A stretch of DNA of 64,000 nucleotides from Tessaracoccus rhinocerotis (GTDB lineage Bacteria; Actinomycetota; Actinomycetes; Propionibacteriales; Propionibacteriaceae), in NCBI RefSeq assembly GCF_007197885.1, contig NZ_VKKG01000003.1, forward strand, positions 62,001-126,000, read 5' to 3'. The notes below the pieces were generated by a model. That model was not told the DNA's origin. It ran no database searches and saw only the letters and a program-made list of their open reading frames with translations. A program made the position numbers and the translations under genes. Shown piece by piece: positions 1 through 64,000 of the stretch. Each line of letters starts with the position of its first letter. The first letter of the stretch is position 1.

Positions 1-2154
1 GAGCTCGTCAGTGCGGAAACGGGTGCTCAGCAGCAGCCCGGGCTCCGCTAGCGGTTGGGTGTCCGGGGGTGGTCCTGACAGGCCCTGCTCGCTTGCGCTC
101 GCCGGGCTGCTCGACCAGCGGGGGTCCGCCAGCGGCGGGCGCAGGCGGGTCTCCTGGAGCGACTCGTCGTCGAAGTCGGAGCGCTCGGCCCACTCGTCGT
201 CGTCCGCAGGGGCCGTGTGGTCGGAGGCCTCGTCGCGGTACAGCGGTGCGCTGGGTTCGGGCTCCTCCGGCTGCACCGGCGCGACGTACTCGGAGCGCCG
301 CCCGACGGGTCCCGGCTCGTCCTCGTCGTCGAGGTGGATGGCCGGGGTGAGCTGGGTGGGCATCAGGTCCTCGGTGAGCCCGGCGGCGATGCTCCCGGCG
401 GAGTACTCCTGGTCCCCGTCGTCCCAGCCGTCGTCGGAGGCATCCCGTGGCGAGGCGTCCTGCTTCGACCTGCGCGTGCGGTCCTCCGTAGCCCCCGCCT
501 CGGCAGGGACGCTGCCGCGACGTCGCACGATGTTGACCAGACCCGTGAGGCTGCGCAGTTCGCGCACCTGCAGCAGGCGGCCGACGACGAGGTAGATGAC
601 TCCGATCAGCAGCAGGCCGACCAGGATGGCCACCACCAGGGCCCCGATCCCCTCCCCGAGCCAGTCGATGACGAGACGGGCCACGAACCAGGCCGCCACG
701 CCGCCCAACCCTGCGCCCAGCAGCAGCCGCACGATGTGCAACGCCACGGCGCCCCCGTCGAGGTCCGGGACCTGGCGCTTCAACAGCTGCCAGCTCAGGA
801 AGACCCCCACGAGGTAGGCGACGGAGTAGGCGAGGGCGAGTGCGGCGGCGACCTGGCCGGGGTCGGTGACGAGCCACACGAACAGGATTGCGAACCCCGC
901 GTTGGCGCCGGCGATCAGCAACTGGAGCAGGAACGGGGTGCGGGTGTCCTCGAGCGCATAGTAGGTGCGCAGGCACACGAACTGGACGGTGAACGGCACG
1001 AGCCCGAGGGCGAAGCCCATCAGCGCGAGCCCAACGTATTGCGAGTCCTCGGTGCCCTGGCCGTGGCCGAACAGCAGGTCCGCGATCGGGCCGGCCAGCA
1101 CGAAGAAGCCCACCGCGGCGGGAACGAGCAGGATGAGCGCCAGGCGGATGGTCTTGGTGGCCTCCTGCGCGACGCCGGTGAAGTTCGACGCGGCCGCGAG
1201 CCGGGAGGCGTTCGGCAGCATCGCCGTGGCCAGGGAGACGGTGATCAGCGAGTGCGGCAGGATCCAGATCAGGTGCGCGTTGGAGTAGACGTTGTAGCCG
1301 GACCCGGAGCCCCCGGCGGTGGCCGACGTCGCCAGTCGCGTGACGATCACCAGCACCACCTGGTTGACCGCGACGAAGCCCATCGTCCACTTGGTCAGGG
1401 AGAACGTCTTGCCCAGGCCGGTGCCCCTCAGGTCGAACCGGGGGCGGAACCGGAAGCCCACCTTGCGCAGGTAGGGCAGCAGCACCAGCGACTGCGCGAG
1501 GATGCCCACCGTCGAGCCGATGCCCAGCAGCAGGATCTGCGGAGTGGTGAACGCGGCGCCGCGGTCGCCCTGGGTGCCCCACACGAACAGGTACACGGCC
1601 AGCACCAGCACGGAGATGACGTTGTTGGCGATGGGCGCCCACATCATCGGGCCGAAGCGATCGCGGGCGTTGAGAACCTGTCCCAGCAGGAAGAACGCGC
1701 CGTAGAAGAACACCTGCGGCAGCGTCAGGTAGGTCAGGGCCACCATCGACGCGTACTGCGCCGCCAGATCCTCCGCGCGCCAGGCGTCCGACGAGTACAG
1801 CTGCGTGATCAGCGGGGCGCAGACGGTGGCCACCACGGCGACGGCGCCGACGATCAGCATGAACGCGGTCATGATGCGGTTGGTGTAGGCCTCGCCGCCG
1901 TCGGCGTCGTTCTTGATGGCCCGCACGATCTGGGGGACCAGGACGGTGTTGAGGGCGCCACCGGCGAACAGGATGTAGAGGGAGTTGGGCACCATTGTGG
2001 CCAGGGCGAGGATGTCCGCCTGGCGGGTGCCGTTGCCGAGGATGACCGCGATCAGCATCACCCGGACCAACCCGAGGGCCCTGGAGATGAGGGTCCCCGA
2101 GGCCATGAGTGCGCTGGCAGACACCAACTTCTTGGTGCTACTTACCTGGCTCAC
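1..2154 (-). CDS. murJ: MurJ/MviN-type lipid II flippase, 3' end outside window
   Basis: Polytopic membrane protein of the MOP superfamily that is expected to flip lipid II across the cytoplasmic membrane for peptidoglycan synthesis. The N-terminus reads MSQVSSTKKLVSASALMASG, followed by the MviN-type segment GTLISRALGLVRVMLIAVIL and about 14 hydrophobic helices up to roughly residue 540. From about residue 550 the reading frame continues as a long acidic, low-complexity tail still open at base 1, so the gene is partial at its 3' end. The start is the GTG at 2154-2152, chosen because GAGGAG lies just upstream. Actinobacterial MurJ proteins often carry long cytoplasmic tails. In related genomes murJ usually follows the DUF6049 gene on the same strand; here an opposite-strand gene separates them. 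Confidence 0.93.
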   Translation of the reverse strand, partial: MSQVSSTKKLVSASALMASGTLISRALGLVRVMLIAVILGNGTRQADILALATMVPNSLYILFAGGALNTVLVPQIVRAIKNDADGGEAYTNRIMTAFMLIVGAVAVVATVCAPLITQLYSSDAWRAEDLAAQYASMVALTYLTLPQVFFYGAFFLLGQVLNARDRFGPMMWAPIANNVISVLVLAVYLFVWGTQGDRGAAFTTPQILLLGIGSTVGILAQSLVLLPYLRKVGFRFRPRFDLRGTGLGKTFSLTKWTMGFVAVNQVVLVIVTRLATSATAGGSGSGYNVYSNAHLIWILPHSLITVSLATAMLPNASRLAAASNFTGVAQEATKTIRLALILLVPAAVGFFVLAGPIADLLFGHGQGTEDSQYVGLALMGFALGLVPFTVQFVCLRTYYALEDTRTPFLLQLLIAGANAGFAILFVWLVTDPGQVAAALALAYSVAYLVGVFLSWQLLKRQVPDLDGGAVALHIVRLLLGAGLGGVAAWFVARLVIDWLGEGIGALVVAILVGLLLIGVIYLVVGRLLQVRELRSLTGLVNIVRRRGSVPAEAGATEDRTRRSKQDASPRDASDDGWDDGDQEYSAGSIAAGLTEDLMPTQLTPAIHLDDEDEPGPVGRRSEYVAPVQPEEPEPSAPLYRDEASDHTAPADDDEWAERSDFDDESLQETRLRPPLADPRWSSSPASASEQGLSGPPPDTQPLAEPGLLLSTRFRTDEL

Positions 2155-2365
2155 TGCTCTCCTCGTCGCCGGCCTACGGAAACCCGGTCAGGGGGAAATC
2201 TACCCGGTGATCATCGCTGCGCCACGGCGCACCGCCGGGAACCGGGCCGGCCGGGCCTCGTCGTGCGTCGCCCGATCATTGGCCAGAACTTTGCCACGGA
2301 GGCTGCGACCGGCCCCGAGGGTCCGCGAGGATTGGGGAACACGACATTCGGTGGGAGGGGCGTTG

Positions 2366-3745
2366 ATGTCCGAAGTGGGCCGGGAACGACTGGTGCTGGG
2401 TGAACTGTCAGCGCGCCTCGACGGCGCGGACCTGAGGGACGTGACGTGGCGCGGCGCCGACGTCGCCAACCGGATCCACGTCGCGGTGCGCGACGCCGAC
2501 TGGGGGACCATCCCCGCCGAGATCAGCGCACTGCGCGTCGAGCCGTGGGGCAGAGGCGCCGAGGTGCACTTCGAGCTGGACCACAGGCCCGGCGGTGCTC
2601 CGCTGCTCGTGCGTGGCAGCTACCACCTGACCCCCGACGAGGTGGTGGCCACGATCGAGGGCGAGTGGACCGGGCGCTTCGCCACCAACCGCTCCGGCCT
2701 GTGCATCCTGCACCCGCTGAGCCACGTCGGTGGCCGGGTCGACAGCAGCTTGGGTGGGAGCCCGGGCATCGGCCGGCCGGTGCCGCAGCTCATCGTCCCC
2801 CAGCGAGTCGCCGCCGACGGCACCACCCTGCCAGCCCTCGGTCCGTTCGACCGGCTCGGGGTCACCGCCGGGGGGATCCACATCGACCACCGCTTCGAGG
2901 GCGAGCTGTTCGAGACCGAGGACCAGCGCAACTGGTCCGACGCCTCCTTCAAGACCTACGGCACCCCCTCCAGCGAGCCCCGGCCGAGGCTGGTGACCGC
3001 GGGTGACAGGATCTTCCAGCGCGTCAGCATCCGCTTCGAGAACGCGGCCCGCGGCCACCACGAGCAGCCCGAACACGCCGTCGGGGGGACGCAGCTGCTG
3101 GCGCTCCTCGACGACGTGGTCCCGGACGCACAGCTGGCGGCCGCGCTCGAGGTGGTCGACGGGATCCGGGCCAGGGTCCGCGGCGACGACGCCGAGGCGG
3201 CCCGGGCCACCATGCAACAGGCGGCCACCGCGCGGGTGTGGGACCTCGAGGTGCTGGCGGGACCGGACACCGACTGGCAGGCGGTGCGTGCCGCGCTGCC
3301 GACGCCGTCGCCCGCCCGGCTCCTCGTGCTGCCCGACGACGAGCGGTGGGAGACCACCCCTGCCGAGTGGGTCGATACCGCCCGGGCTGCCCTCGGTGGC
3401 GTGGTGACGGTGGTCGGCGGCGGGACGACCCGAAACCTCGCCGAGCTGCAACGGCACCTGCTGGTGGGCTTCGACGTGGTGTCCTTCACGTACTCCCCGC
3501 GGGTCCACGCCGTCGACGCCACCTCCATCGAGCAGACGCTTGCGGCCTACCCGGCGATGGTCGCCACCGCCCGGGAACGCTCGGCGGGCGCCGTCGTCAG
3601 CGTGGGTCCGCTGCGCGACCCGGACGGCCTTCCTTCGGGTTGGGTCGGGAGATCGGTCCGGGCCTGGCGCGAGGCCGGCGCTGACGTGCTGTGCATCGGC
3701 ACGGTGCCGGAGGTCCCGCACCTGCTGGCAGACGCCGACGGGTAG
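2366..3745 (+). CDS. D-apionolactonase-like protein (ApnL family)
   Basis: Predicted 459-residue soluble protein. The stretch around residues 170-200 (GGIHIDH, then EDQRNWSDASFKTYGTP) resembles the conserved block of D-apionate lactonase ApnL, which opens D-apionolactone in apiose catabolism. This rests on remembered family motifs, not a search. The C-terminal half looks like an alpha/beta (TIM-barrel-like) segment. It is shorter than the roughly 600-residue ApnL proteins I recall. The ATG at 2366 is chosen because GGGAGGGG lies at 2353-2360; the reading frame is open further upstream, but that part is antisense to murJ. It stands alone and opposite to its neighbours, between two genes that normally adjoin, which suggests insertion. 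No other apiose genes are seen nearby. Confidence 0.6.
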   Translation: MSEVGRERLVLGELSARLDGADLRDVTWRGADVANRIHVAVRDADWGTIPAEISALRVEPWGRGAEVHFELDHRPGGAPLLVRGSYHLTPDEVVATIEGEWTGRFATNRSGLCILHPLSHVGGRVDSSLGGSPGIGRPVPQLIVPQRVAADGTTLPALGPFDRLGVTAGGIHIDHRFEGELFETEDQRNWSDASFKTYGTPSSEPRPRLVTAGDRIFQRVSIRFENAARGHHEQPEHAVGGTQLLALLDDVVPDAQLAAALEVVDGIRARVRGDDAEAARATMQQAATARVWDLEVLAGPDTDWQAVRAALPTPSPARLLVLPDDERWETTPAEWVDTARAALGGVVTVVGGGTTRNLAELQRHLLVGFDVVSFTYSPRVHAVDATSIEQTLAAYPAMVATARERSAGAVVSVGPLRDPDGLPSGWVGRSVRAWREAGADVLCIGTVPEVPHLLADADG

Positions 3746-3765
3746 CTGCGGACCGGGCGCGCGGA

Positions 3766-5712
3766 CTACTCAGCCGGGGGGTCGTCGGCCTGTTCGGCGT
3801 CGGCCCTGGCGTTCTCGCGCTGCACGGCCCGGATCCGCAGGAACGTCCCGCCCAGCACGACCGCGCCGGAGACGATGATGATGATCCAGCCCACGCTGCC
3901 GAGGTTGGTGGCGGTGATCTCAATGGTCACGGGCAGGCCGAAGTTCTCCTCGCCGCGGGTCTGCAACCAGGCCTCGACGGCCACCACGCCGTTGGACGAG
4001 GCCTCCGGGGTGATGTTCAGTGAGAGGTTCTCGCCGGGCTCGAGCGTGACGAAGTCCGTGGGCGGCACCTGGATGCGCTGCGGTGAGGCGCTGTCGAACA
4101 CGAGGCGCACGGTCACCGGGAACCTGAGCCCGTTGGTGACCGTGACGGGGAAGTTGTTGGTGCGCGATCCCATCACGAACTGCTGGGCGGCGCTGATGGT
4201 GACCTGGTTCGTGTCGACGGTGGCCAGGGGATGCGCCTCGACGTAGGCCACCGCCGCTGCCTCGTCGGCGAAGCCCGACGCCGATGCCTTGGCCGAGAGC
4301 ACCTCCATGAGTTCGGGGTCCGACTCGCCCGTCAGGTCCTGCAGGAACTGGGCTCGGGAGTGGACCAGCTCCAGCTCCGCCGCGAGCTGCAGGTGCGGCT
4401 CCGGCACCGTCTGCTGCGGCGTGAACTGGGTGGTGCCCCCGCCGTTGTCGGGAACCGGCACCAGGGTGTTGTGCTCCAGCGAGCCGAGGGCCGCGACGTC
4501 GGCCGGTGTGCGCAGCAGGTAGACGCGGGGGCCGTCGGAGACGAACTCCTCGGCGAGCCGGCGGGAGAGCTGCTGCGCGGCGGAGTCACGGCCGCCCGGG
4601 CCCATGCCGGTCTGCGCGATCTCGTCCACGGCCACCACCCCGCCGGTGCCGGTGCCCTCGCCCATCACGTTGTCCGCGAAGATCGTCCCCACGCCGTAGC
4701 GTCCGAGCGTCGACGTGTTGGCCGACGTGGCGTCGCCGCCCAGGTCCACGGCCAGCGGCAGGGACCGGGTGGGTTCGGAGGCCACCGCCGTCGCCTGCCA
4801 ACCCATCACCTCGCCCAGGTTGTCCTGCACGACGGAGCGCGCCACGTCCGGGTCCGCGTACGGGAGCCGGAGCGCGCCGCCGTCGAGGGTGAGCGCGCGC
4901 GCCCGCTCGGCCCACTCGGCCGCGGTCTCGTGCCCCTCGTGCTCCTCGTCGCCGACGACGTGGTCCTCGCCCAGGGCAGTCGCCTCGGACAGGAGGGAGG
5001 GGTCCAGGAGCACCGTTGCGCCGCTGGTCTCGGCGGTCTCGAGCAGTTCGCCCAGGTTTCCCTCGAGTGCGGTGAGGAGGCTGTCGTCGAGGAACTCGCC
5101 GGTGGCCATCCGGGTGGGGGTGGCGGTCAGCTTCACCACGGGCGCGATCTCCAGCTCGCCCTGCGTGGCGACAGCGAGGATGCGGCCGCGGCCGACGGTC
5201 ACGTTGCCGTCGCCCGCCTCAGGGATGCCGCGCACGTGCACCCCGATCCGGTAGACGGCCTCGTCGGTGGGCAGCGCGAACTCGGAGACCTTGGCGCTCA
5301 CCGTGAAGGTGGCGCGTTCGCCGGGCTCGAACCAGTCGTCGTCGCCGCGGGTGATCACCTGGATGTGGCCGGACTCCTCGGACCAGGGCTCGGTCCGCTC
5401 GCCGAGCGGATCGGTGGGGTGCGAGTCGACGGCGGCGGCCAGCGCGTCAGTGGAAGTGATCGGATCGCTGGAGTGCCAGAAGTTGATGGCCACGTAACGG
5501 ACCCGGGTGGCCGAGGTGTTGATGATGGTGCCGCTGATCTCGACGACCTGTTCCGGATCAGTCAGGTCCAGGACGGGGGTGGACACGTCGGTGATCGTCA
5601 CGTCGATGGTCGCGGCGTCCTCGGCGCGCGCCGTCGGTGCGATCATGACCGCCGCCACCAGCACCAGCAGCGCCGCGATCAGGGCGCGGAGGCGGGGACG
5701 GGTTGCGATCAC
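3766..5712 (-). CDS. DUF6049 family secreted/anchored protein
   Basis: Protein of 648 residues with an N-terminal signal peptide (LIAALLVLVAAVMIAPTARA, residues 10-29), a large extracytoplasmic region rich in beta-type and Ser/Thr/Glu sequence, and one C-terminal membrane helix near residues 604-624 (VGWIIIIVSGAVVLGGTFL) followed by a short charged cytoplasmic tail. This architecture and the position between cca and murJ match the actinobacterial DUF6049 family. The function is unknown; linkage to murJ suggests a cell-envelope role. The GTG at 5712-5710 starts the signal peptide; no strong ribosome binding site is visible. The stop lies 20 bases from the stop of the oppositely transcribed lactonase-like gene. 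Confidence 0.8.
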   Translation of the reverse strand: MIATRPRLRALIAALLVLVAAVMIAPTARAEDAATIDVTITDVSTPVLDLTDPEQVVEISGTIINTSATRVRYVAINFWHSSDPITSTDALAAAVDSHPTDPLGERTEPWSEESGHIQVITRGDDDWFEPGERATFTVSAKVSEFALPTDEAVYRIGVHVRGIPEAGDGNVTVGRGRILAVATQGELEIAPVVKLTATPTRMATGEFLDDSLLTALEGNLGELLETAETSGATVLLDPSLLSEATALGEDHVVGDEEHEGHETAAEWAERARALTLDGGALRLPYADPDVARSVVQDNLGEVMGWQATAVASEPTRSLPLAVDLGGDATSANTSTLGRYGVGTIFADNVMGEGTGTGGVVAVDEIAQTGMGPGGRDSAAQQLSRRLAEEFVSDGPRVYLLRTPADVAALGSLEHNTLVPVPDNGGGTTQFTPQQTVPEPHLQLAAELELVHSRAQFLQDLTGESDPELMEVLSAKASASGFADEAAAVAYVEAHPLATVDTNQVTISAAQQFVMGSRTNNFPVTVTNGLRFPVTVRLVFDSASPQRIQVPPTDFVTLEPGENLSLNITPEASSNGVVAVEAWLQTRGEENFGLPVTIEITATNLGSVGWIIIIVSGAVVLGGTFLRIRAVQRENARADAEQADDPPAE

Positions 5713-5785
5713 CGGTCCATCGTAGTGTGCGGCCGGAGTCGTCCGGGCGGCGAGGCGGGTGGCGCACCCGGTCCGCGGCGCCGGC

Positions 5786-7225
5786 TCAGGACTGGCGCTT
5801 CGCCCACCAGTCCAGCAGCAGCTGCCTGGCGGCCTCGTCGTCGACGGGGCCGTGCTCGAGGCGGTGCTCGAGCAGGAACTTGTAGGCCTCGCCCACCTCC
5901 CGGCCGGGACCGATGCCGAGGACCTCCATGATCTGCGTGCCGTCGAGGTGGGGACGGATCGCGGCCAGCTCCTCCTGCTCGGCGAGCTCGTCGATGCGCC
6001 ACTCCAGTTCCTCGTAGGCGCGCCGCAGCCGCGTCGCCTTCGCCTTGTTGCGGGTGGTGCAGTCGGATCGCGTGAGGATGTGCAGCCGCTCGAGCTGGTC
6101 CCCGGCGTCGCGGACGTAGCGGCGCACGGCCGAGTCGCTCCACTGGCCCTCGGAGTAGCCGTGGAAGCGCAGGTGCAGCTCGATCAGCAGGGCGACGGAC
6201 TTCACCACGTTCGACGGGTAGTTGAGCGCGCGGAGCCGCTTGGTGACCAGCTTGGCGCCCACGACGTCGTGGTGGTGGAAGGTGACCTTGCTGCCCTCGA
6301 AGCGGCGGGTGGCGGGCTTGCCGATGTCGTGCAGGAGCGCGGCGATGCGGCCGATCAGGTCGGGTTCGTGGCCGCGGGCCTTCTCGAGGTCGATGCTCTG
6401 CTCGAGCACGATCAGGGAATGCTCGTAGACGTCCTTGTGGCGGTGGTGCTCGTCCAGTTCGAGCTTGAGTGCCGGCAGCTCGGGCAGCACGTGGTCCGCG
6501 ATGCCGGTGCGCACGAGCAGGTCGAGGCCGGCGCGGGGGGAGTCGGTCAGCAGGAGGCCGGACAGCTCGCCCTGGATGCGCTCGGCGGAGACGATGTTGA
6601 TGCGCTCGGCCATCGACTTCATCGCGGCCTCGACCTCGGGGGCCACGCGGAAGCCCAGCCGCGACGCGAACCGGGCGCCGCGCATCATGCGCAGCGGGTC
6701 GTCGGAGAACGAGATCTCCGGTGCGGCCGGAGTCCGCAGGAGGCCCGCGGCCAGGTCCTCCAGGCCGCCGTGCGGGTCGATGAACTCGCGCGTGCGGACG
6801 TCGACGGCCATGGCGTTGACGGTGAAGTCGCGGCGGACGAGGTCGTCGGCGAGGTTGTCACCGAAGGCGACGATCGGCTTGCGGGAGCCCGGCTCGTAGG
6901 CGTCGGCGCGGAAGGTCGTGACCTCGATCTGCCACTCCTGGCCGTCGTGCTTCCGGAGGGCGCCGATGGTGCCGAAGGCCTTGCCGATGTCCCACGTCGT
7001 CGGCGTGAACCGGGACAGCAGGCGGGCGGTGACGTCCGGCATGGCCGAGGTGGTGAAGTCCAGGTCGTGGCCGAGGCCGCCCAGCAGCGCGTCGCGCACC
7101 GACCCACCCACGAGGTAGAGGCGCTCGCCGGCCTCGTGGAAGAGGTCGCCGAGCTCGTCGATGATGCTGGATATCCGCAGCAACTCTTCGACGGCGTTCT
7201 TCTGGGCTTGGGTGAGGCTCGGCAC
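5786..7225 (-). CDS. cca: CCA tRNA nucleotidyltransferase
   Basis: Enzyme that adds or repairs the 3' CCA end of tRNAs using CTP and ATP. The nucleotidyltransferase core is visible at residues 40-57 ([20 protein letters not shown]) with the metal-binding DxD at about 54-56. It is followed by the [10 protein letters not shown] motif, a head domain with [17 protein letters not shown], and an HD domain near residue 290 ([12 protein letters not shown]). The reading frame extends to 7351, but the GTG at 7225 is preferred: it gives 479 residues, usual for actinobacterial Cca, and a TAGACT hexamer lies 8 bases upstream, as expected for a leaderless mRNA. It is transcribed away from the M23 peptidase gene. 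Confidence 0.93.
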
Positions 7226-7233
7226 GAGGGAAC

Positions 7234-7239
7234 AGTCTA
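7234..7239 (-). promoter_or_regulatory. Putative -10 element for leaderless cca transcript
   Basis: TAGACT on the minus strand ends 8 bases before the chosen GTG of cca. There is no ribosome binding site in the gap. The spacing would put the transcription start on or next to the start codon. Confidence 0.45.
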
Positions 7240-7387
7240 CGTTGCCGCCGCACCTCCGGTCACGCCGGTCGTGTCGTTGCAGAAGTGGTCGGTGTCGCCG
7301 TGTGAGAATGATCGGTTGGCCGGAGGCTCTGGCGTGTTGAACCCCTTCCATGTTTCCCTAGGAACGTTGACTCGGAAGTGGGTGGAC

Positions 7388-8842
7388 GTGGCCAGACGTC
7401 GAATTGGCTCCGGCATTGTTGCCGTGGGGATCGTGGCTGCCCTGACGGGCGCCGTCGCCTACACCACCATGGGCGAGAGCGACGTCCAGGCGATCCCGGT
7501 GGTCGAGTCCGCGCCGCCGGTCGACGCCCGCCCCACCCCCGAGACCGAACTCGAGAACCACCGCGCTGACGCCAGGGTCACGATGGCGCCGCCGGCCGAG
7601 GCCCCCGAGTTGTTGGCCGCCGGACTCCCGAGCCTGGCTCCCACCATGGCCGCCGCGGCCACCCCGACGACGACGAAGTCGCAGTACACGGTCCCGGCCG
7701 TCGACCTGCCGAGGGGGGCGCTCCTGTCCCAGCCGGTCTCGGGCCGCAAGACCTCCCGGTTCGGCAACCGGTTCCACCCCATCCTGCGCGTCTGGAAGCT
7801 GCACACCGGCCTCGACTTCGCGGCTGCGTGCGGCACGCCGGTCGGCGCCGCCGCACCGGGCAAGGTGACGAAGGTCGGCTGGGCCGGCGGCAACGGCATG
7901 CAGGTGCGGGTCGACCACGGCCGGATCGGCGGCTACCACGTGGTCACCACCTACAACCACCTCTCCGCCGTGGGAGTCCGCGTCGGCCAGCAGGTCACCG
8001 TCCACCAGGGCGTCGGGCGCGTTGGCAACACGGGCTACTCCACCGGCTGCCACCTGCACTTCGAGGTCGTCGCCAACGGTTGGTACACCAACCCCGAGCA
8101 GTGGCTCAACGGCGAGATCGTCGACGTGGACACCTCCCAGATGACCAACCGGCCGATCGCCCGACCCACCCCGAGGCCGACGCCGACCGCCACGCCCAGC
8201 CAGTCTCCCTCCCCGACGCCCTCGCCAACCGTGACGCCCACCGTCACGGAGTCGCCGACACCCTCGGCCACGCCGTCGGCCACCGTGTCGCCCTCGCCCT
8301 CGCCTTCGCCCACGCCGACGAACTCGCCGCGGCCGAGCTGCTCGCCCGCGCCCAGCGCCGATCCCAGCGCCGACCCGACGACGGACCCGACCTGCGGGGC
8401 CGAGCCCACCCCGACCTGTTCCGAGTCGCCCGACCCGGGAGCGACCCCGGCTCCGGGGGCGACGTCGGACCCGAACCCCTGCGCCTCCCCGGACCCGAGC
8501 GCCTCACCGTCGCCCACGCCGACCCCGACGGGGGAGCCGAGCGAGACGCCGTCGCCCAGCCCGAGCGACGGGCCGAGCGGTTCGCAGTCCCCCGGCCCCA
8601 CCGACGGGCCGAGCGGCTCCCCCTCGCCCAGTCCGAGCGGGTCCTCGCCCAGTCCGAGTGGGTCGTCGCCGAGTCCGAGCGGGTCCTCGCCCCGACCGAG
8701 CGGGTCGAGCAGCATCGCGGTGAGCCCGTCCGGCAACGTGGGGCAATCGCCCAGCGCCAGCGTCACCGGCACGCGGCAGGTCACGCCGACGCCCGACGCC
8801 ACGCCCACCGTCACCTCCGAGAGCACCGCCACCGCTGACTGA
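7388..8842 (+). CDS. Secreted M23 family metallopeptidase with Pro/Ser/Thr-rich tail
   Basis: Predicted peptidoglycan endopeptidase (LytM/M23) of 484 residues acting outside the membrane. An N-terminal membrane/signal segment (GIVAVGIVAALTGAVAYTT) is followed by a linker. The M23 domain spans about residues 110-235: HTGLDF (zinc His and Asp) near 138-143, VDHGRIGGYHVVTTYNHL, and the HLHFE motif near 220 completing the metal site. Everything after about residue 255 is a tail of about 230 residues built from Pro, Ser, Thr and Gly (SPSPSG-type repeats), probably a wall-spanning or O-glycosylated stalk. GTG 7388 is used because GGAAG at 7374-7378 fits it; GTG 7382 and GTG 7334 are alternatives. 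An overlapping frame continues upstream into antisense cca and is not part of the gene. Confidence 0.85.
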   Translation: MARRRIGSGIVAVGIVAALTGAVAYTTMGESDVQAIPVVESAPPVDARPTPETELENHRADARVTMAPPAEAPELLAAGLPSLAPTMAAAATPTTTKSQYTVPAVDLPRGALLSQPVSGRKTSRFGNRFHPILRVWKLHTGLDFAAACGTPVGAAAPGKVTKVGWAGGNGMQVRVDHGRIGGYHVVTTYNHLSAVGVRVGQQVTVHQGVGRVGNTGYSTGCHLHFEVVANGWYTNPEQWLNGEIVDVDTSQMTNRPIARPTPRPTPTATPSQSPSPTPSPTVTPTVTESPTPSATPSATVSPSPSPSPTPTNSPRPSCSPAPSADPSADPTTDPTCGAEPTPTCSESPDPGATPAPGATSDPNPCASPDPSASPSPTPTPTGEPSETPSPSPSDGPSGSQSPGPTDGPSGSPSPSPSGSSPSPSGSSPSPSGSSPRPSGSSSIAVSPSGNVGQSPSASVTGTRQVTPTPDATPTVTSESTATAD

Positions 8843-8859
8843 GCGTGCAAGATGGGGGC

Positions 8860-9747
8860 ATGCCTGCTGAAATCCTCGAGCGCGCCGTCCTGGTGGTCCT
8901 CGTCCTCGTCATGGCGCTGGTGCTGCGCCTGTTCCTGAAACTGCTCATCCGGCGCGTGACCCGGTCGTTGGCCGACCGGGCCCCGGAGAAGGCCGCCGAC
9001 GACCTGGGGACGAAGGCGCAGCGGTTGCTGGCACGGGCCAGTGGGTTGGCCTCGGAGCGGCACAAGCAGCGGGTCTCCACGCTGGGGTCCCTGCTGAACA
9101 ACGTCGTCGACGTGGTCATCGGCATCGTGACCGTCCTCACGGTCCTGGCCATCGTCGGGGTCCCCATGACGCCCCTGCTGGCATCGGCCGGCGTCGGCGG
9201 GCTGGCCATCGGCTTCGGCGCGCAGTCGCTGGTGAAGGACTACCTGTCCGGCATCTTCATGCTGGCCGAGGACCAGTTCGGCATCGGCGACCTGATCGAG
9301 GTGGGCAGCGTCACGGGCACCGTGCTGGAGGTGAGCCTGCGCGTGACGAAGGTCCGCACCGCCACGGGAACCGTCTGGTACCTGCGCAACGGCGAGATCC
9401 TGACCCTGGGCAACATCTCGCAGGGGTTCTCGACCGCGATGATCGAGGTGCCGGTGGCCATCGACGAGAACCCGGAGAAGGTGGCCTCCGTGCTGCGCGG
9501 GGCGATCAGTGGGATGGACGAGGAGCCGGAGTGGGCGCAGGTGCTGCTCCAGGAGCCGACGGTCCTCGGCGTGGACTCCATGTCCGGCGGCACCATGACG
9601 CTGAACATCCTGATCAAGACGACCGCCAACAACCAGTGGGGCGCGATGCGCGAGGTGCGACTGCGGGCCAAGCGCGCCGTCGCCGCCGCCGGCATCCGCG
9701 GCCCGATCCTGCCCGGCACCGCCGAGGTGCCGCCCGCCACCGCCTGA
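8860..9747 (+). CDS. MscS-type small-conductance mechanosensitive channel
   Basis: Small MscS-family channel of 295 residues that releases solutes on hypo-osmotic shock. There is an N-terminal membrane helix (residues 6-27), a second near 85-105, and the pore-lining glycine/alanine-rich helix LLASAGVGGLAIGFGAQSLV, followed by KDYLSGIFMLAEDQFGIGDL, the start of the beta domain. The cytosolic vestibule domain fills the rest. ATG 8860 (MPAEILERAV) is preferred to GTG 8845 because it begins directly before the first helix; a GGGGG run lies next to it. It starts 17 bases after the M23 peptidase stop, so the two may share a transcript. Confidence 0.88.
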   Translation: MPAEILERAVLVVLVLVMALVLRLFLKLLIRRVTRSLADRAPEKAADDLGTKAQRLLARASGLASERHKQRVSTLGSLLNNVVDVVIGIVTVLTVLAIVGVPMTPLLASAGVGGLAIGFGAQSLVKDYLSGIFMLAEDQFGIGDLIEVGSVTGTVLEVSLRVTKVRTATGTVWYLRNGEILTLGNISQGFSTAMIEVPVAIDENPEKVASVLRGAISGMDEEPEWAQVLLQEPTVLGVDSMSGGTMTLNILIKTTANNQWGAMREVRLRAKRAVAAAGIRGPILPGTAEVPPATA

Positions 9748-9766
9748 CCGTCGCCCGGGGTCGGTC

Positions 9767-9900
9767 CCAGCGCAACAGTGTTGCGCTGGCCCTCGAGTGC
9801 CGCGCCCAGCGCGACACTCTCGCGCGCGGCCGAACAGCCCTCAGCGCAACAGTGTTGCGGTGGAGCCCGAGTGCCGCGCGGAGCGCGACAGTCTTGCGCA
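9767..9900 (+). repeat. Two tandem copies of a 74-bp unit, each with two short hairpins
   Basis: The gap between the MscS and DUF5318 genes holds two imperfect copies of one unit with a period of 74 bases (9769 aligns with 9843). Each copy holds a hairpin of the type GCGCAAC-AGT-GTTGCGC (9770-9786; in the second copy 9845-9859 with a 6-bp stem), then a CTCGAGTGCCGCGC-like spacer, then a second hairpin of the type GCGCGA...TCGCGC (9809-9825) or its degenerate partner GCGC...GCGC (9884-9899). No coding potential is apparent. It may be a terminator, an mRNA-stabilising element or a REP-like repeat. Confidence 0.75.
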
Positions 9901-9974
9901 GGGCCCGACCGCTCGGAGGCGACGGTGGACCGCCCGTTGGGGCGAATCAGCGCCCCTGTGCTTGCGTGCGCGTT

Positions 9975-9980
9975 TAGTCT
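9975..9980 (+). promoter_or_regulatory. Putative -10 element for leaderless DUF5318 transcript
   Basis: TAGTCT lies 7 bases before the ATG at 9988, with no ribosome binding site between them. Confidence 0.5.
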
Positions 9981-9987
9981 TGACGTG

Positions 9988-10404
9988 ATGTGGTCCAAAC
10001 GGCAGGAAGTTGACTACGCGCTGCAGCGGCGGGCGACGCTCGAGGCGGCGCGTAGGCCGTCGCGCGTCATGGGGCCCGACGTCTGCGACGCCGACCCGCT
10101 CCTGGTCCGTGCCGCGCTGCACCACGGGGAGGAATCCAGCGTCGGATGCCCCATGTGCAGCCACGCGCCACTGATCAACCTGAATTATGTCTTCGGTGAG
10201 CAACTCGGCCAGTACTCCGGGCGGATCAAGTCCACGAAGGAACTGGAAGAGATGCAGGACGAGTACGGCGAGTTCAAGGTGTGCGTCGTCGAGGTCTGCA
10301 CCGAATGTGGGTGGAACCACATGATCAAGGCATACCTGCTGGGCGACGGGCGCAAGCGCAAGCCGCCACGCAGACGGAAGACGGTTGAGGACATCTATGG
10401 CTGA
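9988..10404 (+). CDS. DUF5318 family zinc-ribbon-like protein
   Basis: Small protein of 138 residues matching the actinobacterial DUF5318 family of unknown function. Two CxxC knuckles, GCPMCSHAPL and VCTECGWNH, probably bind one zinc ion. The C-terminus is basic (RKRKPPRRRKTVED). The start ATG 9988 follows a TAGTCT hexamer by 7 bases. The stop codon overlaps the start of the next gene (ATGGCTGA at 10397-10404), so the penicillin-binding protein is translationally coupled to it. The DUF5318/PBP/GT87 order is conserved in many actinobacteria. Confidence 0.85.
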   Translation: MWSKRQEVDYALQRRATLEAARRPSRVMGPDVCDADPLLVRAALHHGEESSVGCPMCSHAPLINLNYVFGEQLGQYSGRIKSTKELEEMQDEYGEFKVCVVEVCTECGWNHMIKAYLLGDGRKRKPPRRRKTVEDIYG

Positions 10405-12778
10405 ACGCAAGACCCCGACGCGGGCTGCGAAGAAGTCGAGCGGCAAGAAGACGAACCCGAGGGCGGCCACGGCCGGGAAGAAGCCCGTGCGTGGTTCCGC
10501 CAAGCGGGGGAGCAAGAAGTCGAACGCGCGCAAGATCTGGGGCCGCGTCGGCATCGTCGGCCTGGTGGCTGTTCTCCTGTTCGGGCTCACCGGACTTGGC
10601 GGCTTCCTGCTGCTCTACGCGACGACGGACCTCCCGGACCCGAACGAGGACTTCACCACCAACACGACCTTCATCTACTACAACGACGGTCGCAACCAGC
10701 TGGGCTCGCTCGCGGTCCAGAACCGCGTCACCATGGACTTCGCCGACATGCCGCAGGTCATGAAGGACGCCGTCGTGGCTGCGGAGAACCGGACCTTCTG
10801 GGAGGATCCCGGCTTCTCCGTGAGCGGCATCGCGCGAGCGATGTGGAACATCGTGCGCGGTGGTGAGATCCAGGGCGGCGGCTCGACGATCACCCAGCAG
10901 TACATCAAGGTCATGTACCTGACGTCCGAGCGGACGTTCTCCCGCAAGGTCCGGGAACTGGTCCTGGCCGTGAAGATGGGCCGTGAGGTGACCAAGGAGG
11001 AGATCCTCGAGGGCTACCTGAACACCATCTACTTCGGCCGCGGCGCCTACGGCATCCAAGCCGCGGCGAAGTCGTTCTTCCTCAAGCCGGCCGAGGAGCT
11101 CACCGTCCAGGAGGCGGCCGCGCTGGCGGCCATCCTGAACAACCCGGCAGGGTTCAACCCCTCCGGCGGGGAGGAGAAGGTCGAGCGCCTGCGCGGCCGC
11201 TACAACTACGTGCTCGGCGGCATGCTCGAGATGGGCACCATCACCCAGGCCGAGTACGACGCCTCCGTCGACAAGCTCCCCGAGTTCCCGGAGGTACCAG
11301 TCAACAACCGCTACGGCGGCCCCAAGGGCTTCCTGATCTCCATGGTCGAGGACGAGATGGCAGAGATCGGTTTCACCGACGCGCAGATCTCCGGCGGCGG
11401 GCTCAAGATCGTCACCACCCTGGACAAGGGCATGCAGGCCGCGGCCACCACCGTCGCGCAGGAGCACACCAGGCTGGCTGCCGAGGAGTCCACCGAGGAG
11501 GTCAGCGCCTCCGACCTCCACATCGCGCTGTCCTCCGTCGACAACTACACCGGCGGGATCCTCTCGCTCTACGGCGGCCCGGACTACGTCTCCAACTCGC
11601 GCAACTGGGCCACCACCGCCAGACCTGCGGCCTCGACGTACAAGGCCTTCGCCGCCGTCGCGGGTCTCCGCCACGGGTTCTCGCTGGACAGCGTCCTCAA
11701 CGGCGACACGTTCACACCCACCGGTGACACCCAGACCATCAACAACCAGAACCAGCAGCAGTACGGGCCGGTCACCCTGCGCAAGGCCATCGCCGACTCC
11801 ATCAACACCGCCTTCGTCGACATGACCCAGCAGATCCCCGACGGCCCGAACGAGGTCATCAAGGCCGCCAACGACGCCGGGGCCCCGACGGGCGCGGGCT
11901 GGGACGCGCACAACCGCATCGCGCTCGGCTTCGCCGAGGTCAGCCCGGTGAACATGGCCAACTCGTACGCGACCCTGGCCGACGAGGGCAAGCGCAAGGA
12001 CACCCACATCGTGCTGCGGGTGGAGGACCGCTTCGGAGAGGTGCTCTACGAGGCGCCGGAGGCCCCCGAGCAGACCATCGAGCCCAACGTCGCCGCCAAC
12101 GTGACCGACGCCCTCACCAGCGTCGTGCAGGAGGGCACCGGACGCAAGGCGTCCGACCTCGGGCGGCCGGTGGCCGGCAAGACGGGCACCAACGGCATCG
12201 AGGAGACCATCACCTCGGCGTGGTTCGTGGGCTACACCCGCCAGATCTCCACCGCCGTGATGTACGTGGCCGGGGACGGCGGCAACGGCGACCTGGTGCC
12301 GTTCAAGCGGCCGGGCGACCGCACCTTCTTCGCCTCCAGCTACCCGCTGATGACGTGGGTGGACTACATGCAGCAGGCCACCGAGGGCATGGAGGTGCTC
12401 GACTTCGCCGAGCCCGAGGAGATGGACGGCCGCGACGAGGAGCCCACGAGCACGCCCACCACCGAGGAGCCAGAGCCCTCGCCGTCGGAGTCCCCGACGC
12501 CGACGGAGACGCCCACGCCGTCCCAGACGCCCTCTCCCACGCCGACGCCCACCCCGACGCCCACGCCCACCCAGAGCCAGCCGCCCACGCAGGAGCCCAG
12601 CCAGGAGCCGACGCCGGAGCAGCCCACCTCGGAGCCGGAGCCGGAGCCCACCTCGGCGCCGCCGGAGCCCACCGACGAACCCGAGGAGCCCGACGCCACC
12701 AGCCAGCCGGGGCAGGGCTCCAGCGGGGTGCCCGGGCAGGAGGCCAGCCGCCCGCCCGCCACACCCGGGGACGGCTAG
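10397..12778 (+). CDS. Class A penicillin-binding protein (transglycosylase/transpeptidase)
   Basis: Bifunctional peptidoglycan synthase of 793 residues. A basic N-terminal cytoplasmic segment (about 50 residues) precedes one membrane anchor (VGIVGLVAVLLFGLTGLGGF). The GT51 glycosyltransferase domain follows, with AAENRTFWEDPGFS (catalytic Glu near 128) and GGSTITQQYIK. The transpeptidase domain has all three motifs: STYK (Ser near 413), SIN (near 468) and KTGT (near 594). After about residue 660 comes a PT/PS/PE-rich tail of about 130 residues, resembling the tail on the M23 peptidase. ATG 10397 overlaps the DUF5318 stop and has GAGG at 10387-10390. Confidence 0.95.
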   Translation: MAERKTPTRAAKKSSGKKTNPRAATAGKKPVRGSAKRGSKKSNARKIWGRVGIVGLVAVLLFGLTGLGGFLLLYATTDLPDPNEDFTTNTTFIYYNDGRNQLGSLAVQNRVTMDFADMPQVMKDAVVAAENRTFWEDPGFSVSGIARAMWNIVRGGEIQGGGSTITQQYIKVMYLTSERTFSRKVRELVLAVKMGREVTKEEILEGYLNTIYFGRGAYGIQAAAKSFFLKPAEELTVQEAAALAAILNNPAGFNPSGGEEKVERLRGRYNYVLGGMLEMGTITQAEYDASVDKLPEFPEVPVNNRYGGPKGFLISMVEDEMAEIGFTDAQISGGGLKIVTTLDKGMQAAATTVAQEHTRLAAEESTEEVSASDLHIALSSVDNYTGGILSLYGGPDYVSNSRNWATTARPAASTYKAFAAVAGLRHGFSLDSVLNGDTFTPTGDTQTINNQNQQQYGPVTLRKAIADSINTAFVDMTQQIPDGPNEVIKAANDAGAPTGAGWDAHNRIALGFAEVSPVNMANSYATLADEGKRKDTHIVLRVEDRFGEVLYEAPEAPEQTIEPNVAANVTDALTSVVQEGTGRKASDLGRPVAGKTGTNGIEETITSAWFVGYTRQISTAVMYVAGDGGNGDLVPFKRPGDRTFFASSYPLMTWVDYMQQATEGMEVLDFAEPEEMDGRDEEPTSTPTTEEPEPSPSESPTPTETPTPSQTPSPTPTPTPTPTPTQSQPPTQEPSQEPTPEQPTSEPEPEPTSAPPEPTDEPEEPDATSQPGQGSSGVPGQEASRPPATPGDG

Positions 12779-12805
12779 GGCCCGGCGTCGGGACTGCGCA
12801 ACCCT

Positions 12806-12831
12806 GGGCGGGTGCGCGGTCCGCGCCGCCC
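12806..12831 (+). terminator. GC-rich hairpin after PBP gene
   Basis: GGGCGG..GCGC pairs with GCGC..CGCCC around a GGTCC loop in the 73-base gap between the PBP and GT87 genes. There is no T-tract, so termination is only possible. Confidence 0.35.
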
Positions 12832-12839
12832 CTGACGGC

Positions 12840-12845
12840 TAGGGT
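12840..12845 (+). promoter_or_regulatory. Putative -10 element for leaderless GT87 transcript
   Basis: TAGGGT stands 6 bases before the GTG at 12852; no ribosome binding site is present in the gap. Confidence 0.5.
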
Positions 12846-12851
12846 GTTCCC

Positions 12852-14231
12852 GTGAAGAACGCGTTGCTCCCGGCCTTCGGCGGCCCCATGGGCAAGCACG
12901 CCCGCGCCGCAGGACGCTGGTTCAACCCGCTGCCCTGGACCATCCTGACGGCCGCCCTGGCGTTCGCCGTGCTGGCCGTGCGGCAGGTCCCCTGCATCCA
13001 GACCGACGCCACCAACCCCATCAACGCATTCATCCGGCTCTGCTACTCCGACATCCCGCTGATGTACACGGGGCAGGGGTTCGGGCTGGGCACCCCGCCC
13101 TTCGGCGGTGACGGCGGCATGCTGTTCCCGCCCGTCCTGGGCGTGCTGGTGCTCGCCACGGTGCGCATCTCCGCGGCGCTCGGCGCAGACATCCGAGCCG
13201 ACGCCGACGTCCAGGTCCAGCTCGACGGTGCCCAGATCTTCTTCGCCGTGAACGCCGTCATGCTGTTCGCCTTCTTCCTCGCGTGGGTCATCTCCACCGC
13301 GATGATGGGCCGCGGCTCGTGCAACGGGAAGTACCGCACCTGGGACGGCATGCTGATCGCGGCCGCGCCCGTGGTGTTTGCCTCCGGCCTGGTCCACTGG
13401 GACATCCTGCCCATCGCGCTCACCGCCGTCGGACTGCTCCAGTTCGCGCAGCGCCGCGTCCTCGAGGCGGGCATCGTCCTCGGGCTCGCTGCCTCGGCCG
13501 GCACCATGCCGATGATCGTCATCCTCGCCGTCGCGGTGTGCATCGGCCTGCGCGGCACCTGGGCCCAGCAGGCGCTGTTCCTGTTGCCGGCCGTCCTGAC
13601 CTGGGTGGTGGTGCACGTCCCGCTCGTGCTCACCGACGTGGACAAGGTCATCTCGTTCTACCAGAACCAGGTCGGGGGCGAGTCCTCCTACGGCTCGCTG
13701 TGGTACCTGCTGCAGCTCACCGGCTGGAACGTCCGGGCGGCCGGCTACCTCGGTTTCATGCTGCTGCTGTTCCTGCTGGCGGTACTGGTGACCTGGCTCT
13801 ACGTCAGCAAGCGACGTCCGCGCGTCGGCACCGTGGTGGCCATCTTCGTGTTCTTGTGCGCCATGCTCGGCGCGGCCTACTCGCCGCAGACCGGGCTGTG
13901 GCTGTTGTTCGCCCTGGTGCTGGCACGCCCGGCCGGGCCGGAGTACATCGTCTTCAGCGTCGCGCAGGTGGGCTACTACCTGGCGATCTGGGGCTGGCTG
14001 TCGGGGCACCTGACATCGGCCAAGACCGGCCCAGAGATGCTCTACTTCCTGGCCCTCGGGCTGCGGCTCGCGGTGGACCTGTGGCTGGTGGTGCTGTTCC
14101 TGCGCGACGTCGTGCGCCCCGCCGACGACCCCCTCCGCGCGCCCGACCACAGCGACCCCATCGGCGGGGTGCTTGCCGACGGCGAGGAGCTGGAGCGCCT
14201 CGACGACGAGGGCTTGGTCGCGGCTGCCTGA
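12852..14231 (+). CDS. GT87-like integral membrane glycosyltransferase
   Basis: Polytopic membrane protein of 459 residues with about ten hydrophobic segments, for example LPWTILTAALAFAVLAV and a run of helices after residue 200. The composition, length and location downstream of a DUF5318/class A PBP pair match the glycosyltransferase 87 (polyprenol-phosphate mannosyltransferase-like) protein found at this locus in actinobacteria, where rpsF usually follows; here a catalase operon follows instead. I cannot point to catalytic residues, so the substrate is unknown; a polyprenol-linked sugar donor is the family expectation. The GTG start follows TAGGGT by 6 bases. The C-terminal 40 residues are acidic and cytoplasmic. 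Confidence 0.65.
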   Translation: MKNALLPAFGGPMGKHARAAGRWFNPLPWTILTAALAFAVLAVRQVPCIQTDATNPINAFIRLCYSDIPLMYTGQGFGLGTPPFGGDGGMLFPPVLGVLVLATVRISAALGADIRADADVQVQLDGAQIFFAVNAVMLFAFFLAWVISTAMMGRGSCNGKYRTWDGMLIAAAPVVFASGLVHWDILPIALTAVGLLQFAQRRVLEAGIVLGLAASAGTMPMIVILAVAVCIGLRGTWAQQALFLLPAVLTWVVVHVPLVLTDVDKVISFYQNQVGGESSYGSLWYLLQLTGWNVRAAGYLGFMLLLFLLAVLVTWLYVSKRRPRVGTVVAIFVFLCAMLGAAYSPQTGLWLLFALVLARPAGPEYIVFSVAQVGYYLAIWGWLSGHLTSAKTGPEMLYFLALGLRLAVDLWLVVLFLRDVVRPADDPLRAPDHSDPIGGVLADGEELERLDDEGLVAAA

Positions 14232-14242
14232 CCGACGACAAA

Positions 14243-14268
14243 AGGGGCCCCGGTCGCCCGGGGCCCCT
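14243..14268. terminator. Bidirectional terminator between GT87 and catalase genes
   Basis: A perfect 11-bp stem (AGGGGCCCCGG with CCGGGGCCCCT) around a TCGC loop lies between two convergent genes. AAAA on the left gives a short U-run for the minus-strand transcript. Confidence 0.8.
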
Positions 14269-14286
14269 CCTTCGAATCGCGAGCCG

Positions 14287-15750
14287 TCAGGCGGCGTCGG
14301 CCTCGGCGTTGACACGCTCACGGAGCGCGGCGCCGAGATCGACGTCGACGGCGGTCCAGTACTGGAAGAAGTTCTCCAGCACGACGTCGTTCTCGATGGC
14401 CTCGCCCTGGCCGGTGAGGGTGTCGATGAAGCGCGCACGCCCTTCGTCGGTGAACACCTCGCGGTAGAGCGTCCCGGCCTGGCCGAAGTCGTCGTCCTCG
14501 GCGTGCAGGGTGTAGGCGGAGCGCACCAGGTCGCCGTCGGTCTCCCACGACGTCTCGATGGCGCCGGTCTCGTCGGACCAGGACTCACCGAAGGAGTTCG
14601 GGGCGTAGACCGGGGCGGCGCCGCGGTGATCGTAGGTCATGTTGCCCTCGAAGTTGTAGGACTTGACCTCGTTGATCGGCTTGTTCACGGGCAGCTGCTG
14701 GAAGTTGGTGCCGATGCGGTAGCGCTGCGCGTCGGCGTAGGCGAAGTTGCGGCCCAGCAGCATCTTGTCCGGGCTCATGCCCATGCCGGGGACCATGTTT
14801 GCCGGGGAGAACGCCGCCTGCTCGATCTGGGCGAAGAAGTTGGTGGGGTTCTCGTTCAGCGTGAGGGTGCCCACCTTGATGCGGGGGTAGTCCTTCTTCG
14901 AGATCGTCTTGGTGAGGTCGAAGATGTTGAAGCGGTAGTCCTTCGCCTCGGCGTAGGGGACCACCTGCACGTAGAGGTCCCACTTGGGGAAGTTGCCCTC
15001 GGCGATGTTGTCGAACAGGTCGCGACGGTGGTGCTCCGCATCGAGGCCGGCCAGCTTGTCGGCCTCGTCGGCGGTGAAGTTCTCGACGCCCTGCTGGGAG
15101 ATGAAGTGGTATGCCACCCAGAACTTCTCGCCCTGCGCGTTGACCCACATGTAGGTGTGCGAGCCGTAGCCGTTCATGTGGCGCCACGACGTCGGCAGGC
15201 CACGGTCACCCATCACGTAGGTCACCTGGTGGGCGGACTCGGGGTTCTGGGTCCAGAAGTCCCACTGCATCGTGGCGTCGCGCAGGCCGGAGTCGGGGAG
15301 GCGCTTCTGTGAACGGATGAAGTGGGGGAACTTCATCGGGTCACGCAGGAAGAACACGGGGGTGTTGTTGCCGACGAGGTCGAAGTTGCCCTCCTCGGTG
15401 TAGAACTTGATGGCGAAGCCGCGCACGTCGCGCCAGGTGTCGGGGGAGCCGAGCTCGCCCGCGACCGTGGAGAAGCGCTGGAGGACGCGGGTCTTCGCAC
15501 CGGGCTGGAAGACGGCCGCCTTGGTGTAGGCCGAGACGTCCTCGGTGACCTCGAACTCGCCGAAGGCGCCAGCGCCCTTGGCGTGCGGGCGACGCTCCGG
15601 CACGTTCATGCGGTTGAAGTGCTGCAGCGTCTCGACCAGGTGGTGGTCGTGCAGGACGATCGGACCGTTCGCGCCGACCGACAGGGAGTTGCGGTCACTG
15701 ACGGCGGGAATGCCGGCCTGGGTGGTGGAGCCGGTGTGGGGGTTGGTCAC
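14287..15750 (-). CDS. Heme catalase (monofunctional, clade 3-like)
   Basis: Enzyme of 487 residues that dismutates hydrogen peroxide in the cytoplasm. The catalytic His is in RRPHAKGAG (H56), the distal Asn in VGNNTPVFF (about 128-129), and the proximal heme-ligand Tyr in [14 protein letters not shown] (near residue 340). It has the short length of small-subunit catalases. GTG 15750 is the start. It lies 45 bases downstream of the Fur-family gene on the same strand, so the two are probably one operon controlled by the palindrome before fur. It ends at a strong bidirectional hairpin. Confidence 0.95.
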
Positions 15751-15795
15751 GTTGCTCGCTTTCTGTTGTGGTTCGACTGTTGTGGGTACAGCGAT

Positions 15796-16242
15796 TCAGG
15801 GGGCCGGGTTCTCCCGGCACGCGCGGCACACGCCGCGGTAGAGGACATCGGCGACGGCGATGTCCATGTCGTGCGTCTGGCTGGGGTGCAGGCACGGGGC
15901 CTCCCCGACGGCGCAGGCGACGTCCTCGACGCGGCCGCACACGGTGCACACGACGTGGTGGTGGTTGTCCCGCAGGTTCAGCTCGTAGCGGCTGGGGTGG
16001 CCGGGCAGGTCGAGCCGGGTGATGATGCCCGCTCGCAGGAGGTCCGCCACGACGAGGTAGACGGCCTGGAAGCTGACCTTGGGCAGCCCGCCCTCGAGGG
16101 AGGTGACGATATGGTCCACCGTCGCGTGCTTGTGGTCTGCCAGGGACTGCAGCGCCGCGACCCGTTGGCGCGTGACGCGCAGACCAGCGTTCCGGAGGAG
16201 CGCGGTGGCTTCCTCCGGGCTGAGCGTCACGGTTGCGGGCAT
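15796..16242 (-). CDS. Fur/PerR-family peroxide-responsive repressor
   Basis: Transcription factor of 148 residues. The winged-helix region contains LRVTRQRVAALQSLADHKHATVD (about residues 20-42), and the metal-sensing half contains DNHHHVVCTVCGRVED and the C-terminal CRAC motif; the two CxxC pairs would hold structural zinc. Because it directly precedes a catalase gene, a peroxide sensor (CatR/FurA/PerR type) is more likely than an iron regulator. ATG 16242 is only 13 bases from a long palindrome that is probably its own operator. Upstream continuation of the same frame is antisense sequence and is ignored. Confidence 0.88.
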   Translation of the reverse strand: MPATVTLSPEEATALLRNAGLRVTRQRVAALQSLADHKHATVDHIVTSLEGGLPKVSFQAVYLVVADLLRAGIITRLDLPGHPSRYELNLRDNHHHVVCTVCGRVEDVACAVGEAPCLHPSQTHDMDIAVADVLYRGVCRACRENPAP

Positions 16243-16255
16243 GTCGCCCACAGTA

Positions 16256-16288
16256 CCCGCTTTTCTTGAATGATTCAAAGAAAGCGGG
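16256..16288. promoter_or_regulatory. 33-bp palindrome, probable Fur/PerR-type operator
   Basis: CCCGCTTT-TCTTGAAT-G-ATTCAAAG-AAAGCGGG is an inverted repeat with one mismatched pair around a central base. The core TTGAATGATTCAA is a perfect 6-1-6 box resembling PerR/Fur boxes (AATnATT core). It lies directly upstream of the Fur-family start codon. It also begins 4 bases after the stop of the racemase-like gene, so it could double as a terminator for that transcript. Confidence 0.65.
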
Positions 16289-16292
16289 GTTT

Positions 16293-17324
16293 TCACCTCT
16301 GGCCGAGGACGACCTCGTCGAAGCGCGTGGTGGTCATGCGGCAGGTGACGGGGACCTCGTCGCCCACCTCCACGCGGGGGCGGCGGCCGGCTACGAAGAG
16401 CATCGACGAGTGCATGTGCGGCGGCTCCGCGAACGGGCGCTTGCGGCCGCCGACGGTGAACGGGGACAGGGCGTTGCCCGCGGCCCTCATCACGCCATCG
16501 GCGATGGTGTTGATCCGCTGCCGCAGCGAGCGCTGGGGGACCGGGGCGGCCAGCGCGATGCCGTGGGCCGTGCCACCGCTGGTGACGACTATGAAGCCGT
16601 CGCGCGGGGCCCTGGCCTGGTGGTAGCCAAGCCGGTCGCCGCGCTTGACGGGGTGGACGTCCAGCACGGTCGCGGTGGTCGCGAGGACCTCCGGCGCGCC
16701 CAGCCACAGCCTGGTGCCGACCCTCATCCGGGTCTCCACCGGCATCTCGGTGGAGAACGCCGCGTAATCGGCGACGCTCAGGTGCGAGACCCAGACCGGC
16801 GCGTGCTGGTGGGCCAGCGCGGCGCGGGCCAGCGCCGTCGCCTCCTCCAGGGAGCCGTTCGCGGGCAGGTGGACGGCCCAGCCCTCGAGCGCCAGACCGG
16901 CGGTCACGACGTGGTCCAGGTCTGCGGCCCGCAGGCCGTGGCGGTGCATCGTGGTGTCCAGTTCCAGGATGATGCGGGCGCGCTGGTGGGACTGCCGGAG
17001 CTGGTCCAGGTCGCGGGTGCGGGAGACTGTGCTGATGACGTGCTCGTCCTCGAGCAGGCTGGTGGCCAGCGGGTCCGCCGGCCGCCACGGGTTCAGCACC
17101 ACGACGTCGCGGCTCCAGCCTGCGAGCCGGACGGGCAGCACCTCATGGGCGGTCCCGACGGCGATTGCGTCGACGCCCAGCGCGACGGCCTCGCGGGCGC
17201 AGTTCTCGAGGCCGAAGCCGTAGCCATTGCCCTTGGCAACGGGCACCAGGCCCGGCACCTGCTCGAGCAGGCTGCGGTGGTGGCTGCGCCAGGCGTCGGC
17301 GTCCACGTTCAGGCGGAGGGTCAT
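16293..17324 (-). CDS. Alanine racemase-fold (type III PLP) protein
   Basis: Protein of 343 residues with the N-terminal PLP-binding barrel of alanine racemases. The lysine that would carry PLP is K31 in PVAKGNGYGFG, equivalent to the KADAYGHG motif. Further barrel elements are visible (ILELDTTMHRHG, GWAVHLPANG). I could not identify the C-terminal catalytic tyrosine of true Alr, so racemase activity is uncertain; a D-amino-acid or wall-related PLP function is possible. The ATG is one base after the FemX stop codon, so the two are translationally coupled. That pairing suggests a role in supplying or modifying cross-bridge amino acids. Confidence 0.7.
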   Translation of the reverse strand: MTLRLNVDADAWRSHHRSLLEQVPGLVPVAKGNGYGFGLENCAREAVALGVDAIAVGTAHEVLPVRLAGWSRDVVVLNPWRPADPLATSLLEDEHVISTVSRTRDLDQLRQSHQRARIILELDTTMHRHGLRAADLDHVVTAGLALEGWAVHLPANGSLEEATALARAALAHQHAPVWVSHLSVADYAAFSTEMPVETRMRVGTRLWLGAPEVLATTATVLDVHPVKRGDRLGYHQARAPRDGFIVVTSGGTAHGIALAAPVPQRSLRQRINTIADGVMRAAGNALSPFTVGGRKRPFAEPPHMHSSMLFVAGRRPRVEVGDEVPVTCRMTTTRFDEVVLGQR

Positions 17325-17325
17325 G

Positions 17326-18453
17326 TCAGCGCCTCTTCATGTACTGGTCGAAGGCGAGGTAGAGGACCGGGTTGATCGGCTTGTCCCACTCCCCGAGGTA
17401 GGCCACGGCCTCGCCGCCGGTGCCCACCTTGAACTGGATCAGCCCGATCTCCGGATCGTCGGCACCGACGCCCTCGGTGATGCCGCGCAGGTCGTAGACC
17501 GCGCACCCGGCCGCGGCAGCGTCGCGGATCATCTGCCACTGCACGGCGTTGGAGCCCCGGACGTCGCGCTTGGCGGTGGTGGAGGCGCCGTAGGAGTACC
17601 AGGAGTGCTCGCCGACCACGATCATGGTGGTCGCGGCCACGAGGTCGCCCTCGTGTTCGGCCAGGTAGACGCGCATCCGCTCCGGGTCCTCGGCGTTGAG
17701 CGCGTCCCACATGGTCTCGAAGTAGCTGAGGGCGCGGCCGGTGAAGCCGTCGCGCTCGGCGGTTTCCAGGTAGATCTCGTGGAAGCGGGCGAGATCGTCG
17801 CGGGTCCCGCGCCGGACCTCGACGCCGGACTTGGCGGCCTTCTTGATGTTGCGCCGCCACAGCTGGTTCATGCCCTTGAGGAGTTCATCCTCGGACTTGG
17901 GGCTGCCGTCGGCGTGGCGCAGCGGGAGCTGGAAGTTGAACTTGGGCTGCCCTGCGGAGAAGCCCTCGTCGCCGGAGACGGGGCGCCAGTGGAGGTGCTG
18001 CAGCTGCCGCAGCCAGCGGGTGCCTGCGAGGGAGGTCTCGTCGGCCTCGACCTGCGAGAGCCGGGTGACCTGCTCGTCGGCGATCGCCTGCTTGATGGTG
18101 GCCGGACCCCAGGCGTGGTGCCTCAGCGCCGGACCGATCCGGACGGCGAACGCCTTCGCGGTCCTCGCGTACCCCACCAGGGCGTCGAGCTGCTCCTCGA
18201 TGTCGGTGCGCTCCCAGTCCAGGACGGGGCCCTCGGGGAGGTAGGCGAGATAGCGCTTCAGCTTGGGCAGCTGCCGGTATAGCACCAGTCCGACCCCGAT
18301 CAGTGCCGTCCCGTCGAACCAGCCGAGGGACTCGCCGCGCCACTCGGACTTCACGCTCGCCCAGGCCGGGGTCTGCAGGAACGATGCCGAGCCGCGCTCC
18401 GCGATGAACGCGAGATGCTGCTCCGCGGTGATGGGCCGTACGTCGATAGTCAC
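17326..18453 (-). CDS. FemX/FemAB-type peptidoglycan bridge aminoacyltransferase
   Basis: Soluble enzyme of 375 residues with the duplicated GNAT folds of FemABX proteins, which transfer amino acids from aminoacyl-tRNA to the lipid II stem peptide. Recognisable pieces are ASFLQTPAWASVKSEW near the N-terminus, LPEGPVLDW, LWRRNIKKAAKSGVEV, and the C-terminal YDLRGITEGVG...GLIQFKVGTGGE block. GTG 18453 is chosen because TAGGTT lies 7 bases upstream (leaderless) and GGGGGA is adjacent; longer frames to 18609 add low-complexity sequence with no homology I recognise. It is coupled to the racemase-like gene. Confidence 0.88.
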   Translation of the reverse strand: MTIDVRPITAEQHLAFIAERGSASFLQTPAWASVKSEWRGESLGWFDGTALIGVGLVLYRQLPKLKRYLAYLPEGPVLDWERTDIEEQLDALVGYARTAKAFAVRIGPALRHHAWGPATIKQAIADEQVTRLSQVEADETSLAGTRWLRQLQHLHWRPVSGDEGFSAGQPKFNFQLPLRHADGSPKSEDELLKGMNQLWRRNIKKAAKSGVEVRRGTRDDLARFHEIYLETAERDGFTGRALSYFETMWDALNAEDPERMRVYLAEHEGDLVAATTMIVVGEHSWYSYGASTTAKRDVRGSNAVQWQMIRDAAAAGCAVYDLRGITEGVGADDPEIGLIQFKVGTGGEAVAYLGEWDKPINPVLYLAFDQYMKRR

Positions 18454-18460
18454 GTCCCCC

Positions 18461-18466
18461 AACCTA
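18461..18466 (-). promoter_or_regulatory. Putative -10 element for the FemX/racemase operon
   Basis: TAGGTT on the minus strand ends 7 bases before the GTG at 18453. Confidence 0.45.
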
Positions 18467-18598
18467 CCGGAGGAGCCATCGGGCGGCCGGGTGCCGGGAT
18501 CCCACCGTGACAGGCTCCGGCGACGCGCCTCGGGTCGCGCACGCCCGGGCACGGTCCTCGGCGTGCCGCCGGAGCTGGTCACCAGCAATAATGAGGCA

Positions 18599-19846
18599 AT
18601 GCAACCCACCCGGCTCGCGAACCAGCTCCTGGAGCTCTACCTCGGCTCGCGCGCCGCACGGGTGGCCGCAGTCCTCTTCCTGGCCTGGGGAGTCAACTGC
18701 CTCGTGTTCGGCATCCCGACGGTGGACCCGTGGATCCCGTACCGGATCGACCTCGACGTCTACCGCCTCGGCGCCCAGGTCTTCCGCGACGGCGGTGACC
18801 TCTACGGCGTGCTGCCGGACACGGCGGTCGGGGCGAACCTGCCGTTCACCTACCCGCCCATCGCGGCGGTGCTGTTCGTGCCGCTGACGTTGTTTTCCTT
18901 CGACGTGGCCAACGTCATCTTCACGCTGGTGACACTCGCGGCGCTGTTGGTCGTCGTGCTGCTGGTGGTCCGCGAGGTGCTCGACCGGCGCCTCGCCGAG
19001 GCCGCGTGGGTCGCGGTCGCGCTGGCGTCGGTGCTGATGTGGATCATCCCGGTGCGGGAGACCATCGAGTTCGGGCAGGTGAACGTGGTGCTGATGGCGC
19101 TGGTGGTCATCGACGTGCTGGCCGGCCGGGGTCGGTGGTGGCAGGGCTCGTTGGTCGGGCTGGCGCTGGCGATCAAGCTCACGCCTGCGGTGTTCCTCGC
19201 CTACTTCCTGGCGCGCCGGGACTGGCGGGCGCTGCTGGTGGGCATCGGGTCCGCGCTCGTCTACACCGGCATCGGGTTCCTGATCACCTGGGACGCTTCG
19301 GTGCAGTACTGGAGCGAGACGCTCTCCGACCCGACCCGCATCGGCGAGCTCTCCTACGTCTCGAACCAGTCCCTCAACGGCCTGCTGAACCGGCTCTGGT
19401 TGGGCGAGTCCACGACGACGCTGCTCTGGTTCGGCATCTGCGCCGTGCTGGGGCTGAGCTCGCTGCTGCTGATGCACCTGCTGTGCAGGCGCGGGCACGA
19501 TGTCGTCGCGATGCTCGTCATGGGAATCTACGCGCTGCTGGCCTCGCCCGTGTCCTGGGCACACCACTGGGTGTGGCTGGTCCCGGCGCTGATCGTCCTC
19601 CTGGCCCTGGGACTGCGCACGTCTGGCGCCACCGGGGTGCTGCTGCTGGGGACGACGGCGCTCGGCGTGCTGGTGTTCTACAGCCAGGGCATCTGGCACG
19701 TCGAGCCGGAACCCAGCGCGGCCGCGCCGTGGGAGGCGTGGGAGTCCGTCGTCGGGAACTCGTACGTGATCTGGGGGATCCTGTTCTTCGCGACGGCGTG
19801 GGTACTGGCGACCAGAGCCCCCCGCGAGGTTCGCGAGGGGCTCTGA
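18599..19846 (+). CDS. GT87 family polyprenol-phosphate-mannose-dependent mannosyltransferase
   Basis: Integral membrane protein of 415 residues with 9-11 helices. The first external loop carries the family signature: acidic residues in RIDLDVYRLGAQVFRDGG, then LPFTYPPIAAVLF. A later loop contains EFGQVNVVLMALV and the helix LVGLALAIKLTPAVFLAYF. These match the DUF2029/GT87 alpha-(1,2)-mannosyltransferases of actinobacteria, which elongate lipomannan-type glycolipids outside the membrane. ATG 18599 is preceded by AATAAT at 18587-18592, a possible -10 for a leaderless transcript. Its last codons form part of a terminator hairpin shared with the convergent DUF4282 gene. Confidence 0.82.
   Translation: MQPTRLANQLLELYLGSRAARVAAVLFLAWGVNCLVFGIPTVDPWIPYRIDLDVYRLGAQVFRDGGDLYGVLPDTAVGANLPFTYPPIAAVLFVPLTLFSFDVANVIFTLVTLAALLVVVLLVVREVLDRRLAEAAWVAVALASVLMWIIPVRETIEFGQVNVVLMALVVIDVLAGRGRWWQGSLVGLALAIKLTPAVFLAYFLARRDWRALLVGIGSALVYTGIGFLITWDASVQYWSETLSDPTRIGELSYVSNQSLNGLLNRLWLGESTTTLLWFGICAVLGLSSLLLMHLLCRRGHDVVAMLVMGIYALLASPVSWAHHWVWLVPALIVLLALGLRTSGATGVLLLGTTALGVLVFYSQGIWHVEPEPSAAAPWEAWESVVGNSYVIWGILFFATAWVLATRAPREVREGL
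19814..19844. terminator. Bidirectional hairpin overlapping the GT87 stop
   Basis: AGAGCCCC (19814-19821) pairs with GGGGCTCT (19837-19844), with an inner CGCGA/TCGCG stem. It lies between convergent genes and overlaps the last codons of the plus-strand gene. Confidence 0.65.
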
Positions 19847-19882
19847 TTCGCACATCGTGGGACCGGCGCTGCCGGCCCGGTG

Positions 19883-20614
19883 TCACTGCTTGGGCAGGCG
19901 GTGGTGGACGTCCTCGGACAGGCGCACCACGGCGAAGTACATCTCGAGCGTCATTCGCATGATGGCCAGGTAGATGAGGGCGACGATCGGGCCGACGATG
20001 ATCGCGGCCAGGATGGCGAGCGCCTCACCGGTCACCAGCGAGGAGATGAGGAAGATCACCAGGCCCAGCCCGATGAGCACCGTGCCGATCATGTAGACGA
20101 GCTTGATGATCTTCGGGGTGACGAAGGTGGAGAAGCTGAAGTCGAACAGGGCGCCGAAGAAGCCCTTGCCCTGGGAGCCCAGATCGGTGCTGCCTCCGTA
20201 GGAGGGGCCGCCGCCGGGGCCGGCGTAGCCCTGCGCGTACGGGTCGGGCTGGGCGTACTGGCCCTGCTGGGCGTACTGCCCCTGTGCCTGCTGGCCGTAC
20301 GGGTCCGCCGCCTGCTGCTGCGCGTACTGGTCGGAGGCGGAGGGCTGGCCGTACGGTCCGGCCGGCTGCTGCTGCGCGTACGGGTCGGCTGACGGCTGGC
20401 CGTAGGGGTCGGCCGGCTGCTGCTGGGCGTACGGGTCGGCCGACTGCTGCTGCGAGTACGGGTCAGAGGCCTGCTGCTGGGAGTACGGGTCGGGCGTGGA
20501 CTGCTGGCCGTAGGCGTCGCCCGCAGACGGCTGGCCGTAGGGGTTGGCCGAGGGCTGGCCGTCGGGGCCCTGGTTGCCGGAGTTCGGTCCGTAGGGGTTG
20601 TTCGGGTCGGTCAT
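19883..20614 (-). CDS. DUF4282 membrane protein with Q/Y/P-rich repeat domain
   Basis: Protein of 243 residues. Residues 1 to about 140 are low-complexity with degenerate DPYAQQQ/DPYGQPSA repeats. Then come a short hydrophobic amphipathic segment (GFFGALFDFSFSTFVTPK) and two membrane helices (LVYMIGTVLIGLGLVIFLIS and ALAILAAIIVGPIVALIYLA) typical of DUF4282. The function is unknown; in other actinobacteria such proteins resemble small membrane adaptors. ATG 20614 has AAGGA just upstream. The repeat tract at the DNA level (about 20210-20600) is a candidate for length variation between strains. Confidence 0.8.
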   Translation of the reverse strand: MTDPNNPYGPNSGNQGPDGQPSANPYGQPSAGDAYGQQSTPDPYSQQQASDPYSQQQSADPYAQQQPADPYGQPSADPYAQQQPAGPYGQPSASDQYAQQQAADPYGQQAQGQYAQQGQYAQPDPYAQGYAGPGGGPSYGGSTDLGSQGKGFFGALFDFSFSTFVTPKIIKLVYMIGTVLIGLGLVIFLISSLVTGEALAILAAIIVGPIVALIYLAIMRMTLEMYFAVVRLSEDVHHRLPKQ

Positions 20615-20734
20615 GATCGAGTCCTTCAGTAGTGCTGTCGGGTCCGTTCGGTCCTGCGGGCGCGATCGTGCTCCCGGGCCGACCGGACGCCTTCACCATT
20701 CCACATCAGGCGTGCAATCGGGGTGATTTCACGA

Positions 20735-23251
<2,517 letters not shown>

Positions 23252-23369
23252 TCGGATCACTCCTGCGAGGTGCTGAAATCGGACTCCATCGCCCGTATGG
23301 TCCGGATGCTACGCCCGGCAGTTCCGGCCGGAAACACCGGGGTCGGACAATCGCTTTCACCCCCACCGC

Positions 23370-23375
23370 TAGATT
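23370..23375 (+). promoter_or_regulatory. Putative -10 element for leaderless PPDK-regulator transcript
   Basis: TAGATT is followed by 6 bases and then the ATG at 23382; no ribosome binding site is seen. Confidence 0.5.
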
Positions 23376-23381
23376 GACGCC

Positions 23382-24260
23382 ATGTCAGCAGAGCCGCTGG
23401 AGATCCACATCGTCGCCGACTCCTCGGGGGAGTCCGCGGTCCGCATCGCGCGCGCCGCCGTCGCCCAGTTCCCCGGCCAGGAGGTGCGGCTCGTCAGACA
23501 CCGGCGGATGACCTCCAAGCAGTCCGTCCACGACGCCCTGGAGGGGCTGCGCGAACGCCGGGGCAGGCCGAACGTCGTGCTGTTCACGCTCGTCGAGGAC
23601 GAGCTCGTGGAGCTGGTGGAGGAGATCTGCACCGACCTCGGCGTCCCGTACGTGGACCTGATGAGCGACACCCTCGACGCCATCGAGCACGCCTCCGGCG
23701 CCGAGGCCGATGACGCGCCGCGCCGCCCCGTCGGGGTGGAGACGGACTACTTCACCCGGATCGCCGCCATCGACTTCGCCGTCCGCAATGACGACGGCGC
23801 CGCGCCCGGCGCGCTCCGGCAGGCCGACATCGTGCTGACGGGGGCATCGAGGTCCGGCAAGACGCCGTTGTCGATGTACCTGGGCTACCTCGGGTTCAAG
23901 ACCGCCAACGTGCCGCTGGTGCCCGGGATCGCGCCGCCGGAGGAACTGTTCACCGTCGACTCGTGGCGGCTGGTCGGGTTGACGATGGAGGCCACGCAGC
24001 TGCAGAAAATCCGGGGTGAGCGGGTCCGTGGCATGGGAGGCTTCGGCACGCGCGACGGCTACGCCGACCTGGACCGGATCTACGAGGAGCTGTTCGAGGT
24101 GCGGCAGGTGCAGCAGCAGCTGAAGTGCCCCATCGTCGACACCACCGGGGTGGCGCTGGAGGAACTGGCGTCGCGGATCGTGGACCTGGTGCAGTCCCGC
24201 GCCCGACGGGTCGGTCAAGCCCTGCGACAGGTGCCCGGGGTGGCGCGCCCCTCCCGGTGA
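23382..24260 (+). CDS. PPDK/PEP synthase regulatory protein (PPSRP, DUF299)
   Basis: Bifunctional serine/threonine kinase and Pi-dependent pyrophosphorylase of 292 residues that switches off and on pyruvate phosphate dikinase by phosphorylating a Thr beside its catalytic His. The N-terminal region starts with IHIVADSSGESAVRIARAAV. The P-loop GASRSGKTPLSMYLGYLGFK is at about 155-174, and VRGMGGFGTRDGYADLDRIYEEL is characteristic of the family. It sits directly upstream of the PPDK gene on the same strand, with 101 bases between, which identifies PPDK as its target. It starts 6 bases after TAGATT. Confidence 0.92.
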   Translation: MSAEPLEIHIVADSSGESAVRIARAAVAQFPGQEVRLVRHRRMTSKQSVHDALEGLRERRGRPNVVLFTLVEDELVELVEEICTDLGVPYVDLMSDTLDAIEHASGAEADDAPRRPVGVETDYFTRIAAIDFAVRNDDGAAPGALRQADIVLTGASRSGKTPLSMYLGYLGFKTANVPLVPGIAPPEELFTVDSWRLVGLTMEATQLQKIRGERVRGMGGFGTRDGYADLDRIYEELFEVRQVQQQLKCPIVDTTGVALEELASRIVDLVQSRARRVGQALRQVPGVARPSR

Positions 24261-24307
24261 CGAGTGCAATTATTCGACCCCGCCTCTCCAACGGGGTTGC
24301 GAGGTCA

Positions 24308-24313
24308 TAGGGT
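24308..24313 (+). promoter_or_regulatory. Putative -10 element for PPDK
   Basis: TAGGGT lies 48 bases before the PPDK ATG. A start about 24320 would leave a leader of roughly 40 bases with an AAGGAG ribosome binding site at 24351-24356. No clear -35 was found. Confidence 0.35.
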
Positions 24314-24361
24314 GGCTGACAGGGGACGACGAGGTCCCAAGATGTGGTCGAAGGAGATCAA

Positions 24362-27010
<2,649 letters not shown>

Positions 27011-27022
27011 GCTGACCGGCAC

Positions 27023-27054
27023 GCGCCTCTGCCCCCGGTACGGGTCAGAGGCGC
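27023..27054. terminator. Hairpin between PPDK and esterase genes
   Basis: GCGCCTCTG (27023-27031) pairs perfectly with CAGAGGCGC (27046-27054). It lies between convergent genes and covers the esterase stop codon. Confidence 0.65.
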
Positions 27055-28010
27055 TCCGCCAGCCACTGCGTCTGGCGCACCCACTGGTGGATCTGGCCGC
27101 CCTCGTGCCCGTTGTACTTGTAGACGGCGATCTCCTTGTCCGCGGCCGGGACGTGGTTGTAGGAGGCGAACACCGTCGACGGCAGCACGATCGGGTCCAT
27201 CAGCGCCACCGAGTACAGGCTCGGGGCCTTGATGCGACGGGCGAAGTTCACGCCGTCGAAGTAGGACAGCGTGTTGAACACGACGTCCTCCCGGTCACGG
27301 TGCACCGACAGGTACTGCGTGACCTCCGTGAACGGCAGCTGCGGCGTGAGCTCCACCGCGCGCTGGAAGTGCGCCAGGTACGGCACGTCTGGCATGACCG
27401 CGAACACGTCCCCCGACAGGCCCGCGACCGCCACCGAGATGCCGCCGCCCTGGCTGCCGCCGGTCACGGAGATCCTGTCGGGGTCCACGAAGGGGAACTG
27501 CCTCACCGCGTCGACGAGGCGCACGCCGTCGGTGTAGACGCGACGGTAGTAATAGGTGTCCGGGCTGCTGATGCCCTTGGTCATCCAGCCGGCCACCGAA
27601 CCCTCCGAGCCGTGCGGGTCGGGGGTGTGGCCGCCTCCGCCGTAGGCGCTGCCCTGGCCGCGGGTGTCCATCAGCACGTGCACGTAGCCTGCGGCGGCCC
27701 ACTGCAGCCGCTCGCCCGGCAGGCCGCGCCCGCCGTTGTAGCCGATGTACTCGATCACGGCCGGGAGCGGGGAGTCGGTGCGCGGGCGCGTGACCCACGC
27801 GCGGATGGGCTCGCCGTTGAACCCTGGGAAGGTGAGGTCCTCGACGACGAGCTGGTTCACGGGGGTCGTGGCCGGCGTGAGCGTGGCCTCCCCGCCCGCA
27901 GCGCGGGACTCCTCGAGGGTGCGGGTCCAGAAGGCGTCGAAGTCGGCGGGCTCGGCGACGTCGGGGCGGAACTCGCGCAGCTCGGCGAGCGTCAGGTCAG
28001 TCAATGGCAT
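27045..28010 (-). CDS. Acetylxylan esterase/cephalosporin C deacetylase family (CE7) hydrolase
   Basis: Cytoplasmic alpha/beta hydrolase of 321 residues that removes acetyl groups from small acetylated sugars or related esters. Landmarks are EYIGYNGGRG, the oxyanion/substrate segment LMDTRGQGSAYGGGG, the nucleophile elbow GGSQGGG (Ser near 185), the acid residue in ALMDPIVLPS (near 270), and the catalytic His in YNGHEGG (near 301). Length and motifs fit carbohydrate esterase family 7. It begins 6 bases after TAATCT, suggesting leaderless expression divergent from the pentapeptide-like gene. No sugar operon adjoins, so the natural substrate is not evident. Confidence 0.9.
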   Translation of the reverse strand: MPLTDLTLAELREFRPDVAEPADFDAFWTRTLEESRAAGGEATLTPATTPVNQLVVEDLTFPGFNGEPIRAWVTRPRTDSPLPAVIEYIGYNGGRGLPGERLQWAAAGYVHVLMDTRGQGSAYGGGGHTPDPHGSEGSVAGWMTKGISSPDTYYYRRVYTDGVRLVDAVRQFPFVDPDRISVTGGSQGGGISVAVAGLSGDVFAVMPDVPYLAHFQRAVELTPQLPFTEVTQYLSVHRDREDVVFNTLSYFDGVNFARRIKAPSLYSVALMDPIVLPSTVFASYNHVPAADKEIAVYKYNGHEGGQIHQWVRQTQWLAERL

Positions 28011-28016
28011 GGCAGA

Positions 28017-28022
28017 AGATTA
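28017..28022 (-). promoter_or_regulatory. Putative -10 element for the esterase gene
   Basis: TAATCT on the minus strand ends 6 bases before the ATG at 28010. Confidence 0.5.
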
Positions 28023-28127
28023 CTGATCGCGGCGGTGCCCGCGACACCGTCCCGCTCCTTGTCGGTCGGGTGGCGCCGAGGGGTGGTGGTCACCAAGGCC
28101 TCGGCTCCCCTTGTCCGTGGCCGCCCC

Positions 28128-28133
28128 TAGGGT
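28128..28133 (+). promoter_or_regulatory. Putative -10 element for the pentapeptide-like gene
   Basis: TAGGGT is followed by six G and then the ATG at 28140. The G-run could also act as a poor ribosome binding site. Confidence 0.45.
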
Positions 28134-28139
28134 GGGGGG

Positions 28140-28802
28140 ATGCGAGCATCCGACGCCCCCAGGCCCCCGCAGCTCAGAGCGCTTTCCTTCGGTGAGCTCA
28201 GCGAGGGTTCGCGGTCGCTGTTGGAGCCCAACACCGACATCTACGGCCTGCGCTACGCGGACATCCGTGCGGAGCGGCTCGATCTCGGCAAGGGCAGCGT
28301 CGTCAACGGCTCGCTGTTCTCGGACGTGGTGGTGGACGAGCTGGTGTTCGCGTCGTCGCGGCTGGTGGAGACCAGGTTCCAGCAGACGGCGGCGCCGGTG
28401 GTGAGGTCGGCGCGCGCGGCTTGGCGTGACGTCGAGTTCGACGGCGGAAGGCTCGGAGCCATCGAGGCGTTCGACCTCGACGCCCGCGCCGTCCACTTCA
28501 AGGGCTGTCGCATCAGTTACCTGAACCTGCGCGGGTCGAAGCTGCTCGACTTCTGTTTCACCGACTGCGTCATCGACGAGCTCGACCTGCTGCAGGCCGA
28601 CGCGAAGCGGGTCTCGTTCCCGGGCAGCCGGATCGGCAGCCTCACCGTCCACAACTCCAAGGTGGCCGACTTCGACCTCAGCGGCGCGGAGCTGTCCTCG
28701 GTGAGCGGCTGGACCTGGCTGGGCGGCGCCACGATGTCGGAGGAACAGCTGATGTTCCTCGCTCCGCAGATCGCGGCGGAACTGAAGATCAGGCTGGCGT
28801 GA
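28140..28802 (+). CDS. Pentapeptide-repeat-like (beta-helix) protein
   Basis: Soluble protein of 220 residues with no enzyme motif. Many strands follow a five-residue rhythm with a central Leu/Phe (for example RLDLGKGS, LVETRFQQT, LDLLQADAKRVSF, FDLSGAELSSV), as in right-handed quadrilateral beta-helix pentapeptide proteins. Some members mimic DNA and bind gyrase; nothing here shows that role. The start is fixed by the TAGGGT hexamer 6 bases upstream. Its stop codon abuts the stop of the convergent PfkB kinase gene, with no room for a terminator between them. Confidence 0.7.
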   Translation: MRASDAPRPPQLRALSFGELSEGSRSLLEPNTDIYGLRYADIRAERLDLGKGSVVNGSLFSDVVVDELVFASSRLVETRFQQTAAPVVRSARAAWRDVEFDGGRLGAIEAFDLDARAVHFKGCRISYLNLRGSKLLDFCFTDCVIDELDLLQADAKRVSFPGSRIGSLTVHNSKVADFDLSGAELSSVSGWTWLGGATMSEEQLMFLAPQIAAELKIRLA

Positions 28803-29735
28803 TCAGCCCGCGAGGGCGAGGTTGGCCACCGCCCGCTCCCGCAGGGCAGCGCCGCTGAGGCCTGCCACGTGCGCGGCGGCCGCGGCGAGCCCGTGGCGGA
28901 TGCAGCCCTCGTCGTCGGCTTCCTCGAGCAGTCCCCACACCAGGCCCGCGACGAACGCGTCCCCCGCCATCACCGACTGGATCGGGTTCTCCACCGGGCA
29001 CGCCATGGTGACCACCTCGTCGCCGCGCAGGACGGCCACTCCCCGCGCCCCGAGGCTCACCAGCGGAATCCGCACGCCGGTGGCGGCGAGTTGCCCCAGC
29101 GCGAGACCCACCCGCTCCCCGGGCTCGACCTCCGCCACCCCGGGCAGGGCGACGATCTCGTCGTCGTTGGGCTTGAACGCCGTCAGCCCGGGCACCGCGA
29201 GGGCGGCGCGGAAGGCGGCCTGCTGGGCATCGACGACGACCCGCGCGCCCCGCTCGCGACAGGCCCGCGCCAGTGCGGCCCAGGTGTCGTCCGGCAAGCC
29301 CGACGGCGTGGAGCCGTTGAGGGTGACCACGTCGTCGGGCTCCAGGTCAGCCAGCAGGCGCTCGAACAGCGGCGCGACGGCCTCGGGTCCCTCGAGCGTG
29401 AACCCCTTGGCGACGAAGTGGGCGGCCACCTGCCTGCCCTCGCCGTCGACGAGGGTCAGGTTGTGTCGGGTGCTGCCCGGCACGGCGACGAGATGGTGGT
29501 CGAGGTGCTCCTCGGCCAACCGCTCGGAGTAGTGGGCGATGTCGTCGGCCCCCACCAGCGCGTAGGCCTTGACCGGCAGCCCCAGCGCGAGCGCGGCGCG
29601 CGCGCAGCTGACGCCCTTGCCGGAGCACACGGACCGGAAGTCCTGCATCCTCCCGAGCCCTCCCCAACTCATCCCGGTGACGGTGTAGTAGTCGTCGAAG
29701 CCGGTGTTCAGGGTGACGGTGCGCAGGGTTCCCAC
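28803..29735 (-). CDS. PfkB-family sugar kinase (1-phosphofructokinase/tagatose-6-P kinase type)
   Basis: Ribokinase-fold kinase of 310 residues. The N-terminus (RTVTLNTGFDDYYTV) fits the hexose-phosphate kinase branch (FruK/LacC), which begins with a T-x-N-x-x-x-D pattern. GKGVSCARAALALG provides the sugar-binding region, LNGSTPSGLPDD the middle motif, and SVMAGDAFVAG the C-terminal anion hole with catalytic Asp (Ala replaces the usual first Gly of GAGD). The substrate is not evident from context; there is no PTS gene. GTG 29735 follows TAGGCT by 7 bases. It lies 49 bases downstream of the beta-CASP hydrolase gene on the same strand. Confidence 0.85.
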   Translation of the reverse strand: MGTLRTVTLNTGFDDYYTVTGMSWGGLGRMQDFRSVCSGKGVSCARAALALGLPVKAYALVGADDIAHYSERLAEEHLDHHLVAVPGSTRHNLTLVDGEGRQVAAHFVAKGFTLEGPEAVAPLFERLLADLEPDDVVTLNGSTPSGLPDDTWAALARACRERGARVVVDAQQAAFRAALAVPGLTAFKPNDDEIVALPGVAEVEPGERVGLALGQLAATGVRIPLVSLGARGVAVLRGDEVVTMACPVENPIQSVMAGDAFVAGLVWGLLEEADDEGCIRHGLAAAAAHVAGLSGAALRERAVANLALAG

Positions 29736-29742
29736 GCCCCAC

Positions 29743-29748
29743 AGCCTA
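29743..29748 (-). promoter_or_regulatory. Putative -10 element for the PfkB kinase gene
   Basis: TAGGCT on the minus strand ends 7 bases before the GTG at 29735. Confidence 0.4.
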
Positions 29749-29784
29749 TTGCTCGCCGCCGGTGCCGGTGGGGTCCGGGCGGGG

Positions 29785-31194
29785 CTACTCCTCGGAGTCC
29801 TCGAGGTCCTCGTCGACCGGCTCGCTGAGCAGCACCTTCTCCCCGTGCCGGGCCACCACCGTGGTGATCCCGAGCTCCGTCTCGATCCGCTCCTCCAGTG
29901 CGGCGGCCGACCCGGGCTCGCCGTGGACCAGGAACACCGTCTCGGGGCGGGGGTCCAGGGCCGCCACCCAGGACACCAGTTCGGAGGCGCCAGCGTGGGC
30001 GGAGAACCCGTTCTCGTCGACGATCTCGGCCCGCACGGGGACGTGTCGGCCGTTGATCTTGACGTGGCGGGCACCCTCGATGATGTCGCGACCGCGCGTG
30101 CCCTCGCCCTGGTAGCCGACGATGACCACGCAGTTCTTCTCGTCGGGCAGCAGCTTCTGCAGCCAGCTCAGGACGCGGCCGCCCTCGAGCATCCCCGAGG
30201 ACGAGATGATGATCCGCGAGCCCTTCTCGTCGCGCGCCTTGCGCGACTGGCGGCTGGTTCGGACCTCCTCGAGCCGTCGGAGGCCCAGGAAGTCCTCGAC
30301 GGTGACGCCCTCGGCGAGCTCCTCGGGCATGTCCCGGTAGACGTCGAGCGCCCTCATGCTCATCGGTCCGTCGACGAGCACCGGCACTTCTGGGATGCGG
30401 CCCTCGCGCTGCAGGGCGACGAGCGCGTGCAGGACGGCCTCGGTGCGGTCGATCGCGAAGGCGGGGATGACCACCGAGCCGCCGCGGGCCACCGTGCGGG
30501 TGATCGCGTCGGCCATGGCGACGTGGGCCACGGCCGGGTCCTCGTGCTCGCGGTCTCCGTAGGTGGACTCGCACAGCACCCACCGCGCGCCGGGCGGGGT
30601 GTCGCGGTGGCGGACGACGGGATGGGACTCGCGCCCGAGGTCGCCGGAGAACAGGACTGCCACGCCGTCGATGGTGACGTTCACCGAGGCCGAGGCGAGG
30701 ATGTGCCCGGCCCGGGTCCAGCGGGCCACGACGCCGTGCCCGAGGGCCACGTCGGTGTCGAACTCGACGGTCTGGAACAGCTCGATGGTCCACTCGGCGT
30801 CGGCCTTGGTGTAGAGCGGTTCGGGATGCGCGTGCTTGGAGTAGCCACCGCGGATGGCGTTCTCGGTCTCGAGCTCCTGCAGGTACGCAGAGTCCCGCAG
30901 CACGATCTCGGCGAGCCGGGCGGTGCCCTGGGTGCAGAAGATCGGACCGCTGAAGCCCTGGTTGACCAGGGCCGGGAGGTAGCTGGTGTGGTCGGCGTGG
31001 GCGTGCGTGACGACGACGAGGTCGAGGGTGCTGGCGTCGGGGAAGGGCTCGCGGTTGCGCAGGCGCAACTCCTTGGCCCCTTGGTACATGCCGGCGTCGA
31101 CGAGCAGCCGTCGCTCGCCGGCCTCGACCAGGTACTTGGATCCGGTCACGGTGCCTGAGGCTCCGAGGAACTGAAGTGTGACTGGCGCGGTCAT
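29785..31194 (-). CDS. Metallo-beta-lactamase/beta-CASP RNA-processing hydrolase
   Basis: Protein of 469 residues of the MBL-fold beta-CASP group, which includes CPSF-73-like nucleases. The zinc site is VVTHAHADHTSYLP (HxHxDH near residue 66), with later ligands in LFSGDLGRE and TRAGHILAS. The beta-CASP cassette includes VVIPAFAIDRTEAVLHAL and IISSSGMLEGGRVLSWL, and the C-terminal RMMBL motif follows (IVDENGFSAHAGASELVSW). It is expected to cleave RNA, although stand-alone bacterial members are little studied. ATG 31194 has GGAGG almost adjacent; the frame is open further upstream without recognisable homology. Confidence 0.88.
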   Translation of the reverse strand: MTAPVTLQFLGASGTVTGSKYLVEAGERRLLVDAGMYQGAKELRLRNREPFPDASTLDLVVVTHAHADHTSYLPALVNQGFSGPIFCTQGTARLAEIVLRDSAYLQELETENAIRGGYSKHAHPEPLYTKADAEWTIELFQTVEFDTDVALGHGVVARWTRAGHILASASVNVTIDGVAVLFSGDLGRESHPVVRHRDTPPGARWVLCESTYGDREHEDPAVAHVAMADAITRTVARGGSVVIPAFAIDRTEAVLHALVALQREGRIPEVPVLVDGPMSMRALDVYRDMPEELAEGVTVEDFLGLRRLEEVRTSRQSRKARDEKGSRIIISSSGMLEGGRVLSWLQKLLPDEKNCVVIVGYQGEGTRGRDIIEGARHVKINGRHVPVRAEIVDENGFSAHAGASELVSWVAALDPRPETVFLVHGEPGSAAALEERIETELGITTVVARHGEKVLLSEPVDEDLEDSEE

Positions 31195-31281
31195 GCCTCC
31201 ACTGTGCCGCACCCCCGGCGCCGGCGCCCGGGTTCGGTCGGATCCGGCAGCCGTCCCCCGCCACGTCCGGTCCTCGGCAGG

Positions 31282-31287
31282 TATCCT
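31282..31287 (+). promoter_or_regulatory. Putative -10 element for the membrane glycosyltransferase-like gene
   Basis: TATCCT lies 7 bases before the ATG at 31295. Confidence 0.45.
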
Positions 31288-31294
31288 CCGTGGA

Positions 31295-32476
31295 ATGAGC
31301 CGCATTCACCGCCTCGGAGGCCGCGGCGTGGCGTTGGTCTGCGGTGCGGTGGCCGTACTGGTCGCGGCGCTGACCCAGTGGGCGTCGCGCTGGCCTGAAC
31401 TGCACGTCAGCCAGCTCCTGCACATCGCCGACACCGACGCCATCGCGCAGCTGGTGCGAGAGCTCGATCCCGACTTCAAGTTCGTCACAGGCGTGGAGCA
31501 CTACGACGGTGTCTACTACTACGCCATCGCCCTCGACCCGTTCGCCCTCGGGCAGGCCCACGACCTGATCGACCTCGCCGGCTACCGCTACGGCAGCCCG
31601 CTGTGGGGCTGGCTCGCGGGGTTGTTCTCGCTCGGCAACCCCGTTGCCCTGCCGCTGGTGTTCTGGTTCATGACGCTCGCCTCGCTGTTCGGCGCCGGCT
31701 ACCTGTTGTCCCGCCTGGTGGCGAGCGGCGGTGGGTCTGCCTGGTGGGGTCTGGCCGTCGCCGCCAGCCCCGGCCTGCTCTACAGCTCCACCACCCTGCT
31801 GACCGAGCCGATGCAGCTGGCGATGGTCTGCGCCATCCTGCTGTGGTGGGGACGAGGAGAGAAGGGCAGCGCCTGGGTGCTGGCCGCGCTGGTGGTGGTG
31901 ACCTGCCTGCTCAAGCAGCAGCTCATCCTCGTCCCGTTCGCGCTACTTCTCCACACCGCGTACCGCATGCTGCGGGGGCGATCAGTCAACTGGCCCGGAG
32001 CCGTCGCGTTGGTAGCCGGGCCGGCCGCGTACTTCGGCTGGAGCTTCTTCGTGCGGACCCGGTTCAGTGCCGAGCAGCTCGCCTACAGCGCGGGCAACAT
32101 CGGCTTCCCGTTCCTGGGCTGGCTCCAGACCTTCGAGTTCGCCAGTTACCTGCGGGTGGGGGACCCGTACTCGATGCAGATCGGGACCACGGCCCCCGCC
32201 GGGCTCGCTGCCACCGCCGTGGTCCTCGCCATCGGGGCCGTGGCGGGTCTCCACCGGCGCGACGCCCTGGGTTTCGTCGTCGTCCTGCAGGCCGGCCTGG
32301 TCGCGTGCCTAGGCTGGCTCACGCTGCTGCACCCCCACGAGATGTTCCGCATCCCCTCGGTGCCGGTGGCGCTGGCGCTGGCCTCACTGGCCATCGGGCT
32401 GCGGCGTGCCAGTGGGGAGACCGAGGCCACGCCGTCGGAGCCGGGCTACGTGCCGAGGTTCAGCCTCCGTAGATGA
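31295..32476 (+). CDS. GT-C fold-like integral membrane protein (possible mannosyltransferase)
   Basis: Polytopic membrane protein of 393 residues with about nine helices. A large first loop contains VEHYDGVYYYAIALDPFALG and YRYGSPLWGWLAG, resembling PIG-V/GT-C glycosyltransferases, where an Asp in the first external loop (YDGV) binds the lipid-phosphate sugar. I do not recognise a specific subfamily, so activity and substrate are unproven. The ATG follows TATCCT by 7 bases. The last 17 bases overlap the end of the convergent DUF6518-like gene. Confidence 0.6.
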   Translation: MSRIHRLGGRGVALVCGAVAVLVAALTQWASRWPELHVSQLLHIADTDAIAQLVRELDPDFKFVTGVEHYDGVYYYAIALDPFALGQAHDLIDLAGYRYGSPLWGWLAGLFSLGNPVALPLVFWFMTLASLFGAGYLLSRLVASGGGSAWWGLAVAASPGLLYSSTTLLTEPMQLAMVCAILLWWGRGEKGSAWVLAALVVVTCLLKQQLILVPFALLLHTAYRMLRGRSVNWPGAVALVAGPAAYFGWSFFVRTRFSAEQLAYSAGNIGFPFLGWLQTFEFASYLRVGDPYSMQIGTTAPAGLAATAVVLAIGAVAGLHRRDALGFVVVLQAGLVACLGWLTLLHPHEMFRIPSVPVALALASLAIGLRRASGETEATPSEPGYVPRFSLRR

Positions 32477-33095
32477 GGAACAGCACGACGGCGAACACCG
32501 CCGTCGCAGCCACGGCAACGGCCCGTTCGACGGCGCCGTCCAGCCTGCGTGCCGCCAGCCAGGCGAGCAGCGCCAGCCCCAGCACGCCAAGGCCCGACCA
32601 GTAGAGGATCGGCGTCGTGTCGGAGATCCGGACGATTCCGTGAGCGGCCTCGCCCACCGCGGTGGCCGGCAGGACGGCGGCCCCGACGCCCCGCAACCAA
32701 CGCGATCCGTTGCCCCGCAGCAGCCACACGGCCAGCCCCATGGCCACGCCGCTGACCATCCCGGCCGCACACCAGAACAGCACCATCCGCATGGACACTC
32801 CGTAGTCGCGCAGGGCAGTGGTGACGTAGTAGCCGACCATCGCGAGCGGTCCCGCCAGGGCCCCGAATACGATGTTGCTCCACAGCCGTCGTCCGACCAG
32901 CGCCAGCCCTCCGGCCAGCGCGACCACCGGCGTCGCAGAGTTGAACAGCGGTGAGATCGGTTCGGGCGCGACGGTCTGCCCGAAGGAGATCACCACTCCG
33001 GCGAGCAGGGCGGCGAGCAGCACCAGGCCCACGCGTCGGGCACCGGTGCCGGCGGGCTCGTTCGCGGGGGGCCCAGCGGTAGCGGCGGGGCTCAT
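32460..33095 (-). CDS. DUF6518-like integral membrane protein
   Basis: Protein of 211 residues with about seven hydrophobic helices (VGLVLLAALLAGVVISF, MVLFWCAAGMVSGVAMGLAV, and a C-terminal AVAVAATAVFAVVLFLIYGG). Segments such as PISPLFNSATPVVALAGG look like the actinobacterial DUF6518 family; that assignment comes from memory and the function is unknown. Its ATG overlaps the YaaA stop (ATGA), so it is translated by coupling with yaaA. Confidence 0.55.
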   Translation of the reverse strand: MSPAATAGPPANEPAGTGARRVGLVLLAALLAGVVISFGQTVAPEPISPLFNSATPVVALAGGLALVGRRLWSNIVFGALAGPLAMVGYYVTTALRDYGVSMRMVLFWCAAGMVSGVAMGLAVWLLRGNGSRWLRGVGAAVLPATAVGEAAHGIVRISDTTPILYWSGLGVLGLALLAWLAARRLDGAVERAVAVAATAVFAVVLFLIYGG

Positions 33096-33865
33096 CGCAC
33101 GAAGACCGGCTGGTCCTTGGTGGAGCGGGCGTCGTCGAGTTCGTAGCCGTCCGCGCTGAACTCGAACACCCGCGAGGGCGTCCTGGAGCGGTCCTTGACC
33201 AGCCAGGATGCCATCAGCCCGCGTGCCCGCTTGGCGTAGAAGGAGACGACTCGCGGCTCGCCGCTTGGGCCGCGGTCCTCGAAGCGGGGGCTGACGACGC
33301 GGACGCCGAGGCGCTCCGGGCGGATCACGCCGAAGTACTCGTTGGAGGCGAGGTTGACCACGACGTCGGCGCCGGGGGAGCAGTCGAGGTCACGCTTGAC
33401 CTGGTCTGTCACCTTGTCGCCCCACCACTCGTAGAGGTTCCGCCCCCGCGGGGTGGTGAGCCTGGTGCCCATCTCGAGGCGGTGCGGCTGGATCAGGTCC
33501 AGCGGCCGCAGCACCCCGTAGAGGCCGGAGAGGATGCGGATGGTCTTCTGCGCCTCGGTGAAGTCGCGCGCGTCGAAGGTATCGGGGGCCGCCAGACCCT
33601 GGTAGACGTCGCCGTTGAACGCCAGCACGGCTGCCCGGGCGTTCTTGGGGGTGTGCTCGGCGTCGAAGCTCGAGTACCGCTCGGCGTTGAGCGTGGCGAG
33701 CTCCTCGGAGATGTCCATCAGCCTGGAGATGTCCGCGGGCGACTTCTCGCGCATGATGCCGATCAGCTTCTCCGACTCCGCGACCAGACGCGGCTCCGAG
33801 TGCTTGCGGGTGGCCGGCTTCGTCTCGAAGTCCAGTGACTTCGCGGGCGAGAGGAGGATCAGCAT
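33092..33865 (-). CDS. yaaA: YaaA-family peroxide stress protein
   Basis: Protein of 257 residues of the DUF328/UPF0246 family. In E. coli YaaA limits free iron and DNA damage during peroxide stress and has a DNA-binding fold. Family blocks are MLILLSPAKSLDFE at the N-terminus, FNGDVYQGL, LSGLYGVLRPLDLIQPHRLEMGT and VVNLASNEYF. The start is confirmed by TATGAT 6 bases upstream (leaderless). It forms a two-gene unit with the DUF6518-like membrane protein through an ATGA overlap. Confidence 0.92.
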   Translation of the reverse strand: MLILLSPAKSLDFETKPATRKHSEPRLVAESEKLIGIMREKSPADISRLMDISEELATLNAERYSSFDAEHTPKNARAAVLAFNGDVYQGLAAPDTFDARDFTEAQKTIRILSGLYGVLRPLDLIQPHRLEMGTRLTTPRGRNLYEWWGDKVTDQVKRDLDCSPGADVVVNLASNEYFGVIRPERLGVRVVSPRFEDRGPSGEPRVVSFYAKRARGLMASWLVKDRSRTPSRVFEFSADGYELDDARSTKDQPVFVR

Positions 33866-33871
33866 CCGACG

Positions 33872-33877
33872 ATCATA
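33872..33877 (-). promoter_or_regulatory. Putative -10 element for yaaA
   Basis: TATGAT on the minus strand, close to the TATAAT consensus, ends 6 bases before the ATG at 33865. Confidence 0.5.
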
Positions 33878-33971
33878 CGGAATGTCCGTGGGGCGCGCGA
33901 GGCTCCCTCCGGTTGGGACGGCCCCGAAGGTGGGACGGGCGGGTACGGCCGGAATCCGGGCGGCGGCGGCC

Positions 33972-34631
33972 CTACGCGCCGGGTGCCGAGATGGCGGCGC
34001 TCAGCCGGCCGTGCGAGCCGGCCAGGTGCTCTTCGAGGACCCCGCGGAAGGTTTGCCAGTCACCGTCCTCGGCCAGTTTCAGTAGCAGGGTGTGGTCCTC
34101 GAACGAGGGGTGCAGGTCCGCGTCCTGGGCGTTCGTGATGTCCAGCAGAGTCGCGAAGGTGGGCATGTACCTGTGCCACAGCGACAGCAGCCGGCTGTTG
34201 CCGGAGATCTCGTAGAAGCGGGTGTGGAACTCGAGGTCGGCCTGTGCGTAGCCGCGTCGATTCCCGGTCTCGGCGTGGCGGGCCATCTCCACCAGGACGC
34301 CTCGTGGCCCGTCCCACTCGGCTGCCCCGCCGCGGGAGATGGCGAGTTCGCAGGCGAGGTGCTCGGCGGCCTTGCGGATCTCGTAGAGCTCGTCGACGTC
34401 GGCCTGTCCGAACGACTTGGTGAAGTAGCCGCGCCGACGGGACTCGAGCAGTCCCTCGGCCAGCAGTGTGCGCAGCGCGTCCCGGACCGGGCCGCGGCTG
34501 ATGCCGTGCTCACCGGCGAGGACGTCCTCCACCAGGTGCGTGCCCGCGGGCACGTCGCCCCGGACTATGCGTTCCCGCAGCAGGGTGGCCAACTGCTCTC
34601 CCAGTGCCACCGTCCGAACCGCTGTACTCAC
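33972..34631 (-). CDS. GntR-family (FadR/FCD-type) transcriptional regulator
   Basis: Repressor or activator of 219 residues. The N-terminal winged helix holds LRERIVRGDVPAGTHLVED and SRGPVRDALRTLLAEGLLE (about residues 18-65). The C-terminal FCD ligand domain shows the metal-site pattern DLEFHTRFYEISGN and later HRYMPTF and DHTLLLKLAEDG. Such FCD regulators usually sense sugar acids or carboxylates. GTG 34631 has an AGGAGGA ribosome binding site. It is divergent from the aldolase/TctCBA operon, which has a perfect palindrome at its promoter, the likely binding site. Confidence 0.92.
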   Translation of the reverse strand: MSTAVRTVALGEQLATLLRERIVRGDVPAGTHLVEDVLAGEHGISRGPVRDALRTLLAEGLLESRRRGYFTKSFGQADVDELYEIRKAAEHLACELAISRGGAAEWDGPRGVLVEMARHAETGNRRGYAQADLEFHTRFYEISGNSRLLSLWHRYMPTFATLLDITNAQDADLHPSFEDHTLLLKLAEDGDWQTFRGVLEEHLAGSHGRLSAAISAPGA

Positions 34632-34673
34632 GGCTTCCTCCTCTCACGTGACCCAAACGTTATCCAAAGATGC

Positions 34674-34703
34674 TTGCACACAGCTTCGGCTCACGGCTAG
34701 GGT
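34674..34703 (+). promoter_or_regulatory. Promoter of the aldolase/TctCBA operon
   Basis: TTGCAC (34674-34679) and TAGGGT (34698-34703) are separated by 18 bases. The predicted transcription start, about 34710, falls inside the adjoining palindrome. Confidence 0.6.
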
Positions 34704-34706
34704 TTC

Positions 34707-34726
34707 GTCAACCGTTAACGGTTGAC
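34707..34726. promoter_or_regulatory. Perfect 20-bp palindromic operator
   Basis: GTCAACCGTTAACGGTTGAC is identical to its own reverse complement. It begins 4 bases after the -10 hexamer, where a bound repressor would block initiation. The divergent GntR/FCD gene makes that protein the obvious ligand. Confidence 0.75.
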
Positions 34727-34746
34727 CGACAACGAAGTGGGGTCCA

Positions 34747-35607
34747 ATGACAGCACCTGAAATCCTCTCGGCACTCACCACGCCGTTCACCGACGGCGAG
34801 GTGGACAGTGCCGCGATGCGTGCGAACCTGGACCGGCTCGTCACCCTCGTCGACGGGGTGTTCGTGGGCGGCACGACGGGGGAGTACCCGGCACTCACCA
34901 CGGCCGAGCACGGCTCACTCGTGGCCCAGGCCCTGGAGGTTTTCGGACCGCAGCGGGTGGTGGTGCACGTCGGTGCGCCCAGCACCCGTCAGGCGCTGGA
35001 GCTGACCAGGCAGGCCCGAGACCTCGGCGCCACCCGGTACGCGGCCATCACCCCGTACTACATCCCGGCCACGCCGCGCGGGATCCTGCGGCACTGGGCC
35101 GCCATCAACGAGGAGTGCGGCGGCGAGCTGTACGGCTACGTCTACCCCGACGTCGCCGTGACGGACCTCAAGCCGGCCGACCTGCCCGAGGTGCTGAAGT
35201 CGGGCATCGCAGGTATCAAGGTTTCTGACTCGGCCTCCAGGCGCGTCGTGGAGTACCTCGACAACGCCCCCGAGGGCTTCAAGCTGTGGTCCGGGAACGA
35301 CGCCGACGTCCCCGCCGTGATGCGGGCCGGTGGAACCGGCACCGTCTCCGGCGTGAGCGGCGCCACGCCTCGCCCGTGGGCCGCACTGCGAGACGCCATG
35401 CGCGACGGTGACGAGGCCGCCGCCGTGGCCGCACAGGCCGTGATCGCGCAGGTGGTGCCCGTGCTGGGCAGCAGCATCGCGAACCTCAAGCACGCCCTGC
35501 ACCTGCAGGGACTGGACAACGGCGAACCCTGCCGGATGTCCATCGACCAGCCCGACGGGCAAACCATGACCAGGATCGCCGCAGCCGTCGACCTGGCAAA
35601 CCAGTGA
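34747..35607 (+). CDS. DapA-family (dihydrodipicolinate synthase/N-acetylneuraminate lyase) aldolase, copy 1
   Basis: Class I aldolase of 286 residues with the DHDPS/NAL TIM barrel. GGTTGE (about 41-46) is the pyruvate-binding motif and the Schiff-base Lys is in GIAGIKVSDSAS (near 160). The tyrosine region reads LYGYVYPD instead of the YNxP typical of biosynthetic DapA. It probably cleaves or forms a 2-keto acid rather than making lysine. It heads an operon with TctCBA and a sialidase-fold protein, so it likely acts on an imported carboxylate or sugar acid. It is clearly paralogous to the aldolase at 43028 (both share the GAPS-RQA block and the following region). The ribosome binding site is weak (GTGGGG). 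Confidence 0.85.
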   Translation: MTAPEILSALTTPFTDGEVDSAAMRANLDRLVTLVDGVFVGGTTGEYPALTTAEHGSLVAQALEVFGPQRVVVHVGAPSTRQALELTRQARDLGATRYAAITPYYIPATPRGILRHWAAINEECGGELYGYVYPDVAVTDLKPADLPEVLKSGIAGIKVSDSASRRVVEYLDNAPEGFKLWSGNDADVPAVMRAGGTGTVSGVSGATPRPWAALRDAMRDGDEAAAVAAQAVIAQVVPVLGSSIANLKHALHLQGLDNGEPCRMSIDQPDGQTMTRIAAAVDLANQ

Positions 35608-35621
35608 TAAGGAGACACACC

Positions 35622-36575
35622 ATGAAGCGCAGAACTCTCATCGCAACCGTGGCCGCGGCCGCGCTCGCCCTCGGGGCGTGCAGCGGCGGTACCGGCGAGG
35701 AAGGTGGGGACAGCGAGTTCCCCACCAAGGACATCACCCTGATCGTCCAGGCCGCCGCCGGCGGCGGCTCCGACCTGTCGTCGCGAGCCCTCGCCACGGC
35801 CCTCGAGCCCATCCTCGGCGTCTCGATCGTCGTCGAGAACCGGCCCGGCGCGTCCGGTTCCACCGCCATGCTCCACGTCAAGGACCAGCCCGCCGACGGC
35901 TACACCATCGGCTTCGGCCCGGTGGAGATCGCGATGCTGGGGTCCATGAACTACGACGTCCACCCCAGCGACTACGACATGCTCGGGCAGATCATGCTCG
36001 GTCCCGGCGTCCTCTCGGTGCCGGCGGACAGCCCGTACAACACGCTCGAGGAGTTCGTCGCGGCCGCCCAGGACAAGGAGATGACCGTCGCCAACTCCGG
36101 CGCGGGCTCCATCTGGGAGCTCGCCGGGGCCAGCCTCGCCGACGAGACGGGCGCCCAGATCAAGCCGGTGCCGTTCGACGGCGGCGCTCCCGCCGTCGCG
36201 GCCGTGCTCGGTGGCCAGGTCGACGCAGCCGCCTCCGGTGTCAATGAGGTCAAGCAGAACCTGGCCGACGGCAAGCTCAAGGTGCTGGCCATCTTCCACT
36301 CCGAGCGCCACCCCGAGATCCCCGACGTGCCCACGGCAGCCGAGCAGGGCTACGACATCGAGATCGGTGGTTGGGGCGGCATCTACGCACCCAAGGGCCT
36401 GCCCGAGGACGTGCACGAGACGCTGGAGAGCGCCATCGCCGAGGCGGTCGAACAGGACTCCTACCAGGAGATCATCACGGGCAGCGGCAACCTCGTCGTC
36501 TACCGCGACTCCGCGGAGTTCACCGAGTTCGCCGAGTCCGAGGCGGAGCGGTTCGCAGGCCTGCTGGAGGGCTGA
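35622..36575 (+). CDS. tctC: TctC-type substrate-binding lipoprotein of a tripartite tricarboxylate transporter
   Basis: Periplasmic-type binding protein of 317 residues. The N-terminal signal ends in a lipobox (ALALGACSGG, Cys near 21), so it is a lipoprotein. DITLIVQAAAGGGSDLSSRA is the substrate-binding start of Bug/TctC proteins, followed by IVVENRPGASGSTAMLHV. Bug proteins bind dicarboxylates, tricarboxylates, nicotinate and similar acids. AAGGAG at 35609-35614 sets ATG 35622. It is followed by genes for the small and large membrane subunits. Confidence 0.93.
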   Translation: MKRRTLIATVAAAALALGACSGGTGEEGGDSEFPTKDITLIVQAAAGGGSDLSSRALATALEPILGVSIVVENRPGASGSTAMLHVKDQPADGYTIGFGPVEIAMLGSMNYDVHPSDYDMLGQIMLGPGVLSVPADSPYNTLEEFVAAAQDKEMTVANSGAGSIWELAGASLADETGAQIKPVPFDGGAPAVAAVLGGQVDAAASGVNEVKQNLADGKLKVLAIFHSERHPEIPDVPTAAEQGYDIEIGGWGGIYAPKGLPEDVHETLESAIAEAVEQDSYQEIITGSGNLVVYRDSAEFTEFAESEAERFAGLLEG

Positions 36576-36580
36576 CGACA

Positions 36581-37081
36581 ATGACCGAGTCCGAGGACCA
36601 GCCCGGCGTCGCCGACGGCGGCAGCGGCGTGGCCGCGACTGCCCCCGCGATGGAGAAGGTGGCGGCAGGGGTGGTCCTCGGCTTCGGCGTGCTGATGCTC
36701 GTCGGGGCGCGGGGCATCGCCCTGCGCAACGAGACGGGCGGAATCGACCCGCGGTGGTGGCCGACGGTGATCGCCGTCGGCATCATCGCCAGCGGGGTGT
36801 GGATGCTGGCCAACGCACTGCTGGGCGTATCGATCGACCGTGAGGTGGATCCGTCCCGGCGCAGGGGCTGGACCCAGATGCTCGCCACTGTCGGCGGTCT
36901 GGCGGTCGTGCTGGTGCTGTGGCACTTCGGGGTCACGTTCCTGTTGCTGGGGCCCCTGTTCCTGGTCGCGATCAACTGGATCTACGGCCTGCGGAAGTGG
37001 ACCTCGCTGCTGCTGTTCCCGGCCATCATCGCCACCCTGCTCTACCTGGTGTTCCGACTGCTGCTGAAGGTGCCGCTGTGA
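36581..37081 (+). CDS. tctB: TctB small membrane subunit of the tripartite tricarboxylate transporter
   Basis: Membrane protein of 166 residues with four helices (VAAGVVLGFGVLMLVGARGI, WWPTVIAVGIIASGVWMLAN, MLATVGGLAVVLVLWHFGVT, LLLFPAIIATLLYLVFRLLL), the architecture of TctB. The ATG lies 6 bases after the TctC stop, and its stop overlaps the TctA start (GTGA), so the three subunits are coupled. It assists the large TctA subunit in cation-driven uptake of a carboxylate. Confidence 0.9.
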   Translation: MTESEDQPGVADGGSGVAATAPAMEKVAAGVVLGFGVLMLVGARGIALRNETGGIDPRWWPTVIAVGIIASGVWMLANALLGVSIDREVDPSRRRGWTQMLATVGGLAVVLVLWHFGVTFLLLGPLFLVAINWIYGLRKWTSLLLFPAIIATLLYLVFRLLLKVPL

Positions 37082-38577
37082 ACCCCATCCTCGAAGGGCT
37101 GTCAGCCCTCGCCGAGCCGACGGCGATCCTGTGCTTCCTGATCGGGCTGGGCCTGGGCCTGCTCGTCGGGGTCTTCCCAGGCATCACCATCTCGATGGCC
37201 GTCGCGCTGGCCACCAGCTTCACCCTGACGCTGGAACCGGCCCAGGGTCTCGCGATGCTGCTCGCGATCTACGTCTCCGCCCAGTACGGGGACCGGATCC
37301 CCTCGATCCTCGTCAACACCCCCGGCACACCGGCCGCCGTCGCGACGACGCTCGACGGCTACCCCATGGCGCGCAAGGGCCAGGCCGGCCTCGCGCTGTC
37401 GATCTCGGCGATCGCGACCACGGTCGGCATCCTGATGTCGATGCTGGTCCTGGTCTTCCTGGCGCAACCCATCGCGGCGTTCGCGCTGCGGTTCGGGCCG
37501 TTCGAGATGTTCGCCCTGGTGTGCTTCGGCCTGACCGTCATCATCTCCATCGCCTCGAACTCCCTTGCCAAGGGCATCTTCGCCGGTCTGCTCGGCATAG
37601 CGCTGGCCATCATGGGCCTGGACCCCATCACGGGCGACGCCCGCTTCGCGTTCGGCCAGGCCGAGCTGACGGGCGGGTTCAACTTCATCGCCCTGATCAT
37701 CGGCCTGTTCGGGATCACCGAGGTCCTGGACCAGATCCTCACCCACCACGAGCACAAGATCAGGCCCATCTCCTCGCTGGGCCGCTGGTGGCCCACGAAG
37801 GGCGAGCTGAAGCGCGTCGCCAGGCCGATGGCCCAGTCCGGCGGCCTCGGGGTCCTCATCGGCGTCATCCCGGCCGCCGGCGGTGACATCGCCGGCCTCG
37901 TGGGATGGAACCGCGCGAAGGCTATCTCCAAGCACCCCGAGGAGTTCGGGAAGGGCTCCATCGAGGGGCTCGCGGGATCGGACACCGCCTCCAGCTCCAC
38001 GCTCGGCGGCGCCGTGACCACCACCTTGTCCCTCGGCATCCCGGGCGACTCGGTGATGGCCATCATGCTCGGCTCCATGATCATCTGGGGCATCCAGCCG
38101 GGCCCGTCGCTGTTCGAGCGCCGCCCGGACATCATCGTGACCATCGTCGCGATCATGCTGTTCGCCACCATCGCCTCCACCATCGTCAGCCTCCTGCGGA
38201 CCAAGGGCATGACCAAGCTGCTCGACCTCCAGCCGCAGTGGATCTGGGGCATCATCCTCGTGTTCTGCCTGGTGGGCACCTACGCCACCACCAACAACGT
38301 CCTCACCGCCGTCCAGATGCTGCTGTTCGGCCTCGTCGGACTGCTGCTGCGGCGGGTCGGCATCCCGGCCGGGCCGGTCGTGCTCGGATTCCTCCTGGGA
38401 CCGCTCGCCGAGGCGAACCTCCGCCGGGCGATGCTCATCGGCGAGCCGATCGAGTTCCTCACCAACCGGCCCATCGCCACCGTGCTGCTGGCCCTGGCCA
38501 TCGGGTCCCTGTTCTGGCCGATCATCAGCAAGCGCCTGAAGAACCGGGCAGCCAGGCGCGCCCCCACGGCAGTCTGA
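37078..38577 (+). CDS. tctA: TctA large membrane subunit of the tripartite tricarboxylate transporter
   Basis: Polytopic permease of 499 residues with about 11 helices. Signature stretches are LVGVFPGITISMAVALA, YGDRIPSILVNTPGTPAAVA, the ALAIMGLDPITGDARFAFG block, GVIPAAGGDIAGLVGW and TTLSLGIPGDSVMAIMLG, all characteristic of the TctA/DUF112 family. GTG 37078 overlaps the TctB stop. Its own stop overlaps the start of the sialidase-like gene by one base, so the operon runs aldolase, TctC, TctB, TctA, sialidase-like. Confidence 0.95.
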   Translation: MNPILEGLSALAEPTAILCFLIGLGLGLLVGVFPGITISMAVALATSFTLTLEPAQGLAMLLAIYVSAQYGDRIPSILVNTPGTPAAVATTLDGYPMARKGQAGLALSISAIATTVGILMSMLVLVFLAQPIAAFALRFGPFEMFALVCFGLTVIISIASNSLAKGIFAGLLGIALAIMGLDPITGDARFAFGQAELTGGFNFIALIIGLFGITEVLDQILTHHEHKIRPISSLGRWWPTKGELKRVARPMAQSGGLGVLIGVIPAAGGDIAGLVGWNRAKAISKHPEEFGKGSIEGLAGSDTASSSTLGGAVTTTLSLGIPGDSVMAIMLGSMIIWGIQPGPSLFERRPDIIVTIVAIMLFATIASTIVSLLRTKGMTKLLDLQPQWIWGIILVFCLVGTYATTNNVLTAVQMLLFGLVGLLLRRVGIPAGPVVLGFLLGPLAEANLRRAMLIGEPIEFLTNRPIATVLLALAIGSLFWPIISKRLKNRAARRAPTAV

Positions 38578-39599
38578 TGCTGTTGTTCGAGCCGGCTCCC
38601 GGCATCCAGGTGCACGCCAGCTCGCTGCTGGTCAGGCCCTCCGGGGACCACGTCGTGGCCTGGTTCGCGGGCGCCCACGAGGGCTCCCCCGACAGCACGG
38701 TCCACGTCCTGACCTCCGACGACGCCACCATCCGGCCGATCGCCCCGGACGATGACCTCCCGCACTGGAACCCCGTGCTCGCCGACGGACCCGACGGGCG
38801 CACCTGGCTGTTCTTCAAGCGCGGGCACCGGATCGACGAGTGGACCACGTGGGTGTGCACGAGTGGTGACGGTGGCCACAGTTGGAGCGCGCCGACGGAG
38901 CTGGTGCCGGGCGACCGGTCCGGTGGCCGCGGCCCCGTGCGGCAGGCCCCACTACTGCTGGGTGGGCTATGGCTCGCGCCCGGCTCCGTCGAGGTCTGGG
39001 AGCCGCCGAGGTGGGACTCCTTCCTGGACGTGAGCAGCGACGGCGGACTGACCTGGGAGCAGGTGCCGCTGCCGCTGGACCACTCCGCGGTGCGGGGCGC
39101 CGGCTGCATCCAGCCCTCCCTAGTTGTGCTGCCCGATGCCCGACTGGTGGTCCTGACCCGCAGCAGCGGCGGCTCGGTCCACCGAAGCGTGACCCGGGAC
39201 CCGTACTCGTGGCCGACGCTGCAGCCGAGCACCCTGCCGAACAACAACAGCGGGATCGCTGCGGCGGCGCTGGCCGACGGCCGCATCGTCGTGTGCCACA
39301 ACGACGCCTCCGATGACTGGGGTGCGCGTTCACGCCTGGTCCTGTCGGAGTCCCGGGATGCTGGAGAGTCATGGCGGCAGGTCGCCGTGGTCGTCGACGG
39401 CGCCGTCGGTGGGCCTGCGGCACCCACAGGCACAGGTGCTCCTTCCGCGGCCGCGGCGACCGGGGTGGTCACCACAGGTGAGGGCGAGTACTCCTACCCC
39501 TCGATGCAGGTCGTGCGATCGGACCTGTGGATCACCCACACCGTCGAGCGCAGGAGCATCGCACTGCATCGGGTCGCTCTCGCGAGCATCACCAACTGA
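38577..39599 (+). CDS. Sialidase-fold (BNR/Asp-box) protein in the transporter operon
   Basis: Protein of 340 residues without signal peptide, hence probably cytoplasmic. Asp-box motifs are visible: SGDGGHSW (about 97-104), SSDGGLTW (about 153), SRDAGESW (about 259). HWNPVLADGPDGRTWLFFKR resembles the BNR beta-propeller family annotated as exo-alpha-sialidase. A true sialidase would normally be secreted and carry an arginine triad; I cannot confirm the triad. It could instead hydrolyse or rearrange an imported uronate-like compound. It overlaps the TctA stop by one base (TGATG) and is the last gene of the operon. Confidence 0.7.
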   Translation: MLLFEPAPGIQVHASSLLVRPSGDHVVAWFAGAHEGSPDSTVHVLTSDDATIRPIAPDDDLPHWNPVLADGPDGRTWLFFKRGHRIDEWTTWVCTSGDGGHSWSAPTELVPGDRSGGRGPVRQAPLLLGGLWLAPGSVEVWEPPRWDSFLDVSSDGGLTWEQVPLPLDHSAVRGAGCIQPSLVVLPDARLVVLTRSSGGSVHRSVTRDPYSWPTLQPSTLPNNNSGIAAAALADGRIVVCHNDASDDWGARSRLVLSESRDAGESWRQVAVVVDGAVGGPAAPTGTGAPSAAAATGVVTTGEGEYSYPSMQVVRSDLWITHTVERRSIALHRVALASITN

Positions 39600-39613
39600 T
39601 GCGCATCGCCCCC

Positions 39614-39642
39614 TTGCCGGGGTGGGCATGCCGACTTACGCT
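39614..39642 (+). promoter_or_regulatory. Putative promoter of the hemerythrin-like gene
   Basis: TTGCCG (39614-39619), a 17-base spacer and TACGCT (39637-39642) give a sigma-70-type promoter starting near 39649. Confidence 0.45.
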
Positions 39643-39684
39643 GTGAAGCGTGGGCGCAGGGGGTGCCCCTGAATGGAGGCAATG

Positions 39685-40329
39685 ATGCCCTGCGACGCCA
39701 GCGGTATGGCCGAGATCCACCGCTTCTTCAAGTCATCCTTCGGGGAGGGTGGTGACCTCGTGGGTCGCGTCAGGCAGGGTGATGCTGCCCACGCCGACCG
39801 GGTGGGGGCCCACCTCCACGCACTCTCGCGGTCCCTGCACGCTCACCACGAGTTCGAGGACGAGCGGATGTGGGACCCGCTGGTCCAACGGGCACCGGGT
39901 TGCACCCTCCACGTTGACCGGATGAGGCAGCAGCATGCGGAGATGCTCCTCCATCTCGAGGCACTCGATGCCGCGCTGCCAGCCTGGCGCAGCAGTGGCC
40001 GGGCCTCCGAGGCGGATCCGGTCCTCGAAGCGCTTGTCGGCATCAACGCCGCGCTCGCTGTGCACCTGCCCGACGAGGAGGGCAACGTCGTGCCGGTGAT
40101 GGAAGAGGTGTTCGTGCAGAAGGTGATGGATGACGCCTCCGCCCACGGGCGCAGGGCCACGCCCAGAGGTTACGCATTCCCGATGCTGGGGCAGATCCTG
40201 GCGGCGCAGCCAGACGGTGGGGACGAGTGGCTGCGCAAGCACCTGCCCCCGCCGGTCCGTTGGGTCTGGCGCGGATTCGGCAGGCGCAGGTACGAGTCCT
40301 ACCGGCGTGAACTGCTGGAATCGAGCTGA
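39685..40329 (+). CDS. Hemerythrin-like domain protein
   Basis: Protein of 214 residues. The N-terminal 150 residues form a four-helix hemerythrin HHE fold with likely iron ligands in MAEIHRFFKS, HAHHEFEDERMWD, MRQQHAEM and HLPDEEGNVVP. Such domains bind oxygen, nitric oxide or iron. The C-terminal 60 residues are basic and aromatic (PVRWVWRGFGRRRYESYRR). ATG 39685 is preferred because GGAGG at 39675-39679 is well placed; ATG 39673 would overlap that site. The 3' end overlaps the convergent MFS gene by 31 bases. Confidence 0.8.
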   Translation: MPCDASGMAEIHRFFKSSFGEGGDLVGRVRQGDAAHADRVGAHLHALSRSLHAHHEFEDERMWDPLVQRAPGCTLHVDRMRQQHAEMLLHLEALDAALPAWRSSGRASEADPVLEALVGINAALAVHLPDEEGNVVPVMEEVFVQKVMDDASAHGRRATPRGYAFPMLGQILAAQPDGGDEWLRKHLPPPVRWVWRGFGRRRYESYRRELLESS

Positions 40330-41555
40330 AGTCCGGACGGGTCCGCTTCGAGTGCGGACCCATGCCGCACCACCAGCGCCATGACGACGATGACGATGCC
40401 TGCCGCCATGGCCACTGCGAACGCGCCGATGCTGTCGGCACGGGTGGTCAGCGCGCCACCGAGGGTGGCTCCGATGGAGACACCGACGATCACTGAGGAA
40501 CCGATTGCGGTCATCGCCACGCCGATGCCACCGCTGGGGCTGGTGGCCTCGGCGAGGGTGAACGCGGTCACCATGGTGGGACCGATGAACAGGCCGACCA
40601 GGAGCAGTCCGACGGCGGTCAGCGCGAGCGTTCCCTGCATCGCGGTGATCGAGATGAACACCACCATGCCGATGCCGCCGACGAGGAACCGCGTCGACAG
40701 CCGGACATTCTGGGGGACCATGACCACGAGCAGCGCTGTCAGGGCGGAACCCACCCCCATCAGGGCATAGACGAGGCCCGCCTGGCCGGGGGAGCCGAGG
40801 AGGGTGCTGCGCTCAGTGACCGCAGCCTGGACGGAACCGAAAAAGGTTCCGATGCAGACCATCACGACGATCGCCGGTGCGACGGCGGCCAGGACCCGCA
40901 GGATGGGCGGGTGGACCGGGGCCGTTCCCGACTCCGAGAGTGCGACGGGGTCAGTTGCCGGCGCTGTCGTCGCGAACGGGATCCCTGCCGCGAGCACCAG
41001 CGCGGCCGCGAGCGCGAGGGGGGCCGCCGGAACGGCGGCCCAAGCGGCGAGGCCCACGAGCGCCGGTCCGAGGACGAACACCAACTCGTCAACCGTGGAC
41101 TCGTAGGAGAAGGCCGTGGACAGGTCCCGGGGATCGGTGGCCGCGCCAACCCACCTGGCGCGGGTGAAGGAGCCGATCGGTAGGGAGGTGAGCCCGACGG
41201 CGAGGCAGGCCAGCCACAGGGGCGGCCCGCCCCAGCCGCGCAGGGCGGCAGCGAGCAGGCAGAGCAGCGCGAGACCGTTGAGCGGGGTGAGCAGGGTGAG
41301 GACGAAGCGCTGGCCGCGGCGGTCCGCCCAGCGTCCGATCAGGGGGGAGGCGACTGCGGTGGCCATCGAGACGATCCCCGTCGCAAGGCCGCCGGTCGCC
41401 ACGGAACCCGTGGCGGCGGTGATGGCGGTCATGACTCCGAGCGGGATCATGGCGAATGGCGCGCGGGCGGCAACCGCCAGCACCATGGCCCGTCCGGACG
41501 AGATCTTGGGCAGGATCCTGTAGTGCGCCAGGGCGCGAAGTGGTGAGGTTTGCAC
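40299..41555 (-). CDS. Major facilitator superfamily transporter
   Basis: Membrane transporter of about 418 residues with 12 helices and the MFS loop-2/3 motif GRWADRRGQRFVLTLL. Its overall form resembles actinobacterial drug or sugar efflux permeases; the substrate is unknown. GTG 41555 gives an N-terminus before the first helix and has GGAG upstream; the frame is open to 41606, so the start is not certain. The last 31 bases overlap the hemerythrin-like gene. It is not obviously linked to the decayed catabolic locus to the right. Confidence 0.82.
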   Translation of the reverse strand: MQTSPLRALAHYRILPKISSGRAMVLAVAARAPFAMIPLGVMTAITAATGSVATGGLATGIVSMATAVASPLIGRWADRRGQRFVLTLLTPLNGLALLCLLAAALRGWGGPPLWLACLAVGLTSLPIGSFTRARWVGAATDPRDLSTAFSYESTVDELVFVLGPALVGLAAWAAVPAAPLALAAALVLAAGIPFATTAPATDPVALSESGTAPVHPPILRVLAAVAPAIVVMVCIGTFFGSVQAAVTERSTLLGSPGQAGLVYALMGVGSALTALLVVMVPQNVRLSTRFLVGGIGMVVFISITAMQGTLALTAVGLLLVGLFIGPTMVTAFTLAEATSPSGGIGVAMTAIGSSVIVGVSIGATLGGALTTRADSIGAFAVAMAAGIVIVVMALVVRHGSALEADPSGLQLDSSSSRR

Positions 41556-41688
41556 GGGAGTGCTCCGAGGTCGATTTCCCGCAAGGGTCCCGATGGTCAC
41601 ACACACCAGGAGCAGGCGAGGGTCCGTTCGATTGCTCGCACGGACGGACCCAGTGTACGCCAGTTCCCGGGATGGTCGCCCCTGGGGA

Positions 41689-41736
41689 ACGACTGGTCCC
41701 CGGCACCGCGTGCGGGCGGTACCGGGGACCAGTCGT
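41689..41736. terminator. Long hairpin after the transporter remnant
   Basis: ACGACTGGTCCCCGG (41689-41703) pairs perfectly over 15 bp with CCGGGGACCAGTCGT (41722-41736), with an inner ACCGC/GCGGT stem. It lies 17 bases downstream of the transporter-fragment stop on the minus strand and probably terminates that transcript. Confidence 0.65.
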
Positions 41737-41752
41737 GAAGGGGAGGTGGGAG

Positions 41753-41917
41753 TCAGTCGTCGAGCGGCTGGCCCGTGCGGTCCTTGGTGAATGCCAGCGC
41801 CACGAGCGAGATGACACCGAAGGCGATGATCACCAGGCCGATCGGGATGTAGCTGCCGTACGAGGCGAGCAGGGCGGTGGCGATCAGGGGCAGCGGGCCA
41901 CCGAAGAGGGCGGCGCG
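41753..41917 (-). pseudogene. 3' fragment of an MFS (metabolite:H+ symporter type) transporter
   Basis: About 55 codons remain: [16 protein letters not shown], then a helix (IPIGLVIIAFGVISLVALAF) and the tail TKDRTGQPLDD, like the C-terminus of MHS-type MFS permeases. Everything upstream is missing. The fragment is joined, in a different frame, to the 5' part of an acetaldehyde dehydrogenase gene at about 41912-41917. It cannot encode a working transporter. Confidence 0.7.
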
Positions 41918-42417
41918 CGGGTGCCGGGGCCGGCGGAGCGGCTGCTGATCGAGGCGACGATCTCGGCGTAGTGCACCTTGGCGACGGAGGAGATGGCGGC
42001 GACGATCGGCACGGTGGCCTGGCCGCCGCAGGTGACCATGTTCAGGTTCTGCGCGTCGATGTGCTCCTCGAGGTTCACCACCGGTACGCAGTAGGGGCCG
42101 ATGGCGGCCGGCGTCAGGTCGATGAGTCGGATGCCGGGCTTGGCCGCGGTGAGCTTCTCGGCGTTGTAGTGGTGCGCGCCGGCGGAGGTGGCGTCGAAGA
42201 CGATGGTGACGTCGTCGAAGACGGGGGAGTCGATCAGGCCGTCGACACCGGTGTGGATTGCCTCGAGCCCGAGGGCACGTGCCTTGGCGAGGCCGTCGGA
42301 GTTCGGATCGATGCCGACGAGGGCGGCGAGCTTCACGTTGCCGTCGCGCTTGGTCAGCTTGAACATGAGGTCGGTGCCGATGTTGCCCGACCCGATGATT
42401 GCTGCGGTTTGCGTCAT
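41884..42417 (-). pseudogene. Truncated acetaldehyde dehydrogenase (acylating), MhpF/DmpF type
   Basis: The first 165 or so codons match the acylating acetaldehyde dehydrogenase of aromatic meta-cleavage pathways: [15 protein letters not shown] (NAD-binding), [31 protein letters not shown] with the catalytic Cys, and [13 protein letters not shown]. The normal protein (about 300 residues) continues after GTRA; here the frame runs into transporter DNA and stops 11 codons later. The result is a 177-residue chimera lacking the C-terminal half. Pfam-style family knowledge says this enzyme needs a 4-hydroxy-2-oxovalerate aldolase partner, which is absent. ATG 42417 has AAGGGG upstream. Confidence 0.85.
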
Positions 42418-42502
42418 TGCCGAGCACCCCTTCGTGTCTCTGATGTCGGATTGGTGTCCGAAGCATTGGACGCGTCTTCAATCTTTCGAACTTCGATGTC
42501 AA

Positions 42503-42994
42503 GTGTCTGACGAGCTCCAGGAAACCGCCAGCGTCGGCATCCGGCGGGGTGCCTCCGTGTTCTACCTCGCCAAGATCGAGGCCCGCGCGCTGTTCCAGAT
42601 CCCATCCGGCATCGGGCAGAGCCTTCCGGCCAACTGCACCGGCATCGGCAAGGCGCTGCTCAGTGCGCTCACCGACGTCGAGATCGGTGAGCTCTACCCG
42701 GACCCGGACGACCTCCCCGTGATGACCGCGAGGAGCATCCGGACCCTGCCCGACCTACGGGCGGACCTCGCGACCACGCGCGAGCGCGGCTACGCCATCG
42801 AGGACGGGGAGTCCACGCCCGGGCTGCACTGCGCGGCCTCGGTGGTGCGCGACGTGCAGGGCGCCGTCGTCGCGGCCATCAGCACGTCCGTCCCCGACGT
42901 CCGCTGGATCAGCCGCTCCGACGCCGAGTGGGCTGCGCCCGTGCTTGCTGCCGCGGCGGAACTCTCGGCACAGCTTGGCTACCGGGCCCCCTAG
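42503..42994 (+). pseudogene. IclR-family regulator fragment, effector domain only
   Basis: The frame encodes the C-terminal ligand-binding domain of an IclR regulator (ETASVGIRRGASVFYLAKIE, IGQSLPANCTGIGKALLSAL, RERGYAIEDGESTPGLHCAA, and the C-terminal GYRAP). The N-terminal winged helix of about 80 residues is missing. A GTG at 42503 could begin a stand-alone effector domain of 163 residues, but the simplest reading is a 5'-deleted gene. It is divergent from the truncated dehydrogenase and immediately precedes the second DapA-family aldolase, so it once probably controlled this locus. Confidence 0.82.
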
Positions 42995-43027
42995 TGTGGG
43001 AGCCGAAACCCGAACAGGAGATCAGCA

Positions 43028-43912
43028 GTGGCTGCCAAAGACGCACAGCTCTACACCGCCTCAACCACCCCGTTCACCGACACCGGTGACTTCGACCCCG
43101 GCCTGGCCGACGAGTACCACCACTGGCTCGCGGCCAGCGGTGTCGACGGCGTGTTCGCGGTCGGAACCACCGGCGAGTTCATCGCCCTGGAGGACGGCGA
43201 ACGCACCGCCGTGATCGCGAGCGCGGTGAGGGTGTTCGGGTCCGATCGGGTGATCGCCCACACGGGTGCGCCCAGTCTCCGCCAGGCGGCCCGCCTGACG
43301 GCAGCCGCCCGCGAGGTCGGCGCCACGAGGTTCGCCGCCATGACCCCCTACTTCGAGGTGGCGCATCCCGACGCGCTGGCGGACTACTACACCGAGCTCG
43401 ACTCCATCGGCGGAGGCCAGTTCTACGGCTACCACTTCCCGTCCCGGACCACCGTCGCGCTGCCGCCCGAGCAGGTGCGCAACATCACGGTGCGGGCCGG
43501 ACTCGCCGGCATCAAGGTCAGCGGGTTGCCCGCCGACGAGACGCTCGCCTACCTGGATCCGGTCGACCCCGGCTTCGAGGTCTTCACCGGCAACGACGCC
43601 ACCTTCGCCGAGTGCGTCCGTGGCGGAGCGCTGGGGGCGGTCAGCGGGATGTCAGCGGCGTTCCCGACGGTGTTCGTTGCCATGCGCGACGCGCTGCGCT
43701 CGGGCGACGCCGACGCCGTGGCCCGCGCCCAGGACGACGTGCAGCACGTCGTGACGGCCTGTGAGGGCGTCAACTTCGCGCTCGTCAAGAAGGCGCTGGA
43801 CCTGCAAGGCGTCCCCGCCGGGCCCGTGCGCGTGGCCCTCGACGAGCCGAGCCCGGAGCAGGTCGCGGTCCTCGAGGACACTCTGGACCGGCTGGGGATC
43901 GCCCGGCCCTGA
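43028..43912 (+). CDS. DapA-family aldolase, copy 2
   Basis: Class I aldolase of 294 residues, complete. VGTTGEF is the pyruvate motif (about residue 45), and the Schiff-base Lys lies in AGIKVSGLPADE (near 163). The tyrosine motif is FYGYHFPSRT. It shares the pattern GAPS-RQA, then T-AAREVGATRFAAMTPYF, with the aldolase at 34747, so the two are paralogues of unknown 2-keto-acid substrate. GTG 43028 has AGGAG 7 bases upstream. Neighbouring genes of this locus are broken, but this gene has all the motifs and no interruption. Whether it is still expressed is unclear. Confidence 0.85.
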   Translation: MAAKDAQLYTASTTPFTDTGDFDPGLADEYHHWLAASGVDGVFAVGTTGEFIALEDGERTAVIASAVRVFGSDRVIAHTGAPSLRQAARLTAAAREVGATRFAAMTPYFEVAHPDALADYYTELDSIGGGQFYGYHFPSRTTVALPPEQVRNITVRAGLAGIKVSGLPADETLAYLDPVDPGFEVFTGNDATFAECVRGGALGAVSGMSAAFPTVFVAMRDALRSGDADAVARAQDDVQHVVTACEGVNFALVKKALDLQGVPAGPVRVALDEPSPEQVAVLEDTLDRLGIARP

Positions 43913-43942
43913 GTCGCGCCCCGGCGTGTGCTCCGCCGGCGT

Positions 43943-44338
43943 TCAGCGTGGTTGCTCCAGTCCTTCACCGTACGGGAGACCCAACTTGGGAGACGCTCCC
44001 GCGTCGCGACGCGCCGCCAGGGATGCCAACCCCAGCCCCAGGATGACGCCCACGGCGTCGGCAACGAGGTCCCAGACGTCCCCGCTGCGGTGCGGGACCA
44101 ACCGGTACTGCACCAGTTCGCTGACGGGTGCATGGGCTGCCATGGCGACGATGGGCCACCACTTCGACGTGATCCGGCAGATGAGGAGGGCGGGGGTCGC
44201 GAACAGCAGGACGTGCACGAGCTTGTCCAGGTGCGGCACGACATCCGGCCCCGGGTCCGGCGACCCGGGGAGGTAGAGGGCCAGGAGGTGTACGACGAGC
44301 GCGGCCGCCAGTAACCAGCCGCTCACTCGTGTTCTCAT
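43943..44338 (-). CDS. VanZ-like membrane protein
   Basis: Protein of 131 residues with four helices. VVPHLDKLVHVLLFATPALL is the conserved VanZ-like segment (His, Asp-Lys, His), followed by WWPIVAMAAHAPVSELVQY, PHRSGDVWDLVADAVGVILG. VanZ-like proteins are widespread with unclear function; the name comes from a teicoplanin-resistance accessory gene, and resistance should not be inferred. ATG 44338 is the only methionine in place before helix 1. It follows the PPi-PEPCK gene on the same strand, with 70 bases between. Confidence 0.8.
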   Translation of the reverse strand: MRTRVSGWLLAAALVVHLLALYLPGSPDPGPDVVPHLDKLVHVLLFATPALLICRITSKWWPIVAMAAHAPVSELVQYRLVPHRSGDVWDLVADAVGVILGLGLASLAARRDAGASPKLGLPYGEGLEQPR

Positions 44339-44408
44339 GCTTGCCCCTATCTTGGCTGCCGGGCCTTCCCGTCCTGGCATGCTACGCGACGGCGGCTGCT
44401 GGGTTGGG

Positions 44409-47400
44409 TCAGGCGTACCTGGCCTGGCGGCCGATGGTACCGCGAAGGGACTGCTTGACCGGACGGTTGGAACGGAGCTGTTCCAGCTTCTCGCGCAGGT
44501 GCAGCCGCTCGGAGGCTTCCGCGTTGAACTCGTCCGAGACGAACGCCTCGATGTGGGCGATGGAGCGGTTGCGCATCTCCTCCTCGGCGCGCACCGCCGA
44601 GTCCAGCCGCTCCTCGTACCAGTCGGAGGCCAGGATGTGCTCGCGCTCGAACTGCTTGCGGAAGTCCGGCGATTCCAGCCGCAGCCCCTCGTACTCGCCG
44701 TAGGCCATGATACCGAGCACGATCTTGAGCGGCGGCACGGCGAGGTCGGCGATGCCGTCGTCGAAGTAGGTCTGCGCCACGCGACGGTGGGTCTCGACGA
44801 TGGTGCGCACCGACGCCGCGTACTCCTCAATCCCCTGCAATTCGGGTTGCAGCATCTCGGCAGTGAACACTGCGTGCGGGTGCATGAAGATCCGGCCGAA
44901 GTACTTCGTGGTGAACTTCTTGGTCATCCGGAATCCCAGCCGTGAGGCAAGCACCAGTTCCCCGTCGTGTTCGAAGTCCGGGACGGGTTCCAGGGCCCCC
45001 TCGGCGAGCAGGCTGCCGGCGTCGCGCTCCTCGGGCGACATGCGGGCGAACAGCTCGGGCACCAGCAGCGAGATGTCGTGGTCGACTCGCACTGAGGGGC
45101 CCACCACGCCCGCCGATGAGATCCAGCCGTCGTAGCCGCCGAGCGCGAACGACAACAGTGCGGCGTTCAGGTCATAGACCGACGGCAGCGGGTTGAACGG
45201 ACCCTTGGTCATCGCCCCCTCGGAGCCCGCGCCAGTCGTCGAGGGCGACTTGCCCGTCATGGACGAGATGAACTCCATCATCAGCTCCGGCAGCTCCATG
45301 TGGTGCAGCGGGGCGTAGGCGCAAAGGGGCGGGATGTTCTCCTCGGCCGGGTTGTTTCTCCGGCCCCCGACGACGACGTCGACGCTGTGCCGCACGGGCC
45401 GCTCCGCGGGCACCTTCCCGGCGAGGTGGCTGGCCAGGTCTGCCAGGGCGGTGGCGCGGGCGTCGGCGAGGTCGGGCCGCTCCTGCAGGTAGCGCGGGTT
45501 CTTCGTCCGGGCTCCGTCGACGATGCGCGGATGCGCCGAGGACACGAAGTATCGCTCCTCGTGCTCGCCGTCGGCCACGGAGCGGATGAGCTCCCGCATC
45601 GGCTCGGAGTACTCCCAGGCGCCCATCGTGTCGGACATGATTGCCTGCGCGTCGCTGCGCTCCAGCGGCGCGAAGTTGCTGAGGAAGGCGCCGGCTGCGA
45701 TGTCGCGCTCCGTCTGCTTGTCGTAGCCGCGGTGGATGGCGTCGTCAGGGCGCTGGAACAGCAGCCGCTCGCAGTTGGTGACGTACTTGCGGCTCAGCGC
45801 GTTCCCTCCCGGTCCGGGGGCGGTGATGGAGGCCGTGATGTCGTCCTCGGTCTGTACCTTCGCGGCGGGACGGAAGTCGTGGCGGAGCCCGAAGAGGCGC
45901 CAGCTGCCGTCGGAGTCGAAGCCGACCCGCAGCATGTTGACGTGGATCTTCGCGTCGTCGAGCCGCAGCGCGTGCCCAGCGCGCCCGTTGACGGTGGGCA
46001 CCGAGAAGTGGGACATCCAGTCCCGGCCCCATTCGCGGCGGTGGGCGTTCTTCACGGTGAACACGAGTTCCTTGACGTGGTGGGGGATCTGCTCCACCCA
46101 TGCGTTGTACTCGGCGGTGAAGTCGTCGGCGGGGGACAGCAGCTTGATGACCGAACCGAGGCTGCGGTCCTCGGAGAGCAGGGGGCGCTCGTCGACGACG
46201 GACTTGTCGATGAACCTGTCGCTGAAGTCCCTGTCCACGATCCGGCGGACGAGCTCCAGGTCCTGTCGAAAGTCCTGCAGGTAGACGTTCGCCTCGACGA
46301 AGGCGTCGGTGATGGACTTGGAGATCTCCGACTTCCCGCCGCCGGAGACGGTGGCCGGCTTGTGCGCCTGGGTGGGGGTGGGGCGGGTGCCGACGAGGGC
46401 CCACTGCGGGTCGTCGACGCCCCAGCGGGTGAGCTCCACCTGGTATCCGTCGGGTGAGGTGTGGACGACGTCGGCGCGCAGCGGCAGCTCACGCCGGTGC
46501 TCGCCCTCGCCCCAACTGATCTTGGCGTCGCGCAGCGAGTACGTGGCCGGCGACGGGACCAGGACGACGTCGTCGAGCCGGGAGTGCGTCGCATAGCCGC
46601 CGTCGACGACCTCCCACAGGTCGGGATCGCGGGCGACGACGTCGTCGAAGGTGAACCCGGGGGTGGCCTCGGTGCTGAAGGTGGAGCCGAGGTTGTATCG
46701 CGGGAACGCCAGCGCCCCGCCGGAGTGCTCCTCCTCAACCAGGCCGAGGAGGTTGGCGGCGTAGCTGATCTGGGCCTTGACCTCCTTCTTGCAGTAGCCG
46801 AAGTAGTTGTCTGCGATCACCGTGACGATCACGCCGCGCTCGTCCCGCACGCACAGCTTGAAGGCGGTGCCGCCGTTGTAGAGCTCGTCCTCGTCGCTCC
46901 AGCACTGGCCGTCGCGGCGCTGGCGCTCGGTGGCGTCGTCGTGGTGGGGCAGGCCAAGGTCCTTCTTGCGGAGCTTGGTCAGGTGGGGGGCCAGGATGAC
47001 GGCGCCGGTGTGCCCGGTCCAGGTGGTCGGGTCGAGGGCGGCGTCGTTGTCGGCAAGGAACGGGTCCCCGGCATTGCCGAAGATGCCCTCTACGAAATCG
47101 AGGTTCGCCAGCAGCGTCGCGGGGGCGAAGAACCGGATCTCCATCGAGCGCTGAGGCGTGAAGCCGGGCACCTCCGGCACCACCACCGGCCGCAGCAGCA
47201 GCGACGCCCAGGCGTAGGCGGGCTCCGGCGCGTCGGCCGTCCAGGGGACGAGCAGCGCCTCCCGGGGCGGGTGCAGGGCGGCGTCGAAGATTCGTGCGGC
47301 CACCTCGCGGGGGACGGCGATCTTGTCGTCCTGGATGGGCAGGCCGCCCTCGGCGATGTGGAACACGCCCTTGGTGGTGCGTCGGTCATTGGTGGGGTTG

Positions 47401-47750
47401 TGCAGGACCCCGTTGGCCAGGCGGTAGGAGCTGAGGTGTTCGGAGTGGAACTCGTCGCGGCCCTTCGGCAGGGACATCGCCCTGGCGAGGCCGGGCTCGT
47501 CGAGCACCAGCGTGCGCGGCGGGAGCCGCCAGTCCCAGTCGGTGCCGGAGAAGTAGTCGGCGAGGAAACCCTCGATCCGGGTGCCGATCGGAGACAGCAG
47601 CGGACCCTGCCGGCGCGCGAGCTCCCGCTGTTTGGCCAGGACCGGCGCCACGAGCCGGACGCCCTCCTCGCCGGCGGTGACGGCGTCGGGCATGTACCCG
47701 AGGAGTGCGAGTCTCAGACTGATGGTTGCGGTGTCGAGTGACTTTGCCAT
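44409..47750 (-). CDS. Pyrophosphate-type phosphoenolpyruvate carboxykinase (PPi-PEPCK)
   Basis: Very large soluble enzyme of 1,113 residues. It matches the PPi-dependent PEPCK (carboxytransphosphorylase) of Propionibacterium, which interconverts PEP + CO2 + Pi and oxaloacetate + PPi. Shared blocks I recognise are LVLDEPGLARAMSLP, LANGVLHNPTNDRRTTKGVF, LDFVEGIFGNAGDPFL, TGHTGAVILAPHLT, DDATERQRRDGQCW and VTVIADNYFGYCKKEVK. It is unrelated in length to GTP- or ATP-PEPCK. ATG 47750 is preferred; the frame is open to 47798. Together with PPDK and the membrane PPase, it supports a PPi-linked PEP metabolism and a propionibacterial host. Confidence 0.92.
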   Translation of the reverse strand: MAKSLDTATISLRLALLGYMPDAVTAGEEGVRLVAPVLAKQRELARRQGPLLSPIGTRIEGFLADYFSGTDWDWRLPPRTLVLDEPGLARAMSLPKGRDEFHSEHLSSYRLANGVLHNPTNDRRTTKGVFHIAEGGLPIQDDKIAVPREVAARIFDAALHPPREALLVPWTADAPEPAYAWASLLLRPVVVPEVPGFTPQRSMEIRFFAPATLLANLDFVEGIFGNAGDPFLADNDAALDPTTWTGHTGAVILAPHLTKLRKKDLGLPHHDDATERQRRDGQCWSDEDELYNGGTAFKLCVRDERGVIVTVIADNYFGYCKKEVKAQISYAANLLGLVEEEHSGGALAFPRYNLGSTFSTEATPGFTFDDVVARDPDLWEVVDGGYATHSRLDDVVLVPSPATYSLRDAKISWGEGEHRRELPLRADVVHTSPDGYQVELTRWGVDDPQWALVGTRPTPTQAHKPATVSGGGKSEISKSITDAFVEANVYLQDFRQDLELVRRIVDRDFSDRFIDKSVVDERPLLSEDRSLGSVIKLLSPADDFTAEYNAWVEQIPHHVKELVFTVKNAHRREWGRDWMSHFSVPTVNGRAGHALRLDDAKIHVNMLRVGFDSDGSWRLFGLRHDFRPAAKVQTEDDITASITAPGPGGNALSRKYVTNCERLLFQRPDDAIHRGYDKQTERDIAAGAFLSNFAPLERSDAQAIMSDTMGAWEYSEPMRELIRSVADGEHEERYFVSSAHPRIVDGARTKNPRYLQERPDLADARATALADLASHLAGKVPAERPVRHSVDVVVGGRRNNPAEENIPPLCAYAPLHHMELPELMMEFISSMTGKSPSTTGAGSEGAMTKGPFNPLPSVYDLNAALLSFALGGYDGWISSAGVVGPSVRVDHDISLLVPELFARMSPEERDAGSLLAEGALEPVPDFEHDGELVLASRLGFRMTKKFTTKYFGRIFMHPHAVFTAEMLQPELQGIEEYAASVRTIVETHRRVAQTYFDDGIADLAVPPLKIVLGIMAYGEYEGLRLESPDFRKQFEREHILASDWYEERLDSAVRAEEEMRNRSIAHIEAFVSDEFNAEASERLHLREKLEQLRSNRPVKQSLRGTIGRQARYA

Positions 47751-47919
47751 GTTCCATTCTCGCGCGGCCTCCACCAGCGAGGGCGGGCGCCCCCGCACAA
47801 TGGCGCGATCGTCGGCGAGCTCGCCTGCGCTGGCGGAGGCTGGCTCGCGTTCCTGCAGCGCGCCTGCGCTGCAACGTGGGCGAACCCGACGAGTGCGAGC
47901 GAGACGTGAACAGCGCAGG

Positions 47920-48843
47920 TCAGATCCCGAGGAGGCGACGTTGCTGCCGGATCGCGCGCCACACCCGTCGCGCCAACTCCTCGCCGTTCAGGGCCAACGA
48001 CCAGTTCCAGCGCACGATCCAGTAGCCGGCGTCGCGGATGTCGGCCTCCCTGCGCTTCTCCTCCATGATCGCGGTCTCGGCCGTCCGGCCCGGCCGCAGG
48101 AGTTCGCCGTACTTCCACTTGCCGTCCACCTCGCCCACCAGACGCAGCTCGGGCCAGGCGAAGTCGGTGCGCGCAACCTGGATCCCGTCGGCGTTGATCA
48201 CAGGGAATTGCAGGTCCGGCGCTGGCAGGCCGTGCAGCGCCAGCTGGACCCGGCTGAGGGACTCGGCGGGGGACTCGGCCCTCGGGTCGGCGAACTCCGC
48301 AGCCATTCTGGCCCTGGCCCTGCCGTGGCGGCCCTTGTGGCGGTCGATCACCCCCAGCAGGTCCTGCCGCTCCAGACCCTCCCTGAGTGCGCCGTCGCAC
48401 ACCGCCACCGCGTGCGGGTACTCCAGGGTTCGGGACAGGTCGAAGGTGGTGCGGGACAGTGTGGTCACCTGGAGGTCGTCGACGGTCGTGACCTCGTCGT
48501 CGGGCAACGGCGTGTTGTGTACGCGGAGCTGTCGTCGGGAGGAGCCGTGTCCGCCGCTGCGACGCGTCATCGACACCACTCCGAGCTGCCTCCGAGGCAC
48601 CGGCAGACCGAGGAGGCAGCCTGCGGACTGGTGGCTCAGGACGTTCGACGGCGATACGCCCGGCACGGTGGCCCGCACCAGCCTGATGTGCTCGTCGACC
48701 GGATCCAGGTGGATGGCGGGGCAGTAGACGCCGCGTCGGATGCGGGTGAGCGCCCCGGAAGCGAGGCGGGCGCGGATGTCGGAATCGCTCAGGCCGTGGG
48801 CGACCAGTTGCGCGTGGGTGAACATTGGCTGGTTGTCGAGCAT
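47920..48843 (-). CDS. AbiEi-type N-terminal / DUF559-like nuclease-fold protein
   Basis: Protein of 307 residues. The N-terminal 60 residues (FTHAQLVAHGLSDSDIRARL, LTRIRRGVYCPA) form the winged helix found in AbiEi-type antitoxins and many actinobacterial solitary proteins. The C-terminus has a Vsr/DUF559-like PD-(D/E)xK core: RTDFAWPELRLVGEVDGKWKY, then EEKRREADIRDAGYWIVRW. No partner toxin is adjacent, so it is probably not a toxin-antitoxin pair; its role is unknown. The start could be ATG 48843 or ATG 48825. A similar protein lies at 57464-58390. Confidence 0.72.
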   Translation of the reverse strand: MLDNQPMFTHAQLVAHGLSDSDIRARLASGALTRIRRGVYCPAIHLDPVDEHIRLVRATVPGVSPSNVLSHQSAGCLLGLPVPRRQLGVVSMTRRSGGHGSSRRQLRVHNTPLPDDEVTTVDDLQVTTLSRTTFDLSRTLEYPHAVAVCDGALREGLERQDLLGVIDRHKGRHGRARARMAAEFADPRAESPAESLSRVQLALHGLPAPDLQFPVINADGIQVARTDFAWPELRLVGEVDGKWKYGELLRPGRTAETAIMEEKRREADIRDAGYWIVRWNWSLALNGEELARRVWRAIRQQRRLLGI

Positions 48844-49046
48844 GACCTGAGCCAACCCCGCCGGCTGGACCAGCCACAAGACCCACCCGAGAAGCTGTGG
48901 ACAACTCGTGCCGACGCTGTTCGCACGGTCGCGCCGGTTGGCTGGCGTTGGCTCAGGTTAGCCAGCACCGTTGCAGTTCGCCTTCGCTGCAGCGCAGGCG
49001 AGTCCGGAGAGCGCAAGCCAGTTGCAGACAGTGGGGGCGAAGAGGT

Positions 49047-49086
49047 CGGCAGCGGCCGGCGACCATCCGGTGGCCCGCCGCTGCCG
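49047..49086. terminator. Hairpin downstream of the flavoprotein gene
   Basis: CGGCAGCGG (49047-49055) pairs with CCGCTGCCG (49078-49086), 7 bases after the stop of the alkyl-DHAP synthase-like gene on the minus strand. Confidence 0.55.
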
Positions 49087-49092
49087 GCCGAC

Positions 49093-50799
49093 TCAGGCGT
49101 CGGAGGAGTTCGAGCTGATGCCCGGCCTGCCCTCGTGGATGATCTTGCCCGGGTTCAGGTTGCTGCCCGGGTCGATGCCCTCGAACAGCTTGCGCTGGAT
49201 GAACACGCCGGCCTCGGAGATGTCCTCGGCCATCCACGGGCTGTGCTCCTCGCCGACGCCGTGGTGGTGCGAGACGGTGCCGTGGTGGTCGACGAACGTC
49301 TGCTGGATGGCGCGCTTGACGACGTCGTAGGTGTCCAGGCAGTCCTCGGAGTCGTCGGCGACGGCGAACGTGAAGTACTGGCAGGCGCCGGAGTGGTAGG
49401 AGTGCGAGAGGTGCGAGAACACCACGCCACGCTTGCCACGGGAGTCCAGCGCATCCTGCACGGCCTGCTGCACCTTCGTGTGCAGGCTTTCCGCGTAAGC
49501 CCAGGGGGTCGTCGTCTCGGACACGTCGGCGACGAGGCCGTGGTCCAGCATGAAGTCGCGGATGTAGGGAGTGTCGTACTTCTTCTGGTCGTACAGGGTG
49601 CCGGGGCCGCTGCCGACGCCCATGCCCTGGTTGGCCTTGACGATCTTGTTGACCAGACCCTTCTCGTAGCGCACGTGGTTCGGGCTGCCCTCGAACCCGA
49701 CGAAGGACATGCAGATCCCCTCCAGGTCCCAGCCCTTGGCCTCCATGACCTTGGAGATCGCCTTGCTCATCAGGCTGCCCACCCGGCCGGACTTCTTGCC
49801 GTTGGCCATGATGTACTGCGTCTCCATCGGGTCGGAGACGCGCGCCATCATGACGGCGGCGTCGGACTCGACGATCTGCTGGCAGGCCCTCAGCCCGTCT
49901 CCGTAGCTGGGGAAGAAGTAGGCCTGCAGCTCGCGGACCTCGGGGATCCGGTGTACCTGCACCCACGCCTCGGTGATGATGCCGAGCCGCCCCTCGGAGC
50001 CCAGCACCATCTCGCGCACGCTCGGACCGGAGGAGGTCGACGGGAGCGGGCGCAGGTTCAGGATCTGGCCGGGCATCACCATCCGCAGGCCGCGGACGAT
50101 GTCGGCGATGTCGCCATACTTGTCGGACTGCATGCCGGAGCTGCGGGTGGCGATCCAGCCGCCCAGGGTCGACCACACGAACGAGTCGGGGTGGTGTCCC
50201 ATGGTCCAGCCCCGGGCCTTGAGCTGGTCCTCCATGTCCGGGCCGAAGACGCCGGCCTGGATGCGGGCGAGACCGGACTCGGCGTCGATCTCCAGCACCT
50301 TGTTCAGGCGGCCCATGTTCACCGAGACCACCTGGCGGGTCTCGCCCGGCTCGGCCTCGAGGGCCGCGACGATGTTGGAGCCACCGCCGAAGGGAATCAC
50401 GACGGCGTCGGCGGCGATGGCGCTGTCGACGATGCGCGCCACCTCCTCCTCGGTGCCGGGGTAGAGCACGACGTCGGGCACGCGGCCCAGTTCGCCGCGG
50501 CGAACGCGGACGAGGTCACGCACGCCCTTGCCGAAGGCGTGCACGACGCGGGTCTCGTCGTCGGACTGGACGAACTTGTTGCCGATGATGGCCTGGAACT
50601 CGGCGCGCAGCTCCTCCGACAGGCGCGACGGCGGCACGTCGAGGCTCTCGAAGGGCGGCGGGGACATGCGAGGCTGGTTGATGTCGACGCCCACGATCCG
50701 CTTCACGAAGGGCGCGAACTTCGGCTTGTCCGCGTGCTGGTAGGCCTTGCCCTCCTCGCCCCAGCCCCACCACTTCTGCTGCTTCACGCCCTGGATCAT
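49093..50799 (-). CDS. FAD-binding oxidase of the alkyl-dihydroxyacetonephosphate synthase type
   Basis: Flavoprotein of 568 residues. The N-terminal QQKWWGWGEEGK, the FAD-binding motif VIPFGGGSNIV, and GWTMGHHPDSFVWSTLGGWI with TRSSGMQSDKYGDIADIV all match alkyl-DHAP synthase (AGPS), which swaps an acyl for a fatty alcohol to form the ether bond. The C-terminal SHHHGVGEEHSPWM corresponds to the His/Tyr-type active-site region. ATG 50799 overlaps the stop of the acyltransferase gene by one base and has AGGAGG. It is the last of a three-gene unit with an acyltransferase and an SDR, the same three activities needed for ether-lipid precursors. Confidence 0.85.
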   Translation of the reverse strand: MIQGVKQQKWWGWGEEGKAYQHADKPKFAPFVKRIVGVDINQPRMSPPPFESLDVPPSRLSEELRAEFQAIIGNKFVQSDDETRVVHAFGKGVRDLVRVRRGELGRVPDVVLYPGTEEEVARIVDSAIAADAVVIPFGGGSNIVAALEAEPGETRQVVSVNMGRLNKVLEIDAESGLARIQAGVFGPDMEDQLKARGWTMGHHPDSFVWSTLGGWIATRSSGMQSDKYGDIADIVRGLRMVMPGQILNLRPLPSTSSGPSVREMVLGSEGRLGIITEAWVQVHRIPEVRELQAYFFPSYGDGLRACQQIVESDAAVMMARVSDPMETQYIMANGKKSGRVGSLMSKAISKVMEAKGWDLEGICMSFVGFEGSPNHVRYEKGLVNKIVKANQGMGVGSGPGTLYDQKKYDTPYIRDFMLDHGLVADVSETTTPWAYAESLHTKVQQAVQDALDSRGKRGVVFSHLSHSYHSGACQYFTFAVADDSEDCLDTYDVVKRAIQQTFVDHHGTVSHHHGVGEEHSPWMAEDISEAGVFIQRKLFEGIDPGSNLNPGKIIHEGRPGISSNSSDA

Positions 50800-51626
50800 C
50801 AGTCCTCCTCGTCTGTCCGCGTGCTGGCATCTTCGGCCAGTGCGGAGATCTCGGTCTTGGCCGCCTTCTCGAGGGCGACGGTGTGTGCGTACTCGACGAG
50901 CGTCTTCGCCCCGTACGCACGAGCTGTGGTGTCGTGGAGCTCGAGTATCCGGCGCCGCATCCGCTCGCTGAACTCGTGGGCGATCTCGCCCGGCAGCGGA
51001 CGCATCGGACGCCCGATCACCACGTGCACGGCGGGACGTCCCCGCGGCAGGTGCTTCTGCTGCGACGGCCACGCCGCGTACGCGCCGACCAGCGCGATCG
51101 GGACTGCAGGCACGCCACGAGAGATGCACAACGCGGCCACGCCCGGCTTGAACGGGGCCATCGCGCCGGTGCGGCTTCGGGTGCCCTCGGGGAAGATCAG
51201 CAGCGGGATCCCGTCCGACAGCAGCGCCGACGACATGCCGCGGACGTTCTTGTCCTTGGAGCGGCCCTTGCGGTCGTCGTCGTCGCGATCCCGGCCGCGG
51301 TCGATGGGGAAGCCGTTGAAGAACAGCGACATCGGGCCGGACTTCCACCACTTGTCGTAGAAGAAGTCAGCGGCGGCACCGGCGGCCAGGTACTTGGAGA
51401 ACTTGTTCGGCAGCGCGCCGTAGATCAGCGGGGTGTCGAGGTGCGAGGAGTGGTTGGCGGCCACCACGAACGGTGCCTCGAGGGCGTCCAGGTTCGACAG
51501 TCCGTGGACGTGGACGCGCAGCAGCCGCCACACGTACGGGCGCAGCAGCAGTATCTGGGCCGCCTGCCTCGTCGTGGCGTTCAGGCGGGACTTGTAGCGC
51601 CCGCGCGAGTCGTCCTTCCTGGCCAC
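50799..51626 (-). CDS. PlsC-family 1-acylglycerol-3-phosphate acyltransferase
   Basis: Peripheral membrane acyltransferase of 275 residues. The catalytic HX4D motif is NHSSHLD (His59, Asp64), followed by the glycerol-3-phosphate-binding block IFPEGTRSRTG and GVPAVPIALVG. It transfers acyl chains to a (lyso)phosphatidate or DHAP-type acceptor. It is basic and has a C-terminal tail. The GTG start lies 6 bases after the SDR stop and its stop overlaps the flavoprotein start (TGATG), so all three are one operon. Confidence 0.88.
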   Translation of the reverse strand: MARKDDSRGRYKSRLNATTRQAAQILLLRPYVWRLLRVHVHGLSNLDALEAPFVVAANHSSHLDTPLIYGALPNKFSKYLAAGAAADFFYDKWWKSGPMSLFFNGFPIDRGRDRDDDDRKGRSKDKNVRGMSSALLSDGIPLLIFPEGTRSRTGAMAPFKPGVAALCISRGVPAVPIALVGAYAAWPSQQKHLPRGRPAVHVVIGRPMRPLPGEIAHEFSERMRRRILELHDTTARAYGAKTLVEYAHTVALEKAAKTEISALAEDASTRTDEED

Positions 51627-51632
51627 TGGGAC

Positions 51633-52409
51633 TCAGTGCTTCTTCCGGCTCTTGGAGAGCTTGGACGACACGAAGCGGTTGAGGGCGCGGGGCCCGTGGT
51701 CGCCGATGAACATGGCGAGCTTCCACTTCCACGTGGGAATGGACTCGACCTTGCCCTTGGCCGCGTCGTCGAGGCACTCGCGCACCAACTCGTCGGCGTC
51801 GATCCACACGAACCCCGGGAGGTTGGAGGCGGAGATGCCGGCGCGGTCGTGGAACTCGGTGCGGACCCAGCCCGGGAGCAGGCCTGTGACGGTGACGCCG
51901 GTGCCCCTGAGCTCCAGGGCCAGTGCCGTGGAGTAGGTGCGGGCCCAGGCCTTGATGGAGGAGTAGTTGCCGGAGAAGATCGCGGCGGAGGACGAGGCGA
52001 CGTTGATGATCTGGCCGCGGCCGCGCTCGGACATCGCCCGACCGGCGGCGCCGCCGAGGATCAGCACGGCCAGGCACATGACGTCGAGCGCCTTCACGTG
52101 GGTGTCGATGGCGGACTCGTCCAGCAGGGACGAGTGCAGCCCGAAGCCGGCGTTGTTGACCAGCATGTCGACGGGGCGGGCCTGGTCCTCGAGGCGGCCG
52201 GCGACGCGGTCCACGTCGTCGCGGACGGAGAGGTCTGCGGTGAGGACCTCCACGTCGACGCCGTGGGCGGCGCGCAGCTTCTCGGCGACGGACTCCAGGC
52301 GTTCGGTGTCACGGGCGACGATGACCAGGTCGTTGCCCCGGGCGGCCAGTTCGCGTGCGAACGCGTTGCCGATACCCGCTGTCGCGCCCGTGATCAGTGC
52401 CGTTGCCAT
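51633..52409 (-). CDS. Short-chain dehydrogenase/reductase
   Basis: NAD(P)-dependent oxidoreductase of 258 residues with the classical SDR features: cofactor motif TGATAGIG (7-14), NNAG (85-88), and the catalytic Ser near 140, Tyr149 and Lys153 in YSSIK. The C-terminus is extended and basic (SSKLSKSRKKH). In the context of the two following genes it could reduce acyl- or alkyl-DHAP, or a fatty-acyl intermediate. It begins 7 bases after a TACGGT hexamer. Confidence 0.88.
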   Translation of the reverse strand: MATALITGATAGIGNAFARELAARGNDLVIVARDTERLESVAEKLRAAHGVDVEVLTADLSVRDDVDRVAGRLEDQARPVDMLVNNAGFGLHSSLLDESAIDTHVKALDVMCLAVLILGGAAGRAMSERGRGQIINVASSSAAIFSGNYSSIKAWARTYSTALALELRGTGVTVTGLLPGWVRTEFHDRAGISASNLPGFVWIDADELVRECLDDAAKGKVESIPTWKWKLAMFIGDHGPRALNRFVSSKLSKSRKKH

Positions 52410-52416
52410 GACGTCT

Positions 52417-52422
52417 ACCGTA
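52417..52422 (-). promoter_or_regulatory. Putative -10 element for the SDR/acyltransferase/flavoprotein operon
   Basis: TACGGT on the minus strand ends 7 bases before the ATG at 52409. Confidence 0.4.
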
Positions 52423-52526
52423 TCCCCTCCGGGAAGCTATCCGGAACTGCACCACGACGGTGTTCCGCCGCTGGTGGGAGGCCCACACCGCATCGAGCCG
52501 GGAGTTGTCGGACCCCCACAACCGGC

Positions 52527-53714
52527 TCAGCCCGCCGCGAGCACCGCCAGGGTCTCGCGGGCCATCGCGAGCTCCTCGTTGGTGGGGACGACCAGCACGC
52601 GCACCGCCGACTCCGGCGACGAGATCTCGCGCGGCTCCTTGGAGCGCACCTGGTTGGCGGCGTCGTCGAGGATGAAGCCGAGGCCCTCGAGGCGCTTGAT
52701 GGTCTTCTCGCGCACGGGCGCGGAGTTCTCGCCGACGCCGGCGGTGAAGGCGAGCACGTCCACGCCGCCGAGCACCGCCATGTACGAGCCGATGTAGCTG
52801 ATCAGGCGGTGGACGTAGATGTCGAGTGCGAGCTCGGCCTGCTTGTCGCCCTCGTCGATTGCGGCGACGACGTCGCGCATGTCGGTGAAGCCGCACAGCC
52901 CGCCCATGCCGGAGGCCTTGTTGAGCATGTCGTCGATCTCCAGCAGGGTCATGCCCTTGCCCGCGAGGTACTTGGGCATGCCCGGGTCGATGTCCCCGGA
53001 GCGGGTGCCCATCACCAGGCCCTCGAGCGGGGTGAGTCCCATGGAGGTGTCGACGGCGACGCCGCCCTTGACCGCGGAGATGGAGGCGCCGTTGCCGAGG
53101 TGGGCGACGATGATGCGCAGGTCCTCGACGGGCCGGCCCAGGAACTCGGCGGCCTTCTTCGAGACGTAGCTGTGGCTGGTGCCGTGGAAGCCGAAGCGGC
53201 GGATGCGGTACTTCTCGGTCACCTCGCGGTTGATGGCGTAGGTGTAGGCCGCGGGCGGCAGCGTCGAGAAGAACGCGGTGTCGAAGATGGCGACGTGGGG
53301 GACGTCGGGCAGGATCCCCATGGCGGCCTCGATGCCCGCCACCGACGGCGGGTTGTGCAGCGGCGCCAGCTCGGAGAGTTCCTTCAGCTTGTCGATCACG
53401 GCCTGGTTGATCCGCACGGACTCCTTGAACGTGTTCCCGCCGTGGACAGTGCGGTGCCCAACCGCGATGACCTCCGACAGGGACGGGCCGTGCTGGTTGA
53501 ACTGCTCCACCACGGCGGCGACGGCCTCGGTGTGGTCGGCGAAGTCCTGGTCCAGGTGGAACTCCTGGCCGGCCACCTCGTGGTCCAGCGTCGAGCGCCC
53601 CTGCCCGATCCGCTGCACGATGCCGACGGCCAGAGGGCGGGTCTGCTCCGGGTCAAGCAGCTGGTACTTGATCGAGGAGGAACCGCAGTTCAGGAGCAGG
53701 ATCGGCTGGGACAC
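52527..53714 (-). CDS. ackA: Acetate kinase
   Basis: Enzyme of 395 residues making ATP and acetate from acetyl phosphate and ADP. The ASKHA-fold N-terminus ILLLNCGSSSIKYQ binds phosphate; further motifs are VGHRTVHGGN, FGFHGTSHSYV, HLGNGASISAVKGG and FTAGVGENSAPVRE. The GTG at 53714 has AGAGG 7 bases upstream. It lies 103 bases downstream of pta, the usual pairing. Together they convert acetyl-CoA to acetate. Confidence 0.95.
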   Translation of the reverse strand: MSQPILLLNCGSSSIKYQLLDPEQTRPLAVGIVQRIGQGRSTLDHEVAGQEFHLDQDFADHTEAVAAVVEQFNQHGPSLSEVIAVGHRTVHGGNTFKESVRINQAVIDKLKELSELAPLHNPPSVAGIEAAMGILPDVPHVAIFDTAFFSTLPPAAYTYAINREVTEKYRIRRFGFHGTSHSYVSKKAAEFLGRPVEDLRIIVAHLGNGASISAVKGGVAVDTSMGLTPLEGLVMGTRSGDIDPGMPKYLAGKGMTLLEIDDMLNKASGMGGLCGFTDMRDVVAAIDEGDKQAELALDIYVHRLISYIGSYMAVLGGVDVLAFTAGVGENSAPVREKTIKRLEGLGFILDDAANQVRSKEPREISSPESAVRVLVVPTNEELAMARETLAVLAAG

Positions 53715-53736
53715 GAGATACCTCTTTCTTCGTTGG

Positions 53737-53769
53737 CCCTTCGAGGCTCGCTGGCGCTCGACCTCAGGG
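53737..53769. repeat. REP-like hairpin between pta and ackA
   Basis: CCCTTCGAGGCTCGC...GCTCGACCTCAGGG forms a hairpin (CCCT/AGGG and GAGG/CCTC stems). The TCGAGGCTCGC...CGCTCGACCTCA form is a common intergenic repeat in actinobacterial genomes as I recall. It may also limit read-through from pta into ackA. Confidence 0.4.
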
Positions 53770-53817
53770 AGACGGGGGTGAGTCTGCCACGTGCCAAATC
53801 CGGAGCGGCAGGCGGGG

Positions 53818-55884
53818 TCAGCTCGAGCTGTTCTGCGCCTGGATGGCTGTGATGGTGATGGTGGAGACGATGTCGTCCACCAGCGCACCGCGGGACAGGT
53901 CGTTGACCGGCTTGTTCAGCCCCTGCAGGACCGGTCCGATGGCCACCGCCCCGGAGGTCCGCTGGACCGCCTTGTAGGTGTTGTTGCCGGTGTTCAGGTC
54001 CGGGAAGATGAACACCGTCGCGCGCCCGGCCACCTCGGAGTCGGGCATCTTCTTCGCCGCGACGGTGGCGTCGACTGCGGCGTCGAACTGGATGGGTCCC
54101 TCCACCTTCAGGTGCGGCGCGCGTTCGCGCACCAGCGCCGTCGCCTCGCGGACCTTGTCCACGTCGGCACCCGTGCCGGAGTCCCCGGTGGAGTAACTGA
54201 GCATCGCGATCCGCGGCTCGACGTCGAAGGCCTGGGCGGTCTCGGCGGAGCTGATCGCGATGTCGGCGAGCTGCTCCGCGGTCGGGTCCGGGTTCACGGC
54301 GCAGTCGGCGTAGACCACCACGCGGTTGCTCATCGCCATCAGGAACGAGCCGGACACGACGCCGACGCCGGGCTTGGTCTTCACGAACTCGAGCGAGGGG
54401 CGGATGGTGTTGGCGGTGGTGTTGATGGCACCCGAGACCATGCCGTCGGCCAGTCCCTGGTGGACCATCATCGTGCCGTAGTAGGACGGGTCGGTCAGCT
54501 TCTCGCGGGCCTGCTCGATGGTCACGTTCTTGTGCGCGCGCAGCTCCGCGTACTTGGCGGCGAACTGCTCGAACTGCTCGCCCTCACCGATCTGCACCAC
54601 CTTCGCGTTGTTCAGGTTGATGCCCAGCTCGGTGGCTCGTCGGCTGACGAGGGCTGGGTCCCCCAGCAGGGTGATGTCCGCGACGCCACGGTCCAGCACG
54701 ACGGCGGCAGCCTTGAGGACCCGGTCGTCGGAGGCCTCCGGCAGCACGATGCGCTTGCGGTCCTGCCGCGCCAGCTGCATCAGCTGGTGCTCGAACATGG
54801 TGGGCGTGCGGATCTCGGAGCGCGGCAGGTCGATGGCGGCCAGCAGCGCCTCGCTGTCGACGTGGTTGGCGAACAGCGTGCGGGCGACTGCGCGCTTGCG
54901 CTCGGAGCCGGTGGAGATTCCCACCACCTCGCGCAGGACGGACGCGGTCTCGAAGGTGCCCTCGTGGGTGAGGGCGATCGTGAGGTCCACCTTGGAGCCG
55001 CGCAGCAGCGTCTCGATGGACTGCGGGATGGCGAAGCCGCCGGTGAGGAAGATGGCGGCCAGCGGCCCGAACGCCGTCGACTCATGGGCCCAGAGCAGGC
55101 CGGGCAGCAGGTCCAGGCGGTCGGCCGCAACCACGACCGTGGACTCGGGCTGGAGGCGGTCCAGCAGGTTGGGAAGCGTCATCCCCGAGACGACGGTGTG
55201 CAGGGACTCGCGGTCCAGGAAGCGCGGGTTCCCCAGCCACAGCTCCGCGCCGACGGCCTCCATCTGCATCCGCACCGACGGCGCACCCAGCACCGGCTCC
55301 GCGGGGAGGACCGAGACGGGCACGTCTCGCACGCCCTGCAGTGCCGTCCGGACGGCGTCGACGTCGTCAGGGTTGGTACGGGTGGCGATGATGCCGACGA
55401 CGGTGTTGTGGCGGGCCTCGTAGGCCTCGATCGACTCCTCGGCCATGCGACGGACCTGGTCCACGGAGCGCTTCGCGGCGCGGACGACGAACAGCACGGG
55501 GGAGTTGAGGTTGGCGGCGATGGTGGCGTTGGTGTCCAGCTCCGTGCCACCGGCGATGTAGTCGTAGTCGGAACCGAGGATGACGATGGCGTCGCAGCGC
55601 TCCGCGAGGGCCGCGTACTTTTGGACGATCGTGTCCATGGCGGCCAGGTGGTCGTCGGCGTACTCGTCGTAGGTGACGCCCACGGCGTCGGCGAGCGTCT
55701 TGTTCCGGATCGCCTTCTGCGAGAGCAGCGCCTCGGTGACGGTGTCGGCCTCCAGCGAGTGCACCATGGGCCGGAACACGCCCACGGTCTTCACCTGACG
55801 CGCGAACAACTCGATCACGCCGAGGGCGATCGCGCTCTTGCTGACCTGCTTCTCTGCCGAGGCAACGTACACGCTCTTAGTCAC
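53818..55884 (-). CDS. pta: Phosphate acetyltransferase (long, DRTGG-containing)
   Basis: Enzyme of 688 residues that converts acetyl-CoA and phosphate to acetyl phosphate. It has the long architecture: an N-terminal BioD/CobB-like domain (VTKSVYVASAEKQVSKSAIA), a DRTGG domain (residues about 215-335), and the C-terminal catalytic PTA_PTB domain (about 365-685) with KRIVLPEASDDRVLKAA, SYYGTMMVHQGLADGMVSG and FPDLNTGNNTYKAVQR. The GTG at 55884 is preferred because TAGGGT lies 7 bases upstream; the frame is open to 55998 but that part crosses the aspA start. Divergent from aspA and followed by ackA. Confidence 0.94.
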   Translation of the reverse strand: MTKSVYVASAEKQVSKSAIALGVIELFARQVKTVGVFRPMVHSLEADTVTEALLSQKAIRNKTLADAVGVTYDEYADDHLAAMDTIVQKYAALAERCDAIVILGSDYDYIAGGTELDTNATIAANLNSPVLFVVRAAKRSVDQVRRMAEESIEAYEARHNTVVGIIATRTNPDDVDAVRTALQGVRDVPVSVLPAEPVLGAPSVRMQMEAVGAELWLGNPRFLDRESLHTVVSGMTLPNLLDRLQPESTVVVAADRLDLLPGLLWAHESTAFGPLAAIFLTGGFAIPQSIETLLRGSKVDLTIALTHEGTFETASVLREVVGISTGSERKRAVARTLFANHVDSEALLAAIDLPRSEIRTPTMFEHQLMQLARQDRKRIVLPEASDDRVLKAAAVVLDRGVADITLLGDPALVSRRATELGINLNNAKVVQIGEGEQFEQFAAKYAELRAHKNVTIEQAREKLTDPSYYGTMMVHQGLADGMVSGAINTTANTIRPSLEFVKTKPGVGVVSGSFLMAMSNRVVVYADCAVNPDPTAEQLADIAISSAETAQAFDVEPRIAMLSYSTGDSGTGADVDKVREATALVRERAPHLKVEGPIQFDAAVDATVAAKKMPDSEVAGRATVFIFPDLNTGNNTYKAVQRTSGAVAIGPVLQGLNKPVNDLSRGALVDDIVSTITITAIQAQNSSS

Positions 55885-55891
55885 GTCGCCC

Positions 55892-55897
55892 ACCCTA
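55892..55897 (-). promoter_or_regulatory. Putative -10 element for pta
   Basis: TAGGGT on the minus strand ends 7 bases before the GTG at 55884. Confidence 0.5.
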
Positions 55898-55976
55898 CCG
55901 GTCAGGTTTTGTGGAGATGGCGGGTGTCGGTCAACTCGCTCCGGGCCCGCTGCGACGGCGCGGCCGGGCGGAGCGT

Positions 55977-55982
55977 TAGGGT
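55977..55982 (+). promoter_or_regulatory. Putative -10 element for aspA
   Basis: TAGGGT is followed by six bases and the ATG at 55989. With the pta element it makes a compact divergent promoter region of about 100 bases. Confidence 0.5.
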
Positions 55983-55988
55983 TCGGCC

Positions 55989-57398
55989 ATGCGGACAACG
56001 AGGACCGAGCACGACCTCCTGGGCAGTCGCGAAGTACCCCGCGACGCCTACTGGGGGATCCACACGTTGCGGGCGACGGAGAACTTCGTCATCAGCGACC
56101 GGACCGTCAACGACATGCCCCAACTGATCCGGGCGATGGTGCAGGTGAAGAAGGCGGCGGCGCACGCCAACCTCGAACTGGGGTCGCTCACACCTGAGGT
56201 CGGTACGGCCATCATCTGGGCGTGCGAGCGCGTCCTCGAGGACGGCTGGTGCATGGACCAGTTCCCCGTCGACGTGTTCCAGGGCGGGGCCGGGACGTCG
56301 GTCAACATGAACACCAACGAGGTGTTGGCGAACCTGGCGCTCGAGCACCTCGGGCACCCGAAGGGGACGTACGAGGTGGTCAGCCCCAACGACCACGTCA
56401 ACCGCAGCCAGTCCACGAACGACGCCTACCCCACCGGGCTGCGGATAGCGATCGACGAGCTGTTGGGCGAACTGGGCGACGAGGTCGAGGACCTGGTGGG
56501 GGCGTTCCGCGCCAAGGGCGAGGAGTTCGCCGACGTCGTGAAGATGGGACGCACCCAACTGCAGGATGCCGTTCCAATGACGCTCGGCAACGAGTTCACC
56601 GCCTTCGGAGTGACCATCGCGGAGGAGTTGCGCCACCTGCAGGGTGCGCGCGGGTTGATGCTGGAGGTGAACCTGGGGGCGACGGCCATCGGCACGGGGA
56701 TCAACGCCCCCGACGGGTACGCGGAGTTGGCCGTGGAGAAGTTGAGCGCGGTGACGGGGCGGCCGTGCGTCGGTGCGCCCAACCTGATCGAGGCCACCAG
56801 CGACACCGGCGCCTACGTCATGGCGTCAGCGGCGTTGAAGCGGCTGGCCGTGAAGCTGTCGAAGATCTGCAACGACCTGCGGCTGCTGTCCTCCGGGCCG
56901 CGCGCCGGACTGCACGAGATCAACCTGCCCCAGCGGCAGGCCGGGTCCTCGATCATGCCGGCGAAGGTGAACCCCGTGATCCCCGAGGTGGTCAACCAGG
57001 TCTGCTTCAAGGTGATCGGCAACGACGTGTGCATCGGCCTGGGCGCCGAGGCCGGGCAGCTGCAGCTGAACGTGATGGAGCCGGTGATCGCGCAGGCCCT
57101 GGTGGAGTCGCTGGTGCTGCTCCGCAGGTCCATCCACACACTGCGGGCGCGTTGCGTCGAGGGCATCACCGCCAATCCGGAGGTGTGCCTCGCATACGTC
57201 ACGAACTCCATCGGACTGGTGACCTACCTCAACGACTACATCGGACACAGGGCCGGCGACGAGGTGGGCCGCGAGGCGGCGGCGACGGGTCGCAGCGTGC
57301 GCGACATCGTCGTCGAGCGCGCCCTGATGGATCCCGAGCTGTTGGAGAAGGTGCTCTCGATCGAGAACCTGGTGCGCGGGCGAGGCCCGGTGGAGTAG
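55989..57398 (+). CDS. aspA: Aspartate ammonia-lyase
   Basis: Fumarase/aspartase-family enzyme of 469 residues converting L-aspartate to fumarate and ammonia. The N-terminus reads [20 protein letters not shown], the middle block is [32 protein letters not shown] lies near 138-150, and the fumarase signature [12 protein letters not shown] is near 319-330 with the catalytic Ser loop. Its resemblance to aspartases (rather than FumC) rests on the [10 protein letters not shown] and N-T-N-EVLAN patterns. Aspartate to fumarate feeds succinate and propionate formation in propionibacteria, in line with the other genes here. A palindromic element follows the stop. Confidence 0.93.
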
Positions 57399-57420
57399 GG
57401 GCTGCGCGTCCGTCGGTGCG

Positions 57421-57457
57421 TGGAGCGGACGGCTCCGTCTCCGGTGCTGTCCGCTCA
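57421..57457. repeat. 38-bp palindromic element, copy A
   Basis: Copy of a repeat family whose arms are TGGAGCGGAC and GTCCGCTCCA around a GGCTCCGTCTCCGGTGCT centre. Here the right arm lacks one base (GTCCGCTCA). It lies 22 bases after the aspA stop and 7 bases before the stop of the DUF559-type gene, where it could act as a terminator. Confidence 0.8.
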
Positions 57458-57463
57458 TCCGGG

Positions 57464-58390
57464 TCAGGGGGCGCACCGCGGGCAGTAGCGGCGTCGGTCC
57501 AAACGACCCAGCCGTCGCAGTGCCGTGAACACCTCGCCCGCCACCTGGCAGGGTGCGCCGGCGACTTTGCTCAACCCATACCGTAGCGTGGTGTTCCCGT
57601 TGAGCAGGTTGCCGTTGTCCCGCGACATGTCCGCCAGCGCGGCAAGGCCCTCGTGGAATGCACGCCCGTCCAGCTCCACGAGCAGGCGGTACTCCTCGTA
57701 GGCGACGTCGGTGAAGCCGCGACGGGACGCCTGCGCCTGGCGCACGCCCTCGGGCAGGCCGTGCGCGCGCTCGACGTCGATGAGGTAGCGCCGCTCGATG
57801 GGACTCTCCGCGCCGGAGTCGTGGTCGTGGGTGACGTCGCCCAGCAACCGACGGTGGGGGTGCGCTCGACAGTCCTCCAGTGCCTGCCTGATCTCAGAGG
57901 CGGTGGTCTGCCGCGAGCCGACCGCGCGGGAGACATGGCCGACGACGTCGTCGACACTGCCCGATCGGCACATCTCCACCACGGCGGCGGCCAGCGGGAG
58001 CCGCGCAGGTTCGACGTCGTCGGCGGCCTTGCGCGTGCCCAGCCGGAACTGCCAGTGCCCGTGGTGCTGGTGGCGCAGTCGGGAGTTGGTCCAGACCGTC
58101 ACGAGTTTCGGTGTGCGTGCCGCGCCCCACAGCGCCGCGGCAGCCTGCCCGCCCACGACGGCGCCGTCGCCGCCCAGGAGCAGGCCGCCCCACACGCGGG
58201 CCATCCAGTCCAGATGGGGCTGGACCGACCACAGCCCGCGAGCGGGGGAGTACCAGCGCTCCTCCCGCGAGAACCGGTTCAGCACGGATCGGGTGATGCC
58301 GGCCTCGATGGCCTGTTGGCGGGTGAACACGCCGCCTTGCTGTGCGATGAGCTGCTTGAGGGGGTCGGGTACGAGAATCATCTTCTTCAT
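57464..58390 (-). CDS. DUF559-type protein with AbiEi-like N-terminal domain
   Basis: Protein of 308 residues. The N-terminal part (GGVFTRQQAIEAGITRSVLN, then WYSPARGLWSV) is the AbiEi-type winged helix. The C-terminal half contains a nuclease-like fold: ESPIERRYLIDVERAHGLP, RRGFTDVAYEEYRLLVELDG (Vsr/DUF559 pattern with acidic residues), and a cysteine pair (YCPRC) at the very end. It has the same architecture as the protein at 47920-48843. It lies between copies A and B of a palindromic repeat, which may be transferred with it or just mark a tolerant region. Function unknown. Confidence 0.72.
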   Translation of the reverse strand: MKKMILVPDPLKQLIAQQGGVFTRQQAIEAGITRSVLNRFSREERWYSPARGLWSVQPHLDWMARVWGGLLLGGDGAVVGGQAAAALWGAARTPKLVTVWTNSRLRHQHHGHWQFRLGTRKAADDVEPARLPLAAAVVEMCRSGSVDDVVGHVSRAVGSRQTTASEIRQALEDCRAHPHRRLLGDVTHDHDSGAESPIERRYLIDVERAHGLPEGVRQAQASRRGFTDVAYEEYRLLVELDGRAFHEGLAALADMSRDNGNLLNGNTTLRYGLSKVAGAPCQVAGEVFTALRRLGRLDRRRYCPRCAP

Positions 58391-58441
58391 GTCCGCACTC
58401 TGGTTGTGCGGGATCCGGGAACTTCTTTGTCCACAGGTCGG

Positions 58442-58479
58442 TGGAGCGGACGGCTCCGTCTCCGGTGCTGTCCGCTCCA
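58442..58479. repeat. 38-bp palindromic element, copy B
   Basis: Perfect 10-bp arms TGGAGCGGAC and GTCCGCTCCA around the centre shared with copies A and D. It lies 52 bases before the DUF559-type start. Confidence 0.85.
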
Positions 58480-58502
58480 CGTCGGGTGGTCGGGTTGGTG
58501 AG

Positions 58503-58540
58503 TGGTGCGCTCGGCTCCGTCTGCGGTGCCGTCCGCTCCA
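58503..58540. repeat. 38-bp palindromic element, copy C (diverged)
   Basis: Same length and centre (GGCTCCGTCTGCGGTGCC) with a changed left arm (TGGTGCGCTC) and an intact right arm (GTCCGCTCCA). It lies 10 bases from the stop of the HAF-repeat gene and only 23 bases from copy B. Confidence 0.75.
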
Positions 58541-58549
58541 CCGGGCCGG

Positions 58550-60001
58550 TCAGCTGAACTTCACGATGTTGTTGAAGACCCACATGCTCTCGACTGTGTA
58601 GGTGTAGCCGCCGCCGGGTTTGGGTGTGGCGTCGGCCACGCGGGCGAACACGTAGCTCCGACAGCCGTTCTTGCCGGTGGTGGGGGTGTCGCACTCGGTG
58701 CGCCACTTGCGGCCGTCGTCGGCGGTCCACTCGCCCGTGTTGCCCAAGGGGTTCCTGGCCCAGAGGCTGCGTGGGCTCGGGGTGTAGGTGAGGTTGTTGA
58801 AGGCCCAGTCCGTGACGCGGGAGTAGCCGCCGTTCTTGTACTGGACCTGGGTGGCCACGATCTCCGTGCGGCAGCGGGTGGTCCGGGAGTACGGTTCACA
58901 GGCGGTCTTCCAGGCGCGGCCGTTGAACCGGTGGTAGCCGGGTGCGGTGTAGATGGTCTCGGCGGTGCTCGGGGTAGCGATGAAACCGCGGTACGTCCCG
59001 TCGGCAAGACGTGCGGAGCCGACGATCTGGCCCGAGGCGTTGATGCCGTTTACGGAGGTGAGGGTGTAGCCGGCGCGCTGGGCGGCGAAGGCGTTCAGGT
59101 CGTGCACCACGCCGTCGACCCAGACCACCGCCCGGGAGTCGGCGTGGTTCGCGGTGCTCGAGGTACCGGCCAGAGCGCCGGAGTTGTTGATCGCATTGGC
59201 ACAGGCGCTCGGAAATCCGGCGAGTGCGGGCAGCTTCGTGGCTGCTCCGGCGGCGGTGAAGCGGAACGCGTTCTGCACCCCGCCGATGGTCGCGCATCCG
59301 CTCGAGGTGCCGGCGTCGTTCACTGAAGCCAGGTGCGCGGCCGTTGCGCCCGTCGGCAGGGCGAGGAGCTTGCCGACGCCGTCGGTCCAGAGCGCCGGGA
59401 CGGTGGCGCTGCCTGCCTGCGCGGTGCCCACGACGTGGCGACCGTCGTCCGAGATGCCCACGCCACTCGGCGAGGTGGAGCCTGCCGGGTCGGGGAGTGC
59501 GGTCAGGGCGGTCGGGCTGGTGACGGTGAACACCTGGCTCGACGTCGCGTACACGGTGAAGACGGCCTTGCCCGTCTCCGAGATCTGGCCGACCCTGCTG
59601 TAGGCGCCCTCGTGCTGGATCGCGGTGCCGGTGCCGTCGGCGTACCAGAACGTGCTGGGCTGGCCGACGGCCCAGTTGCCGACGATGGTGCCGTCGCCCG
59701 CGACGTCGAGCTGCTGCGACGCCGGGAACTGTGGCGCGAACGCCGTGCCGTGGCCGGTTCGTGACTTCCATAGGGTGGCGTGGCCGCCGCCGTCGATCGT
59801 CAGGCCGGTCGGCTCCGAGGAGCCCACGACGTCGCCCCGGGCGTTGATGCCGGAGGCGTGGGAGTTCGGCAGACCGCCGACGGGCTGGAGCAACATCACG
59901 GCGTACGACGGTGGGGTCGCGGCGTGGGCGGGCTGTGCAGCAAGCACGCTGCCCCCCACGACGAGTGCGCCCGTGGCGCACATGGTAAGGAATCGCTTCA
60001 T
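58550..60001 (-). CDS. Secreted HAF-repeat protein with duplicated Cys-pair C-terminal domain
   Basis: Exported protein of 483 residues. The signal peptide is MKRFLTMCATGALVVGGSVL...AHA. Residues 35 to about 330 carry HAF-type beta repeats (INARGDVVGSS, ISDDGRHVVGTA, INNSGALAGTS, INASGQIVGSARLADG), as in bacterial surface or secreted proteins of unknown function. The last about 130 residues hold two related modules, each with a Trp and a close Cys pair: WKTACEPYSRTTRCRTEIVA and WRTECDTPTTGKNGCRSYVF. The ATG has GGAGG upstream. Its C-terminal 410 bases are almost identical to those of the neighbouring paralogue. Confidence 0.78.
   Translation of the reverse strand: MKRFLTMCATGALVVGGSVLAAQPAHAATPPSYAVMLLQPVGGLPNSHASGINARGDVVGSSEPTGLTIDGGGHATLWKSRTGHGTAFAPQFPASQQLDVAGDGTIVGNWAVGQPSTFWYADGTGTAIQHEGAYSRVGQISETGKAVFTVYATSSQVFTVTSPTALTALPDPAGSTSPSGVGISDDGRHVVGTAQAGSATVPALWTDGVGKLLALPTGATAAHLASVNDAGTSSGCATIGGVQNAFRFTAAGAATKLPALAGFPSACANAINNSGALAGTSSTANHADSRAVVWVDGVVHDLNAFAAQRAGYTLTSVNGINASGQIVGSARLADGTYRGFIATPSTAETIYTAPGYHRFNGRAWKTACEPYSRTTRCRTEIVATQVQYKNGGYSRVTDWAFNNLTYTPSPRSLWARNPLGNTGEWTADDGRKWRTECDTPTTGKNGCRSYVFARVADATPKPGGGYTYTVESMWVFNNIVKFS
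58557..58967. repeat. Direct repeat of about 411 bp, copy 1
   Basis: Encodes the C-terminal domain of the first HAF protein. It is nearly identical, without indels at a constant offset of 1,585 bases, to 60142-60552. Confidence 0.85.
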
Positions 60002-60134
60002 CGGGAGTCCCCCTCCATTGGTAGGTATCCGAGTTAACGCCTATGGGTGGGGGTTTGGTGCACAGTCGCGACAAACTCGTCGCCCGCCGACGGCGTCCAG
60101 CCACCCGTCAGGTGCGTCGCCGGACGGTGGTCGA

Positions 60135-61600
60135 TCAACCGAACTTCACCATGTTGTTGAAGACCCACATGCTCTCGACTGTGTAGGTGTAGCCGCCGCC
60201 GGGTTTGGGTGTGGCGTCGGCCACGCGGGCGAACACGTAGCTGCGGCAACCGTTCTTGCCGGTGGTGGGGGTGTCGCACTCGGTGCGCCACTTGCGGCCG
60301 TCGTCGGCGGTCCACTCGCCCGTGTTGCCCAAGGGGTTCCTGGCCCAGAGGCTGCGTGGGCTCGGGGTGTAGGTGAGGTTGTTGAAGGCCCAGTCCGTGA
60401 CGCGGGAGTAGCCGCCGTTCTTGTACTGGACCTGGGTGGCCACGATCTCCCTGCGGCAGCGGGTGGTCCGGGAGTAGGGCTCGCAGGTCGTCTTCCAGGC
60501 GCGGCCGTTGAAGTCGTGGTAGCCGGGTGCGGTGTAGATGGTCTCGGCGGTACTGGGGGTCGCGATGTAGCCGCGGTTCGAACCGTCCGCTAGCTTGGCA
60601 AGTCCAACGATCTGGCCTGCGGCATTGATGTCCTCTGCGGTCTGAAGGCTGTACCCGGATCGGTTGGGGACGAGGGAGTTCAGTGCACGCGCTTGACCGT
60701 TGACCCACAAGGTCGCCTTCGAACCCGCGTCCCCGACGATCACCCCATCGTTGTTGATCGCCTTGGCGCAGACGTCCGTCGAGCCGGGAAGCGGACTCAG
60801 TTGGCTGGGCTTACCGTCGGCAGCGTAACTCCAGGTTGCCTCGTTCACGTGATACGGCCAGTCATACATGTCGCTGCCGCAGGCAAGGAAGGCCCCGGAG
60901 TCGTTGACGGAAGTGACTCCCAGGAAGTAGCCGTGCGTGGACGATGGAGAGGTGAGTTCGGAAAGCACCCCATCGTCCCAGCGCAGGGGATTCTGCGGCG
61001 CGTACCAGGCGTCTGGGTCGTCCAGGACGGCCCCGGTGACCACACGGCCATTCGGTGAAATGGCTGTCGCGGCGCTTCCCTCAGCATGTGCGGGCAGCGG
61101 CGTCCGCTGGGTGGGGCTGGTGGCGGTGAACGTGTCGCCGGCGACGCTGATGAGAGCCACTCCACTCTCGGAGATCCCATATGCAAAGGCTCCGCCTTCC
61201 CCCTCGCGTTGGATCTTGGTGAGTGTGCCCTGCTCGTACCAGTAGGAGGTGTTGGACGTGGTGGCGTAGCTGTCCCCAGTCATCACGATGACCCCATTGC
61301 CGGAGATGTCCGCCATCCTGACATATGGCCGAGTGGTGGAGTTGATCATGGAACCGATGCCTGAGCGGGCTCTCCAGAGGGTCGCCGCCCCCCTCTATGG
61401 CTCTGGTGACCCACCGAGAAGCCGACGACATCACCGGCGTCGTTGAGCCCAAGCGCCCCTGCGTTGGACTCTCCGGCGGCTGGCTGTAGCAGCATCACCG
61501 AGTACGACGGTGGTTCTGCGGCCTGGGCGGGTTGGGTGGTCAGGATGCTGCTGCTGACGACGAGTGCGCCGGCCGCGCAGGTGGAAAGGAGTCGCTTCAT
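60135..61600 (-). pseudogene. Second HAF-repeat paralogue, frameshifted in a homopolymer
   Basis: The start (MKRLLSTCAAGALVV, signal peptide, then EPPSYSVMLLQPAAG) is at ATG 61600 with GGAGG upstream. At 61388-61393 a run of six G (minus strand) puts the frame out by one: the upstream frame ends at the TGA at 61346, while restoring one G gives ATLWRARSGIGSMINSTTRP and the rest of the protein, matching the intact paralogue (HATLWKSRTGHGT). The downstream frame from 61349 to 60135 is open and ends in the same duplicated Cys-pair domain. Either it is a pseudogene, a phase-variable gene or a sequencing error. The repaired product would have 488 residues. Confidence 0.75.
60142..60552. repeat. Direct repeat of about 411 bp, copy 2
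   Basis: C-terminal domain DNA of the frameshifted HAF paralogue, almost identical to 58557-58967 while the rest of the two genes differs widely. This suggests recent duplication or gene conversion. Confidence 0.85.
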
Positions 61601-61696
61601 CGGGTTCCTCCGGTTCGGGTCACGCCTTGTGGGGGCGCCTTCTCCCGGGATAACGCCGTCGGGGGTGCTGTGGGTGCACAAGGTGCTGGAAATGGT

Positions 61697-61734
61697 TGGA
61701 GCGGACGGCTCCGTCTCCGGTGCTGTCCGCTCCA
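61697..61734. repeat. 38-bp palindromic element, copy D
   Basis: Identical in sequence to copy B over the full 38 bases. It lies between the HAF paralogue start and the endonuclease IV stop. Confidence 0.85.
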
Positions 61735-61754
61735 CCGAGCGTCTGCCAGCCGAA

Positions 61755-62555
61755 TCAGCCGGCCTTGAGTGACTCCTTCAACCATGTGATCTCGGCGGTG
61801 TGCTCGCCCGAGTCGCCGGGGGTCTCGAGGATCACGTTCGCCCCCGCCTCCCGGACGACGTGGAGGAGCAGTTGCGGGTCGATCTTCCCGTGGCCCAGGT
61901 TGGCGTGGCGGTCGGCGCCGGAGCCGGCGTCGTCGCGGGAGTCGTTGCAGTGGACCAGGTCGATGCGGCCGGTGATGGCGCGGATGTCGTCGACGATGGT
62001 CTCCAGGTCCAGGCCGGCGGCGTGGGCGTGGCAGGTGTCCAGGCAGAAGCCCACCATGTCGATGTTGTCCGAACCGGCGATGGCGTCCCAAGTGCGACCG
62101 ATCGCCTCCAACGTTCGAGCCATGGCGTTCGCGCCACCTGCGGTGTTCTCGATGAAGATCGGGACGTCGAGCTTCAGCCCGTCGACCGCCTTCCGCCAGT
62201 TGGTGTAGCCGGCCTCCGGGTCATCGTTCGCGGTCACGTGGCCCCCGTGGACGACGACGCCGCGCGCGCCGGCGACGGCCGCCTCGGTCACCGCCTGTTG
62301 CAGGATCTTGCGCGACGGGATCCGGATCCGGTTGTTCGTGGATGCGACGTTGATCACGTACGGCGAGTGGACGTAGAGCCCGATCCCCGCCTCCTCCGCG
62401 TCAGCCCGGAGTGCCGCGGCGCCGCCGTCGTAGTCCGACGTGGGCTTCTTCCAGCTCTGCGGGTCGCCCAGGAAGATCTGGGCGATGTCCGCACCCCTCG
62501 CGGCCGACTCGACGATGGGGTTCTCGCGGCGTACGTGTCCTCCGAACTGCATCAT
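61755..62555 (-). CDS. nfo: Endonuclease IV (AP endonuclease, deoxyribonuclease IV)
   Basis: DNA-repair enzyme of 266 residues with the Nfo TIM barrel that cuts DNA 5' to abasic sites. Metal-binding motifs are visible in order: GGHVRRENPIVES near the start, YVHSPYVINVAS, VVVHGGHVTAND, IENTAGGANAMA, CLDTCHAHAAGLD, HCNDSRDDAGSGADRHANLG and ILETPGD. All nine metal-ligand regions look present. The frame is open to 62672, but ATG 62555 follows TAGGGT by 7 bases. It is the last gene before the 50-bp tandem array. Confidence 0.92.
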   Translation of the reverse strand: MMQFGGHVRRENPIVESAARGADIAQIFLGDPQSWKKPTSDYDGGAAALRADAEEAGIGLYVHSPYVINVASTNNRIRIPSRKILQQAVTEAAVAGARGVVVHGGHVTANDDPEAGYTNWRKAVDGLKLDVPIFIENTAGGANAMARTLEAIGRTWDAIAGSDNIDMVGFCLDTCHAHAAGLDLETIVDDIRAITGRIDLVHCNDSRDDAGSGADRHANLGHGKIDPQLLLHVVREAGANVILETPGDSGEHTAEITWLKESLKAG

Positions 62556-62562
62556 GCGCACC

Positions 62563-62568
62563 ACCCTA
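62563..62568 (-). promoter_or_regulatory. Putative -10 element for nfo
   Basis: TAGGGT on the minus strand ends 7 bases before the ATG at 62555. Confidence 0.5.
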
Positions 62569-62658
62569 CTTGCGGCGCTCCCTGCGTTCGCCACCGTTTC
62601 GTCGGTTCGCCGACGCCAGAGCGTTGGCAAACCAACACACTGTTGGTGCAACGGCTGG

Positions 62659-62851
62659 TGGGGTCTCGACACGGTCGCGGGGCGACCTACTCGACCGGCG
62701 GGGTGGGGTGGGGTCTCGACACGGTCGCGGTGCGACCTACTCGACCGGCGGGGTGGGGTGGGGTCTCGACACGGTCGCGGGGCGACCTGCTCGACCGGCG
62801 GGGTGGGTGGGGTCTCGACACGGTCGCGGGGCGACCTACTCGACCGGCGGG
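62659..62851. repeat. Four tandem copies of a 50-bp unit in the gene-free stretch 62556-62868
   Basis: The 313-base gap between nfo and the DHA2 exporter gene contains a short unique segment (to about 62655) and four copies of a 50-base unit (last one 49), starting near 62660, 62710, 62760 and 62809. Each reads GGGGTCTCGACACGGTCGCG, then GGGCGACCTACTCGACCGGC and a G-rich joint. Within each is a small GGTCG/CGACC hairpin. Single-base changes occur (G to T at 62731; A to G at 62789). The unit resembles a repeat common in actinobacterial genomes. There is no coding potential here. Confidence 0.85.
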
Positions 62852-62868
62852 GCGCTCGAACCCGGCGG

Positions 62869-64000
62869 CTACTTGCGGGTGGCGGCCAGGTCGAGCAGGA
62901 GGACCGTCGAGAGGTCGTTGGTGGCGTAGCGGAGCTGGTTGACGTCCACGGCCACGTAGTCCTCCGTCACGGAGGGCTCGAATGAGCCCAGCACCTCGGA
63001 GCGGTCCTTGTTCGCGGCCACGCGGACGGCGATCTCCTTGCGGAGGTCGTCGCTGATGACGCCACCCTTCTGGGCGGAGGCCCGGGCCAGCGCCGCGGCG
63101 AACTTCTCGGCGGCCACGATCTCGCGGGCGTCGTCGGAGGCCAGCATCGTAGCGGTCTGGGCGAGGATTGCCTGCCCGGCAGCCAGGTCCCCCTTGCCGA
63201 TGTCGGTGATCGCCTGTCGCAGGAGGGCGCGCTCGGGCCGCTGGCTCTCGCGCAGCAGCAGATCGAGGTGGATGCCGAGGATCCGCTCGCGGGTGCGCAC
63301 GCCCTCGTCGTGGGTGCCGAGTCCGGGAACCACCTCGTCGCTCATGGCGGACTGCCCGAGGGTGTCCAGCAGCTCGATGCGCGCCTCGTCGGCGGTGTTG
63401 ACCGTGTCGGCGAGCGGCTGTGCCTTGATCAAGATGGTGGCGACGAAGGCGACGGCGAGGATCGGCAGGCAGGCCAGGAACACGATGTGCAGCTGGTCGG
63501 CCAGGGCCATGCGGACGGCGTCGAGCACCTCCGGAGGCAGGGCCGCCATGGCCTCGGGGTCGAGGACGGAGCCGGCGTCGATGTGGTCGAGCCGGCTTCC
63601 CATCTGCTCGGCGATCTCGTTGGGGAGGTGGGTGAGGATGGCGGCGGCGAGTCCACCGGTCATGATCGAGCCGAAGATGGCGATGCCGACGGTGGAGCCG
63701 ACGTTGCGGAAGAACTGGATCGACGCGGTGCCGACGCCGAGGTCGCGCCGGGACACGGCGTTCTGCACGACGAGCGTGTACAGCTGCATCGCCAAGCCGA
63801 GTCCGGTGCCGAACACAGCCATCGCGAGGGTGAGCTGGAGCCTGCTGGATTCGACGTCGAGGCGCAGCAGCAGCCCGATTCCGGCCATCATGACCAGGAC
63901 GCCGAGCAGCATGATCTCCTTGTACCGGCCCCATTTCGTCACGAGCACGCCGGCGACGATGCCGAGCCCGATCATGCCCAGCATCAGCGGGAGCAGGATC
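62869..64000 (-). CDS. DHA2-type MFS drug exporter, 5' end outside window
   Basis: C-terminal 377 codons of an MFS permease. The visible helices include LMLGMIGLGIVAGVLVTKWG, YKEIMLLGVLVMMAGIGLLL, LTLAMAVFGTGLGLAMQLYT and GIAIFGSIMTGGLAAAILT, with the DHA2-like loop QNAVSRRDLGVGTASIQFFR. After the last helix (LPILAVAFVATILI) comes a cytoplasmic tail of about 165 residues, unusual for DHA2 exporters, rich in helical acidic/basic sequence and ending VNQLRYATNDLSTVLLLDLAATRK. The 5' part with the first half of the transporter lies beyond base 64000, so no start can be chosen. Confidence 0.82.
   Translation of the reverse strand, partial: ILLPLMLGMIGLGIVAGVLVTKWGRYKEIMLLGVLVMMAGIGLLLRLDVESSRLQLTLAMAVFGTGLGLAMQLYTLVVQNAVSRRDLGVGTASIQFFRNVGSTVGIAIFGSIMTGGLAAAILTHLPNEIAEQMGSRLDHIDAGSVLDPEAMAALPPEVLDAVRMALADQLHIVFLACLPILAVAFVATILIKAQPLADTVNTADEARIELLDTLGQSAMSDEVVPGLGTHDEGVRTRERILGIHLDLLLRESQRPERALLRQAITDIGKGDLAAGQAILAQTATMLASDDAREIVAAEKFAAALARASAQKGGVISDDLRKEIAVRVAANKDRSEVLGSFEPSVTEDYVAVDVNQLRYATNDLSTVLLLDLAATRK

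Follow-up and report, generated by a model that had tools for sequence, protein, structure and literature searches.

The question raised by this locus is why two neighbouring genes for secreted proteins would keep one end almost unchanged while the remainder differs strongly, and whether the broken reading frame of one of them is a switch, a mark of decay, or an error of the draft sequence. The two genes, termed A and B, are arranged in tandem on the minus strand of the window, i.e., the whole 64-kb stretch of DNA that was analysed. Their layout is as follows.

58550..60001, minus strand: gene A, 483 amino acids, composed of a signal peptide, a HAF-repeat beta-propeller and a C-terminal module (based on the open reading frame, family TIGR02913 and an AlphaFold2 model)
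59918..60001, minus strand: signal peptide of gene A, MKRFLTMCATGALVVGGSVLAAQPAHAA (based on the sequence and a heuristic score)
58970..59917, minus strand: HAF-repeat beta-propeller part of gene A (based on TIGR02913, the AlphaFold2 model and propeller matches in the PDB)
58553..58966, minus strand: module copy A, with a predicted new fold, 138 amino acids modelled
60135-61600, minus strand: gene B overall, the same kind of protein as gene A, split into open frames of 84 and 404 amino acids
61346..61600, minus strand: 5' open frame of gene B, 84 amino acids, with the signal peptide and the first HAF repeat, out of frame afterwards
60135..61349, minus strand: 3' open frame of gene B, 404 amino acids, with the rest of the HAF part and the module (TIGR02913, 25.8 bits)
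60138..60551, minus strand: module copy B (96.7% identical to copy A at the DNA level)
61388..61393, minus strand: run of six G (C6 on the plus strand), coinciding with the frame break of gene B or adjacent to it

The preliminary description had taken A and B for secreted paralogs, and signal peptides as well as HAF-repeat propellers are indeed found in both genes. With TIGR02913 (HAF repeats), gene A scores 39.6 bits and gene B 25.8 bits, both above the curated cut-off of 22.65, and the model of the gene A protein (pLDDT 80.8) matches propellers in the PDB, for instance, virginiamycin B lyase and PknD. The N-terminal parts of A and B are HAF-repeat proteins of this family that are predicted to fold as beta-propellers, while their C-terminal module lies outside of it. 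When the DNA of the two genes is compared in 90-column windows, identity amounts to 40–67% across most of the N-terminal two thirds, to 73% over the signal peptide and to 89–100% over the last approximately 410 nt; thus, both the strong divergence of the N-terminal parts and the nearly unchanged stretch of about 411 bp are located where they had been described. The two module copies share 96.7% DNA identity (over 399 nt) in comparison to a median of 65% for 2011 module pairs of the same genome, because of which their likeness is far from chance. The gene pair is flanked by a REP-like 36-nt palindrome, GGAGCGGACGGCTCC..GTCCGCTCC, at 57420-57456, 58440-58478, 58502-58540, and 61699-61735; 12 copies of it (at most 3 mismatches), often in doublets 61 bp apart, are present in the own genome, and none was detected in the 36 relatives searched. 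Four tandem 50-nt units of GGTGGGGTCTCGACACGGTCGCGGGGCGACCTACTCGACCGGCGG are found in an intergenic region at 62657-62852.

The split of gene B had been interpreted as phase variation, with slippage in the G6 run turning the gene on and off. Run and break are found as placed, and the arithmetic of the proposal is correct, since one base added to the run (1466 nt + 1) restores a continuous frame of 488 amino acids. Variable G/C tracts affecting the frames of surface proteins are, moreover, known from Cutibacterium acnes of the same family; there, however, the tract changes followed clades and were interpreted as slow accumulation rather than active switching (PMC4746626). The mark of a phase-variable contingency gene would be an unusually long simple repeat, whereas the tract of gene B is a short and ordinary G6, one of 14 G6/C6 runs in the window. 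Intact homologs of gene B are present in other species, and in six of these no G6 run is found at the corresponding position. In comparison to gene A and the intact homologs, the break region furthermore lacks 7 nt, and a frame-aware alignment accommodates one or two indels, depending on the penalty; because of the net deficit, the loss of a single G would be just one among several readings of the sequence. Other module-bearing genes of the genome (L056, L082, L087, and L088) are also broken, in each case outside homopolymers. Switching by the G6 run is, in sum, very improbable. Most of the places marked by the coding-potential scan for frame breaks were overlapping stop/start pairs and were set aside; only cases that were re-examined have been used here. 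One of these, L087, contains four frame breaks; the gene region (L087:13034-15138, minus strand) includes two module pieces and is likely a pseudogene.

Sequencing or assembly error, leaving both genes intact in the organism, would be in line with the draft state of the assembly (49 contigs) and with the isolated single frame breaks in several other module genes. The four breaks of L087, however, resemble those of a real pseudogene, and a deficit of 7 nt exceeds the typical homopolymer error, so that this explanation is considered possible, though rather doubtful. As judged from the sequence, gene B is most probably a copy that is in decay or was inactivated recently, or else one affected by a small assembly error, and not a phase-variable switch; decay and draft error together are far more likely than switching.

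The shared C-terminus is not private to A and B. With gene A as query, a search of the own genome, that of a Tessaracoccus of the family Propionibacteriaceae (3.55 Mb in 49 contigs), led to 67 places, nearly all of them matching only residues ~344–483, within open frames of up to 2365 amino acids. By iterated profile search over the fetched loci, 65 open frames with the module were collected, and the A/B pair is one copy pair among these about 65 genome copies. The module is located at the extreme C-terminus in 46 of the 65 proteins, mostly with the motif WVFNNxVRF within 3 residues of the protein end, directly after the signal peptide in 18, and in the middle of the protein in one. According to a simple heuristic, 50 of the 65 proteins possess a clear signal peptide; most of the others are truncated at the edge of the fetched region, have a wrongly assigned start or contain a frame break.

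It had also been proposed that a shared domain beside variable partners permits recombination, and this idea is supported by the recurrence of such pairs. The sole other module pair of the own genome comparable to A/B belongs to two neighbouring inverted nuclease genes (99.5% DNA identity). In T. antarcticus, a tandem pair of HAF-propeller genes carries modules that are 99.5% identical over 400 nt next to an upstream part of approximately 36% amino acid identity. From these three pairs, homogenization of the module between neighbouring genes would be a recurrent process, brought about either by gene conversion or by a recent duplication of the module sequence. In the case of A and B, recombination between the neighbours would preserve the near-identity of the module despite the divergence of the propellers.

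The cargo of the module comprises glycosidases of families GH10, 20, 35, 43, 53, 59, 101, and 127 and amylase/pullulanase, phosphoesterases, CAP proteins, and lectin-like domains, as well as nucleases, a 5'-nucleotidase, and HAF propellers. Behind an N-terminal module, glucose/sorbosone dehydrogenases, an LRR protein, an NlpC/P60 protein, peptidases of the M14 and M15 families, and a C5-epimerase-like protein are found. At L063:995-6384 (minus strand), the module is located at the mature N-terminus of the products of three consecutive genes, of which two code for glucose/sorbosone dehydrogenases. The common trait of the cargo, as far as it can be read from these assignments, is secretion and not substrate.

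A single conserved domain on dozens of unrelated secreted proteins of one lineage, mostly at the very C-terminus, is reminiscent of the C-terminal domains of type IX secretion in Bacteroidota. The module might, by analogy, be a secretion or assembly signal, either of this kind or dockerin-like, that is read by a dedicated machinery or scaffold. The differences are considerable, though: 18 of the 65 copies are N-terminal, the cargo proteins have ordinary signal peptides, the host is a Gram-positive actinobacterium, no NCBIfam family is matched, and no scaffold is seen. A role as secretion or assembly signal is, for these reasons, regarded as quite unlikely.

The module itself comprises approximately 135 amino acids in two tandem half-repeats, GRxWxTxC...RCxT...WxFNNLTY and GRxWxTEC...GCRS...WxFNNxVxF, with four invariant cysteines and further invariant W, R, and N residues. 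It is modelled by AlphaFold2 as an all-beta structure (pLDDT 94.1, pTM 0.82). Searches of 21 members against Pfam revealed no convincing family; the best stray match, thaumatin with an E value of 0.005 in one of the 21, was discarded. NCBIfam yielded no family for the module, the PDB no sequence match even with a profile of 94 sequences, and viral contigs no relative. Foldseek comparison of the model with the PDB and viral models gave no match at E ≤ 0.001, the best being 0.025; OB-like matches were dismissed as chance, with TM values to the query of at most 0.26. The fold is therefore predicted to be new against the PDB and viral models. No account of this module, or of a terminal LPXTG in this family, was found in the literature searched.

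The distribution of the module is narrow. A scan of 84,980 prokaryote species produced 340 pattern matches, among which 300 module relatives were confirmed; all 78 readable relative loci belong to Tessaracoccus, "Arachnia" or metagenome-assembled genomes of Propionibacteriaceae/Propionibacterium. Whole-genome searches detected the module in 15 of 39 Tessaracoccus genomes, of which 14 have many copies and one a single copy. No copy was detected in 159 genomes from 28 other genera of the family Propionibacteriaceae, nor in a sample of 395 other genomes from the whole phylum.

What the module may do is best approached through enzymes that occur both with and without it. Of the 39 Tessaracoccus genomes, 34 encode the 5'-nucleotidase to which the module is fused in the own genome. 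Among the 30 C-termini read, the module is present in 11 and a PxTG tail, mostly PGLP(S/R/K)TG-x-stop, in 17, the tail being found in module-lacking species and in two module-bearing ones. The nucleotidases L175 and L176 (genomes G033 and G021) end in HKPGKPHKPG-type repeats, with neither module nor LPxTG. The gene tree of the enzyme requires about six changes of the C-terminus type, four to five of which are forced by well-supported branches; the exchange has, therefore, happened repeatedly. An LTD-type nuclease ends in the module in seven of 11 copies from module-bearing species and in the tail in none of these; in module-lacking species, PxTG is located at most 4 residues from the stop in seven of 15 copies, with close variants in six more. 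In further cargo families, the alignment with tail-bearing proteins runs up to the linker that precedes the module.

The tails themselves are unusual. At the DNA level, as many as 16 occurrences of the pattern GLPxTG-x-stop are counted per genome versus 0–4 for a reversed control; other genera of the family show the pattern as well, at a low level. In module-lacking Tessaracoccus, up to 16 proteins per genome end in the helix-less PGLPxTG-x-stop tail after Pro/Ser/Thr linkers (L212, L227, L238-L257, and others). A classical sorting signal would consist of LPXTG, a membrane helix, and a basic tail, whereas the module-lacking orthologs terminate one to a few residues after PGLPxTG; since the membrane helix is absent, these tails are not classical sorting signals. 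Wall anchoring would, nevertheless, be a plausible role for them. For the related C. acnes, reviews mention a sortase of class F, for which 19 LPXTG substrates are predicted (PMC8200545, PMC7913060). Classical LPXTG proteins (PF00746), considered as the alternative anchor, were rejected, as only 0–2 per genome are found in module-bearing and module-lacking species alike. Sortase genes are present in all 39 genomes and, hence, do not separate the two groups. Tail counts average 2.2 in module-bearing and 5.2 in module-lacking species (Mann-Whitney p = 0.053, not significant, the species not being independent), and a lower tail count in the former is only suggestive; module and tail coexist in several species.

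The comparison with sortase substrates that carry an LPXTG sorting signal (PF00746; SrtF of C. acnes) is instructive. Like this signal, the module is spread over many unrelated secreted proteins and, on orthologous enzymes, occupies the same place, namely, the C-terminus after a Pro/Ser/Thr linker; the purpose would presumably also be the same, i.e., retention at the wall. Different from it, the module is a folded domain of 135 amino acids that may also be N-terminal, is devoid of an LPXTG motif, a membrane helix, and a basic tail, and ends in WVFNNxVRFx. The replaced Tessaracoccus tails deviate from the sorting signal, too, in that LPxTG is separated from the protein end by one to a few residues and no membrane helix follows. 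Reuse on many secreted proteins, placement at either end, and lineage specificity are features that the module has in common with the noncovalent wall-binding modules SLH, CWB2, GW, and LysM. It differs from these by its two tandem half-repeats with paired cysteines and by the lack of a Pfam or structural match; none of the 21 members matched SLH, CWB2, GW, or LysM in Pfam even at an E value of 1.

Since the module stands in for a sortase-type tail on orthologous enzymes, can act from either terminus, and is found both on enzymes active on peptidoglycan and on unrelated ones, it would be an envelope-binding domain. With fair though not full confidence, it is interpreted as a mobile protein module by which secreted proteins are kept at the envelope of the cell in a subset of Tessaracoccus species. 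Its ligand would probably be a wall-linked polymer, and it would achieve noncovalently what the tail achieves by sortase or an equivalent. A different function as carbohydrate-binding domain, taking the secreted enzymes to their substrate instead of to the cell, would count against an anchor and is suggested by the many glycosidases among the cargo and by an all-beta fold with many conserved W, N, and R residues. The module is, however, also carried by nucleases, the 5'-nucleotidase, NlpC/P60, M14, M15, CAP, and LRR proteins, and HAF propellers, and on the same enzymes it takes the place of a sortase-like tail, which makes substrate targeting an unlikely explanation.

Summarizing, the module shared by A and B appears to be an undescribed, lineage-restricted alternative surface anchor. 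The more far-reaching scenario, in which a new fold that is restricted to a part of a single actinobacterial genus, and has expanded there to about 65 copies per genome, has repeatedly replaced a helix-less PGLPxTG tail as envelope anchor in a changeover that is still in progress, is put forward as an even chance. If true, it would represent an unrecognized way of holding enzymes on the Gram-positive surface. Since sister species have the same enzymes, with the module in one case and the short tail in the other, the two anchors would be directly comparable, and the helix-less PGLPxTG tail is worth attention in itself. The module would, furthermore, serve as a label for predicting the surface proteome of these bacteria, which here amounts to about 65 proteins, and, as a small display module that probably contains disulfides, it would invite a search for its ligand.
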